From: Cupriavidus sp. D39 | Lineage (GTDB): Bacteria; Pseudomonadota; Gammaproteobacteria; Burkholderiales; Burkholderiaceae | Direction: 5' to 3' | Length of the DNA: 64,000 nt | NCBI RefSeq assembly: GCF_026627925.1 | Contig: NZ_JAPNLE010000009.1 | Span: forward strand, 310,001 to 374,000 | In this document: one piece after another, positions 1 through 64,000 of the stretch | Layout: every line of letters begins with the position of its first letter | Position numbering within the stretch: position 1 is the stretch's first letter | Notes under the pieces: generated by a model | What the model saw: only the letters and a program-made list of their open reading frames with translations | Databases searched by the model: none | What the model was told of the DNA's origin: nothing | Program-made: the position numbers and the translations under genes

Positions 1-210
1 GACGGTGCAGCACATGCCAACGCCGTTTGTTGCGAAGACGGCGAGAAAGAGCTGAGGTCTGCCCAGCTTCGATGGCGAGGGCGAAATCGTGGCGGTAAGG
101 GACGCTGAGCGAATCACGTCCCCGTGTATCGTTTTCTGCTCCGGCGCAGCCTCGTCAAAGGCGCTTAACTGAACGGCATTACCGCCGAAGCGGCGCTTTG
201 TCTCAGGCAT
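1..210 (-). CDS. partial hypothetical protein, runs off the left edge
   Basis: A minus-strand reading frame starts at ATG 210 (MPETKRRFGGNAVQ...) and stays open for 70 codons to the window edge without a stop. It was found by translating the reverse complement. A GGAG sits only about 2 bases before the ATG, so the start is uncertain. The composition is unremarkable, no domain is recognised and the C-terminus lies outside the window. It could be a genuine N-terminal fragment or a chance open frame in GC-rich DNA. Confidence 0.35.
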   Translation of the reverse strand, partial: MPETKRRFGGNAVQLSAFDEAAPEQKTIHGDVIRSASLTATISPSPSKLGRPQLFLAVFATNGVGMCCTV

Positions 211-268
211 CTCCGATGCGCCGGCTGTGCAGGTCGGCGCACACAGTTGCTTGTGTTCCTATTGGGCT

Positions 269-327
269 ATGCGACGACTATCTCCAGTTCACCGTGTTGC
301 CCAAAGTCGTGGCCAGGGTGGCGCAGG
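269..327 (+). pseudogene. 60-bp LysR-regulator fragment (duplicate of 24151-24210)
   Basis: This stretch matches 24151-24210, inside the LysR gene at 23853, at all but about four positions including one gap. It encodes the same peptide core (QFTVLPKVVARVAQ), which belongs to the effector-domain start of that regulator. No homology is visible on either side, so it is a tiny remnant of a LysR gene or a recombination scar. It has no start codon or DNA-binding domain and cannot be functional. Confidence 0.7.
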
Positions 328-433
328 GGCGGCCTTCGTGCCAAAGACTGCGCTCAGGTAATGGCGCCTCGCCGCGTGCGTTGCGGGTCACCGGATACCT
401 GCGAGCCTGGTGACGTTCCCGGGGCTATCTAGG

Positions 434-877
434 CTATCTGAGCTCGCAATGCATGCACAACGCAGAGGATCGCGCGGCGTTCCGGAACTCGGGCGAGGCT
501 TGAAGCTCAGGCGGAGCCTCATCAACAGGGATACGGGAGAAGCCCCAGCGCGCGAAATAGGCAGGAGCCGATGTGGATAGGAGAAACGCGTGGCGTGCCT
601 CGGTACCGCGAGCGCGGACCAGGAGCTTTTCGACGAGGCGGCTCGCGATACCTCTATCACGATAAGCAGGCTCCACAGCGACGGACCGGATAACAATGGA
701 TTGCCCATGACACTCTGCGGCGGCACAGCCAACAAGACGGTCATCACAAAGCGCAATTTGGAAGCTGTCGAGAATCTCCTCCAGATTCTCCGTGGCCAGG
801 CCGCATTGAGTTAGCAATGCAGCTAGGTTTCCCGTATCGGCTTGGGAAGCCGGACGGAGATAAACGTGGGTCAGCAT
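434..877 (-). CDS. GNAT N-acetyltransferase, ArsN2-like
   Basis: A 147-residue single-domain GNAT acetyltransferase. The acetyl-CoA-binding segment is visible at residues 64-82 (RSVAVEPAYRDRGIA). The later YFARWGF segment (107-113), followed by a PPELQASPEF stretch and a short Cys-containing tail, is characteristic of the ArsN2 group. Members of that group are usually found in arsenic-resistance operons, where they acetylate arsenical or amino-acid-like substrates. No ars genes are visible nearby, so the substrate here is inferred only from family resemblance. Its length fits the family. It is transcribed alone toward the left edge of the window. Confidence 0.75.
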   Translation of the reverse strand: MLTHVYLRPASQADTGNLAALLTQCGLATENLEEILDSFQIALCDDRLVGCAAAECHGQSIVIRSVAVEPAYRDRGIASRLVEKLLVRARGTEARHAFLLSTSAPAYFARWGFSRIPVDEAPPELQASPEFRNAARSSALCMHCELR

Positions 878-1419
878 GAAAAGGTCTCCGGTCAGTGCTC
901 GATGTGGCTGTAGGCCGCCGTGGCACTCTGTTGATGCTGCGGGTCAGTACCCACTACTGATGCCGCGCAACTATTTGGTGCAGCAGGTTATCGCTTGAAC
1001 GCTCCTATGACAAGCCTGATTCAATTTGTATCACGATGTGATAAAACCTCTCGCCACAAGACTCAAGCACAGCCGGCCAGTGTGGCAGCGGAACATGAAG
1101 ATACCGTGAAAACCCTGGTATGTGATTCCCGGGTATCTTGAATTGTGCGGGGAGCGCACCTCATATGCTTCGTCGAAGTGCGGTGGCAAGAGTTCTCCAC
1201 TCAACCTACGCATTCGCTCGTGGGGCATAAAAGGCAATTGCCCGGGAGCGGAGCATCCTGTCACGGCTGCGCGGCGGCACCGCCTAAAACGATCGGAAGA
1301 GCAAGATCCGACCCGCACGCCACTTTCCACCAGATGTAAAGATTATTCACTGGCATGTAGCAACGCCTGGACCAATACTTCAGCGCGGTCGCCAAAAGTA
1401 ATAAAAATATTCATTAAAT
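878..1419. other. intergenic stretch, no gene seen
   Basis: About 540 bases between the acetyltransferase and the AT-rich promoter of the three-repeat protein. The short open frames on either strand have no recognisable protein character or convincing ribosome binding site. I see no repeat, tRNA or terminator that I can support. Confidence 0.5.
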
Positions 1420-1445
1420 ACTTTATGAAATATTTATCATAAAGT
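1420..1445 (+). promoter_or_regulatory. AT-rich palindrome upstream of the three-repeat protein
   Basis: A perfect 9-bp inverted repeat (ACTTTATGA at 1420-1428, TCATAAAGT at 1437-1445, 8-base spacer) lies in a strongly AT-rich patch (about 1400-1446) only 33 bases before the ATG at 1478. The position and symmetry fit an operator or promoter element. The surrounding DNA is far richer in GC, so the patch stands out. Binding of any regulator is inference. Confidence 0.45.
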
Positions 1446-1477
1446 TTAACCGACGGATCAAATTTACGGGAGTACCC

Positions 1478-2329
1478 ATGCCTGACAATAAACTGATCGG
1501 CTTTTACCCTTCCGGATGGATCTCTGGGAGTGCAGAAAACACGCTGCAACGCGATGGCTCCATCTCTGTCGTTCCCGAACTGCCCAGCGGGGCGATAATC
1601 CTGGGCATCGCGGTGCTGCCCATCCACATCTATTCCAACGATCCCCATCCGGAACCATTTCCCGGTCTGGTGGTGACCTTCACAACCGATGGCCGCGGCT
1701 TTATCCTTCGAGCGGAACCCTACAATCCTCGCGATTCAATTCAGTCATTCGAATGGCAGGTGACATATGGCCAGGCGCCTGCCGGTTATCAACCAAGGGG
1801 CTGGGTCTGCGGCGTCACCGCCAACGCATCATTGCCGCAGAAAATTAACACGGGCCTCGCGCGCGACGTCTCCATTGCGGGGGTATCGATTCTCCCGATC
1901 CATATCTACAACAATGATCCGAATCCCGAGCCCTGGCCCGGTCTGAGCGCGGAGTTCACGGAGGCGGGAAATATCTTTCTCAGTTCAGATGGCACCGGGC
2001 CCCGCGACAGTATCGATTGGTTCGGATGGCAGGCCCTGCTTGGTCCATATGGAGCCAGTCCCGCACGCATTGGCTGGCTCTCCGGCGTAACGGGCAATGC
2101 CGAACTCCCCATGCAAGTGACGCCGGCTGTCCCGGCTGGCTACGGCATTGTGTCGGTGACGGTTCTTCCCATACATATCTACGATAACGACCCCAAGCCC
2201 GAGCCATGGCCCGGATTGCGCGTAAAATTCCCAACCCCGCAAAGCTTCACCATTCAGGCGGTCCAAAACAACCCTCGCGACAGCATTAGCTGGTTCGAAT
2301 GGCAGGTTAGCTATGCTGCCCTCGAGTAA
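1478..2329 (+). CDS. orphan protein of three tandem ~90-residue repeats
   Basis: A 283-residue protein made almost entirely of three tandem units (about residues 10-97, 105-190 and 195-283). Each unit opens with G-W-[IVL]-x-G-x-[AT], has a central LPIHIYxNDPxPEPWPGL motif and closes with NPRDSIxxFEWQV or a close variant. There is no signal peptide or membrane segment. A GGGAG ribosome binding site precedes the ATG. The regular aromatic and Pro/Asp pattern suggests a three-bladed beta fold or a multivalent ligand-binding protein. I do not recognise the family, and lectin-like binding is only a guess. It is a single gene with its own AT-rich promoter region and no evident operon partner. Confidence 0.8.
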   Translation: MPDNKLIGFYPSGWISGSAENTLQRDGSISVVPELPSGAIILGIAVLPIHIYSNDPHPEPFPGLVVTFTTDGRGFILRAEPYNPRDSIQSFEWQVTYGQAPAGYQPRGWVCGVTANASLPQKINTGLARDVSIAGVSILPIHIYNNDPNPEPWPGLSAEFTEAGNIFLSSDGTGPRDSIDWFGWQALLGPYGASPARIGWLSGVTGNAELPMQVTPAVPAGYGIVSVTVLPIHIYDNDPKPEPWPGLRVKFPTPQSFTIQAVQNNPRDSISWFEWQVSYAALE

Positions 2330-2352
2330 GGAGGCCTGACAAGGACGTCGGC

Positions 2353-2375
2353 CGCCCGGGGCATCTGACCGGGCG
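2353..2375 (+). terminator. possible hairpin after the three-repeat gene
   Basis: A 7-bp GC stem (CGCCCGG at 2353-2359, CCGGGCG at 2369-2375) with a 9-base loop lies 24 bases after the stop at 2329. It has no U-tract, so it is a weak terminator candidate. Confidence 0.3.
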
Positions 2376-2553
2376 CCGTGCGTTCAAGGCTGGATCTCCC
2401 CTTGCCGAGGTCGGCCCGAAGCCGTCATATTCTTCATGTCATGGAGTTTCGCCGGTCGTAAAAGACGAAATCAGGTTTAAATAATCCTGTATGGCGTTCT
2501 CGCGGTGGGGGGCCTACACTTTGTAAAATTCGACTTCGATCGGGAGTGGCGCC

Positions 2554-2871
2554 ATGCAGGAAGGTAGGTTTTCCAAAGGCTACATAGAGTTAGCTCGTAG
2601 CCTGGCGGAGGCGACGGGCCGTCGACTCGTTCGCGAGGATGGCCCGGCGGCGGGAGATCTGGTCACTGTGCATAGCAGCATGGATCCCGAAGTGGTGTTC
2701 GATCTGCGAGTAACCGCCAGTGCAGGTCCGGAATCCTGGACCTGCGTCCTCTTGGGGATCGAGCGCGACGCGACCTCACTCATAGCCTTCGATGGGCTGG
2801 AACTAGGTGAGGAACTGACGGTATCCCGGGCCGAGATTGCAGGAATCGTCCGTTGTGGCGGTATCCATTAG
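2554..2871 (+). CDS. small hypothetical protein
   Basis: A 105-residue soluble protein with a clear ATG and a CGGGAG ribosome binding site 9-14 bases upstream. It has an N-terminal amphipathic segment (residues 8-25) and a beta-rich remainder, with no signal peptide or membrane segment. No family is recognised. It is transcribed alone and ends before a strong hairpin at 2935-2966. Base usage resembles the host. Confidence 0.6.
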   Translation: MQEGRFSKGYIELARSLAEATGRRLVREDGPAAGDLVTVHSSMDPEVVFDLRVTASAGPESWTCVLLGIERDATSLIAFDGLELGEELTVSRAEIAGIVRCGGIH

Positions 2872-2934
2872 CCTGCCGCATTTCCGCCGAGGCAACGTCA
2901 ACGCATTGCTTGCTTGCTGGCGGTGGCTTGCGGT

Positions 2935-2966
2935 GCTAACCGGATCGGTAAAGCGTCCCGGTTAGC
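2935..2966. terminator. hairpin between convergent genes
   Basis: A perfect 9-bp stem (GCTAACCGG at 2935-2943, CCGGTTAGC at 2958-2966) with a 14-base loop. Before the IS630-type insertion at 3010 it would have lain between the small gene ending at 2871 and the convergent ridA gene, so it suits a bidirectional terminator. There is no T-run. Confidence 0.45.
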
Positions 2967-3009
2967 GGCCCTTGCAGGTGCGTCGGGCGGCCCATGCGCT
3001 TGCCCTGGG

Positions 3010-3070
3010 CTAGTGTCCCGTTCCGCTGATTCGTTCGCAAAGTCTGTTGAGCTTGGAGCAGGAATTGTAG
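3010..3070 (-). pseudogene. IS630-family transposase, C-terminal scrap
   Basis: About 19 minus-strand codons ending ...KLNRLCERISGTGH with the stop inside the terminal inverted repeat. This is where IS630-type transposases end, but the assignment rests on the short peptide plus the repeat and TA context, because the fragment is too short for confident homology by eye. Confidence 0.45.
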
Positions 3071-3103
3071 GTTGGGGGAAAGGTGCGATGTGTATTGCTT
3101 GTG

Positions 3104-3345
3104 GCCCGCTGACGCGGGGGGCTCTTGTGGGCGGGGTTTTCATGCTTCTAGCTGCTGTCGCGGCTGTACGGTGTTGCCGTTTTAGAACGTGTGAGATGTC
3201 ACTTTTCTTTACTCGTAAAGGAAAGTAACCAAAAAAGCGATCCTTGCAGGAGGCTGGCGTGGCGTCATTGGGGACCCCAATGATTTCGTCGTGCGGCCCC
3301 GGGTTCTAATGACCTCGTGCCGTTACCAGTTTAGGGCTACGCTGA
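3104..3345 (+). repeat. left arm of an inverted-arm (MITE-like) repeat
   Basis: About 240 bp that recur as an imperfect reverse complement in the right arm (4843-4963 continued at 8676-8852). The arm holds a CCCGCTGACGCGGG palindrome at its outer end, the segment TAGAACGTGTGAGATGTCAC, a TTTACTCGTAAA palindrome and GCGATCCTTGCAGGAGGCTG. It has no coding character. The outer boundary (about 3104) abuts the truncated IS630-type sequence. This looks like a dispersed non-autonomous element of the host. Confidence 0.65.
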
Positions 3346-3361
3346 ACAAGCTGGGCAAATT

Positions 3362-4536
3362 GAGTTACGCAGGTTGATCAGGAGCCCGTTCGGCCGGAAA
3401 AATAGCTGTGGCGACGAGAATTTGCCCTCGCGCGCCCCAATTGGGGTGTGTTGGCGGGGCGCCCGCCCCGCATTCGCCCTTTACGGGCGGACTGCTCCCA
3501 TCAGATGCCCTCGACTCAAATAGAGATTGGCCAGCGCCAGCGCCGTGAAGGCTCGGCCGGCATTCTTCTTCAGGCCGCGGTAGCGGACTTTCGTGAAGCC
3601 CCACAGGCGCTTAACCACGGCGAAGACATGCTCAACCCGGGCCCGGATCTTCGATTTGTTACGGTTCTTCCCGCGTTGCACTTCGTCAATCTCCCCGTTT
3701 CTGCGGGTCCGCTGATTGGTGAAGTCCTTGGCGTGCGGCGCCTTCGATGCGATCAGCTCCTGCTGACTGGCGTATGCGCTGTCACCGTACACACGCCGCT
3801 CCTCCCCATGCAGAAGCTGGGGCAGCGCATGCTTGTCGTGAACGTTGGCCGGCGTCACCACCGCGGAATGGGCCAACCCGCTCTGACTATCCACGCCAAT
3901 GTGCAACTTCATGCCAAAGTACCACTGCTGGCCTTTGCGGGTCTGATGCATCTCGGGGTCGCGCGACTTCTCTTCATTTTTCGTCGAGCTGGGCGCACCA
4001 ATAATTGTGGCATCGACAATTGTGCCGGTCTTCAGCTTCACGCCATTGGCTTGCAGGAGTCGGCCAACCTCCGCGAACAGCCGTTCGGCAAGCTGATGTT
4101 TCTCCAGCAGCCGCCGAAACTTCAATACCGTGGTGGCGTCCGGCACCGGCTCACGACCCAGGTCAATTCCTACGAAGCGGCGCAGGCTGGCGCTGTCATA
4201 TAGCGCTTCCTCGCAAGCCAGATCTGCCAGGTTGAACCAGTGCTGCAGAAAGTGGATGCGCAGCATCCGCTCCAGACCAATGGGCCGCCGGCCATTGCCT
4301 GCCTTCGGATAGTAGGGCTCAATCACGGCGCACAATGCCGCCCACGGCACGATCTGATCCATCGTCGCCAGAAACTCTTCACGTCGCGTTGGCTTGCGGT
4401 GTTGCTCGAAACCTGCACATTGATCTGCACCCGCTGCCAACGTCATCTGCTTCATGTTCATCTCTTTGCGCTCGTGATTCTTCAAATAACGCGCCTTCTC
4501 ACGAATCGGAGGACTTGATCAGCATTGCCTTAGATC
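3362..4536 (-). mobile_element. IS5-family insertion sequence
   Basis: About 1.17 kb containing one intact transposase gene. The likely ends are imperfect inverted repeats of about 24 bases (GAGTTACGCAGG...TGATCA on the left, and GATCTAAGGCA...TGATCA read from the right on the minus strand). The exact ends and target duplication are not resolved. It sits in the spacer of the inverted-arm repeat. Confidence 0.65.
3481..4485 (-). CDS. IS5-family transposase
   Basis: A 334-residue DDE transposase of normal length for the IS5 group. The N-terminal half carries the DUF772-like region (TRREEFLATMDQIVPW, residues ~33-48). The catalytic acids are visible as IVDATIIGAPSS, then VYGDSAYAS, then the RARVEHVFAVVKR segment with the Glu of the Y/R-E-K-like motif. 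The ATG at 4485 is followed by a second in-frame ATG (KEMNMKQM), either of which could be the start. The frame is uninterrupted, so the element may still be active. It mobilises its own element by cut-and-paste. Confidence 0.9.
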   Translation of the reverse strand: MKNHERKEMNMKQMTLAAGADQCAGFEQHRKPTRREEFLATMDQIVPWAALCAVIEPYYPKAGNGRRPIGLERMLRIHFLQHWFNLADLACEEALYDSASLRRFVGIDLGREPVPDATTVLKFRRLLEKHQLAERLFAEVGRLLQANGVKLKTGTIVDATIIGAPSSTKNEEKSRDPEMHQTRKGQQWYFGMKLHIGVDSQSGLAHSAVVTPANVHDKHALPQLLHGEERRVYGDSAYASQQELIASKAPHAKDFTNQRTRRNGEIDEVQRGKNRNKSKIRARVEHVFAVVKRLWGFTKVRYRGLKKNAGRAFTALALANLYLSRGHLMGAVRP

Positions 4537-4842
4537 ATCACGACGCTGCCAATGCCCAGGGTTTCGTGGTGGCCCCCACCGGTAGCCACCACCACGAATT
4601 TCAAGCCGTCTGTCGCTCGCGGCGCGGGCGGCCACGAAGTTGCAGGCGTCCCGTTTTCGTCGTGGGCGCGGTGGCACCGAGAAAATAAATCCGAGGGTTT
4701 CACCACCGCGCCAACCCCACCACGAAACCATCACGGTGTGATATATCGTGGTGCTTTGCACCGGTACCGGCAGATGGGTGAATGAGCAGGGATGCCGCTA
4801 CCGAGCAGTCTCACCACGAAACCAGCGTCATCCGCAGTATCG
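4537..4842. other. spacer of the inverted-arm repeat with iterated TTTCGTGGTG motifs
   Basis: About 300 bases with no supported gene. Read on the minus strand, the motif TTTCGTGGTG recurs several times (around 4567-4577, 4725-4735 and 4809-4819) with looser variants elsewhere. Several stretches can fold locally. Its role is unknown. Confidence 0.45.
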
Positions 4843-4963
4843 TGGCCATTCAAACCGGTAACGGCACGAGTCCATTAAAACCCGGGGCCTGACGACGAAA
4901 CCACCGGGCTGCGCAACCCCGACAAGCCAGCCTCCTGCAAGGATCGCATTCTTTTGGTTACTT
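4843..4963 (-). repeat. right arm of the inverted-arm repeat, inner part
   Basis: The reverse complement of about 3224-3345, including GGCCCCGGGTT, CTCGTGCCGTTACC and the GCGATCCTTGCAGGAGGCTG block. It stops abruptly in GGTTACTT at 4962, where the IS110 element begins. The rest of the arm resumes at about 8676. Confidence 0.65.
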
Positions 4964-5244
4964 ATATGAACGCGCCCCGGTTTGCCAGGTAAATCATCTC
5001 ATGATGCTCGGCGAGGATTTGGTTGCAGCCTTATATCCGGCCTCATGCAGGTCAAGCCTGCGGGCCCCTATGGAATTCGCCAAGAACGGCCCTCGTCTTT
5101 TCAGCGTGCTCGAAGCACTAGTAACCGATCAGGGTCTCGTTCTTGCGGTCCAACCTGTCTTGCCATCACGTCACATTTACCCGCGCAACCTGCTAGTCGA
5201 ATTCAATTAACCTGCTTCAATAGCCGCAGCTAGGGCTGCTGTGC

Positions 5245-6273
5245 CTACGGTTTTGGTAGGCGCAGCTGACCTAGCGCGGAATCCGCCATTTGCCTGGCCG
5301 TCTCCGCCTTCTTCAGCTCGTGGTCTCTTTCATACGGCTCCTTGCCCCTCAGCACCGCCCAGGCAATTCTTGCCGCCTTGTTGGCCATCGCCACCACCGT
5401 CACGTTGGACGGGCGTCGGCGCGCCAGTTGGTCGCACCAGGCCCCTTTGTCCTTGGCCCGGTACACGACTGCTCTGGCACCGTGGATCAGCAGCATGCGC
5501 AGGTAACAGTCTCCGCGTTTGCTAATCGCCCCCAATTGCACCTTGCCCCCAGTGCCACGCTGGCGCGGCACCAGCCCCAGGTAGGCCGACAGTTGCCGCC
5601 CCGATTCGAAGCCCTGCGCATCGCCGATCGTCGCTAGCAGCGCCGTGGCCGTGAGCATGCCGATCCCTGGAATCGCCATCAGCCGCTTGCACGCCGGCTG
5701 CGTTTGGGACCAGGCCTTGATCTGTCCCTCCAACTGCTCAATGCCTTTGTCTAGCCGACCGATCAGCTCGAACTGTTCGCGCAACGCCTCGAACACCCTC
5801 GCCGGCACGTCTTCCTCCACTTCGGCCAGCCGCTCGCGCATCTCCGCCAAGCCCGCCTGACGCCCCTTCTTGAAGCTCAAGCCAAACTCATAGAGCGCGC
5901 CGCGCAAGGCATTGATCATCATCGTGCGCATCTTGATGTGCTGCTCTCGCATCCGATGCAACACCAGTGTCGCCTGCTGCTCCACTGTCTTCGGCGTCAC
6001 TGCGGGCATGCCCGGCTGTTGCGCCGCCGTCCAGATCGCGCGCGCATCCGCCGCATCTGTCTTGTTGGTTCGCACGAATGGACGGACGTATTTCGCGTGC
6101 AGCAGCTTCACCTCATAGCCCATCTCGAGGAGCTTGCGAGCCCACCAGTGCCCGCTGCCGCATGCCTCCAGCGCCACGCGTCCTTTGCGCTGAGCTAGGA
6201 ACTCGATCAGCTTTTGACGCTGGAATCGCCGGTTTTGTATCTCGCCAGTCTCAGGGTCAACCCAGTACAGCTG
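5245..6273 (-). CDS. IS110-family transposase, exon 2
   Basis: 343 codons including the stop. Together with the 15-codon exon at 8469-8513 they form a 357-residue IS110 transposase. The N-terminal RuvC-like DEDD domain is visible (GLDIAK in exon 1, ALEACGS, NKTDAADARAIW), and the C-terminal Tnp20 domain follows (IPGIGMLTATALL and KVQLGAISKRGDCYLR with the candidate catalytic Ser). The protein sequence reads continuously across the intron (...DIAKHVF / QLYWVDPETGEI...). Unspliced, translation could start only at an internal codon and would lose the first catalytic Asp. The gene is otherwise intact. Confidence 0.85.
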   Translation of the reverse strand, partial: QLYWVDPETGEIQNRRFQRQKLIEFLAQRKGRVALEACGSGHWWARKLLEMGYEVKLLHAKYVRPFVRTNKTDAADARAIWTAAQQPGMPAVTPKTVEQQATLVLHRMREQHIKMRTMMINALRGALYEFGLSFKKGRQAGLAEMRERLAEVEEDVPARVFEALREQFELIGRLDKGIEQLEGQIKAWSQTQPACKRLMAIPGIGMLTATALLATIGDAQGFESGRQLSAYLGLVPRQRGTGGKVQLGAISKRGDCYLRMLLIHGARAVVYRAKDKGAWCDQLARRRPSNVTVVAMANKAARIAWAVLRGKEPYERDHELKKAETARQMADSALGQLRLPKP

Positions 6274-8468
6274 GTCGGGTAGCAGCGACGCATTACTGCG
6301 CCGCCGCCCCTAAGAACCGGACGTGCGAGTCGCCCCGCATCCGGCTCAAGCCATTCCTTCAGCACCATTGGATGGCACCGGGCAGCCCGACGGAGCGTTT
6401 CGCGGATCGACGGCGGGCAAGGTAGATGTCCCATGCTGGATCAAATGGATTGGCCAGTCCCCGGATTTTGACGTGGCGCTGAATCGCGACCGTCGTTGCG
6501 CGGAAGAGTTGCAGGCCGCAGGTGTCACCCTCGGTTGAACCCTTCGTCGCAAAGTCCCAGGACCGGTGTCCGTCTCGCCGGAAGTACCGTTGCCTGACCC
6601 ACCGGGCTCCTTTCGTGGGGTGCCTACGTCTTGCCCACTTCCAGAGCAGGTGCCAGATGTGCGAGTCTATCGTCGAGAAGGTCGCTTTTGCCACGACGTG
6701 GCGATGATACATAGCCCATCCCCGAATGATCGGGTTCAGCCTACGGATCAACACCTCTTGGGTGGCACTCGCGTTGCCTTTGATGACTTCCCTGGCCTTG
6801 TCCAGCAGCGATTTGATACTTTTCTTCGCTGGCTTGGTCAGCAGTTTGCCGCCGTACTTGCGCACGTTCTGGCCAAGGAAATCGAAACCCTCCACTATGT
6901 TGGTGATTCTGGTCTTCTCTTCCGAGAGTTCCAGGCATCGGGCGGCCATAAACTGCCTAACCGCGGGAAGCACCCGGGATTCCAGCACATCTTTCGATAC
7001 GCCAGTCACCACAAAGTCATCGGCATAGCGGACGACGTTGAGTTGAGCCTTGCTGCGAGCAAGTTTGGATGTTCCCACACTTGCATGAACTGCTGCTTCA
7101 AGCCCATCCAGCGCCATATTCGCGATCACGGGCGAGATGACACCCCCTTGGGGTGTACCCGCCCACGACTCGAACAGGGTTCCCTCATCGATATATCCGG
7201 CCTGAAGCCACTTGCGCAGAACCCCCTTATCCATCGGTATGTTCTCCAGGAACCAGGAATGACTGAAGTTGTCGAAACAACCTCGAATGTCACCCTCCAG
7301 AATCCATTCTGGCGAGGCACGCTTGGCCAGAACCTTGAAGCACTGTTCGATGGCATCGGCGGTCGAGCGTTCGGGCCGAAAGCCGTAGGAATTGGCGTCT
7401 GCCAGGGTCTCCGCGACGGGTTCCAGAGCGAGCTTCCATAAAGCCTGCATCGCCCGGCACCGCATACATGGAATTCCCAGCGGACGCTTCTTGCCGTTAC
7501 TCTTGGGAATGTAAACCCGCCGCAGCGGCATCGCACGATAGCCGCGATGACGTAGCGACACCATTCCGTTCCATCTGGCCGCCGGGGACGACCATATCCT
7601 GCCATCCACCCCCGGCGTCCTCTTACCGCGATTTTCCGTCACACGCTTCACGGCCAACATCTTGCCGCTATGCGAGCGGGTCAGCAGACGTTGCAAGGCT
7701 TTCACCTTGCCCCATCTGCCCTCCCATGTTGCCTTAGCGATACGCGCCTGAAGTCGTTTCACGTCGGCCGCGATGTGCGACCAGTTTGCCTGCTCCCACA
7801 TCCGCGCCGGGTGCGAGGACGCACCAGCCGCGCTCGCTTGCACGTCGCTCGCCGTCATCTGCTCTTCCCCGTATAACGATTAGTCAAGGTTCTCTCGCCA
7901 TGAATGACCCTGCGGAAGTCTGCCCACTTTCGTGTCGGGCAATGTTGCAGTCCGTATCCCGGCCATTACAGCCGGGCGTTCGCTTTCTCCGCATTCCTTT
8001 ACCCACAGCACCAGCAGCGTTCCTTACGGTTCGCCTGCCGTCGCCGGCAGTGCTATGGGCTTACCCTGTTCCGCATGAATCTCCGAGCGGGGCGGACCCT
8101 TCCTCTTCGCCGGCGGCTGGTTGTCCATGGTGGCCCAGTATTCAAAGACCACTCCTCACCGCATACCGTTTTGGTTCAAGCCTGTCAGCACGTTTGGCTT
8201 GTCAAAGATCACGACGTTTATCAGAAGTTCACATGTGTTGGTCGTACCCACTCATCCCTTGCTCCTCTCCGCCTTCGCGCTGGCAGATTCCGCTTCGCCT
8301 CGCGGCTGGGCGTACCGGTTATCCGGCGGCTACGTTGTCCCCAGAGCTTCATACCGAGCTGTTACCGGCTCCGCATGTCTGGGTAGGGAACGGTTGATGG
8401 AACAACCGGTTTCGTCAGGTCATACGTTCTCCTGTGAAACAGAAATTCAGGCGACTTTCAGGTCGCAC
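6274..8468 (-). mobile_element. group II intron inserted in the IS110 transposase gene
   Basis: 2195 bases on the minus strand, beginning GTGCGACC at 8468 (the canonical GUGYG start) and ending CTACCCGAC at 6274. Domain V is a 34-nt hairpin at 6314-6347 (GAGCCGGATG...CCGGTTC), followed by a domain VI-like hairpin. The reverse transcriptase gene lies in domain IV and about 610 bases of ribozyme (domains I-III) lie at 7859-8468. Exact removal joins codons 15 and 16 of the transposase in frame, which fixes both splice sites. Confidence 0.88.
6359..7858 (-). CDS. ltrA: group II intron reverse transcriptase/maturase
   Basis: A 499-residue intron-encoded protein. The RT domain spans about residues 60-360 with KRPLGIPCMRCR, GDIRGCFDNF, GTPQGGVISP and the catalytic RYADDFVV box. 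The maturase (X) domain follows with RGWAMYHRHVV. The C-terminus ends in a CGLQLFRA...RGLANPFDPAWDIYLARR segment typical of these proteins, and I see no clear paired-Cys HNH motif. Its roles are to stabilise splicing and to reverse-transcribe the intron at target DNA. The start at 7858 suits the RT length. The frame is intact, so the intron may be mobile. Confidence 0.92.
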   Translation of the reverse strand: MTASDVQASAAGASSHPARMWEQANWSHIAADVKRLQARIAKATWEGRWGKVKALQRLLTRSHSGKMLAVKRVTENRGKRTPGVDGRIWSSPAARWNGMVSLRHRGYRAMPLRRVYIPKSNGKKRPLGIPCMRCRAMQALWKLALEPVAETLADANSYGFRPERSTADAIEQCFKVLAKRASPEWILEGDIRGCFDNFSHSWFLENIPMDKGVLRKWLQAGYIDEGTLFESWAGTPQGGVISPVIANMALDGLEAAVHASVGTSKLARSKAQLNVVRYADDFVVTGVSKDVLESRVLPAVRQFMAARCLELSEEKTRITNIVEGFDFLGQNVRKYGGKLLTKPAKKSIKSLLDKAREVIKGNASATQEVLIRRLNPIIRGWAMYHRHVVAKATFSTIDSHIWHLLWKWARRRHPTKGARWVRQRYFRRDGHRSWDFATKGSTEGDTCGLQLFRATTVAIQRHVKIRGLANPFDPAWDIYLARRRSAKRSVGLPGAIQWC

Positions 8469-8513
8469 GAACACATGCTTTGCAATATCCAGCCCAAATG
8501 TCATAGCATTCAT
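8469..8513 (-). CDS. IS110-family transposase, exon 1 (15 codons)
   Basis: ATG 8513 preceded by a strong GGAGGG ribosome binding site. It encodes MNAMTFGLDIAKHVF, the standard IS110 opening with the first catalytic Asp, and ends exactly at the intron 5' splice site (GTTC / GTGCG). It becomes a full transposase only after the intron is removed. Confidence 0.82.
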
Positions 8514-8675
8514 TTCGGGTCCCTCCGTTCCTGTAGTGGTGGTGACATCTTCCACTCTGGCACATTGCGATGCCGTTCGGTCTGGAGGGACCCCTTCTCC
8601 TCAGGCTTTTTTTGCCCGACCCACACTACCGTTTCGGCTCCTCGCGCTCCACTGCGGGGACGGGGCGCGTTCATA

Positions 8676-8852
8676 CCATCTTTTCTTGACGAGTAAAGAA
8701 AAGTGACATCTCACACGTTCTAAAACGGCCAACACCGTATAGCCGCGACAGCAGCTAGAAGCGCTAAAAAATCGCCCACTCACGCTATTCTGCATCAGCA
8801 GCTAGAAGCATCAAAACCCCGCCCTAAAGAGACACCCCCGCATCAGCGGGCT
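8676..8852 (-). repeat. right arm of the inverted-arm repeat, outer part
   Basis: The reverse complement of 3104-3218, with the ACGAGTAAAG palindrome, GTGACATCTCACACGTTCTA and the outer CCCGC...GCGGG hairpin. It carries an extra block of about 50 bases (about 8761-8810) in which TAGCTGCTG recurs. Its outer edge truncates the IS630-type transposase. Confidence 0.65.
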
Positions 8853-8986
8853 AGTCCTGTTCCCAAAACGATGCGTGCCCGCGCAACCAGCGACGCCGGG
8901 ATACTCCGCGAACGCGCCATCGAGGCAAGTTGAGACCGCTCGTCTTCGCTCAACACCAGATCCAGCTTCGGTCGTCCCATTGGCAT
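8843..8986 (-). pseudogene. IS630-family transposase, N-terminal fragment
   Basis: 47 codons from ATG 8986 (MPMGRPKLDLVLSEDERSQL...) with the N-terminal helix-turn-helix character of IS630 transposases (about 340 residues when complete). The frame runs into the inverted-arm repeat at about 8852 and stops at 8843. The DDE catalytic core is absent, so the fragment is dead. The matching C-terminal scrap lies at about 3011-3070. Confidence 0.65.
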
Positions 8987-9056
8987 GTTGGCATCTCCCG
9001 TTCGTCGATACCAACATCCTACAAAAATATAGATCCGTTAACAACGGAACGGGACA

Positions 9057-9410
9057 CTAGAGCGCCGCCGTCACGATGATCTCAACCAGCAACTCGGGGC
9101 GCGCGAGCTTGGCCTCGCAAGTGGCTCGCGTCGGCACGGCATGCTCGGAAATCCAGTCCTCCCAGGCGACATTCATGCCGTCGAAGTCGCGTTCGATGTC
9201 TTTCAGCCAGATCTGCACAGATAACAGCTTCTCCTTATCAGAACCGACGCTAGCGAGGTAGCCTTCGATCTTGGCCAGCACGTCGCGCGTCTGGCCGGCG
9301 ATGTCCGCGGTCGTGTCACCCGCGGTGACACCTGCTACGTAGACGATGTCATTGTGGACAACCAGTCGGGAAAGCCGTTTGGTGGATTGGTGACGCTGGA
9401 TATTGCTCAT
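9057..9410 (-). CDS. RidA/YjgF/UK114-family imine deaminase
   Basis: A 117-residue protein of standard RidA length. It has the family's C-terminal CEAKLARPELLVEIIVTAAL block with the conserved Arg (R104) that binds the carboxylate of imine/enamine substrates. The start at 9410 is chosen because GAGGAA lies 7-12 bases upstream; longer in-frame extensions would read through the neighbouring oxidase. RidA proteins hydrolyse reactive imines released by amino-acid oxidases, which suits its place as last gene of the FAD-oxidase operon. The stop codon overlaps the TA target of the IS630-type element, but the encoded protein is unaffected. Confidence 0.88.
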   Translation of the reverse strand: MSNIQRHQSTKRLSRLVVHNDIVYVAGVTAGDTTADIAGQTRDVLAKIEGYLASVGSDKEKLLSVQIWLKDIERDFDGMNVAWEDWISEHAVPTRATCEAKLARPELLVEIIVTAAL

Positions 9411-9480
9411 GTGAATTCCTCTTGTCGGTGGTAGTGGTGTTGATGCTGGCGTGAACAGTGGGTTGGAAGACGGGCCATGC

Positions 9481-10637
9481 TTAGTCGTGCAAAGCTGCCG
9501 CTCGCACGGCTTGAGGCTTGTCGAAGCGGTCGATGGCAAAGGCTTCAATTGGCAGCGAGGCACGCCCCTCGGTGACCAGTTCGGCGACGATCTGGCCCAC
9601 GATCGGTCCGAGCTCGAACCCATGTGCGGAGAAGCCGAACGCATGCACCAGGTCGGGCGCGCAGCGGCTGCGGCTGATGACTGGGATGTCGTCTGGCATG
9701 AAGGCTTCAACGCCCGCCCACGCGCGATTAATGGCAAGCGGGCCGAGGTGGGGGAAGAGGGCGGTGACGGTCTGCGCGCTGGTGGCGAGCTTGAGCATGT
9801 CGACCTCGCCGTGGCGGGCTTTGGCATCGGCCTCGCAGCGTAACCCGCCGCCGATCAGCACGGTGCCGTTGGCGAATTGCTTGAACGACAACGCCCTGCC
9901 GGTGGCGCCCAGCACTGGCTTGACGAAGGGGGCCACGCGGTAGGTGATCATCAGCATCAGGCCGCCAACCTGCACCGGCACCGGCTCGCCGACTTGTCCC
10001 GCAAACTCGCCGGCCCACGCGCCCGCCGTGTTGACGAGGTGACTGGCGCTGAAGGTGCCACGCGGGGTGCGGACAAGCCAGTGGTTTTCGGTGCGTTCCA
10101 CCTGCAACGCTGGCGTGCCCTCGTGTATCGCGGCGCCGGCGCGCGCCGCTGCGCGCCGAAAGGCGGTCACGGCGCGGTAGGGGAGCGCGTGGCCATCGTC
10201 GCGTGCCCAGATCGCACCCGTGACATGAGGCGTGATCGACGGCACCAGCTTGCGCACCGTGTGCGCGTCTACCAGTTCCTCATGTGTAAAGCCCAACGCC
10301 TCGAGCTGTGTGACTCGGCCGCGCAGCACTTCCAGCTCGGCCTCGCTCTCCGCTACCTTGAGCTGGCCGCTCGGCACAAAGTCGGCATCTTCGCCGGTCA
10401 GCTCGGCAAGGCGGTGCCACATCCCGCGCGCGGCAAGCGCGAGGGGAATCTCGGCAACGTGACGGCCAAGCGTGCGGACTCCCCTGCGTTCACGCCGGAG
10501 GCGTGCCGGCCGCAGTATTGCGCTTCGAGCAAGGTTACCCGCAGGCCGCGCCGCGCCAGTTGCAGCGCGCTGGAAGTGCCCTGCAGGCCCCCGCCGATGA
10601 TGATGACATCGGCCCCCAGCTTGGCGTCAGGCTTCAC
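9481..10637 (-). pseudogene. FAD-dependent amine oxidase subunit, frameshifted (HcnC/OoxB-like)
   Basis: A DAO-fold flavoprotein related to opine oxidase subunit B, HcnC and D-hydroxyproline dehydrogenase beta. It starts at GTG 10637, overlapping the upstream gene's stop by 11 bases, and shows the dinucleotide-binding VIIIGGGLQGTSSALQLA motif at residues ~11-27. The frame breaks at the C4 run 10481-10484. Restoring one base joins SGVNAG to GVRTLGRHVAEIPLALAARG and gives about 385 residues, a normal length. The C-terminal FAD contacts (GFSAHGFELGPIVG) are intact. It is probably the beta-type catalytic subunit of a heterotrimeric amine dehydrogenase with the two genes upstream. Sequencing error is as likely as true inactivation. 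Confidence 0.8.
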
Positions 10638-12006
10638 GGGCAAGCTCGCCAAGGGTGATCGGCTTGATGGGCGGGCGGATGCGGTAGTAGCCCACTTCCT
10701 GCGGCGGCACGCCGCGCGCCTGCGCAATGACTTCCGTGACGGTCAGCCCGCACAGCCGGCCCTGGCACGGGCCCATGCCGCAGCGGCCGAAGGACTTGGT
10801 CTGGTTGGGACCGCCGCAGCCCAGTTCGACGAACGCGCGGATCTCGCCGGCCGTGACCTCTTCGCAGCGGCACACGACGACCTCGTCGGCGGGGATCCGG
10901 TTGGCAGCCTTGGGGCGATACAGCGCATCGAGGAAGGGCCGGATCTGCAGATGCGAGCGCAGCGCGGCGCGGGCCGGCGCTGCGTGGCGGTCGCGCCCCG
11001 CGGCGTCCAGCCGGCCTGCCGCGTGCGCGGCGGCCAGCCCGGCGAGCTCGCCTTGCAGGCGTGCCGCCAGCGCGCCGCCGATGCCGCGTCCGTCGCCGGC
11101 GATAGAGATGCCGGGAATGTCCAGCGCGCCCCATTCGTCCGCCTGCGGCTGCCAGCACAGCTGGACATCGTCCCACCGATGCGCGGCGCGCAGCGCCCAG
11201 GTGAACTGCGTATTGGGTACCACGCCCTGGTGGAGCAGCACGGTGCGGGTCTCGATGCGTTGTTCGCGCCCGCCGCTGGTGAAGCGCAGCGCGCGCACGG
11301 CATCGTCGCCCTCGACAGCCAGGCCGGTGGCGCCTTTGTAGAAGGGCACGCCGCTCTTCCTGAGCGTGCGCATCAGCGCCAGGCCCTTTTTCAGATAGCG
11401 CCAGCCGGCCAGCGCGCCGCCCAGGTGGGATAGCGCGCGGCGATAGTCGGCGCCATCGGTGGTGTCGACTATGGCGCGGATCGGCACCCCGGCGCGCGCA
11501 TACTGCCACCCCAGCAGGTAGAGCAGCGGGCCGCACCCGGCCAGCACCACCGGCTCGGCGGGCGCCAGGTCGGCGCTCTTGAGCAGGATCTGCGCCGCGC
11601 CCGCGGTCATCACGCCGGGCACGGTCCAGCCCGGGATCGGGAAGGGCCGCTCCATGGCGCCGGTACAAAGAATGACCTGATCGGCTTGCAGGCTCGCCAC
11701 GCCGCCATCGCGCAGGTAATGCACCACCCGCTCGCGCGTGACTTGCCATACTGCCGCGCCGGTGATGTGCTGCGCGCCGCTGGCGGCGAAGGCCTCGGCC
11801 AGGGCGGCGCCGGCCGCGTAGTCAGGCCCGAGGATGCGCAGCCGCTCCGGCGTGGCCGCCGTGATGGCGCGATAGATCTGGCCACCGGGGGCTTCCTGCT
11901 CGTCCAGCACCGCCACGCGCGCGCCATGGGCGGTGGCGGCCACGGCAGCGGCCATGCCGGCCGGGCCGGCGCCGATGATGGCGATATCGAATTGATGCTC
12001 AGGCAT
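10627..12006 (-). CDS. FAD/NAD(P)-binding oxidoreductase subunit (HcnB/OoxA-like)
   Basis: 459 residues. The N-terminal Rossmann motif IIGAGPAGMAAAVAA lies at residues 10-24, with a second nucleotide-binding region at VVLAGCGPLLYLLG. The C-terminus has a BFD-type cysteine cluster (VVCRCEEVT...GRCGMGPCQGRLCG) that binds a 2Fe-2S centre. This is the architecture of opine oxidase subunit A, HcnB and D-hydroxyproline dehydrogenase alpha. It starts at ATG 12006, overlapping the stop of the 2Fe-2S gene (ATGCCTGA), so the two are translationally coupled. It would pass electrons between the DAO-type subunit and the iron-sulfur subunit. The substrate cannot be read from sequence; an opine, D-hydroxyproline or related imino acid is plausible. 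Confidence 0.85.
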   Translation of the reverse strand: MPEHQFDIAIIGAGPAGMAAAVAATAHGARVAVLDEQEAPGGQIYRAITAATPERLRILGPDYAAGAALAEAFAASGAQHITGAAVWQVTRERVVHYLRDGGVASLQADQVILCTGAMERPFPIPGWTVPGVMTAGAAQILLKSADLAPAEPVVLAGCGPLLYLLGWQYARAGVPIRAIVDTTDGADYRRALSHLGGALAGWRYLKKGLALMRTLRKSGVPFYKGATGLAVEGDDAVRALRFTSGGREQRIETRTVLLHQGVVPNTQFTWALRAAHRWDDVQLCWQPQADEWGALDIPGISIAGDGRGIGGALAARLQGELAGLAAAHAAGRLDAAGRDRHAAPARAALRSHLQIRPFLDALYRPKAANRIPADEVVVCRCEEVTAGEIRAFVELGCGGPNQTKSFGRCGMGPCQGRLCGLTVTEVIAQARGVPPQEVGYYRIRPPIKPITLGELAREA

Positions 12007-12334
12007 GGCCAGCCTCCGTCTCGGGATCGAGTTCAAGGTCGCGCGCGCCATGCTGGCTGCGCACGGCCATGCCTTCGCGCACCTGCACTAGGCAAGCCTG
12101 GCGGCTGGGTTGGCCATCGATCTCCATCAGGCATTCAAAGCACACGCCCATCATGCAGTAGGGCGCGCGCGCAGCGCCGCTGACCGGCGTGGTGCGCAGG
12201 GGCGTCACGCCGCTGGCCAGCAACGCGGCCGCCACGCTGCGCCCGCAGGGCACGCGCAGGGGCTGGCCGTTGAATTCGATCGTCACCATGGCGGCGCCGT
12301 TGGCAAGCGGGCGGAACAGGGCTTCAGTGGGCAT
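11999..12334 (-). CDS. 2Fe-2S subunit of an amine oxidase (HcnA/OoxC-like)
   Basis: A 111-residue ferredoxin-fold protein. The cluster ligands are Cys60, Cys65, Cys68 and Cys81 (C-x4-C-x2-C-x12-C), the pattern of HcnA and the gamma subunit of D-hydroxyproline dehydrogenase. ATG 12334 overlaps the end of the preceding FAD gene by 11 bases; an internal Met16 (MVTIEFNGQPLRVP) is an alternative start nearer the domain. With the two adjacent flavoproteins it makes up a soluble or membrane-associated three-subunit oxidase. Confidence 0.83.
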   Translation of the reverse strand: MPTEALFRPLANGAAMVTIEFNGQPLRVPCGRSVAAALLASGVTPLRTTPVSGAARAPYCMMGVCFECLMEIDGQPSRQACLVQVREGMAVRSQHGARDLELDPETEAGHA

Positions 12335-13451
12335 GATTAAAAACCTGGTTGGTATCGAGGAAGCGGTCGCCGGTGAATACGTCGATGCCTTCGGGCGTGG
12401 CGCCGCCGCTGACCCACGGCGCCACGCGGAAAACATGGGCGGCGGCCAGCGTGACGCCGCTGTGGCAAGTGGTGACGAAGGCACCGGGGCAGGCGGCGCT
12501 CTCCTGGTAGATCGGGAAGCCGTCCGGCGTCATCACGCGCAGGGCGCCCCAGGCGCGTACCAGCTTGAGGCTGGCCAGCGCGGGAAAACTGCGCACGCCG
12601 CGCCTGGCGATCGCGCCGAGCACGTCCACCGTCGTGCCGTCATCGAACCCGACATCTTCCATCGAGTCGCCCAACTGGATGGTGCCCTCGTCGGTCTGCC
12701 GCACGTATGTGGTGGGATGGTCGAGGAAGTGCGAGGCCCGCTCGCCGATCAGGACCTGGCCGCGGTTGGGCGCCACCGGCGCATGCAGCCCGATCTGCCC
12801 GGCCAGCGCGCGATTGCCCAGGCCAGACGCCAGCACGATGCGGGGCGCCGCAAAGCGCGTGCCGCCGGCTTCCACGACAAAGCCCGCGCCATCGCGCGCA
12901 ATCTGTCCCACGCCGTGCCGGGGCAGTATCCGGACACCACGGTGCTGGCATGCCGTGTGCAAGGCGCGCAGCAGCTTGAGCGGGTTCGCATGACCGTCCA
13001 TCGGCGTGTAGCTGGCGCCGGCCACGTCCGGGCCGATGCCGGGCAGGCGCGCGCCCAGCGGACCGTGGTCCAGCATCTCGAACGGATAGTCGCCGCCAAG
13101 GTTGTCCTGGATGCGTTGCAGCCGCGCCTCGCGCGCCTGCATCTCCTCGGCGGAAAAACAAAGGTGGAAGCCGCCCGGCTGCTTGAGCTGCACATCGATG
13201 CCGGTATCTTCCAGCAGCGCGGCGGCAAGCGCCGGCCACCGCCGCGCCGAGCCCATGGTCCAGCTGGCGTAGGGCGCCATGCCATGGCCCTTGCCCTGGA
13301 CCCAGACCAGGCCGAAGTTGCCGCGCGAGGCACGCAAGGCATCGTCGCCTTCGTCCAGCACGGTCACGCGCACGCCGTTGCGGGCGGCGCCGTAGGCGAT
13401 GGCGGTGCCGACCAGGCCGCCGCCGATGACAATAAGATCGCTTGTGGTCAT
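12324..13451 (-). CDS. FAD-dependent oxidoreductase (DAO family)
   Basis: 375 residues. It has an N-terminal FAD-binding motif LIVIGGGLVGTAIAYGAARNG (residues 6-26), an arginine/glycine-rich second FAD segment, and a C-terminal ALRVMTPDGFPIYQES ... HSGVTLAAAH block typical of glycine/sarcosine/D-amino-acid oxidases. The frame is intact. It lies between the ABC permease and the 2Fe-2S gene. It could be a second oxidase in the pathway, or an alternative catalytic partner for the 2Fe-2S and HcnB-like subunits. The start at MTTSDL is chosen over an in-frame upstream Ile because ATG is adjacent to the domain. Confidence 0.83.
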   Translation of the reverse strand: MTTSDLIVIGGGLVGTAIAYGAARNGVRVTVLDEGDDALRASRGNFGLVWVQGKGHGMAPYASWTMGSARRWPALAAALLEDTGIDVQLKQPGGFHLCFSAEEMQAREARLQRIQDNLGGDYPFEMLDHGPLGARLPGIGPDVAGASYTPMDGHANPLKLLRALHTACQHRGVRILPRHGVGQIARDGAGFVVEAGGTRFAAPRIVLASGLGNRALAGQIGLHAPVAPNRGQVLIGERASHFLDHPTTYVRQTDEGTIQLGDSMEDVGFDDGTTVDVLGAIARRGVRSFPALASLKLVRAWGALRVMTPDGFPIYQESAACPGAFVTTCHSGVTLAAAHVFRVAPWVSGGATPEGIDVFTGDRFLDTNQVFNHAH

Positions 13452-13489
13452 GATGAAAGTGGGTTGCGAAAGACGCCTAGCGCGGGCGT

Positions 13490-14284
13490 TCAGTTCTTGC
13501 CGATCAGCACGCGGTCGAGCCCGACGATGCGGTCCAGCAGCACCATCAGCACTAGCGTGCCGACGATCAGCACCGTGGACACCGAGGCCACCAGCGGATC
13601 GATGGTCTGGGCAATCTGGTTGTACATGGCCACCGGCAGCGTGGTGGTGCCCGGGGTGGCGACGAACACGGTCATGGTCAGCTCGTCGAAGCTCTGGATA
13701 AAGGCCAGCATCCACCCGCCCGCCACGCCCGGCAGGATCAGCGGCAGCACCACGCGCCGAAAAGCGGTGAAGCGGCTCGCGCCGAGCGACAGCGCGGCGT
13801 GCTCCGCGTCGCGGTCCAGGCCGGTCGCCGCTGCCAGCACCAGGCGCAGCGCATAGGGCATCACCACCACCACGTGCGTCAGCGCCAGCCAGAAGAACGA
13901 ACCGCTGACGCCCACCGTGGTGAAGAAGCGCAGGAAGGCCACGCCCAGCACCACGTGCGGGATCATCAGCGGCGACATGAAAAAACCCATCAGCGCGCCG
14001 CGCCCCGGAAAGCGGTAACGGGTGAGCGCCAGTGCGCCCGGCACGGCCAGCGCCACCGCGATGGTGGCCGAGGCCAGCCCCAGCCATAGCGATAGCCAGA
14101 ACGCGTCGACAATCTCGTGGGCGTCGCCGATAGCGCGGAACCAGCGCAGCGAGAGCCCGTCGGTGGGCAGGGAGATATAGCCCTTGCCGGTGAAGGAGAC
14201 CGCCACCACCACGAGCAGCGGCGCCACGATGAAGGCGATGAAGAGGCTGTGGTAAAGCAGGGAAAACAGTCCGTTCTTGCGCAT
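13490..14284 (-). CDS. ABC transporter permease (PotC type)
   Basis: A 264-residue inner-membrane protein with about six hydrophobic helices and the binding-protein-dependent permease EAA loop (EHAALSLGASRFTAFRRVVLPLILPG) that contacts the ATPase. It belongs to the polyamine/opine/mannopine permease group. It lies 27 bases downstream of the partner permease and is part of the importer that feeds the adjacent oxidases. Confidence 0.88.
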   Translation of the reverse strand: MRKNGLFSLLYHSLFIAFIVAPLLVVVAVSFTGKGYISLPTDGLSLRWFRAIGDAHEIVDAFWLSLWLGLASATIAVALAVPGALALTRYRFPGRGALMGFFMSPLMIPHVVLGVAFLRFFTTVGVSGSFFWLALTHVVVVMPYALRLVLAAATGLDRDAEHAALSLGASRFTAFRRVVLPLILPGVAGGWMLAFIQSFDELTMTVFVATPGTTTLPVAMYNQIAQTIDPLVASVSTVLIVGTLVLMVLLDRIVGLDRVLIGKN

Positions 14285-14311
14285 GATCCTCTCTCTTTTC
14301 TCTTGCTTTGC

Positions 14312-15247
14312 TCAGCCTTCGAACACCTGGCGGAAGCGCCGCTCCACCAGCCGGTTGCAGCCCACGATGATGATCACGTTGGCGATCAGCAGCAGCACGG
14401 CGATGGTTGCGCCGAGCGGCCAGTTCAGCGTGTTGAGGAATTCGTCATAGGCCGCGGTGGCGACCACCTTGAGGCGGCGCCCGCCAAGGATGGCCGGCGT
14501 GGCGAAGGCCGATGCCGCCAGGGCGAACACGATGATGCCGCCCGACAGGATGCCCGGCAGGATCTGCGGCAGGATGATGCGGCGGAACACGGTGAAGGGC
14601 GACGCGCCAAAGGCCAGGCCGGCGTTCTCGACCTGCGCGTCGAGCTTTTGCAGCGCGGCCCAGACGGAGATCACCATGAAGGGGATCAGCACGTGGGTGA
14701 GCGCGATCACCACGCCGGTCAGGGTAAAGACAAGCTTGACCGGTTCGTCGACAATGCCCATCCATTGCAGGGCCTCGTTGATCAGCCCGTTGTTGCCCAG
14801 CAGGATGGCCCAGCCGAGCGTGCGCACCACCACCGAGATCAGCAGCGGGCCAAGGATCACGATCAGGAACAACGCGCGCCAGGGACTCTGCATGCGTGCC
14901 AGGATGATGGTCTCCGGCACGCCGAGCGCAACGGCCAGCACGGTCACGGCCAGTGCAAGGCCCGCGGTGCGCAGGAAGATCTCGTGGTAGTAGCTGTCGC
15001 CCAGCACCTCCAGGTAGTTGGCCATGGTCAGCTCGGGCAGCACGCCGCGCGTGCCGTCGAAGACATGGAACGACAGCAGCGCGGTGAGCGCCAGCGGCAC
15101 CAGCAGCATCGCGGCGAACAGCAGCAGCGCGGGTGCCGACAGTAGCCAGGGCGCCGATCCGGCATGCGCATCGTTGCTGGCGGTGGCAGCCTTGGCGGGC
15201 GCGGCCGGGGCGCCGGAGGGCAGGGTGGAGACGGTGGTGTCAGCCAT
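14312..15247 (-). CDS. ABC transporter permease (PotB type)
   Basis: A 311-residue inner-membrane permease with a cytoplasmic N-terminal tail rich in Ala and Thr (residues 1-35), six predicted helices and the EAA loop ENAGLAFGASPFTVFRRIILPQILPG. Its start overlaps the end of the ATPase gene by 8 bases. It pairs with the permease at 13490. The family imports polyamines, opines and other small cationic or amino-sugar compounds. Confidence 0.88.
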   Translation of the reverse strand: MADTTVSTLPSGAPAAPAKAATASNDAHAGSAPWLLSAPALLLFAAMLLVPLALTALLSFHVFDGTRGVLPELTMANYLEVLGDSYYHEIFLRTAGLALAVTVLAVALGVPETIILARMQSPWRALFLIVILGPLLISVVVRTLGWAILLGNNGLINEALQWMGIVDEPVKLVFTLTGVVIALTHVLIPFMVISVWAALQKLDAQVENAGLAFGASPFTVFRRIILPQILPGILSGGIIVFALAASAFATPAILGGRRLKVVATAAYDEFLNTLNWPLGATIAVLLLIANVIIIVGCNRLVERRFRQVFEG

Positions 15248-16307
15248 GATGTTGCTCCGCCGTCAGTACCCGCAGGTCATCGTCCGACCACAGCACGCTG
15301 ACCGCCGAACCTTCCTCGGGCGGCGCGGCGCCATGGTTGGGCTGGCTGACGCGCAGCAGCCCGAGCGCACTTTGCACTTCCAGCATCCAGTGATTGCCCA
15401 GGAACAGGCGCGTTTGCACCGTGGCGGGGATGCCGCCGGCATTCGCCGGCGCCAGGCGGATCTTCTCGGGGCGCACGTAGACGTGCACCTCCTTGCCAAC
15501 CTCGCGGCCCTCGTGCGGCACATGCGCGAGCGTGGCGCCCAGGCGCACTTCGCAGCAGCGCGGGTTGGTCTTTTCCACCACGCCGCGGATAGCATTGGTC
15601 TTGCCGAGGAAGCCGGAAGCAAAGGCGGACTGCGGACGCTCGTAGGCCTCGAGGGGCGCGGCCAGCTGCACGATGCGCCCGCCGTGCATCACGGCAATGC
15701 GGTCGCTCATGGTCATGGCCTCGACCTGGTCGTGGGTCACCAGGATGGTGGTGATGCCAAGGTGGCGCTGGATCGCGCGCAGCTCGATGTGCATGTCCTC
15801 GCGCAGCTTGGCGTCGAGGTTGGACATGGGCTCGTCGAGCAGCAGCACCTCGGGCCGGATGGCCAGCGCACGGGCAATCGCCACGCGCTGGCGCTGGCCG
15901 CCCGACAACTCGCGCGGGTAACGCTTGCCAAGGCCGCCAAGGCGCACCAGGTCCAGCGTCTCGTCGATGCGCCGGCGGCGTTCGGCGCAGGCCACGCCGC
16001 GCATCTCCAGGCCAAAGCCGATATTGGCGGCCACCGTCATGTGCGGGAACAGCGCATAGCTCTGGAACACCACGCCCATGCCGCGTTTTTCCGGGCGCAG
16101 GGCAGTGATGTCGCGGCCCTCGAGCAGGATGCGGCCATGGGTGGGCTCCACAAAGCCGGCGATCATCTGCAGGGTGGTGGTCTTGCCGCAGCCGGAGGGC
16201 CCGAGCAGGGAGAGGAACTCGCCGCGCCTGACCTCCAGGCTCAGGTTTTCGACGGCGTGGAAGGCACCATAGGCCTTGGCGAGACTGTCTAGAGTGAGGA
16301 ACGTCAT
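15240..16307 (-). CDS. ABC transporter ATP-binding protein (PotA type)
   Basis: 355 residues. Walker A GPSGCGKTT is at residues 36-44, followed by the signature LSGGQRQR, Walker B VLLLDEPMS, the switch His (LVTHDQVEA) and a C-terminal TOBE domain (about 280-355) as in PotA and FbpC. The start at MTFLTLDSLAKAYG is preferred over the longer reading because it begins at the NBD fold. It energises uptake through the two permeases downstream. Confidence 0.9.
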   Translation of the reverse strand: MTFLTLDSLAKAYGAFHAVENLSLEVRRGEFLSLLGPSGCGKTTTLQMIAGFVEPTHGRILLEGRDITALRPEKRGMGVVFQSYALFPHMTVAANIGFGLEMRGVACAERRRRIDETLDLVRLGGLGKRYPRELSGGQRQRVAIARALAIRPEVLLLDEPMSNLDAKLREDMHIELRAIQRHLGITTILVTHDQVEAMTMSDRIAVMHGGRIVQLAAPLEAYERPQSAFASGFLGKTNAIRGVVEKTNPRCCEVRLGATLAHVPHEGREVGKEVHVYVRPEKIRLAPANAGGIPATVQTRLFLGNHWMLEVQSALGLLRVSQPNHGAAPPEEGSAVSVLWSDDDLRVLTAEQHHG

Positions 16308-16382
16308 GGTCTTTTCGTGGTTGGCGCGGCGCCCCCGCAAGAGGCTCCGTCTGTCGTGGCGACTACGGGAGGGGGCGCTGGC

Positions 16383-17414
16383 TCAGCGTTCCACGGTGCG
16401 GTTCCATCGGTTAGTCCACTCGGCGCGCTTGTCGTTGACAAGCGTCCAGTTGGTCGGCAGCAGCTTGTCGATCTGCGCCTTGCCATAGGGCACTTTGGCC
16501 GATACCTTGGCATCGAGCGCGGTCTTGGCATTGACCGGCCCCCAGCCCTGCGAATCCGCCAGCATGGCCTGCACATCCGGTGTCAGCAGGTACTGGACCA
16601 GCGCCTGCGCCTGCGCGGGCACATCGCTTTGCACCACCGGGCAGGCCGCGATCATCAAGGCGGGGGCGCCTTCCTTGGGGTAGACGAATTCCACCGGGAA
16701 GCCGGTATCCTTCAGGCTCTGCACGCGGCCGCTGCCCCACACGGCGAGCGCGATATCGCCGTTCTGGAAGAGTTCGGTCATCTTGCCCGGCGACGGTTCC
16801 CAGGCCAGCACGTTTGGTCCCACCTCTTTGGTCAGTGCGGTGAAGCCGGGGTCGATGCTTTGCTCGCTGCCCTTGCGCAGCTTGGCGAACATCACCAGCG
16901 TCTGCAGGCCGTAGGTATTGCTAATGGGCGGGATGGCGATCTTCTGCTTCAGCTTCTTGTCCGCCAGCGCCTCCCAGGAATCCGGCTTGGGCAGGCCAGC
17001 CTTCTTGAAGGCTTCGGTGTTGTAGGCCAGGCCGGTGGCCACCACGCCCACGGCGGTAGCCTTGTCGGTCAGGCGGGCAAGCGGATACAGCTCCTTGTAC
17101 ACCGGCGCATCCTTGAGCGTGTCGCAGAAGCCGAACTGCACCGCCTGGTACATGGGGCCGTCATCGAGCAGGACCACGTCCAGCTCCTGCCGGCCCTTCT
17201 GCGCCTGCAGCTTGGCCAGTGTGTCGGTGGAGTTGCCGGAGACATACACCACCTTGACCTTCTCCTTTGCTTCGAAGGCCGGGATGATCTTTTCCTTGAA
17301 CAGCTTTTCGGTCGAGCCGCCGTAGGAACCCACATACAAGGTGGGCTGCTGCGCCACGGCTGCCGATGCCGAGAATGCCGCCAGGATGGCTGCCGCCACA
17401 ATGTGCTGCTTCAT
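16383..17414 (-). CDS. periplasmic solute-binding protein (PotD-like, ABC importer)
   Basis: A 343-residue protein with a clear Sec signal peptide (MKQHIVAAAILAAFSASAAVAQ, cleavage near residue 22). It is a type II binding protein of the spermidine/putrescine/thiamine group (LYVGSYGGSTEKLFKEKIIPAFE, then a C-terminal WVNRW-like end). It is the first gene of the operon and is transcribed divergently from the LysR gene at 17612. It probably binds the opine- or polyamine-like substrate later oxidised by the HcnABC-like enzymes. Confidence 0.85.
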   Translation of the reverse strand: MKQHIVAAAILAAFSASAAVAQQPTLYVGSYGGSTEKLFKEKIIPAFEAKEKVKVVYVSGNSTDTLAKLQAQKGRQELDVVLLDDGPMYQAVQFGFCDTLKDAPVYKELYPLARLTDKATAVGVVATGLAYNTEAFKKAGLPKPDSWEALADKKLKQKIAIPPISNTYGLQTLVMFAKLRKGSEQSIDPGFTALTKEVGPNVLAWEPSPGKMTELFQNGDIALAVWGSGRVQSLKDTGFPVEFVYPKEGAPALMIAACPVVQSDVPAQAQALVQYLLTPDVQAMLADSQGWGPVNAKTALDAKVSAKVPYGKAQIDKLLPTNWTLVNDKRAEWTNRWNRTVER

Positions 17415-17585
17415 CTTTTCCTTCCTCCGTGTGCACCGGTAATGGGCGGCGCTTCACCAAATCAATGCAAAAAAGTTATGGTTGCGCCGCAACAGAAAAT
17501 TCGGAAACAGGCTGCGTGAATCCTTGCTGCCGGGCATAGATTAGAGGGGCTGCCAACACTTGGAAAATTCTTTTTTGGCCTGTCC

Positions 17586-17600
17586 ATAACATGGTGTTAT
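17586..17600. promoter_or_regulatory. LysR-type dyad in the divergent promoter
   Basis: ATAAC-N5-GTTAT (17586-17590 and 17596-17600) is a T-N11-A-type dyad only 11 bases before the lysR ATG, in the 197-bp gap between the divergent binding-protein and lysR genes. It is a good candidate for autorepression and activation of the operon. There is no experimental support. Confidence 0.5.
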
Positions 17601-17611
17601 AGACTTACGGC

Positions 17612-18520
17612 ATGAAGATCCGACAACTCGAAGCCTTCCGCGCCGTCATGCTTTGCCAGACGGTGACGCGCGCCGCGGAAATGCTGCATATCTCACAGCC
17701 GGCCGCCACCCGGCTCATTGCCGACCTTGAGGAATCTGTTGGCTTTGCCCTGTTCGAGCGTGTGCGCGGCAGGTTGTACCCGACCGCCGAGGCGCAGGTG
17801 CTCCATGAGGAGGTGCAGCGTTCATTGGTCGGGGTGGAGCGCATCGCGCTGGCCGCGCAGGACATCCGCGATCTGCAGCGCGGCTCGCTGCAGATTGCGG
17901 CGGCGCCCGCGCTGGCCTTGTCCTTCCTGCCGCGCGCCATCGCGGAGTTCCTGACGCAGCACGGTCAGACGCAGATCTCCATGCTGACGCACTCATCCCG
18001 CACCGTGGTGGACATGGTGGTGGGGCAGCGCTGCGATGTCGGCCTGGCGATCCTGTCGATGAACCACCCCAGTACGCATGGCGAGCGGCTGATCTCCACG
18101 CGGATGGTGTGCGCGCTGCCGGTCGGGCACCGGCTGTGCGCCGAGGCGGTGATCCGGCCGCATGACCTGGCGGGCGAGAAATTTGTCTCGCATCCGCGCG
18201 CGCTGGATTCGCGCCTGCAGATCGATGCGCTGTTCGCGTCCTATGGGATCGAGCGCCAGTTGCAGGTGGAAACGCAGGTGTCGTGGAGCATCTGCGCATT
18301 CGTCGAGGCGGGCCTGGGGGTGGCGCTGATCGATCCGATCACCGCGCTGGAGTATCGCGGCAAGGGCATTTGCTTTCGCGTCTTCGAGCCGCAGTTGACC
18401 ACGGATTTTTCCGTGCTGTTTTCGACCCAGCGGCCGCCGTCGCTGTTGCTGAAATCGTTTATCGCCCACACGCGTGCGTTCGCGCTCGCCCAGTTGGACC
18501 CGCAACTGGTGGTGGCATGA
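17612..18520 (+). CDS. LysR-family regulator of the amine/opine operon (OccR/NocR-like)
   Basis: 302 residues. The N-terminal winged HTH (residues 1-60, KIRQLEAFRAVMLCQTVTRA ... SQPAATRLIADLEESVG) is followed by a PBP2-type effector domain. The opening and the AALYIRFFEP-like C-terminal part resemble the NocR/OccR group that controls opine catabolism. Its divergent orientation next to the transporter/oxidase operon and the dyad at 17586 fit a local activator responding to the imported substrate. Confidence 0.87.
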   Translation: MKIRQLEAFRAVMLCQTVTRAAEMLHISQPAATRLIADLEESVGFALFERVRGRLYPTAEAQVLHEEVQRSLVGVERIALAAQDIRDLQRGSLQIAAAPALALSFLPRAIAEFLTQHGQTQISMLTHSSRTVVDMVVGQRCDVGLAILSMNHPSTHGERLISTRMVCALPVGHRLCAEAVIRPHDLAGEKFVSHPRALDSRLQIDALFASYGIERQLQVETQVSWSICAFVEAGLGVALIDPITALEYRGKGICFRVFEPQLTTDFSVLFSTQRPPSLLLKSFIAHTRAFALAQLDPQLVVA

Positions 18521-18549
18521 GGGTGGTATGTGGGTTGTATGGGAGTCGC

Positions 18550-18583
18550 CACAAGCGGCGCAGGTCCGACTGCGCCGCTTGTG
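18550..18583. terminator. strong hairpin between convergent lysR and hyuB
   Basis: A perfect 14-bp stem (18550-18563 with 18570-18583) and a 6-base loop, placed 30 bases after the lysR stop and 20 bases before the hyuB stop. It suits a bidirectional terminator despite lacking a long T-run. It is followed by a short direct repeat of CCGCTTGTG. Confidence 0.65.
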
Positions 18584-18603
18584 CCGCTTGTGCCGCTCGC
18601 AGC

Positions 18604-20289
18604 TTAGGGCAGGTCGTCGACGTAGCCGGGATAGGCTTGCCGCGCCACGGCGGGCGTCACCTTGCCGTCGCGCAGGTCCCGCGCCAGTGCCTGGGCGTTG
18701 CGCTGCGCGGGATCGCCATAGCCGCCGCCGCCCGGTGTTTCCATGCGCACGCTCTCGCCGGCCTCCAGCGCGATATTGGCGGTCTTGGAGAACAGCTCGC
18801 TTTGCTGCGCGGTGCCGGAGTTCCGCACCAGCCGCGCGCGGCGGCCGTCATTGCCGCCATCGACGCCGGCGGGCACGCCCACCGTATGGCTGTCCGAGCG
18901 CGCGGAAAAGACTATGCCCGGCACCAGCGCGCAGATCTGCTTGGCGATGCCTAGGCCCCCGCGCGTGCGGCCGGCGCCGCCGGAGTCGGGAATCATCGCG
19001 TACTCGTCCATGCGCAACGGATACTCGTTCTCCAGCGCCTCGACCGGTAGGTTGGACGTGTTGGTCATATGCACGTGCACCGCGTCCATGCCGTCGCCGT
19101 CATAGCGTGCGCCGCTGCCGCCGCCGATCGTCTCCAGGTAGACAAAGTCGCCCGCACGCTGGCGCAAGCGCCCGGAGAACACGATAGCCGGGCAGGAGTC
19201 ATTGCCCGAGGCCATGATCTTTTCCGCCGGCAGCAGGCCGCGGAAGGCGCCGAAGATGGCGCCCGCTACCTTCTGCGCGGTGATGGAGCGCGCCCCCACC
19301 GCCGCGGGCGGCTCGGGATTGGTGATGGTGCCGCGAGGCGCGCTGATGCTGATGGGGTCGAACATGCCGGCATTGGGCACGAGCTCCGGGTCCAGCAGCG
19401 CCTTGACGGCGTAGTACACGGTGGCGCGCAAAGCATTGATCGGCAGGTTCATGGCGCCGCGCGCCTGCCTGCCTGAGCCGGTGAAGTCGAAATGCAGTCT
19501 TCCTTGCGCCACGGTCAGGGTAACGCAGATGGGCACCGGATCGCCTCCCATGCCGTCGTCGTCCAGGTAGCTGGTGAACGTGTAGTTGCCCTCGCGCAGC
19601 TCGGCCACGCGGTTGGCCAGCCTGCGGCGGGTATAGCGGATCACGTCTTCCACCGAGCGCAGCACGGCCTCGAGCCCCATCTGGCGCAGTAGCCCGCGCA
19701 CCGCCTCGGCGCCGCGCGCGTTGGTGGCCATCTGCACGCGCAGGTCCAGCATGCGTTCCTCCGGATCGCGCGTATTGCTGCAGACCAGGCGCAGCAGGTC
19801 GCCATTGAGCTCGCCGCCACGCGCGATGCGGCAGGCCGGGATGCGCACGCCTTCCTCGAAGATGCTGCGCAGCGTGCCGGCGATGGACCCTGGCACTGCG
19901 CCGCCCACGTCCGAATGGTGCGCGATATTGGCGGTAAAGAAGCGCAGCGTGCCTTCCCAGAATACCGGGGTGACGATGTTGATGTCAGGCAGGTGGCTGC
20001 CGTTGGCCAGGTAGGGGTCGTTGCAGATAAAGACATCGCCGTCGCGGATGGTATCCGCGGGAAACTGTGCCAGCACTGCCTCGATGGCGCCATTCAGCGA
20101 GCCCAGGTGCAGCGGGATCTGCGTGCCCTGGGCCACCAGCCGCCCGGCCGCATCGAACAGCGCCACCGAGCAGTCCTTGCGCTCCTTGATATTGGTGGAG
20201 AACGAGGCCCGCACCAGCGTGTTGTTCATGTCCTCGGTGATGGACAGCAGCCGGTTGCTGAACACTTCCATCTCGATGGGGTCGGCCAA
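18604..20289 (-). CDS. hyuB: hydantoinase/oxoprolinase subunit B (HyuB)
   Basis: 561 residues as read from TTG 20289, covering the whole HydantoinaseB domain (EVFSNRLLSITEDMNNTLVRASFSTNIKERKDCS..., GGGSGARYDGDGMD, and METPGGGGYGDP near the end). The better start is probably ATG 20333, which overlaps the hyuA stop by 11 bases. It is out of frame by one base in the C5 run at 20316-20320, and restoring it would give 576 residues. With HyuA it forms an ATP-dependent N-methylhydantoinase, 5-oxoprolinase or related amidohydrolase; the exact substrate cannot be told. It acts in the cytoplasm. Confidence 0.87.
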   Translation of the reverse strand: MADPIEMEVFSNRLLSITEDMNNTLVRASFSTNIKERKDCSVALFDAAGRLVAQGTQIPLHLGSLNGAIEAVLAQFPADTIRDGDVFICNDPYLANGSHLPDINIVTPVFWEGTLRFFTANIAHHSDVGGAVPGSIAGTLRSIFEEGVRIPACRIARGGELNGDLLRLVCSNTRDPEERMLDLRVQMATNARGAEAVRGLLRQMGLEAVLRSVEDVIRYTRRRLANRVAELREGNYTFTSYLDDDGMGGDPVPICVTLTVAQGRLHFDFTGSGRQARGAMNLPINALRATVYYAVKALLDPELVPNAGMFDPISISAPRGTITNPEPPAAVGARSITAQKVAGAIFGAFRGLLPAEKIMASGNDSCPAIVFSGRLRQRAGDFVYLETIGGGSGARYDGDGMDAVHVHMTNTSNLPVEALENEYPLRMDEYAMIPDSGGAGRTRGGLGIAKQICALVPGIVFSARSDSHTVGVPAGVDGGNDGRRARLVRNSGTAQQSELFSKTANIALEAGESVRMETPGGGGYGDPAQRNAQALARDLRDGKVTPAVARQAYPGYVDDLP

Positions 20290-20322
20290 TGCGTCCTGGC
20301 TCGGGTCTGCGGCGCGGGGGAT

Positions 20323-22452
20323 TCAATGGACATGTTCGCTTTCCTGTATCGCCTGGCTTGCTTTGATGCCCTGGCCTGGCTGGCTCGTGCGGTGGGACTC
20401 ACGCTGGCCGGCGGCCACCGTGACGATGAGGTTGCCATAGGCGTCGACCTCGGCATGGTGGGTGGGGCCGAGCACGGTGGTCGAGCTCATTTCCTCGATC
20501 ACCGCCGGGCCGTCGATACGCAGGCCCGCGCAGAGCCGGTCGCGATCGTAGACCGGCGACAGGCGCCAGCCATGCGCGCGGCCGTGGTAGACCTTCCGTT
20601 CTCCCGTCAGGGACTGGGCCAGCGTGCCGCCGGCACGGGCCGGCGCGAGCAGGGCCTTGATGACGTTGCCGACCGCCTGCACCCGGCAGTTGATGATCTG
20701 CACCGCCCGTCCCGGCACCTGGTAGCCGTACTCGCGCGCATGCTCGGCCTCGAACGCCGCCAGGAAGGGCGCCAGCTGGTCGCCGTCGATGGCCTCCATG
20801 GGCACCTGGACCTCGAAGTTCTGGCCGTCGTAGCGGGCATCGATGGCGTAGTGCAGGCGCTGGCTGGCCGGCGCCACATGCTCGGCCTCGAGCCAGGCCT
20901 GCGCTTCGCCGCGCAACTGGGCGAAAGCACTGACCACGCCTTCCCAGCCGTCGCCATCGGCCAGCGAGATCTCACTGCGCACGAAGTCGAACGAGATATC
21001 GGTTAGCAGGATGCCGCGCGCGCACATGGTGCCAGGCTCCTGCGGCACGATCACTTTGGGAATGCCGCATTCCTCGGCCACCTCCACCGCATGCAGTGGC
21101 CCGGCCCCGCCATAGGCGTACAGCGCGAACCGCGACAGGTCGTAGCCGCGCTCGGTGGACACGGCGCGGATGGCGCGGCTCATATTGGCGTTGGCGATGC
21201 GGATGATGCCCTCGGCGGCGTCTTCCAGCGGGATCCGCAGCGGCGCTGCCACCTGCTCGGCAATCACGCGGCGGGCACCCGCCAGGTCCACCGGCATGCG
21301 GCCCTTGAGCAGCGCGACCGGGTTGAGGCGCTGCAGCGTGATCTGCGCATCGGTGATGGTGGGCTCGGTGCCCCCGCGCGCATAGCCCACGGGGCCGGGC
21401 ACGGCCCCCGCGCTATGCGGGCCGACCTTGAGCGAGCCGGCGTCGTCGCGCCAGGCGATGCTGCCGCCGCCCGCGCCGATCACGTGGATGTCCACCATCG
21501 GCGTCTTGACCGGATAGCCAGCCACGTGGCGGTTCGAGGTGAACAGCGGCCGGCCCGCGGAAATCAGCGAGACGTCGGTGCTGGTGCCGCCGACATCGAA
21601 GGTGACCAGGTCGGGCCGGCCGATGGCGCGGCCCACCGCGGCCGCGCCCACCACGCCGGCGGCGGGGCCGGAGAGGCAGGTGCGCACCGGATACTGGCGC
21701 ACCGCGGCGGCCGACATCAGGCCGCCGTTGGAATGGATGGTGTAGGGCCGCTGGGCAATGCCCAGCTCGGCCACGCGTGCCATGAAGCGGTCCAGGTAGC
21801 GTGCCATGCGCGGGCCCACGGCAGCGTTCAGCACGGTGGTGGAAAGCCGCTCGTACTCGCGGAATTCCGGCAGTACCTCGCTCGACAGGCTGATATATGC
21901 GCCGGGCATGACCTCTTCCACGATGGCGCGGGCGCGCTGCTCGTGCGCCGGATTGCGGTAGGCATGCAGGAAGCAGATCGTCACCGCCTCCAGGCCGGCG
22001 GCGCGCAGGGCTTGCGCGGCGCGGCGCACGGCCGCTTCGTCCAGTGGCGTGACCACCTGGCCCTGCGCATCCAGCCGCTCCGGCACTTCGATGCGGTGCG
22101 CGCGGGGCACCAGCACCGGCGGCTTGGTCACGCTGTAGTCGAACAGGTGAGGGCGGGTCTGCCGGCCGATCTCCAGGATGTCGCGGAAGCCCTGGGTGGT
22201 GATCAGGCCCACTGCCGCGCCTTTGCGCTCGATGATGAGATTGGTGGCCACGGTGGTGCCGTGGCCCACGTGCGCCACCTCGGCGGGCGCCACGCCGTGC
22301 TCGCGCAGCAGTTCGGCAATGCCGCGCTCGATGGCCTCGGACGGGTCGTGCGGGGTGGAGGGGACTTTATGGAACTGCACGGCCCCGGCCGCCTCGTCGA
22401 TCATGGTGAAGTCGGTGAAGGTGCCACCGACGTCGATACCGATTCGGTACAT
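20323..22452 (-). CDS. hyuA: hydantoinase/oxoprolinase subunit A (HyuA)
   Basis: 709 residues. The N-terminal GIDVGGTFTDFTMID motif (residues 4-18) is the actin-like phosphate-binding loop of hydantoinase A/oxoprolinase proteins. The middle domain carries the second ATPase segment (VTFDVGGTSTDVSLI) and the C-terminal domain follows (RLHYAIDARYDGQNFEVQVP). ATG 22452 has AGGAA 8 bases upstream, and the longer upstream reading has no domain content. It couples ATP hydrolysis to ring opening with HyuB. Its neighbours, a Bug receptor and a LysR gene, suggest uptake and use of a cyclic amide or hydantoin-like acid. Confidence 0.88.
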   Translation of the reverse strand: MYRIGIDVGGTFTDFTMIDEAAGAVQFHKVPSTPHDPSEAIERGIAELLREHGVAPAEVAHVGHGTTVATNLIIERKGAAVGLITTQGFRDILEIGRQTRPHLFDYSVTKPPVLVPRAHRIEVPERLDAQGQVVTPLDEAAVRRAAQALRAAGLEAVTICFLHAYRNPAHEQRARAIVEEVMPGAYISLSSEVLPEFREYERLSTTVLNAAVGPRMARYLDRFMARVAELGIAQRPYTIHSNGGLMSAAAVRQYPVRTCLSGPAAGVVGAAAVGRAIGRPDLVTFDVGGTSTDVSLISAGRPLFTSNRHVAGYPVKTPMVDIHVIGAGGGSIAWRDDAGSLKVGPHSAGAVPGPVGYARGGTEPTITDAQITLQRLNPVALLKGRMPVDLAGARRVIAEQVAAPLRIPLEDAAEGIIRIANANMSRAIRAVSTERGYDLSRFALYAYGGAGPLHAVEVAEECGIPKVIVPQEPGTMCARGILLTDISFDFVRSEISLADGDGWEGVVSAFAQLRGEAQAWLEAEHVAPASQRLHYAIDARYDGQNFEVQVPMEAIDGDQLAPFLAAFEAEHAREYGYQVPGRAVQIINCRVQAVGNVIKALLAPARAGGTLAQSLTGERKVYHGRAHGWRLSPVYDRDRLCAGLRIDGPAVIEEMSSTTVLGPTHHAEVDAYGNLIVTVAAGQRESHRTSQPGQGIKASQAIQESEHVH

Positions 22453-22564
22453 GTTGGGTTCCTGGGTTGCGCTGGTGAGGATGGGGAGCTGAGTGTTGGG
22501 GAGATCGGGAGTCGGACGCGCGCCTTGGCTGCCTGCCTGGCGGCAGGGGCAGCCCGGCAGCATC

Positions 22565-23547
22565 TCATTCGGGCTTGATGCCGGCGACCGCCGCCACCTT
22601 GTGCCATTTGGCGATGTCGGTACGGATGAACTGCGTGAACTCCGCCGGGGACATGCCTGACGGCTGGGCGCCTTGCTCGGTGAGGTAGCCGCTCATCTTC
22701 TTGTCATGCATGACCGCCATCAGTTCGCGCGACAGGCGGCCCGCGATCTCGGGCGGCATATTCGGCGGCCCGAACAGGCCGAACCAGACAATGGCCTCGA
22801 AACCCGGATAGCCGGACTCCGCCACCGTGGGCACCTCCGGCAGCATCGGCGAGCGCGTGAGCGACGTCACGGCGATGGGTTTGAGCTTGCCGCCCTTGAT
22901 GTAGCTGTAGGAGGTCATCACCACATCCATCATGCTGTTGACATGCCCGCCGATCAGGTCGGCCATGGCGGGGCCAGAGCCCTTGTAGGGCACATGGGTG
23001 AGCGATACCCCTGCGGTGGACTTGAACAGCTCGTAGGCCAGATGGTTCGATGTGCCCTGGCCATTGGAGGCAAAGGCGTACTTGCCCGGCTCGCGCTTGA
23101 GCAGGCCCACGAACTCTTTCATATTGCCGGCCGGCACCGCGTTGTTCACCACGAGCACGTTGGGGATGGTGGCGACCATGGTGAGCGGCGTGAAGTCCTT
23201 GAGCGGGTCGTATGGCAGCTTGGCGAACAGGCTGGGCGCCACCGCATGGGTGCTCACCGAACCCATCAGGATGGTGTAGCCATCCGCCTGCTGGCGCGCT
23301 ACGAACTCGCTGCCCACCGTGCCGCCCGCGCCGGGCCGGTTCTCCACCACCACGGTGCCCTTGACGCGCTCTCCCAGGTCCTCCGCGATCTTGCGCGCGA
23401 TCAGGTCCGTCGAACCGCCCGCGGCAAACGGCACAACCAGGCGGATCACCTTGGCCGGCCAGGGGCCTGCGCTTGCGCGCCGGTGCTGCCCAGCAGGAGT
23501 GGACACAAGACGGGGAGGCAGGACAACAGGTGCTTCAGGCGCGGCAT
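22565..23547 (-). CDS. Bug/TctC-family periplasmic receptor, frameshifted in the signal peptide
   Basis: The mature part is an intact Bug (TctC) solute receptor (KVIRLVVPFAAGGSTDLIAR ... GGTVGSEFVARQQADGYT ... IPNVLVVNN ... AEFTQFIRTDIAKWHKVA). The natural start is ATG 23547, which encodes a typical signal peptide (MPRLKHLLSCLPVL...GAQAQA) in the next frame. The two frames meet at the C4 run 23462-23465, and one added base gives 327 residues, the normal Bug length. Such receptors bind carboxylates for tripartite tricarboxylate transporters or act as stand-alone sensors. It follows the hyu genes' direction and faces the LysR gene at 23853. Confidence 0.85.
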
Positions 23548-23852
23548 CGCTTAGTTCTCCGTAGTGGGGGAACCGGCTGCGCAGCGCCCGCGGGCCCTGG
23601 TTTCGGGCTGGCAGGCTGGCCGGACCCCGTGCGCCGGGTACTTCGCCGAGCGGCATTGAGGCCGGCGCGACGAAAGCCGGTTGACCCCATATTAGGCAGG
23701 CTGCCGGCCGCCATGCGATACGGTCGCCTTTATACTGGTATCCATCAGACAAATACTGCGCGCCGCCGCTGGCATGGCTGCCAATGCACGTTGACAGCCT
23801 TTGGCGCTGGCACGGCGCTCGCTTAAGCTGTGTTCCTAATGGATCCGAGCCC

Positions 23853-24746
23853 ATGAAAAGTGCCGACCTGAACCTTGTCACGCACTTCGATGCACTCATT
23901 TCGTGCCGCAACGTGTCCCGTGCGGCCGAGCAGATGCAGCTTTCCCAGCCCGCCATGAGCGCGGCGCTGAGCCGCCTGCGGCGGCTGTTCAATGACCCGC
24001 TGCTGGTACGCGAAGGCGCGCAGTGGAAGGCCACCGCACGGGCGCTGGAGTTGCACCGGACCTTTGCCCCTATCCTGCAGCAGTGGCAAGCCGCCACCGC
24101 GCCGCGCGAGGAATTCTCGCCGGCCAGCAGCAAGCGCGTGATCTCCATCTATGCGACCGACTATGTCCAGTTCACCGTGTTGCCCAAGGTCGTGGCCAGG
24201 GTGGCGCAGGAAGCGCCGCATATGCAGTTGCGCGTGTTTCCCGCGCGCCTGCAGCACGGCCTGAGCATGCTCGAGACCAACCATGTCGAACTGATCGCCG
24301 GCTACTACCCAGAGCCGGCGCCCAACCTGCGCGCGCGCTTCCTGTTCGAGGAGCCCACGGTATGCCTGATGCGCGCCGGCCATCCCTCGCTGGAGCGCCC
24401 TTGGAACCTCAACGCCTTCCTGCGCTACAAACATATCGACCTGGCCGCGCATACCCGCTACTTCAGCGAGCGGATCGACCGTGCGCTGGAAGGGTTGGGC
24501 CGGAGCCGGCAACTGGCGGTCACGTTATCGAGCTACCTGGCCTGCCCGCATGTGGTCGCCGCGTCCGACATGATCGCGACTTTGCCCAGCAGCGTCGCCA
24601 ACGCCCTGGCACGCAGCACCGGTACGGTGATCAAGGAGGTTCCGATCTCCCTGCCGGCACTCAGCGTGTCCCTGTACTGGCATGAGCGCTACCAGACCGA
24701 TCAGGGGCATGCATGGCTGCGGCAGGTGATCGGGGATATTTTTTGA
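23853..24746 (+). CDS. LysR-family regulator (NodD-like group) of the hyu/Bug genes
   Basis: 297 residues. The N-terminal HTH (ADLNLVTHFDALISCRNVSRAAEQMQLSQPAMSAALSRLR) and the PBP2 effector domain belong to the NodD/NahR-like branch. The start at 23853 is chosen for the HTH boundary. It is divergent from the Bug receptor gene (about 305 bp gap), so local control of that operon is likely. A 60-bp piece of its effector domain is duplicated at 269-327. Confidence 0.85.
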   Translation: MKSADLNLVTHFDALISCRNVSRAAEQMQLSQPAMSAALSRLRRLFNDPLLVREGAQWKATARALELHRTFAPILQQWQAATAPREEFSPASSKRVISIYATDYVQFTVLPKVVARVAQEAPHMQLRVFPARLQHGLSMLETNHVELIAGYYPEPAPNLRARFLFEEPTVCLMRAGHPSLERPWNLNAFLRYKHIDLAAHTRYFSERIDRALEGLGRSRQLAVTLSSYLACPHVVAASDMIATLPSSVANALARSTGTVIKEVPISLPALSVSLYWHERYQTDQGHAWLRQVIGDIF

Positions 24747-24814
24747 TGGCAACTGCTTAAGCAAGCTCAGCGATAGGTTTGTTCGACCAGCGTTCTCAAT
24801 GCCGCCGGTTCGCT

Positions 24815-24958
24815 CCCCTCTCCCGCGCGCGGGAGAGGGGCTGGGGAGAGGGCGGGCGCTCGTTACGCCTGCGTGCTGGACAACCCCACGGGCTTCGCTT
24901 GACGTGGCTCCTAGCTAAGCCACCCCTCTCCCCGGCCCTCTCCCCTGAGGGGAGAGGG
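24815..24958. repeat. pair of CCTCTCCC palindromic repeats
   Basis: A perfect 26-nt palindrome (24815-24840) and a second hairpin (CCCTCTCCCC-TGA-GGGGAGAGGG, 24936-24958) flank about 95 bases. Both are of the GGGAGAGG type common as dispersed extragenic palindromes in Burkholderiales. They lie between the convergent lysR (ends 24746) and hipA (ends 25011) genes and may also terminate transcription. Confidence 0.65.
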
Positions 24959-25010
24959 AGTGACAGCCGTCGTCATGGCGCGCGGCTTTGGCCCGTTCGG
25001 CGGCTTTGTC

Positions 25011-26336
25011 TTAGGCCAGGCGTTCGAGTTGCCGATCGACGTCGTCCAGCCAGGCCTGCTGCTGTCCTGAAATCGCTGCAAATTCTGCGCTGGCCAGCGG
25101 GTGCTCGGCGAGCCGTCGCCAGTAAGTGCGGGCCGACGGCAGCATCTCCTGCCAGATATCGGCCGGCGGCTGCGCGGGCGGCGTGAGCGCGTCCAGGTTG
25201 TCCCGCATTGCGCCGCTGCGGTCGGGTGCCAGGCCCATGGGCAGCATGTCGTAAGCCGGCGTCAATGAAAGCGGCAGCGCGCCGTCATGCAGGAAGGCGA
25301 GATTGCCAAAATGCATATCCGTGTTGCCAATCAGACGGCCGAAGGCATATAGCCGGCCGGCATCGTGGTGCGCCTGGTCCGTAATCACATCCTGCTTGAG
25401 CAGCGCGTCGGTGATGGCCGGCCAAGCACCTCGGCCGCGTCCGACGAATTCCGCGTCCAGCACAGCCAGGGACACCACGCCCCGCCGGCCGCCCTGCGCG
25501 GTGCGATCGAAGCGGGCGACCTGCAGGAAGCGCTGGCCGCTGGCATCCAGCAACTCGCTCTTAGCCGCGGGCAAACCGTGATCCACCAACTGCTGCAGGG
25601 CGAGATGTTCCGCCAATAGCAGGTCTCGCCAACGCTGACTGATCGCGCTGTCCTGCGCGGCACTGAACTTGACCAGAACGTCCTGCCCATCGACCTGGAT
25701 GGCGAACTTCGGTTGCTCTCCGCCGGCACTGGAGCCGACCCGCTCGCCCGCCATCGACTGGGCCGCGAGGCCCGGAAAGCGCTGAGCACGTTCGCCGGCG
25801 GCGATGTTGTCCGGCTGGTGCGCCAGCCAGGCGTCTCGGCTCAGGTCACCCAGCAGTAGATTGCCGGTCACGTCATGCTGTCCCGCTGCCAGCGCGGCCA
25901 GCACGTGGTCGTCGCTCCAGGTCAGCAGATCATCGGGCAAACCGAGCCCAGCGGCGCGCTGGCGTACCCAGTGCCGTCCAAGAAAGCCTTGCGGGCGCAT
26001 GTCCAGCAACCACCATGGCAAGCCCTCGAACCAGCGGTCGTTTTGGCCAGGCTGGCGTACGACAAAGCCCGGATGGACCGGCAACAGCTCACCCCATTGC
26101 TCAATGCGTCCTGCACCCGTCACACGATACAGCGCCAGTTGCGCCTGCCCCGCCACGCTTCGGCGTGCCAGATAGCGTACAGCTCGGGCGTTGCCAATGC
26201 GCAGAACGCGATCGCCGGCTTCTGCGATACGGCGCGATAGCGTGGGCTGACTGATCCCTAGCCGCCCACACAGGTACCCCGCATTAGCGGGGCCCTGGCT
26301 AAGGGCGTCCAGCAGAGCAGGGGTATGCGCAACCAT
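25011..26336 (-). CDS. HipA-family serine/threonine kinase with its own HTH (YjjJ/HipH type)
   Basis: 441 residues. The N-terminus carries a winged-HTH (residues ~18-50, LGISQPTLSRRIAEAGDRVL). The HipA kinase region follows, with a SSAGGEQPKFAI loop, the catalytic GNTDMHFGN (NxDxHxxN) and the LTPAYDMLPM metal-binding segment. Single-gene HipA proteins of the YjjJ/HipH type carry their own DNA-binding part and need no separate HipB, and none is visible here. The start is uncertain: ATG 26336 begins just before the HTH, with an AT-rich leader upstream. Such kinases can phosphorylate translation factors and slow growth, but the target here is unknown. Confidence 0.83.
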   Translation of the reverse strand: MVAHTPALLDALSQGPANAGYLCGRLGISQPTLSRRIAEAGDRVLRIGNARAVRYLARRSVAGQAQLALYRVTGAGRIEQWGELLPVHPGFVVRQPGQNDRWFEGLPWWLLDMRPQGFLGRHWVRQRAAGLGLPDDLLTWSDDHVLAALAAGQHDVTGNLLLGDLSRDAWLAHQPDNIAAGERAQRFPGLAAQSMAGERVGSSAGGEQPKFAIQVDGQDVLVKFSAAQDSAISQRWRDLLLAEHLALQQLVDHGLPAAKSELLDASGQRFLQVARFDRTAQGGRRGVVSLAVLDAEFVGRGRGAWPAITDALLKQDVITDQAHHDAGRLYAFGRLIGNTDMHFGNLAFLHDGALPLSLTPAYDMLPMGLAPDRSGAMRDNLDALTPPAQPPADIWQEMLPSARTYWRRLAEHPLASAEFAAISGQQQAWLDDVDRQLERLA

Positions 26337-26800
26337 GAATAGATACTGAATTGAGGATTGAATATGAAAATTATTATATATCAACAACTTATAGTTCTAT
26401 TTCAAGATTTTGCGGGTGATCGGCGAATAGATAATGGATAAGTGCCTAAAAAGTATCTTGTGTGTGATCAACGTGCGCCGGCGGGCCAACTGCGCAGGTT
26501 GGCACACACGGGTGCTTACTGCGCTGGCTGGTCGCCGTCGATGCCTTGGCCTGACACCTGGCCCAGCTTGGGGGCAAAACGGATGCAGAAGACGCGGTCG
26601 CGGACGAGCACGGTTGGCATGCATCCTAGGGCGAAGAGGCACGAAGAGGCAGCTAGCGAAAAACTGTACTCCCAGGCAGCGCTGCCGTTTGTACGTACCC
26701 GGGCGCACCCGCGAGACCTAATCTGGTGGCACCGCGACGATCCGGACCGACCCCATGGGCCAGGCCGGACGCCGCTCCAGTCGCTACAGGACACCACGCC
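26337..26800. other. AT-rich to GC-rich intergenic region, no gene supported
   Basis: About 460 bases between the divergent hipA and fdhF genes. The first 120 bases are AT-rich and probably hold the hipA promoter. The remainder has only short unconvincing open frames on both strands. No repeat or RNA gene is recognised. Confidence 0.5.
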
Positions 26801-29125
26801 ATGAGCTCCCCGACGCCTGAAAAAGGCCATATCTCCTCCTACACCCACCCCGCGGCCGGCTGGGGTGCGCTGAAGTACGTTGCCATCAACCTGATCAAGG
26901 AGAAGGTTGCCGGTGGCAAGTACAAGATGCTGTTCAAGCAGAATCAGGCGGATGGCTTCGACTGTCCCGGATGTGCGTGGCCGGACCGGCAGCACGCTTC
27001 CACCTTTGAGTTCTGCGAGAACGGCGTCAAGGCCGTGGCGGCTGAGGCCACCAGCATGCGCGTCACGCCGGAATTCTTCGCGCAGCACACGGTCACATCG
27101 CTGATGGCGCAAACGGATTTCGAGCTGGAACAGCACGGACGGCTGACGCACCCCATGGTCTACGACCCACAGACCGACAAGTACCGTGCGATCGCGTGGG
27201 ACGAGGCCTTTGCGCTGATCGGGCACCACCTGCGGTCGCTGCCCGATCCGAATCAGGCCGCCTTCTATACCTCGGGCCGTGCCAGCAACGAGGCCGCGTT
27301 CCTCTACCAGCTGTTCGTGCGTGCCTATGGCACCAACAAGCTTCCCCGACTGCTCGAACATGTGCCACGAAGCCACCAGCCGCGGCTTGCCGCTGACGGT
27401 AGGCGCGGGCAAGGCCACCGTGGTGCTGGATGACTTCGAGCATGCCGACACTATCCTGTTGTTTGGCCACAACGCGGCGACCAACCATCCGCGCATGCTG
27501 GGCGAGCTACGCGAGTGCGCGCGGCGCGGTGCCACCATCGTATCGATCAATCCGCTGCGCGAACGTGGCATGGAGCGTTTTACCAGCCCGCAGCATCCGG
27601 TGGAGATGCTGACCGGCTCCAGTACCAAGATCGCCTCGATGTTCGTGCAGCCTAAGCTGGGCGGCGACTTTGCCCTGATCAAGGGCATGGCCAAGCGCCT
27701 CTCCGAACTGGACGACGAGGCGGTGAGGCACGGCCGCACGCGCCTGATCGACGTGGACTTTGTGCGCGAGCACACCATTGGCTTCGGCGACTTTGTCGAA
27801 GACCTGCGCGCGCAAAGCTGGGCGGACATCATCGCGGAGTCGGGCGTATCGCAGGAGGATATCGACGCGCTGGCCCAGGTCTACGCCAAGGGCAAGCGCG
27901 TGATCGCGTGCTGGGGCATGGGGCTGACGCAGCACAAGCATTCCGTGCCGACGGTGCAGATCTTGTCCAACCTGATGATGATGCGCGGAAACATCGGGCG
28001 CCCCGGTGCCGGGCTGCTGCCGGTGCGCGGGCATTCGAACGTGCAGGGCGACCGCACGGTGGGCATCGAGGAAAAACCCGAGGAAGCGTTCCTGGACCGC
28101 CTGCAGGCTACATTTGGCTTCGAGCCGCCGCGCGAGCATGGGTACGACGTGGTCAACACCATCTCGGCGATGCTTGACGGCAGAGTCAAGGTCTTCATCG
28201 GCCTGGGCGGCAATTTCTCCACGGCCACGCCCGACACGCCGCGCACCTTCGAGGCGTTGCGCAAGTGCGCGCTGACCGTGAACATCGCCACCAAGCTCAA
28301 CCGCAGTCACCTGGTGCACGGCAAGGCGTCGCTGATCCTGCCCACGCTGGGCCGCACCGAGATCGACCTGCAGGCCGGGGTGCCGCAGGGCGTCACCGTC
28401 GAGGACTCGGTCTGCATGGTCCATATCTCCTTTGGCATGAACGCACCGGCGTCGCCGCACCTGCTGTCGGAGATTGCCATTGTCGCGCGCATGGCGGCTG
28501 CCACGCTCGGCTCGGAGAAGATCGACTGGCTGTGGTATGCCCAGGACTATGCCCGCATCCGCGATGCCGTTGAGATGGTTGTCGAGGGATTCGAGCGCTA
28601 TAACGAGCGTGTCGCGGTGCCGGGGGCTTCCACCTGACGCCTGCGTCCCGCAACCGCGTGTGGCACACCCCGTCAGGCAAGGCGCAGTTCCTGGTCAATC
28701 GCATCGACAAGGACACCCCCATCCATCGTGCCCGCGAGCAGTATGGCGACCGGCTGATGGTGCTGATGACGACGCGCTCGCACGATCAGTACAACACAAC
28801 GATTTATGGCCTGGACGACCGGTACCGCGGCGTCTTCGGCTTGCGCCGGGTAGTCTTCATCAATCCTGCCGACCTGGCACTGCTTGGCCTGAAGGCGGGG
28901 CAGCATGTCGACATCACCAGTGTCTGGGACGATGGCGTGCAGCGCCACGTCGAGGACTTTGTGCTTGTCGAATACGACATTCCGCAAGGCTGCCTGGGTG
29001 CGTACTATCCCGAGACCAATCCGCTGGTGCCCCTGGAGAGCACCGGCGATGGCTGTGGCACGCCCACATCCAAATCGGTGCCGGTGTTGCTGAGCCCCTC
29101 CAGCCGCCAGCCCGCGACGGCGTAA
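26801..29125 (+). pseudogene. FdhF/YdeP-family molybdopterin oxidoreductase (CbbBc-like), two frame changes
   Basis: Formate-dehydrogenase-alpha-like protein, about 775 codons in total. The N-terminus has the FdhF/YdeP signature DGFDCPGCAWPD (Cys55, Cys58). The reading frame changes +1 at 27338-27347 (AAG CTT CCC CGA), a few codons before PDCSNMCHE, whose second Cys matches the Mo-ligand Sec/Cys of FdhF. A second change (-1) sits at the G5 run 28622-28626, after which the molybdopterin-dinucleotide-binding C-terminal domain continues to 29125 (LMTTRSHDQYNTTIY...). The second resembles a homopolymer error. The first is shared with the paralogue at 39648. It is followed 16 bases later by psiE and then fdhD, which sulfurates the cofactor. 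Confidence 0.85.
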
Positions 29126-29141
29126 CCGCGGCAGCAGAGCA

Positions 29142-29588
29142 ATGAGCTTGGACAGAAAACCCGGCTCCCGGCCGGGCCAAGGGTTGGTGCGCGCCCGCCT
29201 TGAATCCTTTCTGGGCATGGCGGAACTGGCGGGCCTGGTCGTGATCGGCCTGGCAACGACGTTCATCATGGCGCAGGAAGGCTGGAAGGTTGCGGGCATG
29301 GGCGCGGTCTCGATTACCGACCTGCTGCTGATGTTCCTGTACCTGGAGGTGCTGGCGATGGTAGTGCGCTACCTGAAGCTCGGCCAGCTGCCGGTGCGCT
29401 TCCCCTTGTATATCGCGATGGTTTCGCTGGCGCGCGACCTGATCCTGCGCTTTAGCGAGTCCACCGAGTTCCACATGCTGGCCTTGTGTGCCGGCGTTGT
29501 CATGCTGGCCTGCGGCGTGCTGATCCTGCGTTACGGGCAGTACCGCTTTCCCAGCACCGACGACGGGGAAAGCGGCGCCGGGGAGTAA
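29142..29588 (+). CDS. psiE: PsiE-family membrane protein
   Basis: A 148-residue protein with four predicted transmembrane segments (about residues 25-47, 55-80, 88-108 and 110-130) and the phosphate-starvation-inducible PsiE fold (ITDLLLMFLYLEVLAMVVRYL). It begins 16 bases after fdhF, so it is almost certainly cotranscribed. PsiE function is unknown. Its recurrent pairing with an FdhF-type enzyme suggests a membrane anchor or quinone-linked partner, which is inference. Confidence 0.82.
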   Translation: MSLDRKPGSRPGQGLVRARLESFLGMAELAGLVVIGLATTFIMAQEGWKVAGMGAVSITDLLLMFLYLEVLAMVVRYLKLGQLPVRFPLYIAMVSLARDLILRFSESTEFHMLALCAGVVMLACGVLILRYGQYRFPSTDDGESGAGE

Positions 29589-29745
29589 AGCGCGGTGCGC
29601 GCAGGCATCTGTGGATGTCGCGGACTGGCGCAACTGTATCCCTCGTGCGCCGCGGCCCCTGCTTACCATCATTCCCAACAGTATCCGACAACGCCCCATG
29701 GCGCCCGACGCGTGCCGGGGTGGCATCAATCTTCGCGAGGTTCCC

Positions 29746-30636
29746 ATGGATTGCACCGAACCGGTTGAACTGGTTGAACTGGTTGAACACTCAGGCTATG
29801 AAGCGCGCAGCATCGTACGGCACAAGGACGGCGCGGCGCAGCCGGCCACCGACAACGTGGCGGAAGAACTCCCGGTGGCCCTGGTATACAACGGCATCTC
29901 GCACGCCGTGATGATGGCCACGCCGCTGGACCTGGAGGCGTTCGCGGTCGGCTTTTCGCTGACCGAGGGCATCGTCAGCGGCAACGCGCAGATCCACGAC
30001 CTGGAAGCGCGCGTGCACCGGCACAGCGCCGAAGTGCGGCTGCAGATCAGCGAACACGCCTTCGCCGCGATGAAGGCGCGCCGGCGCTCGCTGGCGGGCC
30101 GCACCGGCTGCGGTGTCTGCGGCATCGAGAGCATCGAGCTGCTCGACCTGGTGCCCGCGCGCATCCCGGAGCCGGCAAAGCGGCTGGCGCCGTCGCGCGA
30201 GGTGATCGAGCGCGCCGTCGAGGCGCTGCCGTCGCACCAGCGGCTGATGCGGGCCACGGGTGGCGTCCACGCCGCGGCCTGGTGCAACGAGCGCGGCGAG
30301 ATCCTGCATGTATTCGAGGATGTCGGCCGGCACAACGGCCTGGACAAGTTGATCGGCCACCTGGCGATGCAGCGCGTGGCGATGGACGACGGCTTCGTGT
30401 TCCTGTCCAGCCGCGCCAGCTATGAACTGGTGCGCAAGGCGGCGCGCATGAATATCCAGATGCTGGCCACGATCTCCGCGCCGACCTCGCTGGCAATCCG
30501 GATCGCCGAGCAGGCCGGCCTGCGTCTGCTCAGTTTCTGCCGCAAGGACGGCTATGTCGACTATACCGGCGCAACACCGGGCGGCGGCAACGATGCGCAC
30601 ACCACGTGCGCTCCGGCGGGAGGCGCGGCATGCTGA
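29746..30636 (+). CDS. fdhD: FdhD sulfurtransferase (formate dehydrogenase maturation)
   Basis: A 296-residue FdhD protein. The catalytic cysteine loop is visible as RTGCGVCG (residues ~117-124), followed by the C-terminal cofactor-binding part (GGVHAAAW, FEDVGRHNGLDKLIG, SSRASYELVRKAA). FdhD moves sulfur from IscS to the Mo-bisPGD cofactor, which formate dehydrogenase needs. The start at 29746 is chosen for GCGAGG 6-11 bases upstream. Its first codons contain a 9-base unit (GAACTGGTT) three times, giving ELVELVE. The gene ends inside the next gene's start (ATGCTGA). Confidence 0.92.
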   Translation: MDCTEPVELVELVEHSGYEARSIVRHKDGAAQPATDNVAEELPVALVYNGISHAVMMATPLDLEAFAVGFSLTEGIVSGNAQIHDLEARVHRHSAEVRLQISEHAFAAMKARRRSLAGRTGCGVCGIESIELLDLVPARIPEPAKRLAPSREVIERAVEALPSHQRLMRATGGVHAAAWCNERGEILHVFEDVGRHNGLDKLIGHLAMQRVAMDDGFVFLSSRASYELVRKAARMNIQMLATISAPTSLAIRIAEQAGLRLLSFCRKDGYVDYTGATPGGGNDAHTTCAPAGGAAC

Positions 30637-31841
30637 GCTTTGACGAGGCGCAGGCCGTCTTCGCAATGTGCGCGGAGCCGGTGCCAGAAACCGAAACCGT
30701 GTGGCTGGGGCTGCTGACCGGCCGCGTGCTGGCGCGCGACCTGGCCGCGGTCATCGACACGCCGGCGGCGGACCGCAGCGCCATGGATGGCTACGCGGTC
30801 CGCAGCGAAGACTGTCGCGGCGACGCCTGCTTGCCGCTGCAGCAGGTTGTCTACGCCGGCATGCGAGCGCAGCCGCTGCTGCCCGGCCATGCCATCCGCA
30901 TCTACACCGGTGGCGTGATCCCGCCTGGCGCCGATGCCGTCGTCGCGCTCGAGGATGCCTTGGAGACCTATCGTGGCGTCACCTGCGCCAGGGCGCCCGT
31001 GGCGGGCCAGCACATCCGGCGCAAGGGCGAGGATGCGCGCCGTGCAGACCTGCTGTTGTCGGCCGGCACGCTGCTGCAGGCCGGCCATATTGCCGCACTG
31101 GCCTCACAGGGCCTGGCGCAGGTGCCGGTCTGCCGCCTGGTCGAGGTCGCGATCCTGACCTCGGGCGACGAAGTGGCGGCGCACGACGAACCACGCGACG
31201 TGTACCAGGTGCATGATGTCAACGGCCCGATGCTCGAATCCCTCGTGCAGGAAATGGGCGCCGTGGTCTGTTGCCACCGCCATGTGCAGGACGACGAGCG
31301 CGCCCTCCATGACATGCTGCGCGAACTGGCGTCCGACGCCGACCTGGTGCTGGTCGCCGGCGGGGCCTCGGTCGGCCAGCGCGACCTCGCAGTCGCGGCG
31401 CTGGCGTCGGCGGGCGGCGAGCTGCTCTGCCGGGGCGTCAACATGAAGCCCGGCAAGCCGGTGACGGTGGGGCGCCTGCGCGGCAAGCCCGTGGTGTGCC
31501 TGCCCGGCAACCCGGCGGCGGCCTATGCGACCTTTGCACTGCTTGTGACACCGCTGCTGCGCCGGCTGCAGGGTCGGGCTGAGCTGTTCCCGCCGGTGAG
31601 CCTGGTCCGAGCGGCGCTGGCTGGCGCGCGCACGCAATCGTGCGACGCGTTCTGGCGCGTGGGCGAAGTCAGCAACCCGGGCGGCCGGGAAGGCATCGTC
31701 CAGGTCAATGCCCAGCAGGGTGCTGCTTCCGTGTCGGCGCTAGGCCAGGCCAGCGGCTTTGTGCGTGTGGGGCCGCAAAGTGCAGGGCAACTCCATAATG
31801 TGCCGCTGCCGTACTATGATCTCCATCGTTGGCTCAGTTGA
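30630..31841 (+). CDS. moeA: molybdopterin molybdenumtransferase MoeA
   Basis: A 403-residue MoeA. It shows DTPAADRSAMDGYAVRSED (conserved SxMDGYA), RIYTGGVIPPGADAVV, TSGDEV, the MPT-binding VAGGASVGQRD and the LPGNPAAAYATF motif. ATG 30630 overlaps the fdhD stop and has GCGGGAGG 8-12 bases upstream, so it is coupled to fdhD. It inserts molybdate into molybdopterin for the FdhF enzymes and others nearby. Confidence 0.92.
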   Translation: MLSFDEAQAVFAMCAEPVPETETVWLGLLTGRVLARDLAAVIDTPAADRSAMDGYAVRSEDCRGDACLPLQQVVYAGMRAQPLLPGHAIRIYTGGVIPPGADAVVALEDALETYRGVTCARAPVAGQHIRRKGEDARRADLLLSAGTLLQAGHIAALASQGLAQVPVCRLVEVAILTSGDEVAAHDEPRDVYQVHDVNGPMLESLVQEMGAVVCCHRHVQDDERALHDMLRELASDADLVLVAGGASVGQRDLAVAALASAGGELLCRGVNMKPGKPVTVGRLRGKPVVCLPGNPAAAYATFALLVTPLLRRLQGRAELFPPVSLVRAALAGARTQSCDAFWRVGEVSNPGGREGIVQVNAQQGAASVSALGQASGFVRVGPQSAGQLHNVPLPYYDLHRWLS

Positions 31842-31938
31842 CGGCAAGCCGGCGCAGGGCAGCCGGCGCAACGGCAGCCCCGGGGCAGGGAACGATCCGG
31901 CCGGGCCGGAGTGGAATGGCTGGCGAGGGGAGCGCGGC

Positions 31939-33397
31939 GTGAAACTATATGAAAAGCTGGCTGCGGATATCGAGGCATTGGTGCTGCAGGGTGTCTTGCT
32001 GCCCGGCGAGCGGATTCCCTCGGTGCGGCAGGCAAGCCAGCACCACCGCATGAGCATCACCACGGTGATCCGCGCCTATGTCACGCTGGAGAGCCGCGGC
32101 ATTATCGAAAGCAGGCCACAGTCCGGGTACTTTGTGCGCGCCCGGCCGGGCGAGCCGGCGATCGAGCTGCGGCCGTCGCGGCCCAGTGCCAAGCCTTCCG
32201 CGGTGGACGTCAGCGCGCTGGTGCTTTCCACACTGCGCTCGATCCGCTCGGACAAGGCCGTGCCGCTCGGCTCGCCTTATCCCGACGCCGCGCTGTTTCC
32301 CTGGCAGCGCATCAGCCAGTACGCCAACAACATCGCGCGGCGCTACGCCAAGTGGACCATGCTGGACGACCTGCCGCCGGGCAGCTCGGAGCTGATCCGG
32401 CAGATCTCGCGCCGCTATCTCGAGAACGGCTACGCCATCGACCCGAACGAGGTGATCGTCACCATCGGCGCCACCGAGGCCATCAACCTCTGCCTGCAGG
32501 CGGTGGCCAAGCCGGGCGATACGATCGCGGTGGAGTCGCCGACGTTCTACGCGATGCTCCATGCCATCGAACGGCTGGGGATGCGCGCCATCGAGGTGGC
32601 GACCGATCCGGTGGAGGGGATCGATATCGGCGCGCTTGAGCGGCTGATCGACGAAAAGGGAGTGGCCGCCTGCATGGTGATGCCCAACTTCCAGAATCCG
32701 CTCGGCTTCCAGATGCCCGATGAAAAAAGCGCAACCTGGTGGCGATGCTGACTGCCAAGGATATCCCCGTCATCGAGAACGACGTCTACGGCGAGCTCTA
32801 CTATGGCAAGTCCCATCCCAGTTCGCTGAAGGCCTATGACACGGCCGGCATCGTCCTACATTGCGCCTCCTTCTCCAAGACGCTGACCAATGCCTTTCGC
32901 ATCGGCTGGGCGTTGCCGGGCCGCTACCGGGACGTGGTGGAGCGGCTCAAGTTCCTCAACACGCTGACCACGCCGGCCATCCCGCAGCTGGCGATCGCGG
33001 AGTTCCTGAAGAACGATGGCTACGACTCCCACCTGAGGCGGGTGCGCAAGGCCTATGCGCAGCAGGCCAGCATCATGGCCGCCGCCGTGCGCAGGTTTTT
33101 CCCCGAGGGCACCACCACGTCGCGGCCAGCGGGGGCTATGTGCTGTGGGTACAGCTGCCGGAGGGCATCGACGCCATGGAGATGTACCACGCGGCGCTGG
33201 AGCGCCGCATCACCGTTGCACCGGGGCATATGTTCGCGCCTGGGGCCACTTACCGCAACTGCATCCGGCTGAACTACAGCGCGGAATGGTCGCCCGGCAT
33301 CGAGTCCGCCGTGCAGACGCTGGGCAAGATCGCTCAACACCTGCTTGCGCGCAACCGCCAGTCGGGCGAGGACAACCACGACCATGCAAGACGCTGA
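31939..33397 (+). pseudogene. MocR-type GntR-HTH/aminotransferase regulator, two frameshifts
   Basis: GTG 31939, with GAGGGGAG upstream, begins a GntR winged-HTH (KLYEKLAADIEALVLQG ... ERIPSVRQASQHHRMSITTV). A class-I aminotransferase-like domain follows (VIENDVYGELYYG, SFSKTLTNAFRIGW with the PLP Lys). The frame breaks at the A6 run 32723-32728 and at the CC 33126-33127. Adding one base to each yields a complete protein of about 486 residues. The gene ends at 33397, overlapping the next ATG at 33384. MocR-type proteins are PLP-dependent regulators or transaminases. Its operon position suggests control of the Mo-cofactor or formate genes or of an amine pathway. Confidence 0.82.
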
Positions 33398-33650
33398 TAT
33401 CGATCCCGCCATCCTGGCAGTCCTCGTAGTCCTGTGCCAAGCCGGGCGCGAGGGCGGCGCCAGCCCTTGGTCGCTCGCCAAGATCGCCAAGCGGGCAGCG
33501 CTGCCGATGAGCGTGCTGCGGCGCGTGCTGACGCAACTTCAGTCCGCCGGACTGGCCGACGTCGCGATCGACGAGGAAGGCCGCGGACACGCGAGCCTGA
33601 CGCAAGCCGGCGCGGCGCTTGCCGCGCAGGTTTTCCCGGATCCGGCCTGA
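33384..33650 (+). CDS. small winged-helix protein
   Basis: An 88-residue protein with a winged-HTH pattern (PWSLAKIAKRAALPMSVLRRVLTQLQSAGLADV). It overlaps the end of the MocR-type gene by 14 bases. It is probably a small regulator of this operon. No partner is assigned. Confidence 0.65.
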   Translation: MQDADIDPAILAVLVVLCQAGREGGASPWSLAKIAKRAALPMSVLRRVLTQLQSAGLADVAIDEEGRGHASLTQAGAALAAQVFPDPA

Positions 33651-33667
33651 GACCAGCGCCCCGCGGC

Positions 33668-34768
33668 TCAGCCGCCCACCAGCGACATGCGCACCGTCGG
33701 GTACTGCCGCTTGCCGCTGGCCAGCTTGCCCGCGCGCAGCTCGGAATAGCGGTCTGCGCGCGCCTGCCACGCTTGCCGTACCGCATCCGCCACGGCTTGT
33801 ACCGGGCGAGCGGCAGACAGGTGCCGGCGCAGGTCGACGGCGCTCGTGGCGAACAGGCACAGGTGGAGCCGGCCGTCGACCGAAACGCGCGCGCGGGTGC
33901 AATCGCCGCAGAAGGGGTGCGACACGCTGGAGATGAAGCCCAGCTTCAGGCTGCCGTCCGCCAGCGCATGGTTGCTGGACGTCTCGCCGTCCCGCCTTGC
34001 CACTGGTACCAGCGCATGCGCGCGCTCGACGATGCCGCGGATCTCGTCGGAGGCGACGACGCGGGACCGGGACCACGCGCTGGGGCCTTCCACGTCCATG
34101 TATTCGATGAAGCGCAGCGTGACGCCGCTGCCGCGGAAGTACTCGACGAGCGGCAGCACCTGTGCGTCATTGGTGCCGCGCTCGACCACGCAATTGACCT
34201 TGACCGGCGCCAGGCCCGCGGCGCATGCCGCCTCGATCCCCTCCAGCACGCGGCCGACCGGGAAATCGACGTCGTTCATGGCGCGGAAGATCTGGTCGTC
34301 CAGGCTGTCCAGGCTGACCGTGACCCGGCCGAGGCCCGCGTCCCGCAGCGAGCGGGCCTTGCGGGCAAGCAGGCTGCCATTGGTGGTCATTGCCACTTCC
34401 ACCTGGCCGCCGTCGACGGTCCGCATGGCGGCTATGCCCTCGACCAGCGACTCGATGCCCTTGCGCAGCAGCGGCTCGCCGCCGGTCAGGCGCACCTTCT
34501 CCACGCCAAGGCTGACAAAGGCCCGCACGATCCGGAGCAGTTCCACATCAGACAGGCGTTGCTCGGGGGACAGGAACGGATAGTCGCGCCCGAAGCGCGC
34601 CTTGGGCATGCAGTAGGTGCAGCGGAAGTTGCACTGATCGATCACGGACAACCGCAGGTCCCGCAGCGGGCGGCCCAGCTGGTCCCGGCAGGCGCCCGAT
34701 GCCTGGGCCGGTACAAGTGCCTCAAGGCTGACGGCGGCGGAACCTGGTTGCACAAGCGCTGGTTGCAT
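33668..34768 (-). CDS. moaA: GTP 3',8-cyclase MoaA (molybdopterin biosynthesis)
   Basis: A 366-residue radical-SAM enzyme. The first 4Fe-4S cluster is at NFRCTYCMP (Cx3Cx2C reading), followed by LTGGEPLLRKG and the C-terminal second-cluster ligands FCGDCTRARVSVDGRLHLCLFA. The start at 34768 is supported by GGGAG upstream; a longer reading adds 11 residues. It starts the pathway that makes the pterin used by the FdhF enzymes and the molybdopterin dehydrogenase at 59937. It is convergent with the small HTH gene. Confidence 0.93.
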   Translation of the reverse strand: MQPALVQPGSAAVSLEALVPAQASGACRDQLGRPLRDLRLSVIDQCNFRCTYCMPKARFGRDYPFLSPEQRLSDVELLRIVRAFVSLGVEKVRLTGGEPLLRKGIESLVEGIAAMRTVDGGQVEVAMTTNGSLLARKARSLRDAGLGRVTVSLDSLDDQIFRAMNDVDFPVGRVLEGIEAACAAGLAPVKVNCVVERGTNDAQVLPLVEYFRGSGVTLRFIEYMDVEGPSAWSRSRVVASDEIRGIVERAHALVPVARRDGETSSNHALADGSLKLGFISSVSHPFCGDCTRARVSVDGRLHLCLFATSAVDLRRHLSAARPVQAVADAVRQAWQARADRYSELRAGKLASGKRQYPTVRMSLVGG

Positions 34769-34980
34769 GGCGAATCTCCCTGGAGCAATGGCGTGGGGCA
34801 TGGCGCGGCAGCGGGGCGGCCGGTGTGGCGCCTGGCTGCCTTGCCATGCCGCCAATACTAGGGATGGATGGCTGCCCGGCAGGCGTACAAATCGCCGGGA
34901 CAGGTAGCAGAACAGTTGGGTGGGGCGCCGCAGCGGGTGCCCCCTGAAGCGCAAGTTGACGCTGGGAATGCAGCATGGCT

Positions 34981-35118
34981 TCAGTGGGAGAGCCCGGCCG
35001 CGCGCATCACCAGCCGCATCAGGCAGGCAAAGGCGAAGACCGTGCCGACGCCCGCCAGCCAGAGCGTCAGCAGCCACCCAAGCCGGGCCCTGAGCCGTGG
35101 TTGGATGATCCTGGCCAT
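34981..35118 (-). CDS. small cytochrome bd-associated protein (DUF2474/CydX-like)
   Basis: A 45-residue single-span membrane protein (helix about 13-38, GWLLTLWLAGVGTVFAFACLMRLVMRA). It starts in TGATG at the cydB stop, so it is translationally coupled. DUF2474/CydX-type peptides stabilise bd oxidases. It is shorter than typical gene-prediction cut-offs. Confidence 0.8.
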   Translation of the reverse strand: MARIIQPRLRARLGWLLTLWLAGVGTVFAFACLMRLVMRAAGLSH

Positions 35119-36125
35119 CAGTGATACCCCTCTCCACGCCGGACCTTGCCGCGGAACACGTAGTAGGACCAGGACGTGTAGGCCAGGATGATCGGCACGA
35201 TGAACAGGGTGCCGACCAGCGCGAAGCCCTGGCTTTGCGGCGCGGACGACGCATCCCAGATCGAAACCGACGGCGGGATGATGTTGGGCCAGACGCTGAT
35301 GGCAAGCCCGGTATAGCCCATGAAGATCATCAGCAGCGCGTACAGGAACGGCGACACGTTCGGGCGCCCGCGCAGGGCCCGGTAGATGCCGGCGGCCGCA
35401 GCCAGCACCAGCAGCGGCACGGGCAGGAAGAAGAAGAGATCGGGCAGCGAGAACCAGCGTTGCGCGATGCCCGCATGGGTCAGCGGCGTCCACACGCTCA
35501 CCGCCGCGATCATCGCCAGCATCACGCCCGTCAGCACGTTGGCCACGCGCAGCATGGTCCATTGCAGCCGCCCCTCGGTCTTCATGATGAGCCAGGTGAC
35601 GCCAAGGAAGGCGTAGGTGATCACCACGCCCACGCCCGTGAAGATCGGGAACGGCGCCAGCCAGTCGAGAGCGCCGCCGGCGTAGGTGGTGCCTTGCATG
35701 GCAATGCCGTCGATATAGGCGCCCAGCATCACGCCCTGGAAGAAGGCGGCGACCACCGAGCCCCACGAGAAGGCCTTGTCCCAGTAGGGGCGGCTGCGGT
35801 CGCTCGCCTTGAAGCGGAACTCGAAGGCCACGCCGCGGAAGATCAGGCCGAGCAGCATCAGCATCAGCGGCAGGTAGAACGCGCTGAGCAGGACCGAGTA
35901 GGCCAGCGGGAAGGCGCAGAGCAGCGCTGCCCCGCCGAGCACCAGCCAGGTCTCGTTGCCGTCCCAGACCGGCGCAACGGTATTCATCATGACGTCGCGG
36001 TCATAGCGGTCGCCGACGAAGGGGAAAAGGATGCCGATGCCGAGGTCGAAGCCGTCCATGATGACGTACATCATCACGCCGAAGAAGATCAGGCCGGCCC
36101 AGATTACGGGAAGATTGATGCCCAT
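35118..36125 (-). CDS. cydB: cytochrome bd oxidase subunit II
   Basis: A 335-residue integral membrane protein (about eight spans) with the CydB signatures YVIMDGFDLGIGILFPF, WDGNETWLVLGGAALLCAFP and FRGVAFEFRFK. It is the partner of CydA with a gap of about 13 bases. It lacks the CydB2 frameshift seen in the broken second copy at 56031. Quinol-oxidising subunit of the terminal oxidase. Confidence 0.92.
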   Translation of the reverse strand: MGINLPVIWAGLIFFGVMMYVIMDGFDLGIGILFPFVGDRYDRDVMMNTVAPVWDGNETWLVLGGAALLCAFPLAYSVLLSAFYLPLMLMLLGLIFRGVAFEFRFKASDRSRPYWDKAFSWGSVVAAFFQGVMLGAYIDGIAMQGTTYAGGALDWLAPFPIFTGVGVVITYAFLGVTWLIMKTEGRLQWTMLRVANVLTGVMLAMIAAVSVWTPLTHAGIAQRWFSLPDLFFFLPVPLLVLAAAAGIYRALRGRPNVSPFLYALLMIFMGYTGLAISVWPNIIPPSVSIWDASSAPQSQGFALVGTLFIVPIILAYTSWSYYVFRGKVRRGEGYH

Positions 36126-36138
36126 GGTGATCACCTGT

Positions 36139-37581
36139 TCAGGATTTGCGCTGGCCGTGCGGGGCCATGGCGTTGGATGCGGGGGCCGCGGTGATGGCGG
36201 CAGGAACGGCGCCGACACTGCCCGGCCCGTAGGGCGGCGGCTCTTCGTGCGCGTCGGCGGTGGGGCCGGCGCTCGCAAGCTTGAGCATGTAGCGGATGCC
36301 CACGCCGAAGACGATGAAATAGACCACCACGAACAGGGCCAGCGACAGCGCGACCGGTGCCGCCTCATGTGCGGAAACGGCATCACGGGTGCGCAGCAGG
36401 CCGTAGACGACCCAGGGCTGGCGGCCGAGCTCGGTGGTCATCCAGCCGGCAAGCAGCGCGACCAGGCCGGTGGGGCCCATCAGGACGGCAAGCCGCAGGA
36501 AGGCCCGGGACCGGTACACGGCGCCATTGCGGCGCAGCACCCATCCCAGCGCGCCGAACAGGATCATCAGCACGCCCAGGCCAACCATCGTACGGAAGGT
36601 GAAGAACAGCACGGTGGCATTGGGGCGGTCCTCTTTGCGGAAGTCCTTCAGGCCGCGGATCTGGCCGTCGAGGCTGTGCGTGAGGATCAGGCTGCCCAGG
36701 CGCGGGATCTCGATGGCGTAGCGTGTTTCCTCGCGTTCCATATCCGGGATGCCGAAAACGATCAACGGGAACCCGCCCTTGTCGTCCTTGGCGGCGGTGT
36801 TCCAGTGCCCCTCGAGCGCCGCGATCTTGGCGGGCTGGTGCTCGATCGTGTTCAGGCCGTGGGCGTCACCCACCACCGCTTGCAGCGGCGCCGTGACCAG
36901 CACCATCCACAGGGCCATCGACAGCATCTTCCTGGCAGCGGGTACTGCCCGGCCGTGCAGCAGCTGCCAGGCCGAGGATGCCGCCACGAACAGTGCCGTG
37001 GACAGCAGCGCGGCGATGACCATGTGCGTGAGGCGGTAGGGGAACGAGGGGTTGAAGATCACGGCGAGCCAGTCGGTCGGCACCACCTTGCCGGCGACGA
37101 TGGCGTAGCCCGCTGGCGTATGCATCCAGCTATTGGAAGCGATGATCCAGGTGGAGGAAATGATGGTACCGAGCGCCACCATTACCGTGGCGAAGAAGTG
37201 CAGCCCAGGCCCGACGCGGTTCCAGCCGTACAGCATGACGCCGAGGAACCCCGCTTCCAGGAAGAAGGCGGTCAGCACCTCGTAGGTCAGCAGCGGGCCC
37301 GTAATGCCCCCGGCAAACTGGGAGAAGAATGACCAGTTGGTGCCGAACTCATAGGCCATGACCAGGCCGGAAACGACCCCCATGCCGAAGTTCAGGGCGA
37401 AGATCTTGACCCAGAACTGGTACAGGGTCCTGTACACAGGGTCTTGGGTCCGCAGCCAGTGCGCTTCCAGGAAGGCCAGGAAACATGCCAGCCCGATCGT
37501 GATGGCGGGAAAGAGGATGTGAAAGGAAACCGTGAATCCGAACTGGATTCGAGCGAGTTCCAGCGCTGTGAGTCCGTGCAT
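36139..37581 (-). CDS. cydA: cytochrome bd oxidase subunit I, short-Q-loop (CioA-type)
   Basis: 480 residues with about nine membrane helices. Haem-ligand and quinol segments are visible (ARIQFGFTVSFHILFPAITIG with His19, GWMTTELGRQPWVVYG, PSFPYRLTHMVIA). The Q-loop is short, as in cyanide-insensitive CioA proteins. The 480-residue length fits the short-Q-loop group rather than E. coli CydA (522). It starts at ATG 37581. It reduces oxygen to water with ubiquinol and sits next to the molybdenum and formate genes, so formate-derived electrons could enter here. Confidence 0.9.
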   Translation of the reverse strand: MHGLTALELARIQFGFTVSFHILFPAITIGLACFLAFLEAHWLRTQDPVYRTLYQFWVKIFALNFGMGVVSGLVMAYEFGTNWSFFSQFAGGITGPLLTYEVLTAFFLEAGFLGVMLYGWNRVGPGLHFFATVMVALGTIISSTWIIASNSWMHTPAGYAIVAGKVVPTDWLAVIFNPSFPYRLTHMVIAALLSTALFVAASSAWQLLHGRAVPAARKMLSMALWMVLVTAPLQAVVGDAHGLNTIEHQPAKIAALEGHWNTAAKDDKGGFPLIVFGIPDMEREETRYAIEIPRLGSLILTHSLDGQIRGLKDFRKEDRPNATVLFFTFRTMVGLGVLMILFGALGWVLRRNGAVYRSRAFLRLAVLMGPTGLVALLAGWMTTELGRQPWVVYGLLRTRDAVSAHEAAPVALSLALFVVVYFIVFGVGIRYMLKLASAGPTADAHEEPPPYGPGSVGAVPAAITAAPASNAMAPHGQRKS

Positions 37582-38070
37582 CGATGTGCTCTCCGTGGGG
37601 TTGCCGCCGGCAGACGGCGTGTCGCGCGACACTAGGGACAAGCGTAGGGACTACAGCCCGCCCGCAAAGATTACAGTTCTGGCCGAACCGCTAAAGCTCA
37701 GTTTGTGCAAGCCGGAAGAAGCGCTGCCAGGCGCCTTGCAGCCATACAGATGGCGCTATGGCGCAGGATCACAGTCATGGCCAGACGCGCAAAGCCATCG
37801 CCAGGACCTGGATCAGCAGGAGCAGTCACAGCTGCAGAGATCGAACTGTTCTGTTGATGGGAGGGCTTTTCTGTACTCCGGTTGGCGCGTCGTTGTTTTC
37901 TACCATTCTCATAACGGCTGGCAGCCGGGCGTCACATCTTCGTGCTTCGTGTGACCGCCAGCGCGCGAGTAGCCCAGCCGCCGGGGCGCTGCTTTCGCAT
38001 TGTTCGCGCGATATCTGCGTCGGAGATTCGGCAGGGCTTAGAGGCAAGAAACCCAGTGATCAAGTTCGCT
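37582..38070. other. intergenic region between cydA and the recombinase
   Basis: About 490 bases with no supported gene. Short open frames on the plus strand (for example from ATG 37758, MAQDHSHG...) lack ribosome binding sites and a continuing domain. The left side should hold the cydA promoter. Confidence 0.45.
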
Positions 38071-38997
38071 ATGAATAATCTGTGGCTCAAGAATCCGTCC
38101 CTCGCGTATGCAGACTGGCAAGGACGCGAATCCGCAGGCACAGATCAACGCCGTTTTGCTCAACAGTCGATCGTCCAGCATCGCGCGATGCTCGACCGTT
38201 TTCAGCGCCATCTGGTCGCCCATGGCGTGACGCTGGAAGACTTCGACCCCGACCATATCGAAGCCTTCTGGCGCGATCCGGAGGCGGCCACCTACACGTC
38301 CGCCACAAGGATGCGCTACCTGCAATTGCTCGACCGCTTGTGTCGCCACCTTGTAGAGATCGGTGTGCGGGAGACCAACCCTGCCGCCGATCCGGTGCGC
38401 GATGGCAGCTGGTCCTCCGACGGGGCCGTTCCACTCTTCTTGCCAGAGGAAGTGGACGCGCGGCTGCAGGACTTTGTGCAGCCGCTTGAAGGCGACGATG
38501 TCTCACGGCTTCGCATGCGAGCCATCCTGGCCTTGTTTCTAGGTGCTGGCGTCACGGCGGCAGAAGGCCGAAGCGCGACCATTCATGACCTTCAGACCTC
38601 GTGCACCTCATCATTTCTCTCTGTCCCAGAGGGTCGCGCGAAGGTCGCCCGGTCCGTTCAGCTGGAGCCCTTCGCCGTCCCGGCCTTGGATGCGTGGAAG
38701 GTACGGCGGGCTACACTCCCCATTGCTGGTGACCTGCTTTTTGCCCTACGGCCCTCCGGCACACCAATCACTGACATGAGTCTCGGAAACATCGTGCGCG
38801 ATGCGTTCGAGGCGATCGACTATAGGGCGGCTGATATGAGCCCGCGGATTCTGCGAAATACTTATTGTCGGCGCGCGCTCCTTGCCGGGGTACCACGCGA
38901 CCGCGTGTCAGAGCGGCTTGGGCTGACCAGCAATCACACGTGCGACCGAATGCTCGCCACCATACCCGGACCCGCTGATCGCCGGCTCAGTGCTTAG
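38071..38997 (+). CDS. degenerate tyrosine recombinase/integrase
   Basis: 308 residues. An N-terminal SAM-like core-binding domain is clear (IVQHRAMLDRFQRHLVAHGVTLEDF). The C-terminal catalytic domain is recognisable (GAGVTAAEGRSATIHDL, PRILRNTYCRRALLAGVPRDRVSERLGL), but the first Arg of the RxxxE-type motif, the HxxR His, the LGH His and the nucleophilic Tyr are missing or replaced (TCDRMLATIP at the end). It is probably inactive or a regulator-like relative. ATG 38071 has no good SD, so the N-terminus is uncertain. It marks the edge of an accessory block. Confidence 0.65.
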   Translation: MNNLWLKNPSLAYADWQGRESAGTDQRRFAQQSIVQHRAMLDRFQRHLVAHGVTLEDFDPDHIEAFWRDPEAATYTSATRMRYLQLLDRLCRHLVEIGVRETNPAADPVRDGSWSSDGAVPLFLPEEVDARLQDFVQPLEGDDVSRLRMRAILALFLGAGVTAAEGRSATIHDLQTSCTSSFLSVPEGRAKVARSVQLEPFAVPALDAWKVRRATLPIAGDLLFALRPSGTPITDMSLGNIVRDAFEAIDYRAADMSPRILRNTYCRRALLAGVPRDRVSERLGLTSNHTCDRMLATIPGPADRRLSA

Positions 38998-39035
38998 TCA
39001 AGCTTCCGTGCAAATCAACGCCAGGGCGTACTGAA

Positions 39036-39302
39036 TCACGCCCCCAGCTCCTGAAAGGCGTGGCCATTGGCCTCTAGTCCATTCAAGATCTCGGGTGGCA
39101 CCTCGGTCTGCCAGACATTGCCGTCGAGCACCCACTGATCTGGGTCGGCGAGGTCGGGGAGTCCTGCTCCCTTACGCACATAGAGCCCCAGTGTTGGCTT
39201 CTTCGGATTGATGTAGAAGTCGAATTCCTGCATTTGCGACATCTCCCAGGAAAGTGGAGTTTCCAGCTGTCTGTAGTACGGCTCACGGTCGATTTCCGTC
39301 AA
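39036..39302 (-). CDS. small hypothetical protein
   Basis: An 88-residue acidic soluble protein (MTEIDREPYYRQLETPLSWEM...) with a probable beta-rich central part (EFDFYINPKKPTLGLYVRKG). It has no signal peptide or recognised family. It lies alone next to the degenerate recombinase. Confidence 0.55.
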   Translation of the reverse strand: MTEIDREPYYRQLETPLSWEMSQMQEFDFYINPKKPTLGLYVRKGAGLPDLADPDQWVLDGNVWQTEVPPEILNGLEANGHAFQELGA

Positions 39303-39647
39303 GCCTGTTCATGCCTTTTCCGCCCAAGTGGCTGAAGGCAAGTTTGCCCGCTTTGCGGAGAAGACAGCGTGCATTCTTTAAGAAATTATTGTACGTCGAT
39401 CATGTTACGGAAATGCTGGTAAACGCTATGGATAATGAAATTTATATACTGATTTGGTTGTCGTTAATTTATATCCTGCCAGGAATTATTGTATTTATAT
39501 ACTGAGACCAGTCCTATGTTGTTCTTCATTTGTAACCTTTACTTTCCCGGGGTGGAAACCGAGTGTATCGTTACGTATAGTCAATCATGTGGCTGAGATT
39601 AATCGACCTTTTACTCCGGGATATCCGGAATAATTTGTGGAGAGAGC
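39303..39647. other. AT-rich leader of the second fdhF gene
   Basis: About 340 bases, much richer in AT than the flanks, ending in a strong GGAGAG ribosome binding site. It could encode a short hydrophobic peptide (MDNEIYILIWLSL... from about 39430), but I cannot support it as a gene. It probably holds the promoter of the fdhF copy. Confidence 0.4.
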
Positions 39648-41920
39648 ATGGCTAATCGACGCGAAGTGCCAGGTGTCCGGAAGTACGATGGTCCCGCAGG
39701 AGGTTGGGGGCGCTTAAAGCCACAGCCACGGCTATTCGCCTGCAGATGGATACCACCAAGGCCCCGATCACACTGCTTCGGACCAATCAGCCCGATGGGT
39801 TTGACTGTCCGGGGTGCGCGTGGCCTGACAAGGAACACCTGTCCACATTCCAGTTCTGCGAGAACGGCGCAAAAGCGGTGACCTGGGAGGCAACGACCAA
39901 GCGGGTTCGCCCCGATTTCTTTACGAGCCACACAGTGTCGTCGCTGTTGAATCGAACCGACTACGAACTCGAAGACCTGGGCCGCCTTACGCATCCGCTC
40001 GTCTACGACCGCGCTACCGACACGTTCCGCGCGGTGGAATGGGAAGCAGCCTTCGCCCGTATCGGCGAAGTGCTCCGCGGGCTGTCGCCCGACGAGGCCG
40101 AGTTCTATACTTCGGGGAGGGCTTCGAACGAGGCCGCATACCTCTATCAGTTGTTCGCAAGAGAGTATGGAACGAACAAGCTTCCCCGATTGTTCAAACA
40201 TGTGCCACGAGCCGACGAGCGTTGGCCTGCCTCGCTCGATCGGCATCGGCAAGGGCACCGTCTCATTGGAGGATTTCGATCAATGTGAACTCATCATCTC
40301 GATCGGACACAATCCCGGTACGAATCACCCACGGATGATGGGAACCTTGCACGAGGCATCAAGGCGCAAGGTTCCCATTATCGTATTCAACCCGCTTCGC
40401 GAGCGAGCGCTTGAGCGTTTTGCGGACCCCAGAACATGCTTGAAATGGCGACTTACGGTTCCACGAGAATCGCATCGTCCTATTTCCAGGTTAAGGCCGG
40501 AGGGGATGCGGCTGCCATCAAAGGCGTGATGAAAGCGTTGATGGATCTGGAGGCCAGGCAGGGCGGTGTCCTCGACTACGAGTTCATCGCTACGCATACC
40601 GAAGGATTTGACGCGCTTGCTGATGATCTCGAGGCCACGGAATGGCCGGATATCGAGAAGGCCAGTGGACTGGGCCGCGCGGATCTTGAACTGGTCGCGG
40701 CTGCCTATGCAAAGTCGAATGCCACGATCATCAGCTACGGGATGGGTGTCACGCAGCACAATGAAGGCACTGCAAATGTCCGTCTGCTGTGCGATCTGCT
40801 GATGTTGCGCGGCAACCTTGGAAAACCTGGCGCCGGCATTTGCCCATTGCGAGGTCACTCAAATGTGCAGGGGAATCGGACGGTTGGCATTACTGAGAAG
40901 CCGTCGAGTCGCTTTCTTGCAAAAATCGAGGAAGTATTCGGGTTCAAGCCGCCCGACCAGCATGGGCATGACGCCGTCAGGGCCATGCAAGCGATGATTG
41001 CAGGCACGGCCAAGGCATTGATCTGCCTGGGTGGGAACTTTGCGGTCGCGCTGCCTGATCCTGATCAGTGTTTCCCCGCCATGGGCAGGCTCGACCTGAG
41101 TGTCCACGTCGGGACCAAACTCAATCGCACGCATCTGTTGGTGGCAAAGGAAACCTATTTGCTGCCCTGCCTGGGTCGCACCGAACTTGACGTGCAGGAG
41201 ACTGGGCCCCAATCGGTGACGGTAGAGGATTCGATGTCGATGGTTCACGCCTCAGCCGGGAAGCTTACGCCCGCTTCCGAGTTCCTGAGATCCGAGCCAG
41301 CGATCGTGGCTGGCATTGCCACCGCCACCTTGCCGAACAGCAGGGTGTCATGGCTTGCATTGACTGCAGACTATGACAGGATCCGCGATCTGATCGAGAA
41401 GACTGTGCCGGGATTCGAGAATTTCAATGAGCGCGTTCGAGTTCCGGGAGGATTTCGCATGCCGCTTCCGCCCACTGAGCGAAAATGGGAAACGCCATCA
41501 GGAAAAGCCATGTTCTTCGTGTTCAAAGGGCTGCACGAAGACAAGGAAGTCCAGGCCGATGATGTGTTGCGCCTCGTGACAATCCGCAGCCACGATCAAT
41601 ACAACACGACCATCTATGCCATGGATGACCGATATCGGGGCGTGTTCGGTCGGCGTGATGTGTTGTTCATGAACGAAGCGGATCTGGCCGCGCGTGGCCT
41701 GGAGCATGGGGATCTGGTCGATATCGAGACGATCACATCGGGCAGGTTGCTTCGGTTTGAAAAGATTACCGCAATCGAGCATGACATCTCTGCCGGCTCG
41801 GTCGCGGCTTACTATCCCGAAGCGAACAAACTGGTGCCGCTCGACTACATCGATGAAGATAGTGGCACACCGTCCTACAAGTCAGTTCCGGTGCGTGTGG
41901 TGCGCTCGGAAGTGACTTGA
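39648..41920 (+). pseudogene. second FdhF/YdeP-family molybdopterin oxidoreductase, three frame changes
   Basis: A diverged paralogue of the gene at 26801, about 757 codons. The start at ATG 39648 (MANRREVPGVRKYDG) has GGAGAG upstream. The frame breaks at the G5 run 39706-39710 and the C4 run 40427-40430, both repaired by one base, and +1 at 40178-40187, where the sequence AACAAGCTTCCCCGA is identical to the other copy. After that the protein reads [10 protein letters not shown], then [34 protein letters not shown] and on to the C-terminal domain ending at 41920 (RGVFGRRDVLFMNEADL...). It lies in the clpK block, away from fdhD and moeA. Confidence 0.85.
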
Positions 41921-42189
41921 TTTGAGGCGAGTACCAAGCCACTTGGCAGGAGGCCACACGATTAAACCTGCTCATCCACGGGCAGGGCGTTGCATGTCTC
42001 CTCACTTCTTGAGTACGTGTGTCATTTCGATGCCGCCGAGTGGAGTCGGCAGCAGAGAAGCGAATCGGCCCGGGGAACCGGATCCTGATGCCGTCATGGG
42101 GAGGTGCTGCGGCTAGATCGCGGCGCCTGCCGCGTCAATTACGCGCGTGGCGGCATCTTGCGATACCTCACTATGGAGATGAATCCATC

Positions 42190-44990
42190 ATGTCGACACT
42201 TTGTGAAATCTGCAATGCACGCCCAGCCGTTGCGCGGGTCGCGGTTGTGCAGAACGGTCAGCGCAAAACGATGTCAATCTGCGACTATGACTATCGCCAG
42301 CTGCTGCGCCACCAGAGCATGATCAATCCGTTCGACTCGCTATTGGGTGGTGGCTTGTCTCGTTTCTTCGATGGTTTGGGGGACGTGATGGATCATGAGG
42401 CCGAGGATTCGGGGCTGGCTGCAGAGGTGCCGCGTGAATCCGTGGATGTCACCGATGCGTTCAGCGAGCAGACTCTTGAACTCCTGCAGCGCGCGGCAGA
42501 GAAAGCCCACGAACTGCGTCGCAATGAGCTTGATACAGAGCATCTGTTGTACGTGCTTGCCGATACTGACGTCGGGACCGCGTTGCTCAAGGAGTTGAAG
42601 CTCTCGCCGCAGGACATCAGGGGGTACATCGACAAGCATGCGCAAACGGGCACTGCCGAGCCGGATGCACCGATTGATAGAATGACGATTTCTCCGCGCC
42701 TGAAGAAAGCCTTTCTTTACGCGTTTCAGGCGTCGCGTGACCTGGGACATTCGTACGTTGGCCCGGAGCATCTGCTCATCGGCCTTGCCGCTGTCCCGGA
42801 CAGCATCGCGGGGACTCTGCTGAAGAAGTACGGCGTGACGCCCGAGGCGCTGCGCCAGAAGGTGGTGAAAGTCGTCGGCAAGGGCGCGGAGGACGGCCGA
42901 GTCGATACGCCGACGGGCACCCCGACGCTCGACAAGTTCGGCCGCGACCTTACGGCAATGGCGCGGCAGGGCAAGCTCGACCCGGTGCTCGGTCGCGCGC
43001 AGGAAATCGAGAGTACGATCGAAGTCCTTGCCCGGCGCAAGAAGAATAATCCGGTGCTGATCGGCGAGCCGGGGGTTGGGAAAACTGCGATTGTCGAAGG
43101 CTTCGCGCAGCGCATCGTCAATGGCGACGTGCCAGAGGTGCTGCGCGACAAGCGCCTCGTCGAGGTGAACATCAACGCCATGGTTGCGGGCGCAAAGTAT
43201 CGCGGCGAATTCGAGGAGCGCGCGAAGCAGCTGATAGACGAGGTGACCGCGAAGAACGCCGAGCTGATCCTGTTCATCGACGAATTGCACACAATCGTGG
43301 GTGCGGGGCAGGGCGGCGGCGAAGGCGGCCTTGACATCGCGAACGTGCTGAAGCCCGCGCTTGCGCGCGGCGAACTGAGCCTGATCGGCGCAACGACGCT
43401 CAACGAATACCAGAAATACATCGAGAAGGACGCCGCGCTTGAGCGACGTTTCCAGCCGGTGCTCGTGCCGGAGCCAACTGTTGAGCAGACCATCATCATC
43501 CTGCGCGGCCTGCGCGACAAGCTTGAGGCACACCACCAGGTCACGTTTGCCGACGATGCCTTTGTCGCCGCCGCCGAGCTTTCAGACCGCTACATTACGT
43601 CGCGCTTTCTGCCAGACAAGGCCATCGATCTGATCGACCAGGCGGCTGCGCGTGTGCGCATCGGCTCGACATCGCGGCCAGCCGATATCCAGGAACTTGA
43701 AGCGGAAATCGCACAGATCAAGCGAGAGCAAGACTATGCGTCGTCGCGCAAGCGCTACGATGAGGCGAAAGACTTTGAAGAACGCATCAAGGAGAAGCAA
43801 ACGCGGCTCGACGACCTGACCGAGGCTTGGCAGCGCAAGACAGGCTCGCGGACGTTTGAGGTAACGGTCGCGGCAATCGCAGAGGTGGTATCTCGCCTTA
43901 CGGGCATTCCGGTTACTGACCTCACTCAGGAAGAGCGTCAAAAACTCCTGAAGATGGAAGCCAAGTTGCGCGAACGCGTAGTGGGCCAGGAGGAAGCCGT
44001 AGTCGCAGTCAGCGACGCCGTGCGTTTGTCACGTGCGGGGCTCGGTCAAGCACACCGGCCGATTGCAACGTTCCTCTTCCTGGGGCCCACCGGTGTCGGC
44101 AAGACCGAACTGGCAAAGGCGCTGGCGGAAACGGTGTTCGGCGATGAACAGGCGATCATCCGTATTGACATGTCCGAGTACATGGAGCGGCATGCGGTTG
44201 CACGGCTCATTGGCGCGCCCCCAGGATATGTGGGTTACGACGAAGGGGGCAACCGACCGAGCGTGTCCGGCGACGTCCCTACAGCGTGATTCTGCTCGAC
44301 GAGATCGAGAAGGCACACCCCGACGTGAACAACGTGCTGCTGCAGGTGTTTGACGACGGTCGGCTGACCGACGGAAAGGGGCGTGTCGTGGATTTCAGCA
44401 ACACGATTCTCATTGCCACCAGCAACCTTGGCGCAGCGATCATCATGGAGAACCTCGAGCGCCCCGAGGATTCCCGCATCACCGACAAGGCGTTGCGCGA
44501 CGAACTCATGAAGGTTCTCAAGGGCCACTTCCGTCCTGAGTTCCTGAACCGCATCGACGATATCATCGTGTTCCATGCGCTTTCGCGAGAGAACATCCGC
44601 TCGATCGTGCAGATTCAGCTCGAAAGGGTGGTGCGGACCGCCGCAGCACAGGACATCACGGTGACGCTCAGCGCTTCACTCATCGATCATCTAGTCGAGG
44701 TGGGCTATCAGCCGGAGTTCGGTGCACGCGAACTGAAGCGCCAGATTCGTCAGAAGGTCGAAACGAGGCTCGCGACGGAGATTCTCGGCGACGGCCTGAA
44801 ATCGGGTGATAGTGTCGAGCTGGGCTACGACAAGGACAAGGGTGAGGTGATACTGAATAAGGCCGCGGTGGCTCGGAAAGCCAAGGTGAATAAGCCAGGC
44901 ACGAAGAGCGCTCAATCCACGGCAGGAAATAGCCCGGAGCCTTCAGGTAACCCCGATTCTTCCGTTTCCGCGCCGCCTCCGCCTCTTTGA
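42190..44990 (+). pseudogene. clpK: ClpK (ClpG_GI)-type AAA+ disaggregase, one frameshift
   Basis: About 933 residues once the G5 run 44245-44249 is restored to six. The N-terminal extension has a Cys cluster ([20 protein letters not shown]) like the zinc-binding N1 region of ClpK/ClpG. A Clp N domain follows, then NBD1 ([25 protein letters not shown]), a short middle domain ([21 protein letters not shown]) and NBD2 ([14 protein letters not shown], then [16 protein letters not shown] after the shift). The C-terminal tail is rich in Pro/Ser. ClpK-type disaggregases dissolve heat-made aggregates and are spread on mobile heat-resistance loci. The usual sHsp or ftsH partners are not visible here. 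GGAG lies 11 bases before the ATG. Confidence 0.85.
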
Positions 44991-45146
44991 CTATTGGAAA
45001 GTGCGGATACGATCGAGGCGGGCGCCCCAGGCTGAGTACGCCGGGCGCGTGCCTACCAGCGATGCGAGCGGCAAGTGTGACGTGGACTGATTTCATCGGG
45101 AATTTGGCTGTCCACGTGGATATTATTTAAAAATCAAGAAAATATT

Positions 45147-46061
45147 ATGATCGTGCGGCCAAAGAAGAATTGGTTCAGCATGCTGTTCGTGTGGAACGGC
45201 TCTGTATTGCTGTCAATCATTCCGCAGCTACTTTTCCTGGCTGTTGTGAGCGGTTTTGCCGTCCTCACCCAAGGACGTATCCTGGGCGAAAAGATTCCGC
45301 TGAATACCGCCCCTTTCACACTCTTCGGTGTGGCGCTAACGATCTTTCTTGCGTTCAGGAACAATGCCAGCTATGAGCGCTACAAGGAAGCGCGGCATCT
45401 TTGGGGCAGTGTACTCATCGCCTCGCGCTCGCTCACGTCGCAGGTATTGTGCTACATCCATGATGACCGTGCGGATCGTGTGCAGCTGGTCAATGGTCTT
45501 ATCGCGTTTGTCTATGCACTGAAGCACCAGCTTCGTAAAACGGATCCGATGCAGGATTTGAATCGACTTCTGGGCCGGGAAGCGGCGGAAAGATTGCGTT
45601 CAAAACATTATCAGCCGATCGCAATTCTAAATGATATTCGCTGCAAGCTTGGTCGGCTTCAATTGGGTGAACGGACTTTTGACACGAAGCTATGGATGTT
45701 CGACGCCCAGATAAACGATCTGGAAAAAACAGTTGGAGGGTGCGAGAGAATCGCATCCACTCCAATTCCATTCTCCTATGGCGTCCTGCTTCATCGCACG
45801 GTATATGCATATTGCATAATGCTCCCGTTTGGCCTTGTCGACTCGACGGAACTATTTACTCCAATAATCAGCGTTTTCGTCGCCTACACGTTAATTGCGT
45901 TGGAGGCGATAGCCGAAGAAGTGTCGGAGCCATTTAGTATGGCTCCAAACGCGCTCGCGCTCGACGCAATCACGAGAAATATCGAGCGATCGCTACTTGA
46001 GCTTTGTAATCGTGAAATTCCGGAAGAAAAGGTACCCGATCCGTTGTATCAGCTAACTTAG
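45147..46061 (+). CDS. bestrophin-family (YneE-type) membrane channel
   Basis: A 304-residue protein with the bestrophin/UPF0187 pattern. A long N-terminal segment (RPKKNWFSMLFVWNGSVLLSIIPQLLFLAVVS), the NASYERYKEARHLWG motif, further spans near the C-terminus and a polar tail ending KVPDPLYQLT are visible. Bacterial members are anion or cation channels. The upstream 150 bases are AT-rich with no strong SD. Its position after clpK suggests a stress island, but no functional link is shown. Confidence 0.83.
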   Translation: MIVRPKKNWFSMLFVWNGSVLLSIIPQLLFLAVVSGFAVLTQGRILGEKIPLNTAPFTLFGVALTIFLAFRNNASYERYKEARHLWGSVLIASRSLTSQVLCYIHDDRADRVQLVNGLIAFVYALKHQLRKTDPMQDLNRLLGREAAERLRSKHYQPIAILNDIRCKLGRLQLGERTFDTKLWMFDAQINDLEKTVGGCERIASTPIPFSYGVLLHRTVYAYCIMLPFGLVDSTELFTPIISVFVAYTLIALEAIAEEVSEPFSMAPNALALDAITRNIERSLLELCNREIPEEKVPDPLYQLT

Positions 46062-46234
46062 GAACGGCGCCTCGCAGGTTGCCTCATGCAACCAACGTGC
46101 GGGGCCTGTCGAATGCCGTTGGCCGGGTGAAGCCAATGACGAATTCGCCGCCTTCGAAATGTCCCTTGAAAAGTCCCGGGAATTTGCTAGTAGTGATTCT
46201 GTCAAGGGTGGATCGATAGGGAAAGGAGGGCGTC

Positions 46235-46690
46235 ATGGTCAGTCGCGTCGAGGCGGTTCTGGACAAGTATGGCCTCCAGTCCGGCGCCATGGAGCAGGCG
46301 ATTTACCTCAAGGTTTGCGTAACTGACGTGCGCGGCCTGGGCGTGTCGGGTCTTGGGATCAAGAGCTTTAGGGCGATCGACCTCGGAGCGTTCCGGAACG
46401 TCGAGCACACCGAGGTCACCGGTACGGGCCAATTCGATATCGTCGAGGTCGATCACGTGACGCCACCGTCGGGAACCGACCCCTTCGCGGTAGAGGCCTG
46501 CAAAGGCTATTACATCCTTCGTATCGCGAAACCGGCGAGCGGTTGGCGTCCGCACATGACGCTCGGGCTCACGGTCCAAATACTCCGGGACCTACGACTG
46601 ACCCCTGGCTTCGGAGGGCCGACGAATGGTCCGCACGGTGAGGCCGCCTACGACTACTGCCATACATTGGTGCAAATTGATCTGCTGTAG
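46235..46690 (+). CDS. orphan soluble protein
   Basis: A 151-residue protein with a good AAGGAGG ribosome binding site and no recognised domain. The N-terminus (MVSRVEAVLDKYGLQSGAMEQ) is helical and the rest is beta-rich, with a Pro-rich section (VTPPSGTDPFAVEA). It has no signal peptide or membrane span. The gene stops at 46690, 146 bases before the MFS gene. Confidence 0.6.
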   Translation: MVSRVEAVLDKYGLQSGAMEQAIYLKVCVTDVRGLGVSGLGIKSFRAIDLGAFRNVEHTEVTGTGQFDIVEVDHVTPPSGTDPFAVEACKGYYILRIAKPASGWRPHMTLGLTVQILRDLRLTPGFGGPTNGPHGEAAYDYCHTLVQIDLL

Positions 46691-46836
46691 TGCTCGGGCG
46701 GCGATGGTATGGGCAGGTCACGGACGCCGATGGCGTGGCGTTCGAAAACGCGGGGTTGTTGCCTGTTATTTGTCGCGGCCGAGCCTGCTTGGCGGGTCTT
46801 CGCGATACCGCAGCACACCTTGAACCGGTCCAGTTC

Positions 46837-48027
46837 ATGCCTCGTACACTGAGCCAGATTCCGTCAGGCATATGGATGTTGGGCTTCGTCAGCCTGTTGA
46901 TGGACATCTCGTCGGAGATCATTCACAGTTTGCTGCCGGTCTTCATGGTGACGACACTTGGCGCTAGCGCCTTCTACGTTGGACTCATCGAGGGTGTCGC
47001 GGAGGCAACCGCGCTAATGGTCAAGGTGTTTTCCGGCACCTTGAGCGACTACCTGGGCAAGCGTAAGGGACTCGCCGTCGCCGGATACGCGCTCGGGGCA
47101 CTGTCCAAGCCCCTGTTTGCGCTGGCCCCCGGGGTGGGGACCGTGCTGGCGGCGCGTCTCACGGACCGGATCGGGAAGGGCATGCGTGGGGCGCCCCGCG
47201 ACGCGCTGGTGGCCGACATCGCGCCGCCGCATCTCCGGGGTGCCGCGTTTGGGCTGCGGCAATCGCTGGACACCGTGGGAGCACTTCTGGGGCCCGTGAT
47301 CGCCATCGGCCTGATGTATCTCTGGGCAAACGACTTCCGGGCCGTCTTCTGGGTCGCGGTTATCCCTGGCATCCTCTCGGTATTGCTGCTCATGATTGGC
47401 GTGCGGGAGCCGGAGCTCCAGGGCGGCGTCAAGCGCACCAACCCCATCAAATGGGCGAACCTGACTCGGCTGGGACGGCCGTATTGGCAAGTGGTCGCAA
47501 TCGGTGCCGTCTTTACGCTCGCGCGCTTCAGCGAGGCCTTCCTGGTGCTTCGTGCCCAGCAGGTCGGCTTGCCGCTCTACCTGGCACCGGTGGTCCTGGT
47601 GGCGATGAACCTCGTCTATTCGCTGTCAGCGTATCCGTTCGGGAAGCTGTCCGATGGCCTGCGTCACACGACGCTGCTGACCTGGGGATTGGTCGTGCTG
47701 GTGCTCGCCGATCTTGTGCTCGCGCTCGGCACCTATTGGGCGGTCACCCTGGCGGGTGTGGCGCTATGGGGCCTGCACATGGGCATGACACAAGGCCTGC
47801 TTGCCACGATGGTGGCGGACACCGCGCCCAACGACCTGCGTGGAACGGCGTACGGCCTTTTCAACCTGGCAAGCGGGCTGGCCCTGCTCGTCGCCAGCGT
47901 GCTGGCAGGCCTGCTGTGGGACCTGCTGGGCGCAGCCTTCACGTTCTATGCGGGCGCGGCTTTCTGTGTCGCCACCATCGCGCTAATCCTTCTCGTCGCG
48001 GGCAACCGACGGCTGCAGATCACTTGA
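46837..48027 (+). CDS. MFS transporter
   Basis: 396 residues with about 12 membrane spans and the MFS motif A-like loop GTLSDYLGKRKG plus DRIGKGMRGAPRDALVADI. It resembles the small-solute/drug efflux branch (GLIEGVAEATALMVKVFSG at the start of the second helix pair). The ATG at 46837 is preferred over the longer reading, which would overlap the upstream orphan. Its substrate is unknown. Confidence 0.8.
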   Translation: MPRTLSQIPSGIWMLGFVSLLMDISSEIIHSLLPVFMVTTLGASAFYVGLIEGVAEATALMVKVFSGTLSDYLGKRKGLAVAGYALGALSKPLFALAPGVGTVLAARLTDRIGKGMRGAPRDALVADIAPPHLRGAAFGLRQSLDTVGALLGPVIAIGLMYLWANDFRAVFWVAVIPGILSVLLLMIGVREPELQGGVKRTNPIKWANLTRLGRPYWQVVAIGAVFTLARFSEAFLVLRAQQVGLPLYLAPVVLVAMNLVYSLSAYPFGKLSDGLRHTTLLTWGLVVLVLADLVLALGTYWAVTLAGVALWGLHMGMTQGLLATMVADTAPNDLRGTAYGLFNLASGLALLVASVLAGLLWDLLGAAFTFYAGAAFCVATIALILLVAGNRRLQIT

Positions 48028-48188
48028 CCGACTCTCCAGAAGTTCGCCATTGGCGCTGGCAATCGCCAGCGCCTGCATGGCCTGGGCCAAAGCCGCTTCC
48101 GATCCGCTAGCCGCCTCCTGCGCGACCTTCGACAGTGGGCCGGCGTACCGCAACAAGCCTTCCGCTCGGAAGGTCTCAAGCGCCGCTG
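48028..48188 (-). other. short gap with a protein-like minus-strand frame
   Basis: Minus-strand codons in another frame than pirin read AALETFRAEGLLRYAGPLSK and onward for about 50 residues. They have protein-like composition but no start, ribosome binding site or family I can name. It may be the tail of a lost gene. Confidence 0.3.
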
Positions 48189-49034
48189 CTAGGACCGCTG
48201 CCCCCTGTCCCGCAGGCCCGCGCCGATGCGCCGGATCCCGGCCTCTCCCTGTGCAAGAGCCGCCGGGCTCGTGTGCACGGAGTAGTAGCCTGTCACCAGT
48301 TCGTAGGGATGCTTGACGGCCGAGCCCAGGACAAACGCGGTCTCGCCGCGGGCGACGAGGCCGATCGCGCCTTCGGATTCTTCGAACACCGCGAGTTCGC
48401 CGGTACCGATGGGGCCACCGCTGTCGCCCGCGTCGAGCCGACCGGCGTCGACCGCGACCCAACCCACCGTGTGGCCAACCGGCGGCTGGTAAATCCAGCG
48501 CTCGCCGTCTTGCAGGCGCACTGCCAGATAGTTGATCGGCGCCGGTGCCGGGATGGCACTTTGGGCCGCACCGTAACGGCCGAGCAGGACGCGCGCCGGT
48601 CCCTCTTGCGGCACCTGTGACGGCGCAAGGTAGAGACTATGGGCCGGGGCATTTTCCTCCGCGGCCGGTAAGGCCACCCAGAGCTGGAAGCCATGCACGT
48701 GCGTCACCCCAGGCGCAAGCGCCCCGGTGTGCCAGACACCGCCGCCAGCCCGCATCCATTCGACGCCGCCGGCGGGCAGCACACCGTATTGGCCGGTCGA
48801 GTCTTCATACAGCGTGTCGCCTTCGGTCAAGTAGGTCAGTGTGGCGATCCCCGAGTGGGGATGCATGCCGAAGGCCTGGCCGGCCCTCGCCTGCAAACTG
48901 AAGCGATCGAGAAACACGAACGGCTTGAGACGCTGGCCCAGGTCGCCCGGACTCACAAGCCGCGTGATCGGTCCGTGCGTGATGCCGTGCGTGCGATGGA
49001 CGATGGCGCGCGGCCTGCCGGTGAGGGCGTTCAT
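48189..49034 (-). CDS. pirin-family cupin protein
   Basis: A 281-residue double-cupin protein. The metal-binding His set is visible in GMHPHSGIATLTYLTEG and HVHGFQLWVALP, with the pirin motif VEWMRAGGGVWHT. ATGA overlaps the FMN reductase stop (49031-49034), so the two are coupled. Pirins can act as redox-sensing regulators or quercetinase-like dioxygenases; no choice is possible from sequence. Confidence 0.9.
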   Translation of the reverse strand: MNALTGRPRAIVHRTHGITHGPITRLVSPGDLGQRLKPFVFLDRFSLQARAGQAFGMHPHSGIATLTYLTEGDTLYEDSTGQYGVLPAGGVEWMRAGGGVWHTGALAPGVTHVHGFQLWVALPAAEENAPAHSLYLAPSQVPQEGPARVLLGRYGAAQSAIPAPAPINYLAVRLQDGERWIYQPPVGHTVGWVAVDAGRLDAGDSGGPIGTGELAVFEESEGAIGLVARGETAFVLGSAVKHPYELVTGYYSVHTSPAALAQGEAGIRRIGAGLRDRGQRS

Positions 49035-49615
49035 GCGGCCTCTCTTGCAGTCTTGAGTGCCTTGGCCCACCAGGCGATGTCGTCGAGCAGTCCGTCAGCT
49101 GCCTGCGCCAGGTGGGGGAAGTCTTCGAAACGCTTGCCCTGCTGCCAGATGCCGAGGAACTCCACCATGCCGATATGCACGGCGTTGCGCACCGGTGCCA
49201 TCTGCATTTCAATTGCCACCAGGCGCATCTGCTCCACGGCCCGCGCCGCCCCTACGCCGCCGTAGCCCACGAAGCCGATCGGCTTGCGGCCGAATTCCTG
49301 GTAGGCGTAGTCGAATGCGTTCTTGAGCACCGCGCTGGGGCCATGGTTGTATTCGGGCGTGACTACGATCAGGCCATCCAGCGTTGCCAGTTTGTCGGCC
49401 CAGCGCAGCGCCGCCTCGTTCTTCACCGGCGCCCATGCTGGCGACATTGGCTCGTCGAAGAAGGGCAGGGGATGATCGCGCAGGTCGATCAGCTCCACGT
49501 CGAGATTGGAGCGCTGGCGGGCGATCTCGTGGATCCAGCGTGCGGGCTTATCGCCGAAACGGCCTTCGCGGGTGGAGCCGACGATGATGCCGATGCGGAG
49601 TTGATGTGATGTCAT
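49031..49615 (-). CDS. NADPH-dependent FMN reductase
   Basis: A 194-residue flavodoxin-fold reductase with the FMN-phosphate loop GSTREGRFGDKPA (residues 13-25), VTPEYNHGPSAVLKNAFDY and VGYGGVGAARAVEQ. It belongs to the ChrR/SsuE/azoreductase family. It is divergent from the LysR gene and coupled to pirin, which suggests an electrophile- or quinone-stress role. Confidence 0.9.
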   Translation of the reverse strand: MTSHQLRIGIIVGSTREGRFGDKPARWIHEIARQRSNLDVELIDLRDHPLPFFDEPMSPAWAPVKNEAALRWADKLATLDGLIVVTPEYNHGPSAVLKNAFDYAYQEFGRKPIGFVGYGGVGAARAVEQMRLVAIEMQMAPVRNAVHIGMVEFLGIWQQGKRFEDFPHLAQAADGLLDDIAWWAKALKTAREAA

Positions 49616-49765
49616 GGCTACTCCTGGAAGAGGGGCGGGGTGACGATGGGAAGGTGTAAGCGGTCGACCTACCGACCGTCGGTCAGATTATGGAAGTGCC
49701 TGCATTGCTTGAGTAGATGGCACAATAAGAGTGCACTCATCCATTTTTAGAAGGAATTGCCTGCC

Positions 49766-50695
49766 ATGGTTGACCTGAACGACATCGCGCTGTTTGTGCA
49801 GGTGGTGCGCTACGGCAGCTTTGCCGAGGCCGCGCGGCGGCTGGGATTGCCTGCCAACACCGTGAGCCGGCGCATCCAGCAACTCGAAGCCCAACTCGAC
49901 ACACGGCTGATGCAACGGTCCACGCGCAAGCTCACGCTGACCAATGCGGGCCAGGTCTTCCACGAGCGCTGCGCAGGCCCGGTCGACGGGCTGGTCGAAG
50001 CCAGCCAGGCGCTGGCGTCAGGCGGCCAGGCACCCAGTGGGCTGGTGCGCGTAGCGGCGCCAGCCGATTTCTTCGAGTTCTTCCCGATGGCATGGATCGC
50101 CGAGTTTTTGGCCGCGTATCCGCAGGTCCGGCTCGATTTCGTGCTAAGCGACGCCAGGGCCGACCTGATTGCCGAGCAGATAGACATCGCATTTCGCGGT
50201 GGCCAGTTGCCGGACTCGGGCTATATCGGCCGCCAACTCCTGGGCGAGCGCAGCGACGGGCTGGTGGCCAGCCCGGCCTACCTTGCCGCGCGCGGCGCGC
50301 CTGGCTCGCTGCAAGACCTGGCAAACCACGACTGCGTGACCGCCGGGCACGTCAGCGGCCACGCCAGCTGGCGCCTCGTCGGCCCCGATGGGACCGAAGA
50401 GGAAGTGCAGGTCAGCGGCCGCTTTAGCGGCAACACCGCACAGGCACTGCGCAAAGCCGCGCTGGCCGGACTCGGCATCGCACTGTTGCCGCCGTCGATG
50501 GCAACGCTCGATGTGCAGGCTGGTCTGCTGGTGCCGGTGCTACCGGCGTACCAGCAGACCAGCCATGGCCACAGCGTCCTGTACCCGAGCCGGCGGCACC
50601 TGCCGACCGCGGTATCGGCGTTTATCGAGTGGATGAAGGAAAAGCTGGAGGTGTTGGAAACCCTCGAGCCTACGCCATCAAACTCGGAAATTTGA
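49766..50695 (+). CDS. LysR-family regulator (pirin/FMN reductase neighbour)
   Basis: 309 residues. A HTH (DLNDIALFVQVVRYGSFAEAARRLGLPANTVSRRIQQLE) and a CrgA-type effector domain (GLVRVAAPADFFEFFPMAWIAEFLA). ATG 49766 has AAGGA 10 bases upstream. The gene faces the FMN reductase across a 150-bp gap, so it probably controls the reductase-pirin pair. Confidence 0.88.
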   Translation: MVDLNDIALFVQVVRYGSFAEAARRLGLPANTVSRRIQQLEAQLDTRLMQRSTRKLTLTNAGQVFHERCAGPVDGLVEASQALASGGQAPSGLVRVAAPADFFEFFPMAWIAEFLAAYPQVRLDFVLSDARADLIAEQIDIAFRGGQLPDSGYIGRQLLGERSDGLVASPAYLAARGAPGSLQDLANHDCVTAGHVSGHASWRLVGPDGTEEEVQVSGRFSGNTAQALRKAALAGLGIALLPPSMATLDVQAGLLVPVLPAYQQTSHGHSVLYPSRRHLPTAVSAFIEWMKEKLEVLETLEPTPSNSEI

Positions 50696-50917
50696 GCCTG
50701 GCTGGAACCGGAAATTTGCCGTGCGCCTTGATGATGAAAGGCGATGCCAACTGCAGGGCGGCGGCAGCCGCAGCCCGCGTGTTAAATACGATCCACAAGG
50801 ACCCGTCCTGTCACCGGCCGGCTAACGGGCGTCCGCTCTGGGTGGCGCGCGCCTCCTTTGATGATTGTGCTTCTTTGTGCAGTTGCGGGTCTGGGTAAAG
50901 CGCTGATACATTGGTAG

Positions 50918-53275
50918 ATGCTGGATAGCGTCATGAATCAAAGCCGAAGCGCCCGGATTTTGCGTGGGATTGTGTGGCTGCTGGCAACGCCCTGTTGCCT
51001 GGTGGTGATTGGCGTGCTGGTCGTTCTGTTGGCTGCCGTGCTGGAATACTCGAGACTCCCCGCGCTTGACGATTTGACGGACTACCGTCCTGCGCTGCCG
51101 CTTCGGGTATTCACTGCGCAAGGCACGCTCATTGGCGAGTTTGGCAAGGAGCGGCGCGTGGTCGTCGCGTTTTCCGACGTCCCGCAATCGCTTCGACTCG
51201 CCATTGTCGCCGCGGAGGATGATCGCTTTTATCAGCACCACGGGATCGACTACCCGAGCATTGTCCGTGCCGCGCTCGCCGACCTGTCGAGCTGGGAAAA
51301 ACGGCAGGGCGCGAGCACGTTGACGATGCAACTGGCGCGCAGCGTCTACCTGTCACCCGAGAAGAGCTTCGAACGGAAGTTTGCCGAGGCGCTCCTGGCG
51401 GTCAAGATCGAACGGACCTTGAGCAAGGAGCAGATTCTCGAGAGATACGTCAATCAGATCTATCTCGGGGAAGGCGCATACGGATTCGCCGCCGCGGCCG
51501 ATGTCTACTTCGGTATGCCCCTGAATCAGCTGAGTGTTGCGCAGGCGGCGCTGCTGGCCGGCCTGACCAAAGCGCCTTCACGTGACAATCCCGTGGTCAA
51601 CTTTGCAGCAGCGATCGCCCGCCAGCGCTATGTACTCGGCCGGATGCTCGCGTTGGGCGTGCTTGCGCCGGACCAATTCAAGCAGGCCATTGCGGAGCCG
51701 ATCCATCTCCGGGAGGCGCGCGCGCGATATCGCGTGAACGCCGCGTACGTTGCAGAGGACGTGCGCCGGATCATGGTGCAGCAGTATGGCGACGCAGCCT
51801 ACCAGATCGGGTTCAACGTCTATACGACGCTACATGACGCGGATCAGGCGCGCGCGTACCAGGCGGTCGCGCGTGGGTTGGTGGCCTACGATATGCGGCA
51901 TGGCTATCGCGGTCCGGAGCGCAACCTTGACCTGCCGCGTGATCCCGTACAGGTCAAGGCAGTGGTGATGCAGGCATTGAGCGGGCTCCCATCGTTGGGC
52001 GGTCTGGTGCCGGCAGTAGTGCTGAGCGTGCACAGTGGTGCGGCAAGCGTGATGTTCGCCGACGGTAGCACAGGGCAATTTTCCATCGGGCCCATGGGAC
52101 GAGCCACGCTCGGCAAGGGGCGCGCAATGCCGCTGCCTGCGCGGCTGCAGATCGGATCGCTGGTTCGACTTGAGCGCCTGGACCATGGAACATGGCGGCT
52201 TGCCGAGATTCCACAGGCGCAAGCTGCGCTGGTGTCTATCGACCCGGCCACGGGAGCTATCACGGCATTGCAGGGCGGCTTCGATTTCAGACTCGAATCC
52301 TACGATCACGTGACGCAGGCGCGGCGACAACCCGGGTCCAGTTTCAAACCCTTCATCTATTCTGCCGCGCTGGAAAAAGGGTTGATGCCAGCGACCGTGG
52401 TCGACGACAGTCCATTTGTCGTGCCGCCATCCGGGCCGGGACAGCAGGCCTGGGCGCCGGTTGATTATGAGCGGAATTACCTTGGCCCGATCTCGATTCG
52501 ATACGCGCTCGCCGAGTCGCGCAATGTCGTGGCAGCGAGGGTGATCGAACAGATTGGTGTGCCATACGCGAGGCAATACGTGACCCGCTTCGGCTTTCCG
52601 CTCAGTGAGATCCCTCCGTATCCGTCGATGGTGCTTGGCGTGGGATCCTTCACGCCGCTGCAAATGGCCGTCGCGTATGCGACGTTTGCTAACGGAGGCT
52701 ACCTGATCCGCCCGTACTTGATCGACCGCATGACCGATTCAAGCGGCAATGTCCTGTTTCAGGCTCACCCGCTGACTGCCGCCGACGGCGCGCCGCGGGT
52801 GATCGATGCCAGGAACGCGTTCATGATGACCAGCATGCTTCATGACGTCGTCGAGTATGGCACGGGGGCGGCGGCCAAACAGTTGGGGCGTGGCGATCTG
52901 GCGGGTAAGACCGGCACCACCGATGACTTCATTGACGCGTGGTTCGACGGGTACTCGTCCGACCGACTGACGATCACATGGATCGGCTTCGACCAGCCTC
53001 GGTCGCTGGGAAAGGGCGAGGTGGGCGCCCGCGCAGCGCTGCCGATCTGGATGGATTTCATGAAAGCGGCGCTGGAGAACAGCCCTGAACGTCAGCTAAG
53101 CGCCCCTGACGGGATCGTGACGGTGCGGATCAATCCGGCAACCGGGTTGCAGGTGCCGGAAACGGACCTGTCGGGGCGGCTTGATTACTTCTTCGAAGAA
53201 AATGTCCCGCCGCTGCAGCCGACCGCCATCGAAAATGGCGAGGCTCAACCGGAAGGTGCGCCGGCGGAACAGTAA
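50918..53275 (+). CDS. mrcA: class A penicillin-binding protein (PBP1A type)
   Basis: 785 residues. One N-terminal membrane anchor (residues ~16-42) precedes the GT51 transglycosylase (AAEDDRFYQHHGIDY with catalytic Glu100, QGASTLTMQLARSVYL) and an OB-like insertion. The transpeptidase has all three motifs: RQPGSSFKPF (Ser-x-x-Lys), AESRNVV (SxN) and LAGKTGTTDD (KTGT). It polymerises and cross-links peptidoglycan. The start at 50918 has an alternative at Met6 (50933). It is monocistronic and intact, and is probably an extra copy of a housekeeping enzyme. Confidence 0.92.
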   Translation: MLDSVMNQSRSARILRGIVWLLATPCCLVVIGVLVVLLAAVLEYSRLPALDDLTDYRPALPLRVFTAQGTLIGEFGKERRVVVAFSDVPQSLRLAIVAAEDDRFYQHHGIDYPSIVRAALADLSSWEKRQGASTLTMQLARSVYLSPEKSFERKFAEALLAVKIERTLSKEQILERYVNQIYLGEGAYGFAAAADVYFGMPLNQLSVAQAALLAGLTKAPSRDNPVVNFAAAIARQRYVLGRMLALGVLAPDQFKQAIAEPIHLREARARYRVNAAYVAEDVRRIMVQQYGDAAYQIGFNVYTTLHDADQARAYQAVARGLVAYDMRHGYRGPERNLDLPRDPVQVKAVVMQALSGLPSLGGLVPAVVLSVHSGAASVMFADGSTGQFSIGPMGRATLGKGRAMPLPARLQIGSLVRLERLDHGTWRLAEIPQAQAALVSIDPATGAITALQGGFDFRLESYDHVTQARRQPGSSFKPFIYSAALEKGLMPATVVDDSPFVVPPSGPGQQAWAPVDYERNYLGPISIRYALAESRNVVAARVIEQIGVPYARQYVTRFGFPLSEIPPYPSMVLGVGSFTPLQMAVAYATFANGGYLIRPYLIDRMTDSSGNVLFQAHPLTAADGAPRVIDARNAFMMTSMLHDVVEYGTGAAAKQLGRGDLAGKTGTTDDFIDAWFDGYSSDRLTITWIGFDQPRSLGKGEVGARAALPIWMDFMKAALENSPERQLSAPDGIVTVRINPATGLQVPETDLSGRLDYFFEENVPPLQPTAIENGEAQPEGAPAEQ

Positions 53276-53339
53276 GTGCCAGAAAACGTAGTCAGCCAGG
53301 CATGCGCTCAACTGCAGGAACGCAGGCGCGAAACTGGGT

Positions 53340-54139
53340 CCGGCTCACGTGTAAGCGCACCGTGTCATATCAATGGGTCATATCGCATCGCTCTTACGCA
53401 TGGCACCATGGGAACTGGGGCCTTGGCCCCCGGACGCGCTTCGACCACATCGGCGCCTGGATCATCGGGCGCAATATGTTTGGCCCTGTCCGCGGCGCGT
53501 GGCCCGACGATAGCTGGAAGGGATGGTGGGGCCCGAAGCCCCCTATCACACGCCCGTATTTGTGCTGACCCACCATCCGCGCGAATCGGTCGCGATGGAG
53601 GGCGGCACCACCTTCCATTTCGTCACCGATGGCATCCATGCCGCGCTGGAGCGCGCCAGGGCAGCCGCCGGAGGGCGCGATGTCCGCTTGGGAGGCGGCG
53701 TTGCGAGCGTGCAACAATACCTGCGCGCCGCGCCGCGCCGGGTTGGTGGACGAAATGCACTTTGGCGCTGGTGCCAGCAGTGCTGGGCGCAGGGGAAGCC
53801 TTGCTCGCCGGTATCGATCTGGGCAAGCTGGGTTACGCATGCACCCGGCACGTCGGGACGCAGGCGGCGATGCACGTGTGCGCGACTCGCGCCGCCCAAG
53901 GGCTGCCGATCGACCAGGCCGCCCGAGCGTGCGGGGTGTCCGTGGGAATGTTGTCGAAGCTGGAGAACGGGAAGGGCGTTCACCTCGACTATGTCCTCCG
54001 CACTCTAGATGGTTTGGGTTTGACAATGCTGGTCGTCCCGAAGGACCACGTGCCCCTCCTTGAGCGAGCCGCATCTCATGCGGCGCGCGAGTCCAAGGCG
54101 TGCGAAGTAGGGCGGGCCAGGGATCTGGAATGGGATTAA
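53340..54139 (+). pseudogene. decayed DHFR/RibD-C-type gene running into a HipB-like HTH
   Basis: Two remnant domains sit in one block. The 5' part (about 53430-53880, split over at least two frames) is a dihydrofolate-reductase-like RibD C-terminal protein (AWIIGRNMFGPVRGAWPDD, TPVFVLTHHPRESVAMEGGTT, DVRLGGGVASVQQYLRA, GIDLGKLGYACTRHVGT). Without a stop, the last frame then enters an XRE HTH (LPIDQAARACGVSVGMLSKLENGKGV then VLRTLDGLGL) like HipB antitoxins, ending at 54139. The first 50-60 residues of the DHFR are missing. The arrangement is a deletion fusion, not a functional protein. Confidence 0.65.
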
Positions 54140-54552
54140 CTGCTGTCCAGGCATGTCAATTTGTTCGTAAAAGAGATCGATCTAAGGTGATCGAGAAAAG
54201 GGACTCCTGCTGCGACGGTAGGTGTGTTGAGAACGTGGGCTTTGCTAACTCGCGGCAAGAGTGACAAAGACAATTATCGCAATTAACCGCCAAAGCCAAA
54301 GGGCGCCAGTCAATCCTGGAGTCGAATGAGGCGAACGTGAGGTCCGTATTTCAATCGTTGGATGTCTGGCGGTGAGCGCCTTGCTTTTGTTGTAGGAGTC
54401 GTCTACCTTCACCATTAGCGATAGTACAAAACTTACCTAACAAGAAGATAACCATTGACTGTAAGTTGCAGCAGCTACGGACATTCCAAGCGTGATCGGC
54501 GCAGCGTAATGGGCGAGCCAGTGTAGGAGCGGGGGCATTCCCTTGCAAAACG
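54140..54552. other. AT-leaning intergenic region, no gene supported
   Basis: About 410 bases with lower GC than the flanks, preceding the secreted orphan. Short open frames only. It probably contains the promoter for 54553. Confidence 0.45.
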
Positions 54553-55374
54553 GTGATGGAGGTATTCGTGAATCGTAAGCCCTTCCTTATCTTTTGCGCA
54601 CTCATGTGTTTAAGCTTGACTGCCCCGTCCCTCGCGCAACAGACGCAGTCACTTTGTACCGCGTTACTTTCGGATGGTGTATTTGATTACCAGAACACCA
54701 CGCGTCTATACACTAAATATTCTCACGTTAAAGATATATTGTGTAGCGGCACGTACAGTGAATATAATCAGGGAAGGACGAAAGCGCTACAAGCTGCTAT
54801 CCCGCTTGACGGCTTACTTGTCCCGTTTGGCTACAAGCAGGACGACAACTCGTACGCAACATCTCGGTCCGCGTTCTGCAGCCAAAATGAGAGTGAGCTA
54901 TATATCGATGACAAGATGATCAGCGCGATCCGTCAAGCCGATAGCGTATTGGCAGAACAATTCAATAAGTGTATTTCAACGTTGTCGGCCGGAACGTTTG
55001 AGTACTATATAAACGTAGGCGCAGATCCAGCGACGTTTCAGGTGCAAACAATCTATCGCCAGGGCGTCGACAAGGTTTATCCAATCGTTAAGCTATTATC
55101 TATTAGACCAGACGCCGTTGCGCGAACGTGCGATAAAGGACATGCTTTTGATCGAGGTCGAAAGTTGGGCTTGACCGAAGCATTTACTTGCACAAGACAA
55201 CCCGGTCAAGGCGTCACAGTTTCACTATCGACTAGCATCACTACGACATCCGGGCCGGCAGTTTTGAAACCTTATGTAAACGAACATATTGTAAAACGTC
55301 AAACGGACGTGGAAAGCAAGCGGCAAGCCGTCGCGAGCCGGGGGAGAATCGATACGGGCCTGAAGTGTGCGTAG
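54553..55374 (+). CDS. secreted orphan protein, low GC
   Basis: 273 residues with a Sec signal peptide (NRKPFLIFCALMCLSLTAPSLAQ, residues ~7-29). The mature protein has five to six Cys, many Tyr and Ser, and no recognised domain (DGVFDYQNTTRLYTKYSHV...). Codon usage is far poorer in GC than neighbouring genes, which indicates recent transfer. The ATG at 54553 follows a weak GGAGG-like site (GATGGAGG overlaps it), and Met2 and Met6-like codons are alternatives. Periplasmic or secreted function is inferred only from the signal peptide. Confidence 0.7.
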   Translation: MMEVFVNRKPFLIFCALMCLSLTAPSLAQQTQSLCTALLSDGVFDYQNTTRLYTKYSHVKDILCSGTYSEYNQGRTKALQAAIPLDGLLVPFGYKQDDNSYATSRSAFCSQNESELYIDDKMISAIRQADSVLAEQFNKCISTLSAGTFEYYINVGADPATFQVQTIYRQGVDKVYPIVKLLSIRPDAVARTCDKGHAFDRGRKLGLTEAFTCTRQPGQGVTVSLSTSITTTSGPAVLKPYVNEHIVKRQTDVESKRQAVASRGRIDTGLKCA

Positions 55375-55691
55375 ACGCACCAGAGGGTTACATATTCGAT
55401 TTGCAACCACGCGTCGAGTACGACTCGTTTCGGGGGACATTTACGGTGATGAGTCCCAGCCTCCTCTTCCACCAATCATCACTAAGAATACGCCGACGCA
55501 CGCGTGCGGCATGGGTGGATCTAGACCCGATACGTCGGAGGAGAACTACCGCGTCATTTATCATGTTGTGGCTCGAGGTTATTCCAGCCACTTGGAGACC
55601 GATGATCACAAAGCTGCGGCAGTCTCGACTTTCGACGTGCCAGCGCCTCCCAGATGACGAAGAAGTTCATGCCCCCGACTGATCGCGACGC
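55375..55691. other. gene-free gap between the secreted orphan and the barrel remnant
   Basis: About 320 bases with overlapping short frames on both strands and no coherent protein. No repeat or hairpin is noted. Confidence 0.4.
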
Positions 55692-55835
55692 CGCGAGCGC
55701 GCCACTTACCAGGTCCTCCCGGCGCTGGGTCTGACGTTGGAGTACAACTACGACAATGCGAGGAGCGTATCCGTCGGCAACGTCAAGAGCCCGTAGCAGG
55801 TCTCCTTTGTTGCCGACTACCGCTTCTGGATGTGA
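55692..55835 (+). pseudogene. C-terminal remnant of an outer-membrane beta-barrel protein
   Basis: A frame of 48 codons reads RERATYQVLPALGLTLEYNYDN ... SVGNVKSP-stop-QVSFVADYRFWM. It has the alternating pattern and terminal aromatic residue of outer-membrane barrels. An in-frame TAG interrupts it and the upstream part is missing, so it is a relic. Confidence 0.5.
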
Positions 55836-56030
55836 GTGTTGTCTCCATCAATTCCTCCGTTTTACAAACGTTTGCATTGTGGGTGATCAAGCAGAGATGT
55901 CAAGAGCTGATTTGGAACAGTGGATCGCTCATGGTGCGGCCTTGCCGCCGATCCAGCGACGCTGTAGTCCAGCGCGAAGCAGGTGGCGGATGTCCCGTAG
56001 ACGACCGTTCCGGCGCCGCGCAATGCCTCG

Positions 56031-56957
56031 TCAGAGTTGAGCCTTCAGGCCCACCGTGCCTCGGAACACGTAGTACTGGTACACGTTGTAGCCAATCATT
56101 ACCGGTAGCAGAATGCCGATCCTAACCAGCATGAAGATCAGCGTCCGGTTATCGGACGCCGCGTCCGCCAGCGATAGCTTGCCCGGCACGATATAAGGAA
56201 ACAGGCTGACCGCGAGACCGCCGAACGACATCAGGAACAACAGCACCGTGGCCCGGAACGGCCCGCGCCGGTCGCCGGTCCAGGCCGACGATATAGGCGG
56301 AGGCCGCCGCTGCAATCGCGCCGAGCACGAGCAGCAGCGGCATCACGCCGGGCTGGTCCCAGCGCTGCGTGCCGATCAGGCTGAAACGCAGCGTGGCCGC
56401 CGACAGGACCAGGGCACTGCATACCGTGACCGGCAGGCAGATGAGTGTCCACCGGCGCGCCGCGCCTTCGATTCCGCCCTCGGTCTTCTTGAGGAGGTAG
56501 GTCGCGCCAAGCAGCGCATAGCCTGCCGCGACGCCGATCGCCGCAAACGCAATGAACACGCCGTTCCAGACGCCCGGTTCGAGGCCGGTGATCAGCCGTC
56601 CCAGCACCACACCCTGCGAGACCGCGGCGATCAAGCTGCCGATCCCGAACGCGCGGTCCCAGAATGGTCCGCGGCGCGCGGCATGACGGAACTCGATGGC
56701 CGCGCCCCGCAGGATCAGCCCGCCGATCAACGCCATCAGCGGCACATAGAGGTGCTGCAGCAACAGGGCGTAGGCGGCGGGGAACGCGCCGAACAGGCCG
56801 CCTCCGAGCACCACCAGCCAGGTTTCATTGGCGTCCCGGACGTGGGCGATTGATTGGACCATCATGTCGCGGTCGCTGCGCTCGCGCGTGAAGAGACTGA
56901 GGACGCCGATCCCCAGGTCGAAGCCGTCGGTGATCACATAGCACGCCAGCATCATCT
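56031..56957 (-). pseudogene. cytochrome bd subunit II remnant (second CydB), 5'-truncated and frameshifted
   Basis: It reads CydB-like from YVITDGFDLGIGVLSLFTRER and DANETWLVVLGGGLFGAFPAAYALLLQHLYV to LDRRP, then changes frame near 56275 and continues RGPFRATVLLFLMSFGGLA ... YNVYQYYVFRGTVGL to 56031. The first 10-15 residues are missing and the frame begins directly after the DUF3331 stop. No cydA copy is nearby. It is a decayed duplicate, distinct in sequence from the intact cydB at 35118. Confidence 0.8.
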
Positions 56958-56978
56958 GGCGGCGGCCCCTTGATTGCC

Positions 56979-57431
56979 TCATGCCGCCCAGGCATCCTCG
57001 CTGCGGGCGTCGTCGGTCCCGCACGCTGCATGTAGCGCAGACGCGAGGATCATGGCATCGGCGTTGCGCGCCGGCGGCCGGCAGGGGCGCGGGCGATAGA
57101 CGGCCTGGCCCTTGGCGATGGGGAGGCCGCTGAGGGCGCACACCCCATCCTCGCGCGCCGATACCGCAGTCCAGATCTGGTCTCCGTAGCGGCAATGGGT
57201 GGCATCGCGCCAACTGATCACCGCCAACGTGGAACTGGGCCGCTCCACCACGCTGATGATGGCGGTGCGCCGGCGGTCTTGCGGTTCTTCCTCATCGGGC
57301 CAGGCGCCATCGGCGCACAGCTGGAAGCCTTGGCGCGCGCGGAGCAGCCCGATGGTGCTGCCCCACGGGTCGGGGCGGTTCGCCTGTGCGTGTGGTGTGG
57401 ATGATGTGGCGGGATTCGGGTGCGCTGGCAT
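56979..57431 (-). CDS. DUF3331 domain-containing protein
   Basis: A 150-residue soluble protein with the DUF3331 core (VERPSSTLAVISWRDATHCRYGDQIWTAVSAREDGVCALSGLPIAKGQAVYRPR, in part). Members are Burkholderiaceae-specific and of unknown function. The Cys-x-LSG-x-PI segment may bind metal. GGAG precedes ATG 57431. It lies directly upstream of the broken cydB and may follow the 39-residue gene at 57494. Confidence 0.78.
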   Translation of the reverse strand: MPAHPNPATSSTPHAQANRPDPWGSTIGLLRARQGFQLCADGAWPDEEEPQDRRRTAIISVVERPSSTLAVISWRDATHCRYGDQIWTAVSAREDGVCALSGLPIAKGQAVYRPRPCRPPARNADAMILASALHAACGTDDARSEDAWAA

Positions 57432-57493
57432 GGTCAGCTCCGGATGATGGAAACGTGCGGGGTCGTGGGCAGAGTCACGGTCGGGGGCTCAGC

Positions 57494-57613
57494 TCAGCCG
57501 GCCTTTGCAGCCTTGCCGGTCTTGACTCGCCCGGGGCGCGCAGCGCCATTGGCGTTCCTCCCGGATGGGGCGATCCACCCCGACAACAGCAACAGGCTTT
57601 CGTTCTTGTTCAT
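57494..57613 (-). CDS. small basic hypothetical peptide
   Basis: 39 residues (MNKNESLLLLSGWIAPSGRN... ending KTGKAAKAG), with GGAG 7-10 bases before the ATG and lying 62 bases upstream of the DUF3331 gene. It has a short hydrophobic start and a Lys/Ala-rich end. It is too short for homology by eye and could be a leader peptide. Confidence 0.4.
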   Translation of the reverse strand: MNKNESLLLLSGWIAPSGRNANGAARPGRVKTGKAAKAG

Positions 57614-58009
57614 GGCGGCTCCGCTGGAAGGGGAGGCACGCGGGGGGGGGCAGCCGGACCCTGTCGCGCGGATGAGGGCTGGCGTGCGGACGCCGGCCGT
57701 GAAGACATCTTATGACGCGCTCCACGCCGCACGCAGTTGTCCATCCGTGCAGGCGCGGTACTGCATTGGGATGGCAGAGCTATACGAACGTAGGAGGCAG
57801 CCCGCTGCAGATGGGAAGAAGGCCGTTGCCTGCGAGGGCCATCTCCGTTTCTTTGGGGAGAATCAATCATCAAAATATTTGAATAGTGCATCCATGAATT
57901 GATTGGTTCACACGTGGGTTGCTCTCGTATAGTTCAGTCCATGGACGGCACGGAAACAAAAAACCCTGCCCCATGAAGTTCAACCAATTTCAACGAGAGA
58001 GCGCAGATC
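57614..58009. other. intergenic region upstream of the isochorismatase gene
   Basis: About 400 bases, increasingly AT-rich toward 57900, with no supported gene. It should contain the promoter of the hydrolase at 58010, whose ribosome binding site is GAGAG near 57993. Confidence 0.45.
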
Positions 58010-58696
58010 ATGTCCAATTCGAAACTCGAAGTGCTGACCCCGCAAAACAGCCAGCTGATCTTCATCGACCACCAGCCGCAGATGGCCTTCGGCGTGCAGT
58101 CGATGGACCGCCAGGCGATGAAGAACAACGCTGTGGGCCTGGCCAAGGCCGCCCGCATCTTCGGCATCCCGACCACCATCACCACGGTCGAGTCGGACTC
58201 CTTCTCGGGCTATACCTACCCCGAGTTGCTTGACGTGTTCCCCGACCAGCCGACGCTGGAGCGCACCTCGATGAATTCGTGGGACGACCAGAAGGTGCGG
58301 GACGCGCTGGCCGCCAACGGCCGCAAGAAGATCATCGTGGCCGGTCTGTGGACCGAGGTCTGCAACACCACCTTCGCGCTGTCCGCGATGCACGACAGCG
58401 ACTACGAGATCTACATGGTGGCCGATGCCTCGGGTGGCACCAGCAAGGAAGCGCACGACTACGCCATGCAGCGCATGGTGCAGGCCGGCGTGGTGCCGGT
58501 GACCTGGCAGCAGGTGCTGCTCGAATGGCAGCGCGACTGGGCCCACCGCGACACCTACGACGCGGTGATGAAACTGGTCAAGGAACACTCGGGCGCCTAC
58601 GGCATGGGCGTGGACTACGCCTACACCATGGTGCACAAGGCCGCCCAGCGCACCGCCGCGCCCCACGCGTCGCTCGCGCCGGTGCCGGCGCGCTGA
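58010..58696 (+). CDS. isochorismatase-family cysteine hydrolase (YcaC-like)
   Basis: A 228-residue hydrolase. The catalytic triad positions are visible as the Asp in LIFIDHQPQM (residues ~16-25), the Lys in NGRKKIIVAGLW, and the Cys in LWTEVCNTTFALSAMH. The family includes nicotinamidase, maleamate amidohydrolase and YcaC. Its neighbours are an FAD monooxygenase and a nicotinate-dehydrogenase-like enzyme, so it may release ammonia from a ring-cleavage amide. Closest resemblance is to the YcaC branch, so the substrate remains open. Confidence 0.87.
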   Translation: MSNSKLEVLTPQNSQLIFIDHQPQMAFGVQSMDRQAMKNNAVGLAKAARIFGIPTTITTVESDSFSGYTYPELLDVFPDQPTLERTSMNSWDDQKVRDALAANGRKKIIVAGLWTEVCNTTFALSAMHDSDYEIYMVADASGGTSKEAHDYAMQRMVQAGVVPVTWQQVLLEWQRDWAHRDTYDAVMKLVKEHSGAYGMGVDYAYTMVHKAAQRTAAPHASLAPVPAR

Positions 58697-58714
58697 GCCG
58701 CGTTGCCGAACCGG

Positions 58715-59869
58715 CTAGGCAGGCTGCACCACGCCCATGATGCGCCTGCCCAGCGAGATGCCCCACTGGGCCAGGCGCTTGTCCGCGGCCCACTGGCTTC
58801 GATCCCATAGCGCGAGCGCGTCGTCGATGCGGTTCCCGGTGGCCTGCAGCGCGCGCGCCAGGGCCACGGCATTGGCTGCCGCCTTGCCCGCGCCTGCGCC
58901 GGTATGCGGACGCGCCACGAAGGCGGCGTCGCCGAGCAGCACGGTGCGGCCGAAGCGCATGCGCGGCGCCGCGTAATCCTGGATCAGCTGCAGGAAGGGA
59001 TCGGGGGTCGATGCGACCAGCGCCGCGAACACCGGCGCGAGGCTGTCCGCCGCCGCAAGCTGCAGCGCCTGGGCATCGGCATCCTTGACCGCGCCCGGGG
59101 GCAGCGAATGCGTGTGCTGGCGACCATGGCGGTCCAGCAGCACGGTCGCCAGCGGTCCTCCGGCGGGCAGCGCGCGGTACCAGACCCAGTTCAGGCGCCG
59201 TTCGTTGCGCAGGACCGACCCGTCCTCGCCGGGAATCAGGTAGGTCAGCATCTGGTGTCCCGGGCCGTCCTGGAAGGCAAAGGCATCGACCAGCAGCGAC
59301 TTGGCCTGCGTGCCCAGCGCAGCCTCGGGCAGCACGCCGCGCCAGGCGACATAGCCGGCATAGGTGGGCGCATCGCCGGGCAGCAACGCTTGCCGCACCG
59401 TGGACAACGGTCCGTCGGCGCCGATCAGCAGATCCGCGCGCTCGGTGCGGCCGGAGGCAAAGCGGGCCGTCATATGATCGGCCTCGTGGGCCAGTGCGAC
59501 CAGTTCCTCGCCGGCATGGATCATGCTCGGATCGAGCGCGCCTTTCATCAGGGCATAGAGTCCGTTCCAGGCGATCTGTGTCTGCGGCATGTAGATGCGG
59601 CGAACCACACCCTCGCGGTCCAGGAAGATGCGGTCCTTCGACGGCACGCCGAAGCCGGGCGAGTGCGCCACCCCCGCGAAGTCCAGCGCGTCGAGCACGC
59701 CGGGCTGCAGCACGAGCCCGCCGCCGCGGCTGTCGAGTTGCTGCGGCGAGCGCTCGAAGACATCGACATTCCAGCCGATGGCGCGCAGGCAGATGGCGGT
59801 AAAGAGCCCGCCGAGCGAGCCGCCGATCACGACGGCGCGGTAAGGTCTGGACGTGGGCATGGTGGGCAT
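58715..59869 (-). CDS. FAD-dependent monooxygenase (2,6-dihydroxypyridine 3-hydroxylase-like)
   Basis: A 384-residue aromatic-ring hydroxylase of the PHBH fold. The FAD motif VVIGGSLGGLFTAICLRAIG is near residue 14. RSPQQLDSRGGGLVLQPGVL follows, then the DG motif LLIGADGPLSTVRQALLPG and the GDAAFVARPHTGAGAGKA C-terminal FAD contact. The N-terminal part most resembles 2,6-dihydroxypyridine 3-monooxygenases, which suits a pyridine or N-heteroaromatic pathway with the neighbouring nicotinate-dehydrogenase-like genes. Met4 (MPTSRPYR) is an alternative start. It is convergent with the hydrolase gene. Confidence 0.83.
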   Translation of the reverse strand: MPTMPTSRPYRAVVIGGSLGGLFTAICLRAIGWNVDVFERSPQQLDSRGGGLVLQPGVLDALDFAGVAHSPGFGVPSKDRIFLDREGVVRRIYMPQTQIAWNGLYALMKGALDPSMIHAGEELVALAHEADHMTARFASGRTERADLLIGADGPLSTVRQALLPGDAPTYAGYVAWRGVLPEAALGTQAKSLLVDAFAFQDGPGHQMLTYLIPGEDGSVLRNERRLNWVWYRALPAGGPLATVLLDRHGRQHTHSLPPGAVKDADAQALQLAAADSLAPVFAALVASTPDPFLQLIQDYAAPRMRFGRTVLLGDAAFVARPHTGAGAGKAAANAVALARALQATGNRIDDALALWDRSQWAADKRLAQWGISLGRRIMGVVQPA

Positions 59870-59936
59870 GATGGTGATGGCGTTGAGGTTCAGGGGGCGG
59901 GCACCGGTTAGCGCCCGGGACATGGCACGCTGCGCG

Positions 59937-62199
59937 CTACGGCGCGATTTCCCTGCGCAGCCGCTCGCCGCCCAGCGGCATGTCGCGCAGGCGTTTGCCG
60001 GTGGCATCGAACAGGGCATTGCCGATGGCGCCCGCGGTGGGCCCCATGGCCGCTTCGGCAACGCCCAGGAACGGCGTGCCGGGGCGGTCGATCAGGTGCA
60101 CGTTGATGGTGGTGGGCACGGCGGAGAAGCGCATGATCGGATAGGCGCTCCAATCGAAGCTGCCGATGCCGCCGGTGTCAAAGCGCAGCTGCTCGTACAG
60201 CGTCCAGCTCGCGGACTGCAGGATGCCGCCCTCGATCTGGTTGCGCACGCCATCCGGATTGACGATCTGCCCGCAATCGACGGCCACCTCCGCATGCTCG
60301 AGACGCACCAGGCCCGTGTCGCGCACCACCGAGATCTCCAGCGCGATCGCCATATAGCCCATCAGGTTCTTGTACCTGGCGAACGCGAAGCCGACGCCGC
60401 GGCCGGGCTTGCGGCCGCGCCGGGGCCAGCCGAACCTGGCGGCGGCAAGCTGGATCACGTCGCGCGCACGCGGGTCTTCCAGATGCCGCAGCCGGAAGGC
60501 GACGGGGTCGGTGTTGGCCGCGGCGGCCAGCTCGTCCATGAAGCTCTCGATCGAGAAGATGTTCAGGTGCGCGCCCAGCGAGCGCATCGCCGAGGTGCGC
60601 AGCGGCATGGTCGGCGAGAAATGGTTGACGATGCGCGAGGCAGGAAGCCTGTAGAGCGGAATCGCGTTGCGGTCGCCGCCGCCCTCGGGCTGCAGCATCG
60701 GGACCGAGGGCGCGGGAACGAATGGCCTGGCCAGCTGCGTGGCGGGCAGCAGCCGGCCCGCGTTGACCACGCGCTCGTTATGCGAGCTGCTCCACAGCGC
60801 ATAGTCCCAGTCGACGATATGGCCGCTGGCATCGAGCGAGGCCTTGACCTCGGTGACCATGGCCGGCGTGAAGTGGTCCCACAGGTTCTCCTGGTCGCGC
60901 ATCCATTGCACGCGCACCGGCTGCCCGGGCAGGGCGCGGGCCAGATAGGCGGCGTGCGCAGCGGCGTCGTCGGCGCCGTTGTGCCCGTAGCAGCCCGAGC
61001 CTTCCACGTGGATGCAGCGTAGCTTGTCCTTGGGCATCGACAGCATCTCGGCCAGGCCGTCGCGCAGCGGGTAGACGCCCTGGGAGTGGGTCCATACGGT
61101 CAGCACGCCGTCCTGCATCTGCGCGACGGCGCACGAGGGGCCGATCGATCCGTGCATCAGGTAATGCTTGGAGTAGGTGGCGGTCAGCGTCCTGGCGCCT
61201 GCCGGCACAGCGCCCCCGGTATTGGCGATCTCGATGCGCTGCGTGGAGATCTGCTTGAGCTGCGCGATCACGTCGGCGGGGCGGGGCAGCGCGCGCCCTT
61301 GCCCCAGCGGCAGGCGGCGCCAAGCGCGCGCTGTGCCCGCACCGCCTGCCATTCCCCCTTGCCACCACGGCGAGCAGGTTGCCGTCGCGCACGACGGCGA
61401 TCACGCCGGGCATGGACTTGACCGCGGTCTCGTCGACCGACAGCAGGGCGGCGTCATAGGCAGGCGGCAGCACCACGCGCGCATGCACCATGCCCGGCAT
61501 GGCCAGGTCCTGGACATAGCTCGGCTTGCCGGTGACCTTGCCGGGAATGTCCAGCCGAGCCATCGGCGTGCCGATCACGGAGAACGACTTCGGGTCGCGC
61601 AGCGGCGAGGCGGGCGTCGCCGCGCGGTGCAGGTTCACCGCGGGCAGCAGTTCGCCGAACGAGAGCGAGCGCCCGTCGGGGGCGGTGATGCGTGCGTTGC
61701 CGACCGACAGCGACGCCGCATCGACACGCAACTGCCGCGCGGCCGCATCTGTCAGCAGCCCGCGCACCTGGGCCGCTGCGTTGAGCAGGGCGCTGCCGCT
61801 GTCGGCCATGGTGTGGCTGCCGGCGGTCAGCCCTTCGTCCGGCGAACGGCCGGTATCGGCGCTCAGGAAGGTGATCAGCGCGGGCGCCATCTGCAGTTCC
61901 TCGGCCGCCACCTGCAGCAGCGCGGTGCGCACACCGGTGCCCAGCTCGACCTTGCCGGTGTACACCGTGACCTGGTTGTCGGGTGCGATCCTGATCCAGG
62001 CGTCGAGATAGGGGTTGGTCTTCAGGCTCCCCGCCAGCGCCTGGTACTGCCGCGCGACCTGCACGGCCGCGCCCTCGTCGGCCAGCACCATCTGCGCGTT
62101 GGCCTTGCGGCCCGGCAGCAGCGTGAAGCCCACCACCAGCGAGCCCGAGACCAGGAAGGCGCGGCGGCCCGGGTCGATGTGGTCGTCATGGCCGCTCAT
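59937..62199 (-). pseudogene. molybdopterin-binding dehydrogenase subunit (NicB/IorB-like), frameshifted
   Basis: A xanthine-oxidase-family Mo-enzyme with a twin-arginine signal (PGRRAFLVSGSLVVGFTLLPG, residues 10-30). It is about 754 residues once two bases are restored (C5 run 61354-61358, and 61289-61297). Mo-cofactor segments include KVELGTGVRTALLQVAAEEL, GSCYGHNGADDAA and the C-terminal VAEAAMGPTAGAIGNALFDATGKR with the catalytic Glu. It oxidises a heteroaromatic acid such as nicotinate or isoquinoline and passes electrons to the 2Fe-2S and cytochrome c subunits. It overlaps the 2Fe-2S gene by 14 bases. The MoaA and MoeA genes elsewhere in the window make the cofactor. Confidence 0.85.
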
Positions 62200-62704
62200 C
62201 GCGCCCCTCCTTGTTGCCTTCGGCCTTGACCCCGCCCGGGCGCACGGCGCCGGGCGTGCCGGCCACGGCGCGGATGGCCGCCAGGATGCGCATATGGGTG
62301 CCGCACCGGCACAGGTTGGGTTCCATGTGCGCGCGCAGCTCGGCCTCGCTGGGATGCGCGTTGACCTCCAGCAGGGCCTGCGCGCGCATGATCATGCCGG
62401 CGATGCAGTAGCCGCACTGCGCCGCCTGGTGGTCGATGAACGCCTTCTGCAAGGGACCCGGGCTGTCGGCGGTACCCAGGCTCTCGATGGTGCGCACCGG
62501 CCGGGTGCCGATCGATGCCACCGGCATCAGGCACGAAAACACCGGGCGGTCGCCGACGATGACGGTGCAGGCGCCGCACTGGCCCAGGCCGCAGCCGAAC
62601 TTGGCGCCGTGCAGGTGCAGTTCGTCGCGCAGGGCGTAGAGCAGCGGCATGGACGGATCGATGTCCAGCTGGTGGCTCGCGCCGTTGACGGTGAGCTTGA
62701 TCAT
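62186..62704 (-). CDS. 2Fe-2S subunit of the molybdopterin dehydrogenase (NicA/IorA-like)
   Basis: A 172-residue two-cluster protein. The plant-type cluster ligands GCGLGQCGACTVIVG ... FSCLMP lie at about residues 38-60, and the second cluster CGYCIAGMIM ... NLCRCGTHMRI at 97-137. It is standard for the small subunit of nicotinate dehydrogenase, isoquinoline oxidoreductase and related enzymes. Its ATG overlaps the cytochrome gene stop (ATGA at 62701-62704), so the three genes form one operon. It transfers electrons from the Mo centre to cytochrome c. Confidence 0.93.
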   Translation of the reverse strand: MIKLTVNGASHQLDIDPSMPLLYALRDELHLHGAKFGCGLGQCGACTVIVGDRPVFSCLMPVASIGTRPVRTIESLGTADSPGPLQKAFIDHQAAQCGYCIAGMIMRAQALLEVNAHPSEAELRAHMEPNLCRCGTHMRILAAIRAVAGTPGAVRPGGVKAEGNKEGRDERP

Positions 62705-63981
62705 CTCGCGTCGTCCCCTTTCCTGAGGTTAGCCATGGTGTCCTGCACGCCGGTCCACGGCGGCTGCCGGGAGTAGGTGGCGCGCAGGTAGGCCGCCAGG
62801 TCGGCAAGCTGCTGGTCGTCGAAGGCCTGCGCGAACGCAGGCATGTAGTGAATGGCGTCCTCGCCGTTCCACGCCACGCCCTGCAGCATCATCTGGATGG
62901 CGTTGCGCGGCGTGCTCGCGTTGACCGCGGAACTGGTGGCGAGGCTGGGGCGGGCACCCACGCTCTGCATCGGCGAACCGGTGCCGTGGCAGGCGGCGCA
63001 CGCCCCGGTGAAGAGCGTCGCGCCGCGCGCGATGGCGGACTGGTCGGCCACGGCCGCCGAGACCGGTACCACGGCGGGCGCGGGTGCCGGCTTCTGCAGC
63101 GACATCAGGTAGGTCGCAATGGCATCGACGTCCGCCTCCGGCACCGTGGCCAGTTCGAGCGTGACTGGCAGCATCGGCCCGGCTGCCGCGCCATGCGCCG
63201 CGGACATGCCGGTGCGCAGGTATGCGCTTAGCTGCGCCTTGGTCCAAGGCACCGGCCCGCTCGCCAAGCGGTTCAGCGGCGGCGCTTCCCAGTTGTCCAC
63301 CACGCCGCCGTCGAAGGCGCGGCCCAGTTTTTCCCCGCCGATCGCATTGAGCGGCGAGTGGCAGGCGGCGCAGTGGCCAAGTCCGTCCACCAGTAGGCGG
63401 CCGCGGTTCCAGGCTTCGTCCTGCGTGGGATCGCGTTGCGCTTCGCCGGGCCGCAGGAACAGCACGTTCCAGAAGGCGACCGGAGGCCGGAAGTTGAGCG
63501 GGAAGATCAGTGCGTTGGCGGGCGGCTTGGCAGTCACGGGCTCGCGCCGCATCAGGTAGGCGTAGGCCGCCTCGATCTCGCGGTCCGACATCCGGCTGAA
63601 GTGGATGTATGGAAACGCCGGATAGAGCTGGTGGCCGTCGCGCGCTATGCCGCGCCGCATGGCGCGCGTGAAGGCGTCCAGCGACCAGTTGCCGATGCCG
63701 GTTTGCGCATCAGGCGTGATGTTGGTCGAGTAGATGGTGCCGAACGGCGTGACCAGTGGCAGGCCGCCGGCGAAGGGCTGGCCGCCCTTGGCCGTATGGC
63801 ACACCGCGCAGTCGCCGAGCGCGACCACGCGGGCGCCCTCCAGCGTCAGCGCCCGGTCGAAGGAAGCGGGCGCGGGCGTGGGGATCGGCGCGATGGCCGG
63901 CTCCCACATGATGCAGGCGGCAGCCACCACGGCAACGGCAGCCGCCCCTGCTGCGGCGAGAAGGACGGGCCGGCGTTTCAT
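62701..63981 (-). CDS. triple-haem cytochrome c subunit of the molybdopterin dehydrogenase
   Basis: A 426-residue membrane-anchored cytochrome with an N-terminal signal/anchor (PVLLAAAGAAAVAVVAAACIM). Three CxxCH haem sites are visible: DCAVCHTA (~residue 58), HCAACHSP (~206) and ACAACHGT (~333). This matches the cytochrome subunit that links nicotinate- or aldehyde-type Mo dehydrogenases to the respiratory chain. It is the first gene of the three-gene operon and ends at 62701. The start is near the window edge but complete. Confidence 0.9.
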   Translation of the reverse strand: MKRRPVLLAAAGAAAVAVVAAACIMWEPAIAPIPTPAPASFDRALTLEGARVVALGDCAVCHTAKGGQPFAGGLPLVTPFGTIYSTNITPDAQTGIGNWSLDAFTRAMRRGIARDGHQLYPAFPYIHFSRMSDREIEAAYAYLMRREPVTAKPPANALIFPLNFRPPVAFWNVLFLRPGEAQRDPTQDEAWNRGRLLVDGLGHCAACHSPLNAIGGEKLGRAFDGGVVDNWEAPPLNRLASGPVPWTKAQLSAYLRTGMSAAHGAAAGPMLPVTLELATVPEADVDAIATYLMSLQKPAPAPAVVPVSAAVADQSAIARGATLFTGACAACHGTGSPMQSVGARPSLATSSAVNASTPRNAIQMMLQGVAWNGEDAIHYMPAFAQAFDDQQLADLAAYLRATYSRQPPWTGVQDTMANLRKGDDAR

Positions 63982-64000
63982 GCTTGCCCTGCCGGGAAGA

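Follow-up and report, generated by a model that had tools for sequence, protein, structure and literature searches.

A programmed +1 frameshift is known from the gene prfB. Frame changes of another origin are found in nanopore assemblies of bacterial genomes, in which, according to the available part of PMC8011154, the errors that remain are mainly indels in runs of one base that shift reading frames. The FdhF/YdeP family (TIGR01701) is ordinary; in the available part of PMC10308882, two genes of this family in Pseudomonas putida are described as overexpressed upon formate exposure. These systems were compared with two fdhF/ydeP genes present in the window analysed here, a whole stretch of 64,000 nucleotides from the assembly of Cupriavidus sp. 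D39 (the source assembly). An initial annotation had noted the same frame change at the same site in both genes, just before a cysteine read as a Mo ligand. The genes resemble the family in that their pieces lie in the order of the model and copy 1 has an FdhD-family gene downstream, but differ from it in being split into three or four frames each. They resemble prfB-type genes in having a +1 frame change within the gene and differ from them in that no conservation was found among the genomes compared, no slip motif was common to the other affected sites and further breaks are present in the fdhF genes. As in the nanopore assemblies described in the available parts of PMC8011154 and PMC12506013, frame-breaking losses at single-base runs and errors surviving polishing were observed; unlike the indels in the latter, nearly all of which are missed bases in the part available, the notable error of the source assembly is the gain of a G within a non-homopolymeric word. 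We put at about 0.92 the probability that a consensus error recurring in the source assembly accounts for the additional letter at both fdhF/ydeP sites.

Both genes lie on the plus strand and were scored piecewise against TIGR01701. Copy 1 starts with a piece at 26801 to 27433, which runs from the zero-frame ATG to an early stop (210 codons; model positions 2 to 166), and continues in the shifted frame from the Cys motif at 27342 to the stop at 28637 (positions 165 to 587). A second break lies in a G run at 28620 to 28627, which has one base fewer (aligned at 28622 to 28625) than in all eight relatives, and is followed by the listed open reading frame at 28658 to 29125 (positions 603 to 743). 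Copy 2 opens with a start piece (39648 to 39712) that ends at a break in a G run near 39710, where one base is missing relative to five of five relatives. This piece is followed by the frame that enters the shared site (39704 to 40288; positions 6 to 166), by the shifted frame from the Cys motif (40182 to 40529), which is broken at a C run near 40430 with one base fewer than in five of five relatives, and by a listed open reading frame at 40436 to 41920 (positions 253 to 743). The order of the model was kept along both genes. Scores were 208.7, 543.8 and 150.2 bits for the pieces of copy 1 and 192.7 and 595.3 bits for those of copy 2, compared with a cut-off of 582.15 bits, which one copy 2 piece passes alone, and with a score of 957.2 bits for P0001, a full-length relative with 98% identity. 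An FdhD/NarQ family gene (29611 to 30636, plus strand; PF02634, E = 4.1e-69) lies downstream of copy 1, with a PsiE-family gene (29142 to 29588) between the two. The order of the pieces and the presence of these genes after copy 1 indicate that both fdhF/ydeP genes look like real members of the family. Intact close relatives are known, as shown by a full-length protein with 98% identity and an intact motif recorded for Cupriavidus sp. CuC1; the closest relatives also place the source organism in Cupriavidus. Both genes are predicted to be whole in the cell, probably making ordinary FdhF/YdeP oxidoreductases.

The other frame breaks had initially been described as single missing bases, mostly in homopolymers. 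This description held for the three further breaks within the two fdhF genes (the copy 1 break near 28625 and the copy 2 breaks near 39710 and 40430, all in G or C runs), and its scope is limited to those genes. The missing base near 39710 (five of five relatives) had gone unmentioned and places the copy 2 ATG at 39648 out of the frame of the site, contrary to the reading given at first. A one-base gap at 26802, detected with seven of eight relatives, lies just 5' of the copy 1 start codon and breaks no frame. Other one-base gaps in copy 2 were seen with single relatives, at 39909 in one of five and at 40907 together with 40926 in two of five, and were absent from the rest.

The word AACAAGCTTCCCCGA was present in both copies at the same alignment place (27335 to 27349 and 40175 to 40189). 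The extra letter relative to the other genomes falls within 27338 to 27343 of copy 1 and 40178 to 40183 of copy 2, both on the plus strand. In copy 1 the extra base was placed by the aligner at 27340 in the alignments with all eight chosen relatives, while in copy 2 it was placed between 40180 and 40187 with all five, the precise position differing between alignments. In each gene the entering frame reads NKLPR and then soon stops, and the +1 frame gives the Cys motif, as annotated. Assignment of the second Cys of this motif to the Mo-ligand position was supported by alignment of P0001, used as a stand-in for the window genes, with solved formate-dehydrogenase-type chains: MCHE aligned with RYCQ and RLCH, bringing the second motif Cys opposite that of RYC and RLC (three alignments). 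The binding of Mo itself is assumed, as we take the Cys or Sec at the aligned position of formate dehydrogenase to be the residue that binds the metal.

Conservation of the site was examined among relatives. Of 398 family genomes, themselves a subset of a larger group, 259 matched the in-frame pattern; the source genome was not among them. The pattern with one more letter was matched by a single genome of the 398, namely, the source genome, in which both copies matched. A wider scan of genome contigs, in a set from which the source genome may be absent, detected no match for the longer form. Same-genus loci were fetched by similarity as the best-scoring places only; all 58 motif rows were in frame, corresponding to 49 distinct places after 9 duplicates were dropped. 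In-frame loci of both paralogue kinds were present in each of five sister genomes (G038, G019, G014, G055 and G057). As the relatives are in frame and the longer form was found solely here, the change arose in the source genome or in its assembly, and the in-frame state of both paralogue lineages in sister species indicates that the shift was not inherited. The comparison with close relatives that the initial annotation had proposed therefore yielded sister-species homologues without the shift, and two of its three suggestions, conserved recoding and a shared inherited mutation, were not upheld.

A census of frame errors was performed with 800 kb of the source genome and the matching part of one relative, G033. 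An unfiltered first count of gaps was too noisy, as open frames that were not genes were included. After filtering for identity, third-position bias, lone gaps and flank identity, 156 genes with 172,746 aligned bases were retained; the resulting counts depend on these filters and are lower bounds. Losses in the source genome comprised 20 of one base, two of two bases and one each of four and five bases, while gains comprised two of one base and one each of two and eight bases. A break was present in 23 of the 156 genes. Fifteen of the 20 one-base losses touched runs of at least four equal bases and 19 touched runs of at least three. In a reverse comparison of 152 of the source genome's own frames with G033, all differences were G033 gains (15 of one base and one of two bases) and no losses were detected, a result that fits errors on the source-genome side. 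Earlier filtered counts gave eight breaks in 46 genes, every one a loss, and, for 76 matches, 12 one-base and two two-base losses, one four-base loss and one eight-base gain. Genes with lost bases, named from the G033 translations, include what are presumably those for PBP1A, DsbD, RecQ, MlaA and, in an earlier run, ParA. Synteny with G033 was lacking over the 400 kb around the window. These counts indicated that the source assembly is rich in frame errors, and the losses at runs of one base suggest a long-read origin. One-base gains numbered only two elsewhere in the 172,746 aligned bases, and at this rate the same homologous position would not be expected to gain a base twice independently.

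In both one-base gains of the census, a G had been added inside an AACT word, which is also what the fdhF sites show. The first, CAA(G)CTCGC, was located in ileS (contig 9, near 2,662,760), where the source assembly has GTTCAAGCTCGCAC compared with GTTCAACTCGCAC in G033 and G020 and GTTCAATTCGCAC in G040 and G019; the fifth relative, G006, was unmatched by the pattern of the script. In the census against G033, ileS also had one base too few at a run of A. Searches with TIGR00392 detected the ileS of the source genome as two pieces meeting at the point of the extra G, both below the cut-off. No other match exceeded the cut-off, so that a whole ileS (isoleucyl-tRNA synthetase) was not detected anywhere in the source assembly, which is rated 97.84% complete. 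A whole, single ileS was present in all five of the genomes compared (G033, G020, G040, G006 and G019). Isoleucyl-tRNA synthetase is indispensable to a living cell, and hence the gain in ileS is an error, provided that the assembly does not simply lack an intact copy of the gene. The other gain, GA(G)ACTCGC, was located in a gene that we take to be livM-like, for which the source genome reads CAGAGACTCGC. At this site all 29 fetched relatives were one letter shorter, with AACT in 16, AATT in 2 and ACCT in 11. The extra G lies between two A's in the livM-like gene and is thus one position off from the other three sites, where it follows the A's. No CCCC run accompanies the extra G in ileS or in the livM-like gene, and the slip context CTT CCC C, to which the initial annotation had pointed, is therefore not needed as an explanation. 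The remaining suggestion of that annotation, a systematic error, derives its main support from these two like gains in the same assembly. It also agrees with the restriction of the change to one assembly, with the in-frame state of sister species and with the similar breakage of a needed gene, ileS.

The influence of local sequence on the error was then considered. In the source genome, CAACTTCCCC was uncorrupted 19 times and there were two exact copies of AACAACTTCCCCGA, one of which lies in a gene with an open frame that we take to be gltD-like; the same word was not, therefore, always hit. Misreading of every CAACTTCCCC or AACAACTTCCCCGA word was rejected on these grounds, indicating that the immediate context is insufficient to cause the error, which is context-linked at most. 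CAAGCTTCCCC occurred six times in the source genome, four of them outside fdhF. These four may or may not carry an extra letter, as the frame check does not discriminate, returning an antisense frame without stops for fdhF copy 1 as well. All six copies were on the plus strand of their contigs and none on the minus strand, a distribution that is possibly meaningless, contig orientation being arbitrary. The census region contained 589 AACT words, of which 57 were AACTYSC. The short AACT word may raise the risk of error without deciding it, the link being drawn from four sites and partly after the fact. A longer motif common to the two fdhF sites and ileS, which agreed at 13 of 40 flanking positions, was not accepted because a motif cannot be defined from just three sites; none of the 970 CAACT words in the 800 kb matched all 13 agreeing positions. 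The two fdhF sites have ∼35 bases of conserved codons in common, and something within this stretch may matter.

In the mechanism that we propose, the source reads would have been of the long single-molecule type, as the losses at single-base runs suggest, and the misread would have arisen from local sequence together with a further factor, possibly base modification. An identical misread would then have occurred in the two paralogues, whose conserved codons coincide over ∼35 bases. The modified-base component is a weak one and is held loosely. In the available part of PMC12506013, 77 of 103 erroneous indels in Neisseria nanopore assemblies were at or adjoining methylated positions, but nearly all of the nanopore indels were missed bases and no link with methylation was found for those of Salmonella, observations that weaken this idea.

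An extra letter truly present in the DNA of the strain, due to parallel mutation or to a very short gene-conversion tract, would mean that both genes are broken. The finding that both copies were affected while 19 CAACTTCCCC words elsewhere were intact does point to something special about these two genes. However, between mismatches the copies have only 15 bases in common at the site, which is short for recombination, the only other one-base gains found (ileS and the livM-like gene) were of the same kind, and losses at single-base runs were present in both fdhF genes as well; a real gain is, consequently, considered improbable. Were the change nevertheless real, it would constitute a new recoding site beside the active centre of an enzyme. 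Such recoding, by programmed +1 frameshifting through a slip on CCC C before the putative Mo-ligand Cys, would allow both genes of this species or lineage to yield complete proteins, and we consider it very improbable. Although the slip is predicted from the sequence to restore the frame, yielding NKLPDCSNMC, and the site is common to both copies, the longer form was confined to one of 398 family genomes with no match in the contig scan, and a like extra G was present in ileS and the livM-like gene without a CCCC run. Furthermore, a single shift was not enough for a full-length product, as the breaks near 28625, 39710 and 40430 are uncured by it. A frame change that predated the duplication and was inherited by both copies would explain the occurrence of the same site in both paralogues, but five genomes (G038, G019, G014, G055 and G057) have both kinds in frame, leaving this explanation with almost no probability. 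A recurrent consensus error of the source assembly is, therefore, preferred. The case is a caution that identical frame changes in two paralogues mimic biology and can stem from one recurrent misread of conserved codons, and it is worth checking whether an indispensable single-copy gene is broken in the same way.

Further observations were made around copy 2 and elsewhere on the contig. A phage-integrase-like gene (37942 to 38997), for which one of two Pfam matches was below the cut-off, is located just upstream of fdhF copy 2, and similar fdhF genes were found on plasmids of Klebsiella, Pantoea and Erwinia; together, these suggest that the region around copy 2 may be a mobile island. Outside the window, between 2.48 and 3.28 Mb of contig 9, further genes had lost bases, and one of these, the gene read as that for PBP1A, had two breaks. 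Downstream of fdhF copy 2, a ClpB-like AAA gene is split, with the frame at 42019 to 44289 stopping inside AAA_2 (positions 1 to 65) and that at 44286 to 44990 resuming at AAA_2 position 79 and continuing to ClpB_D2-small. This split (42019 to 44990) is probably one more frame error.
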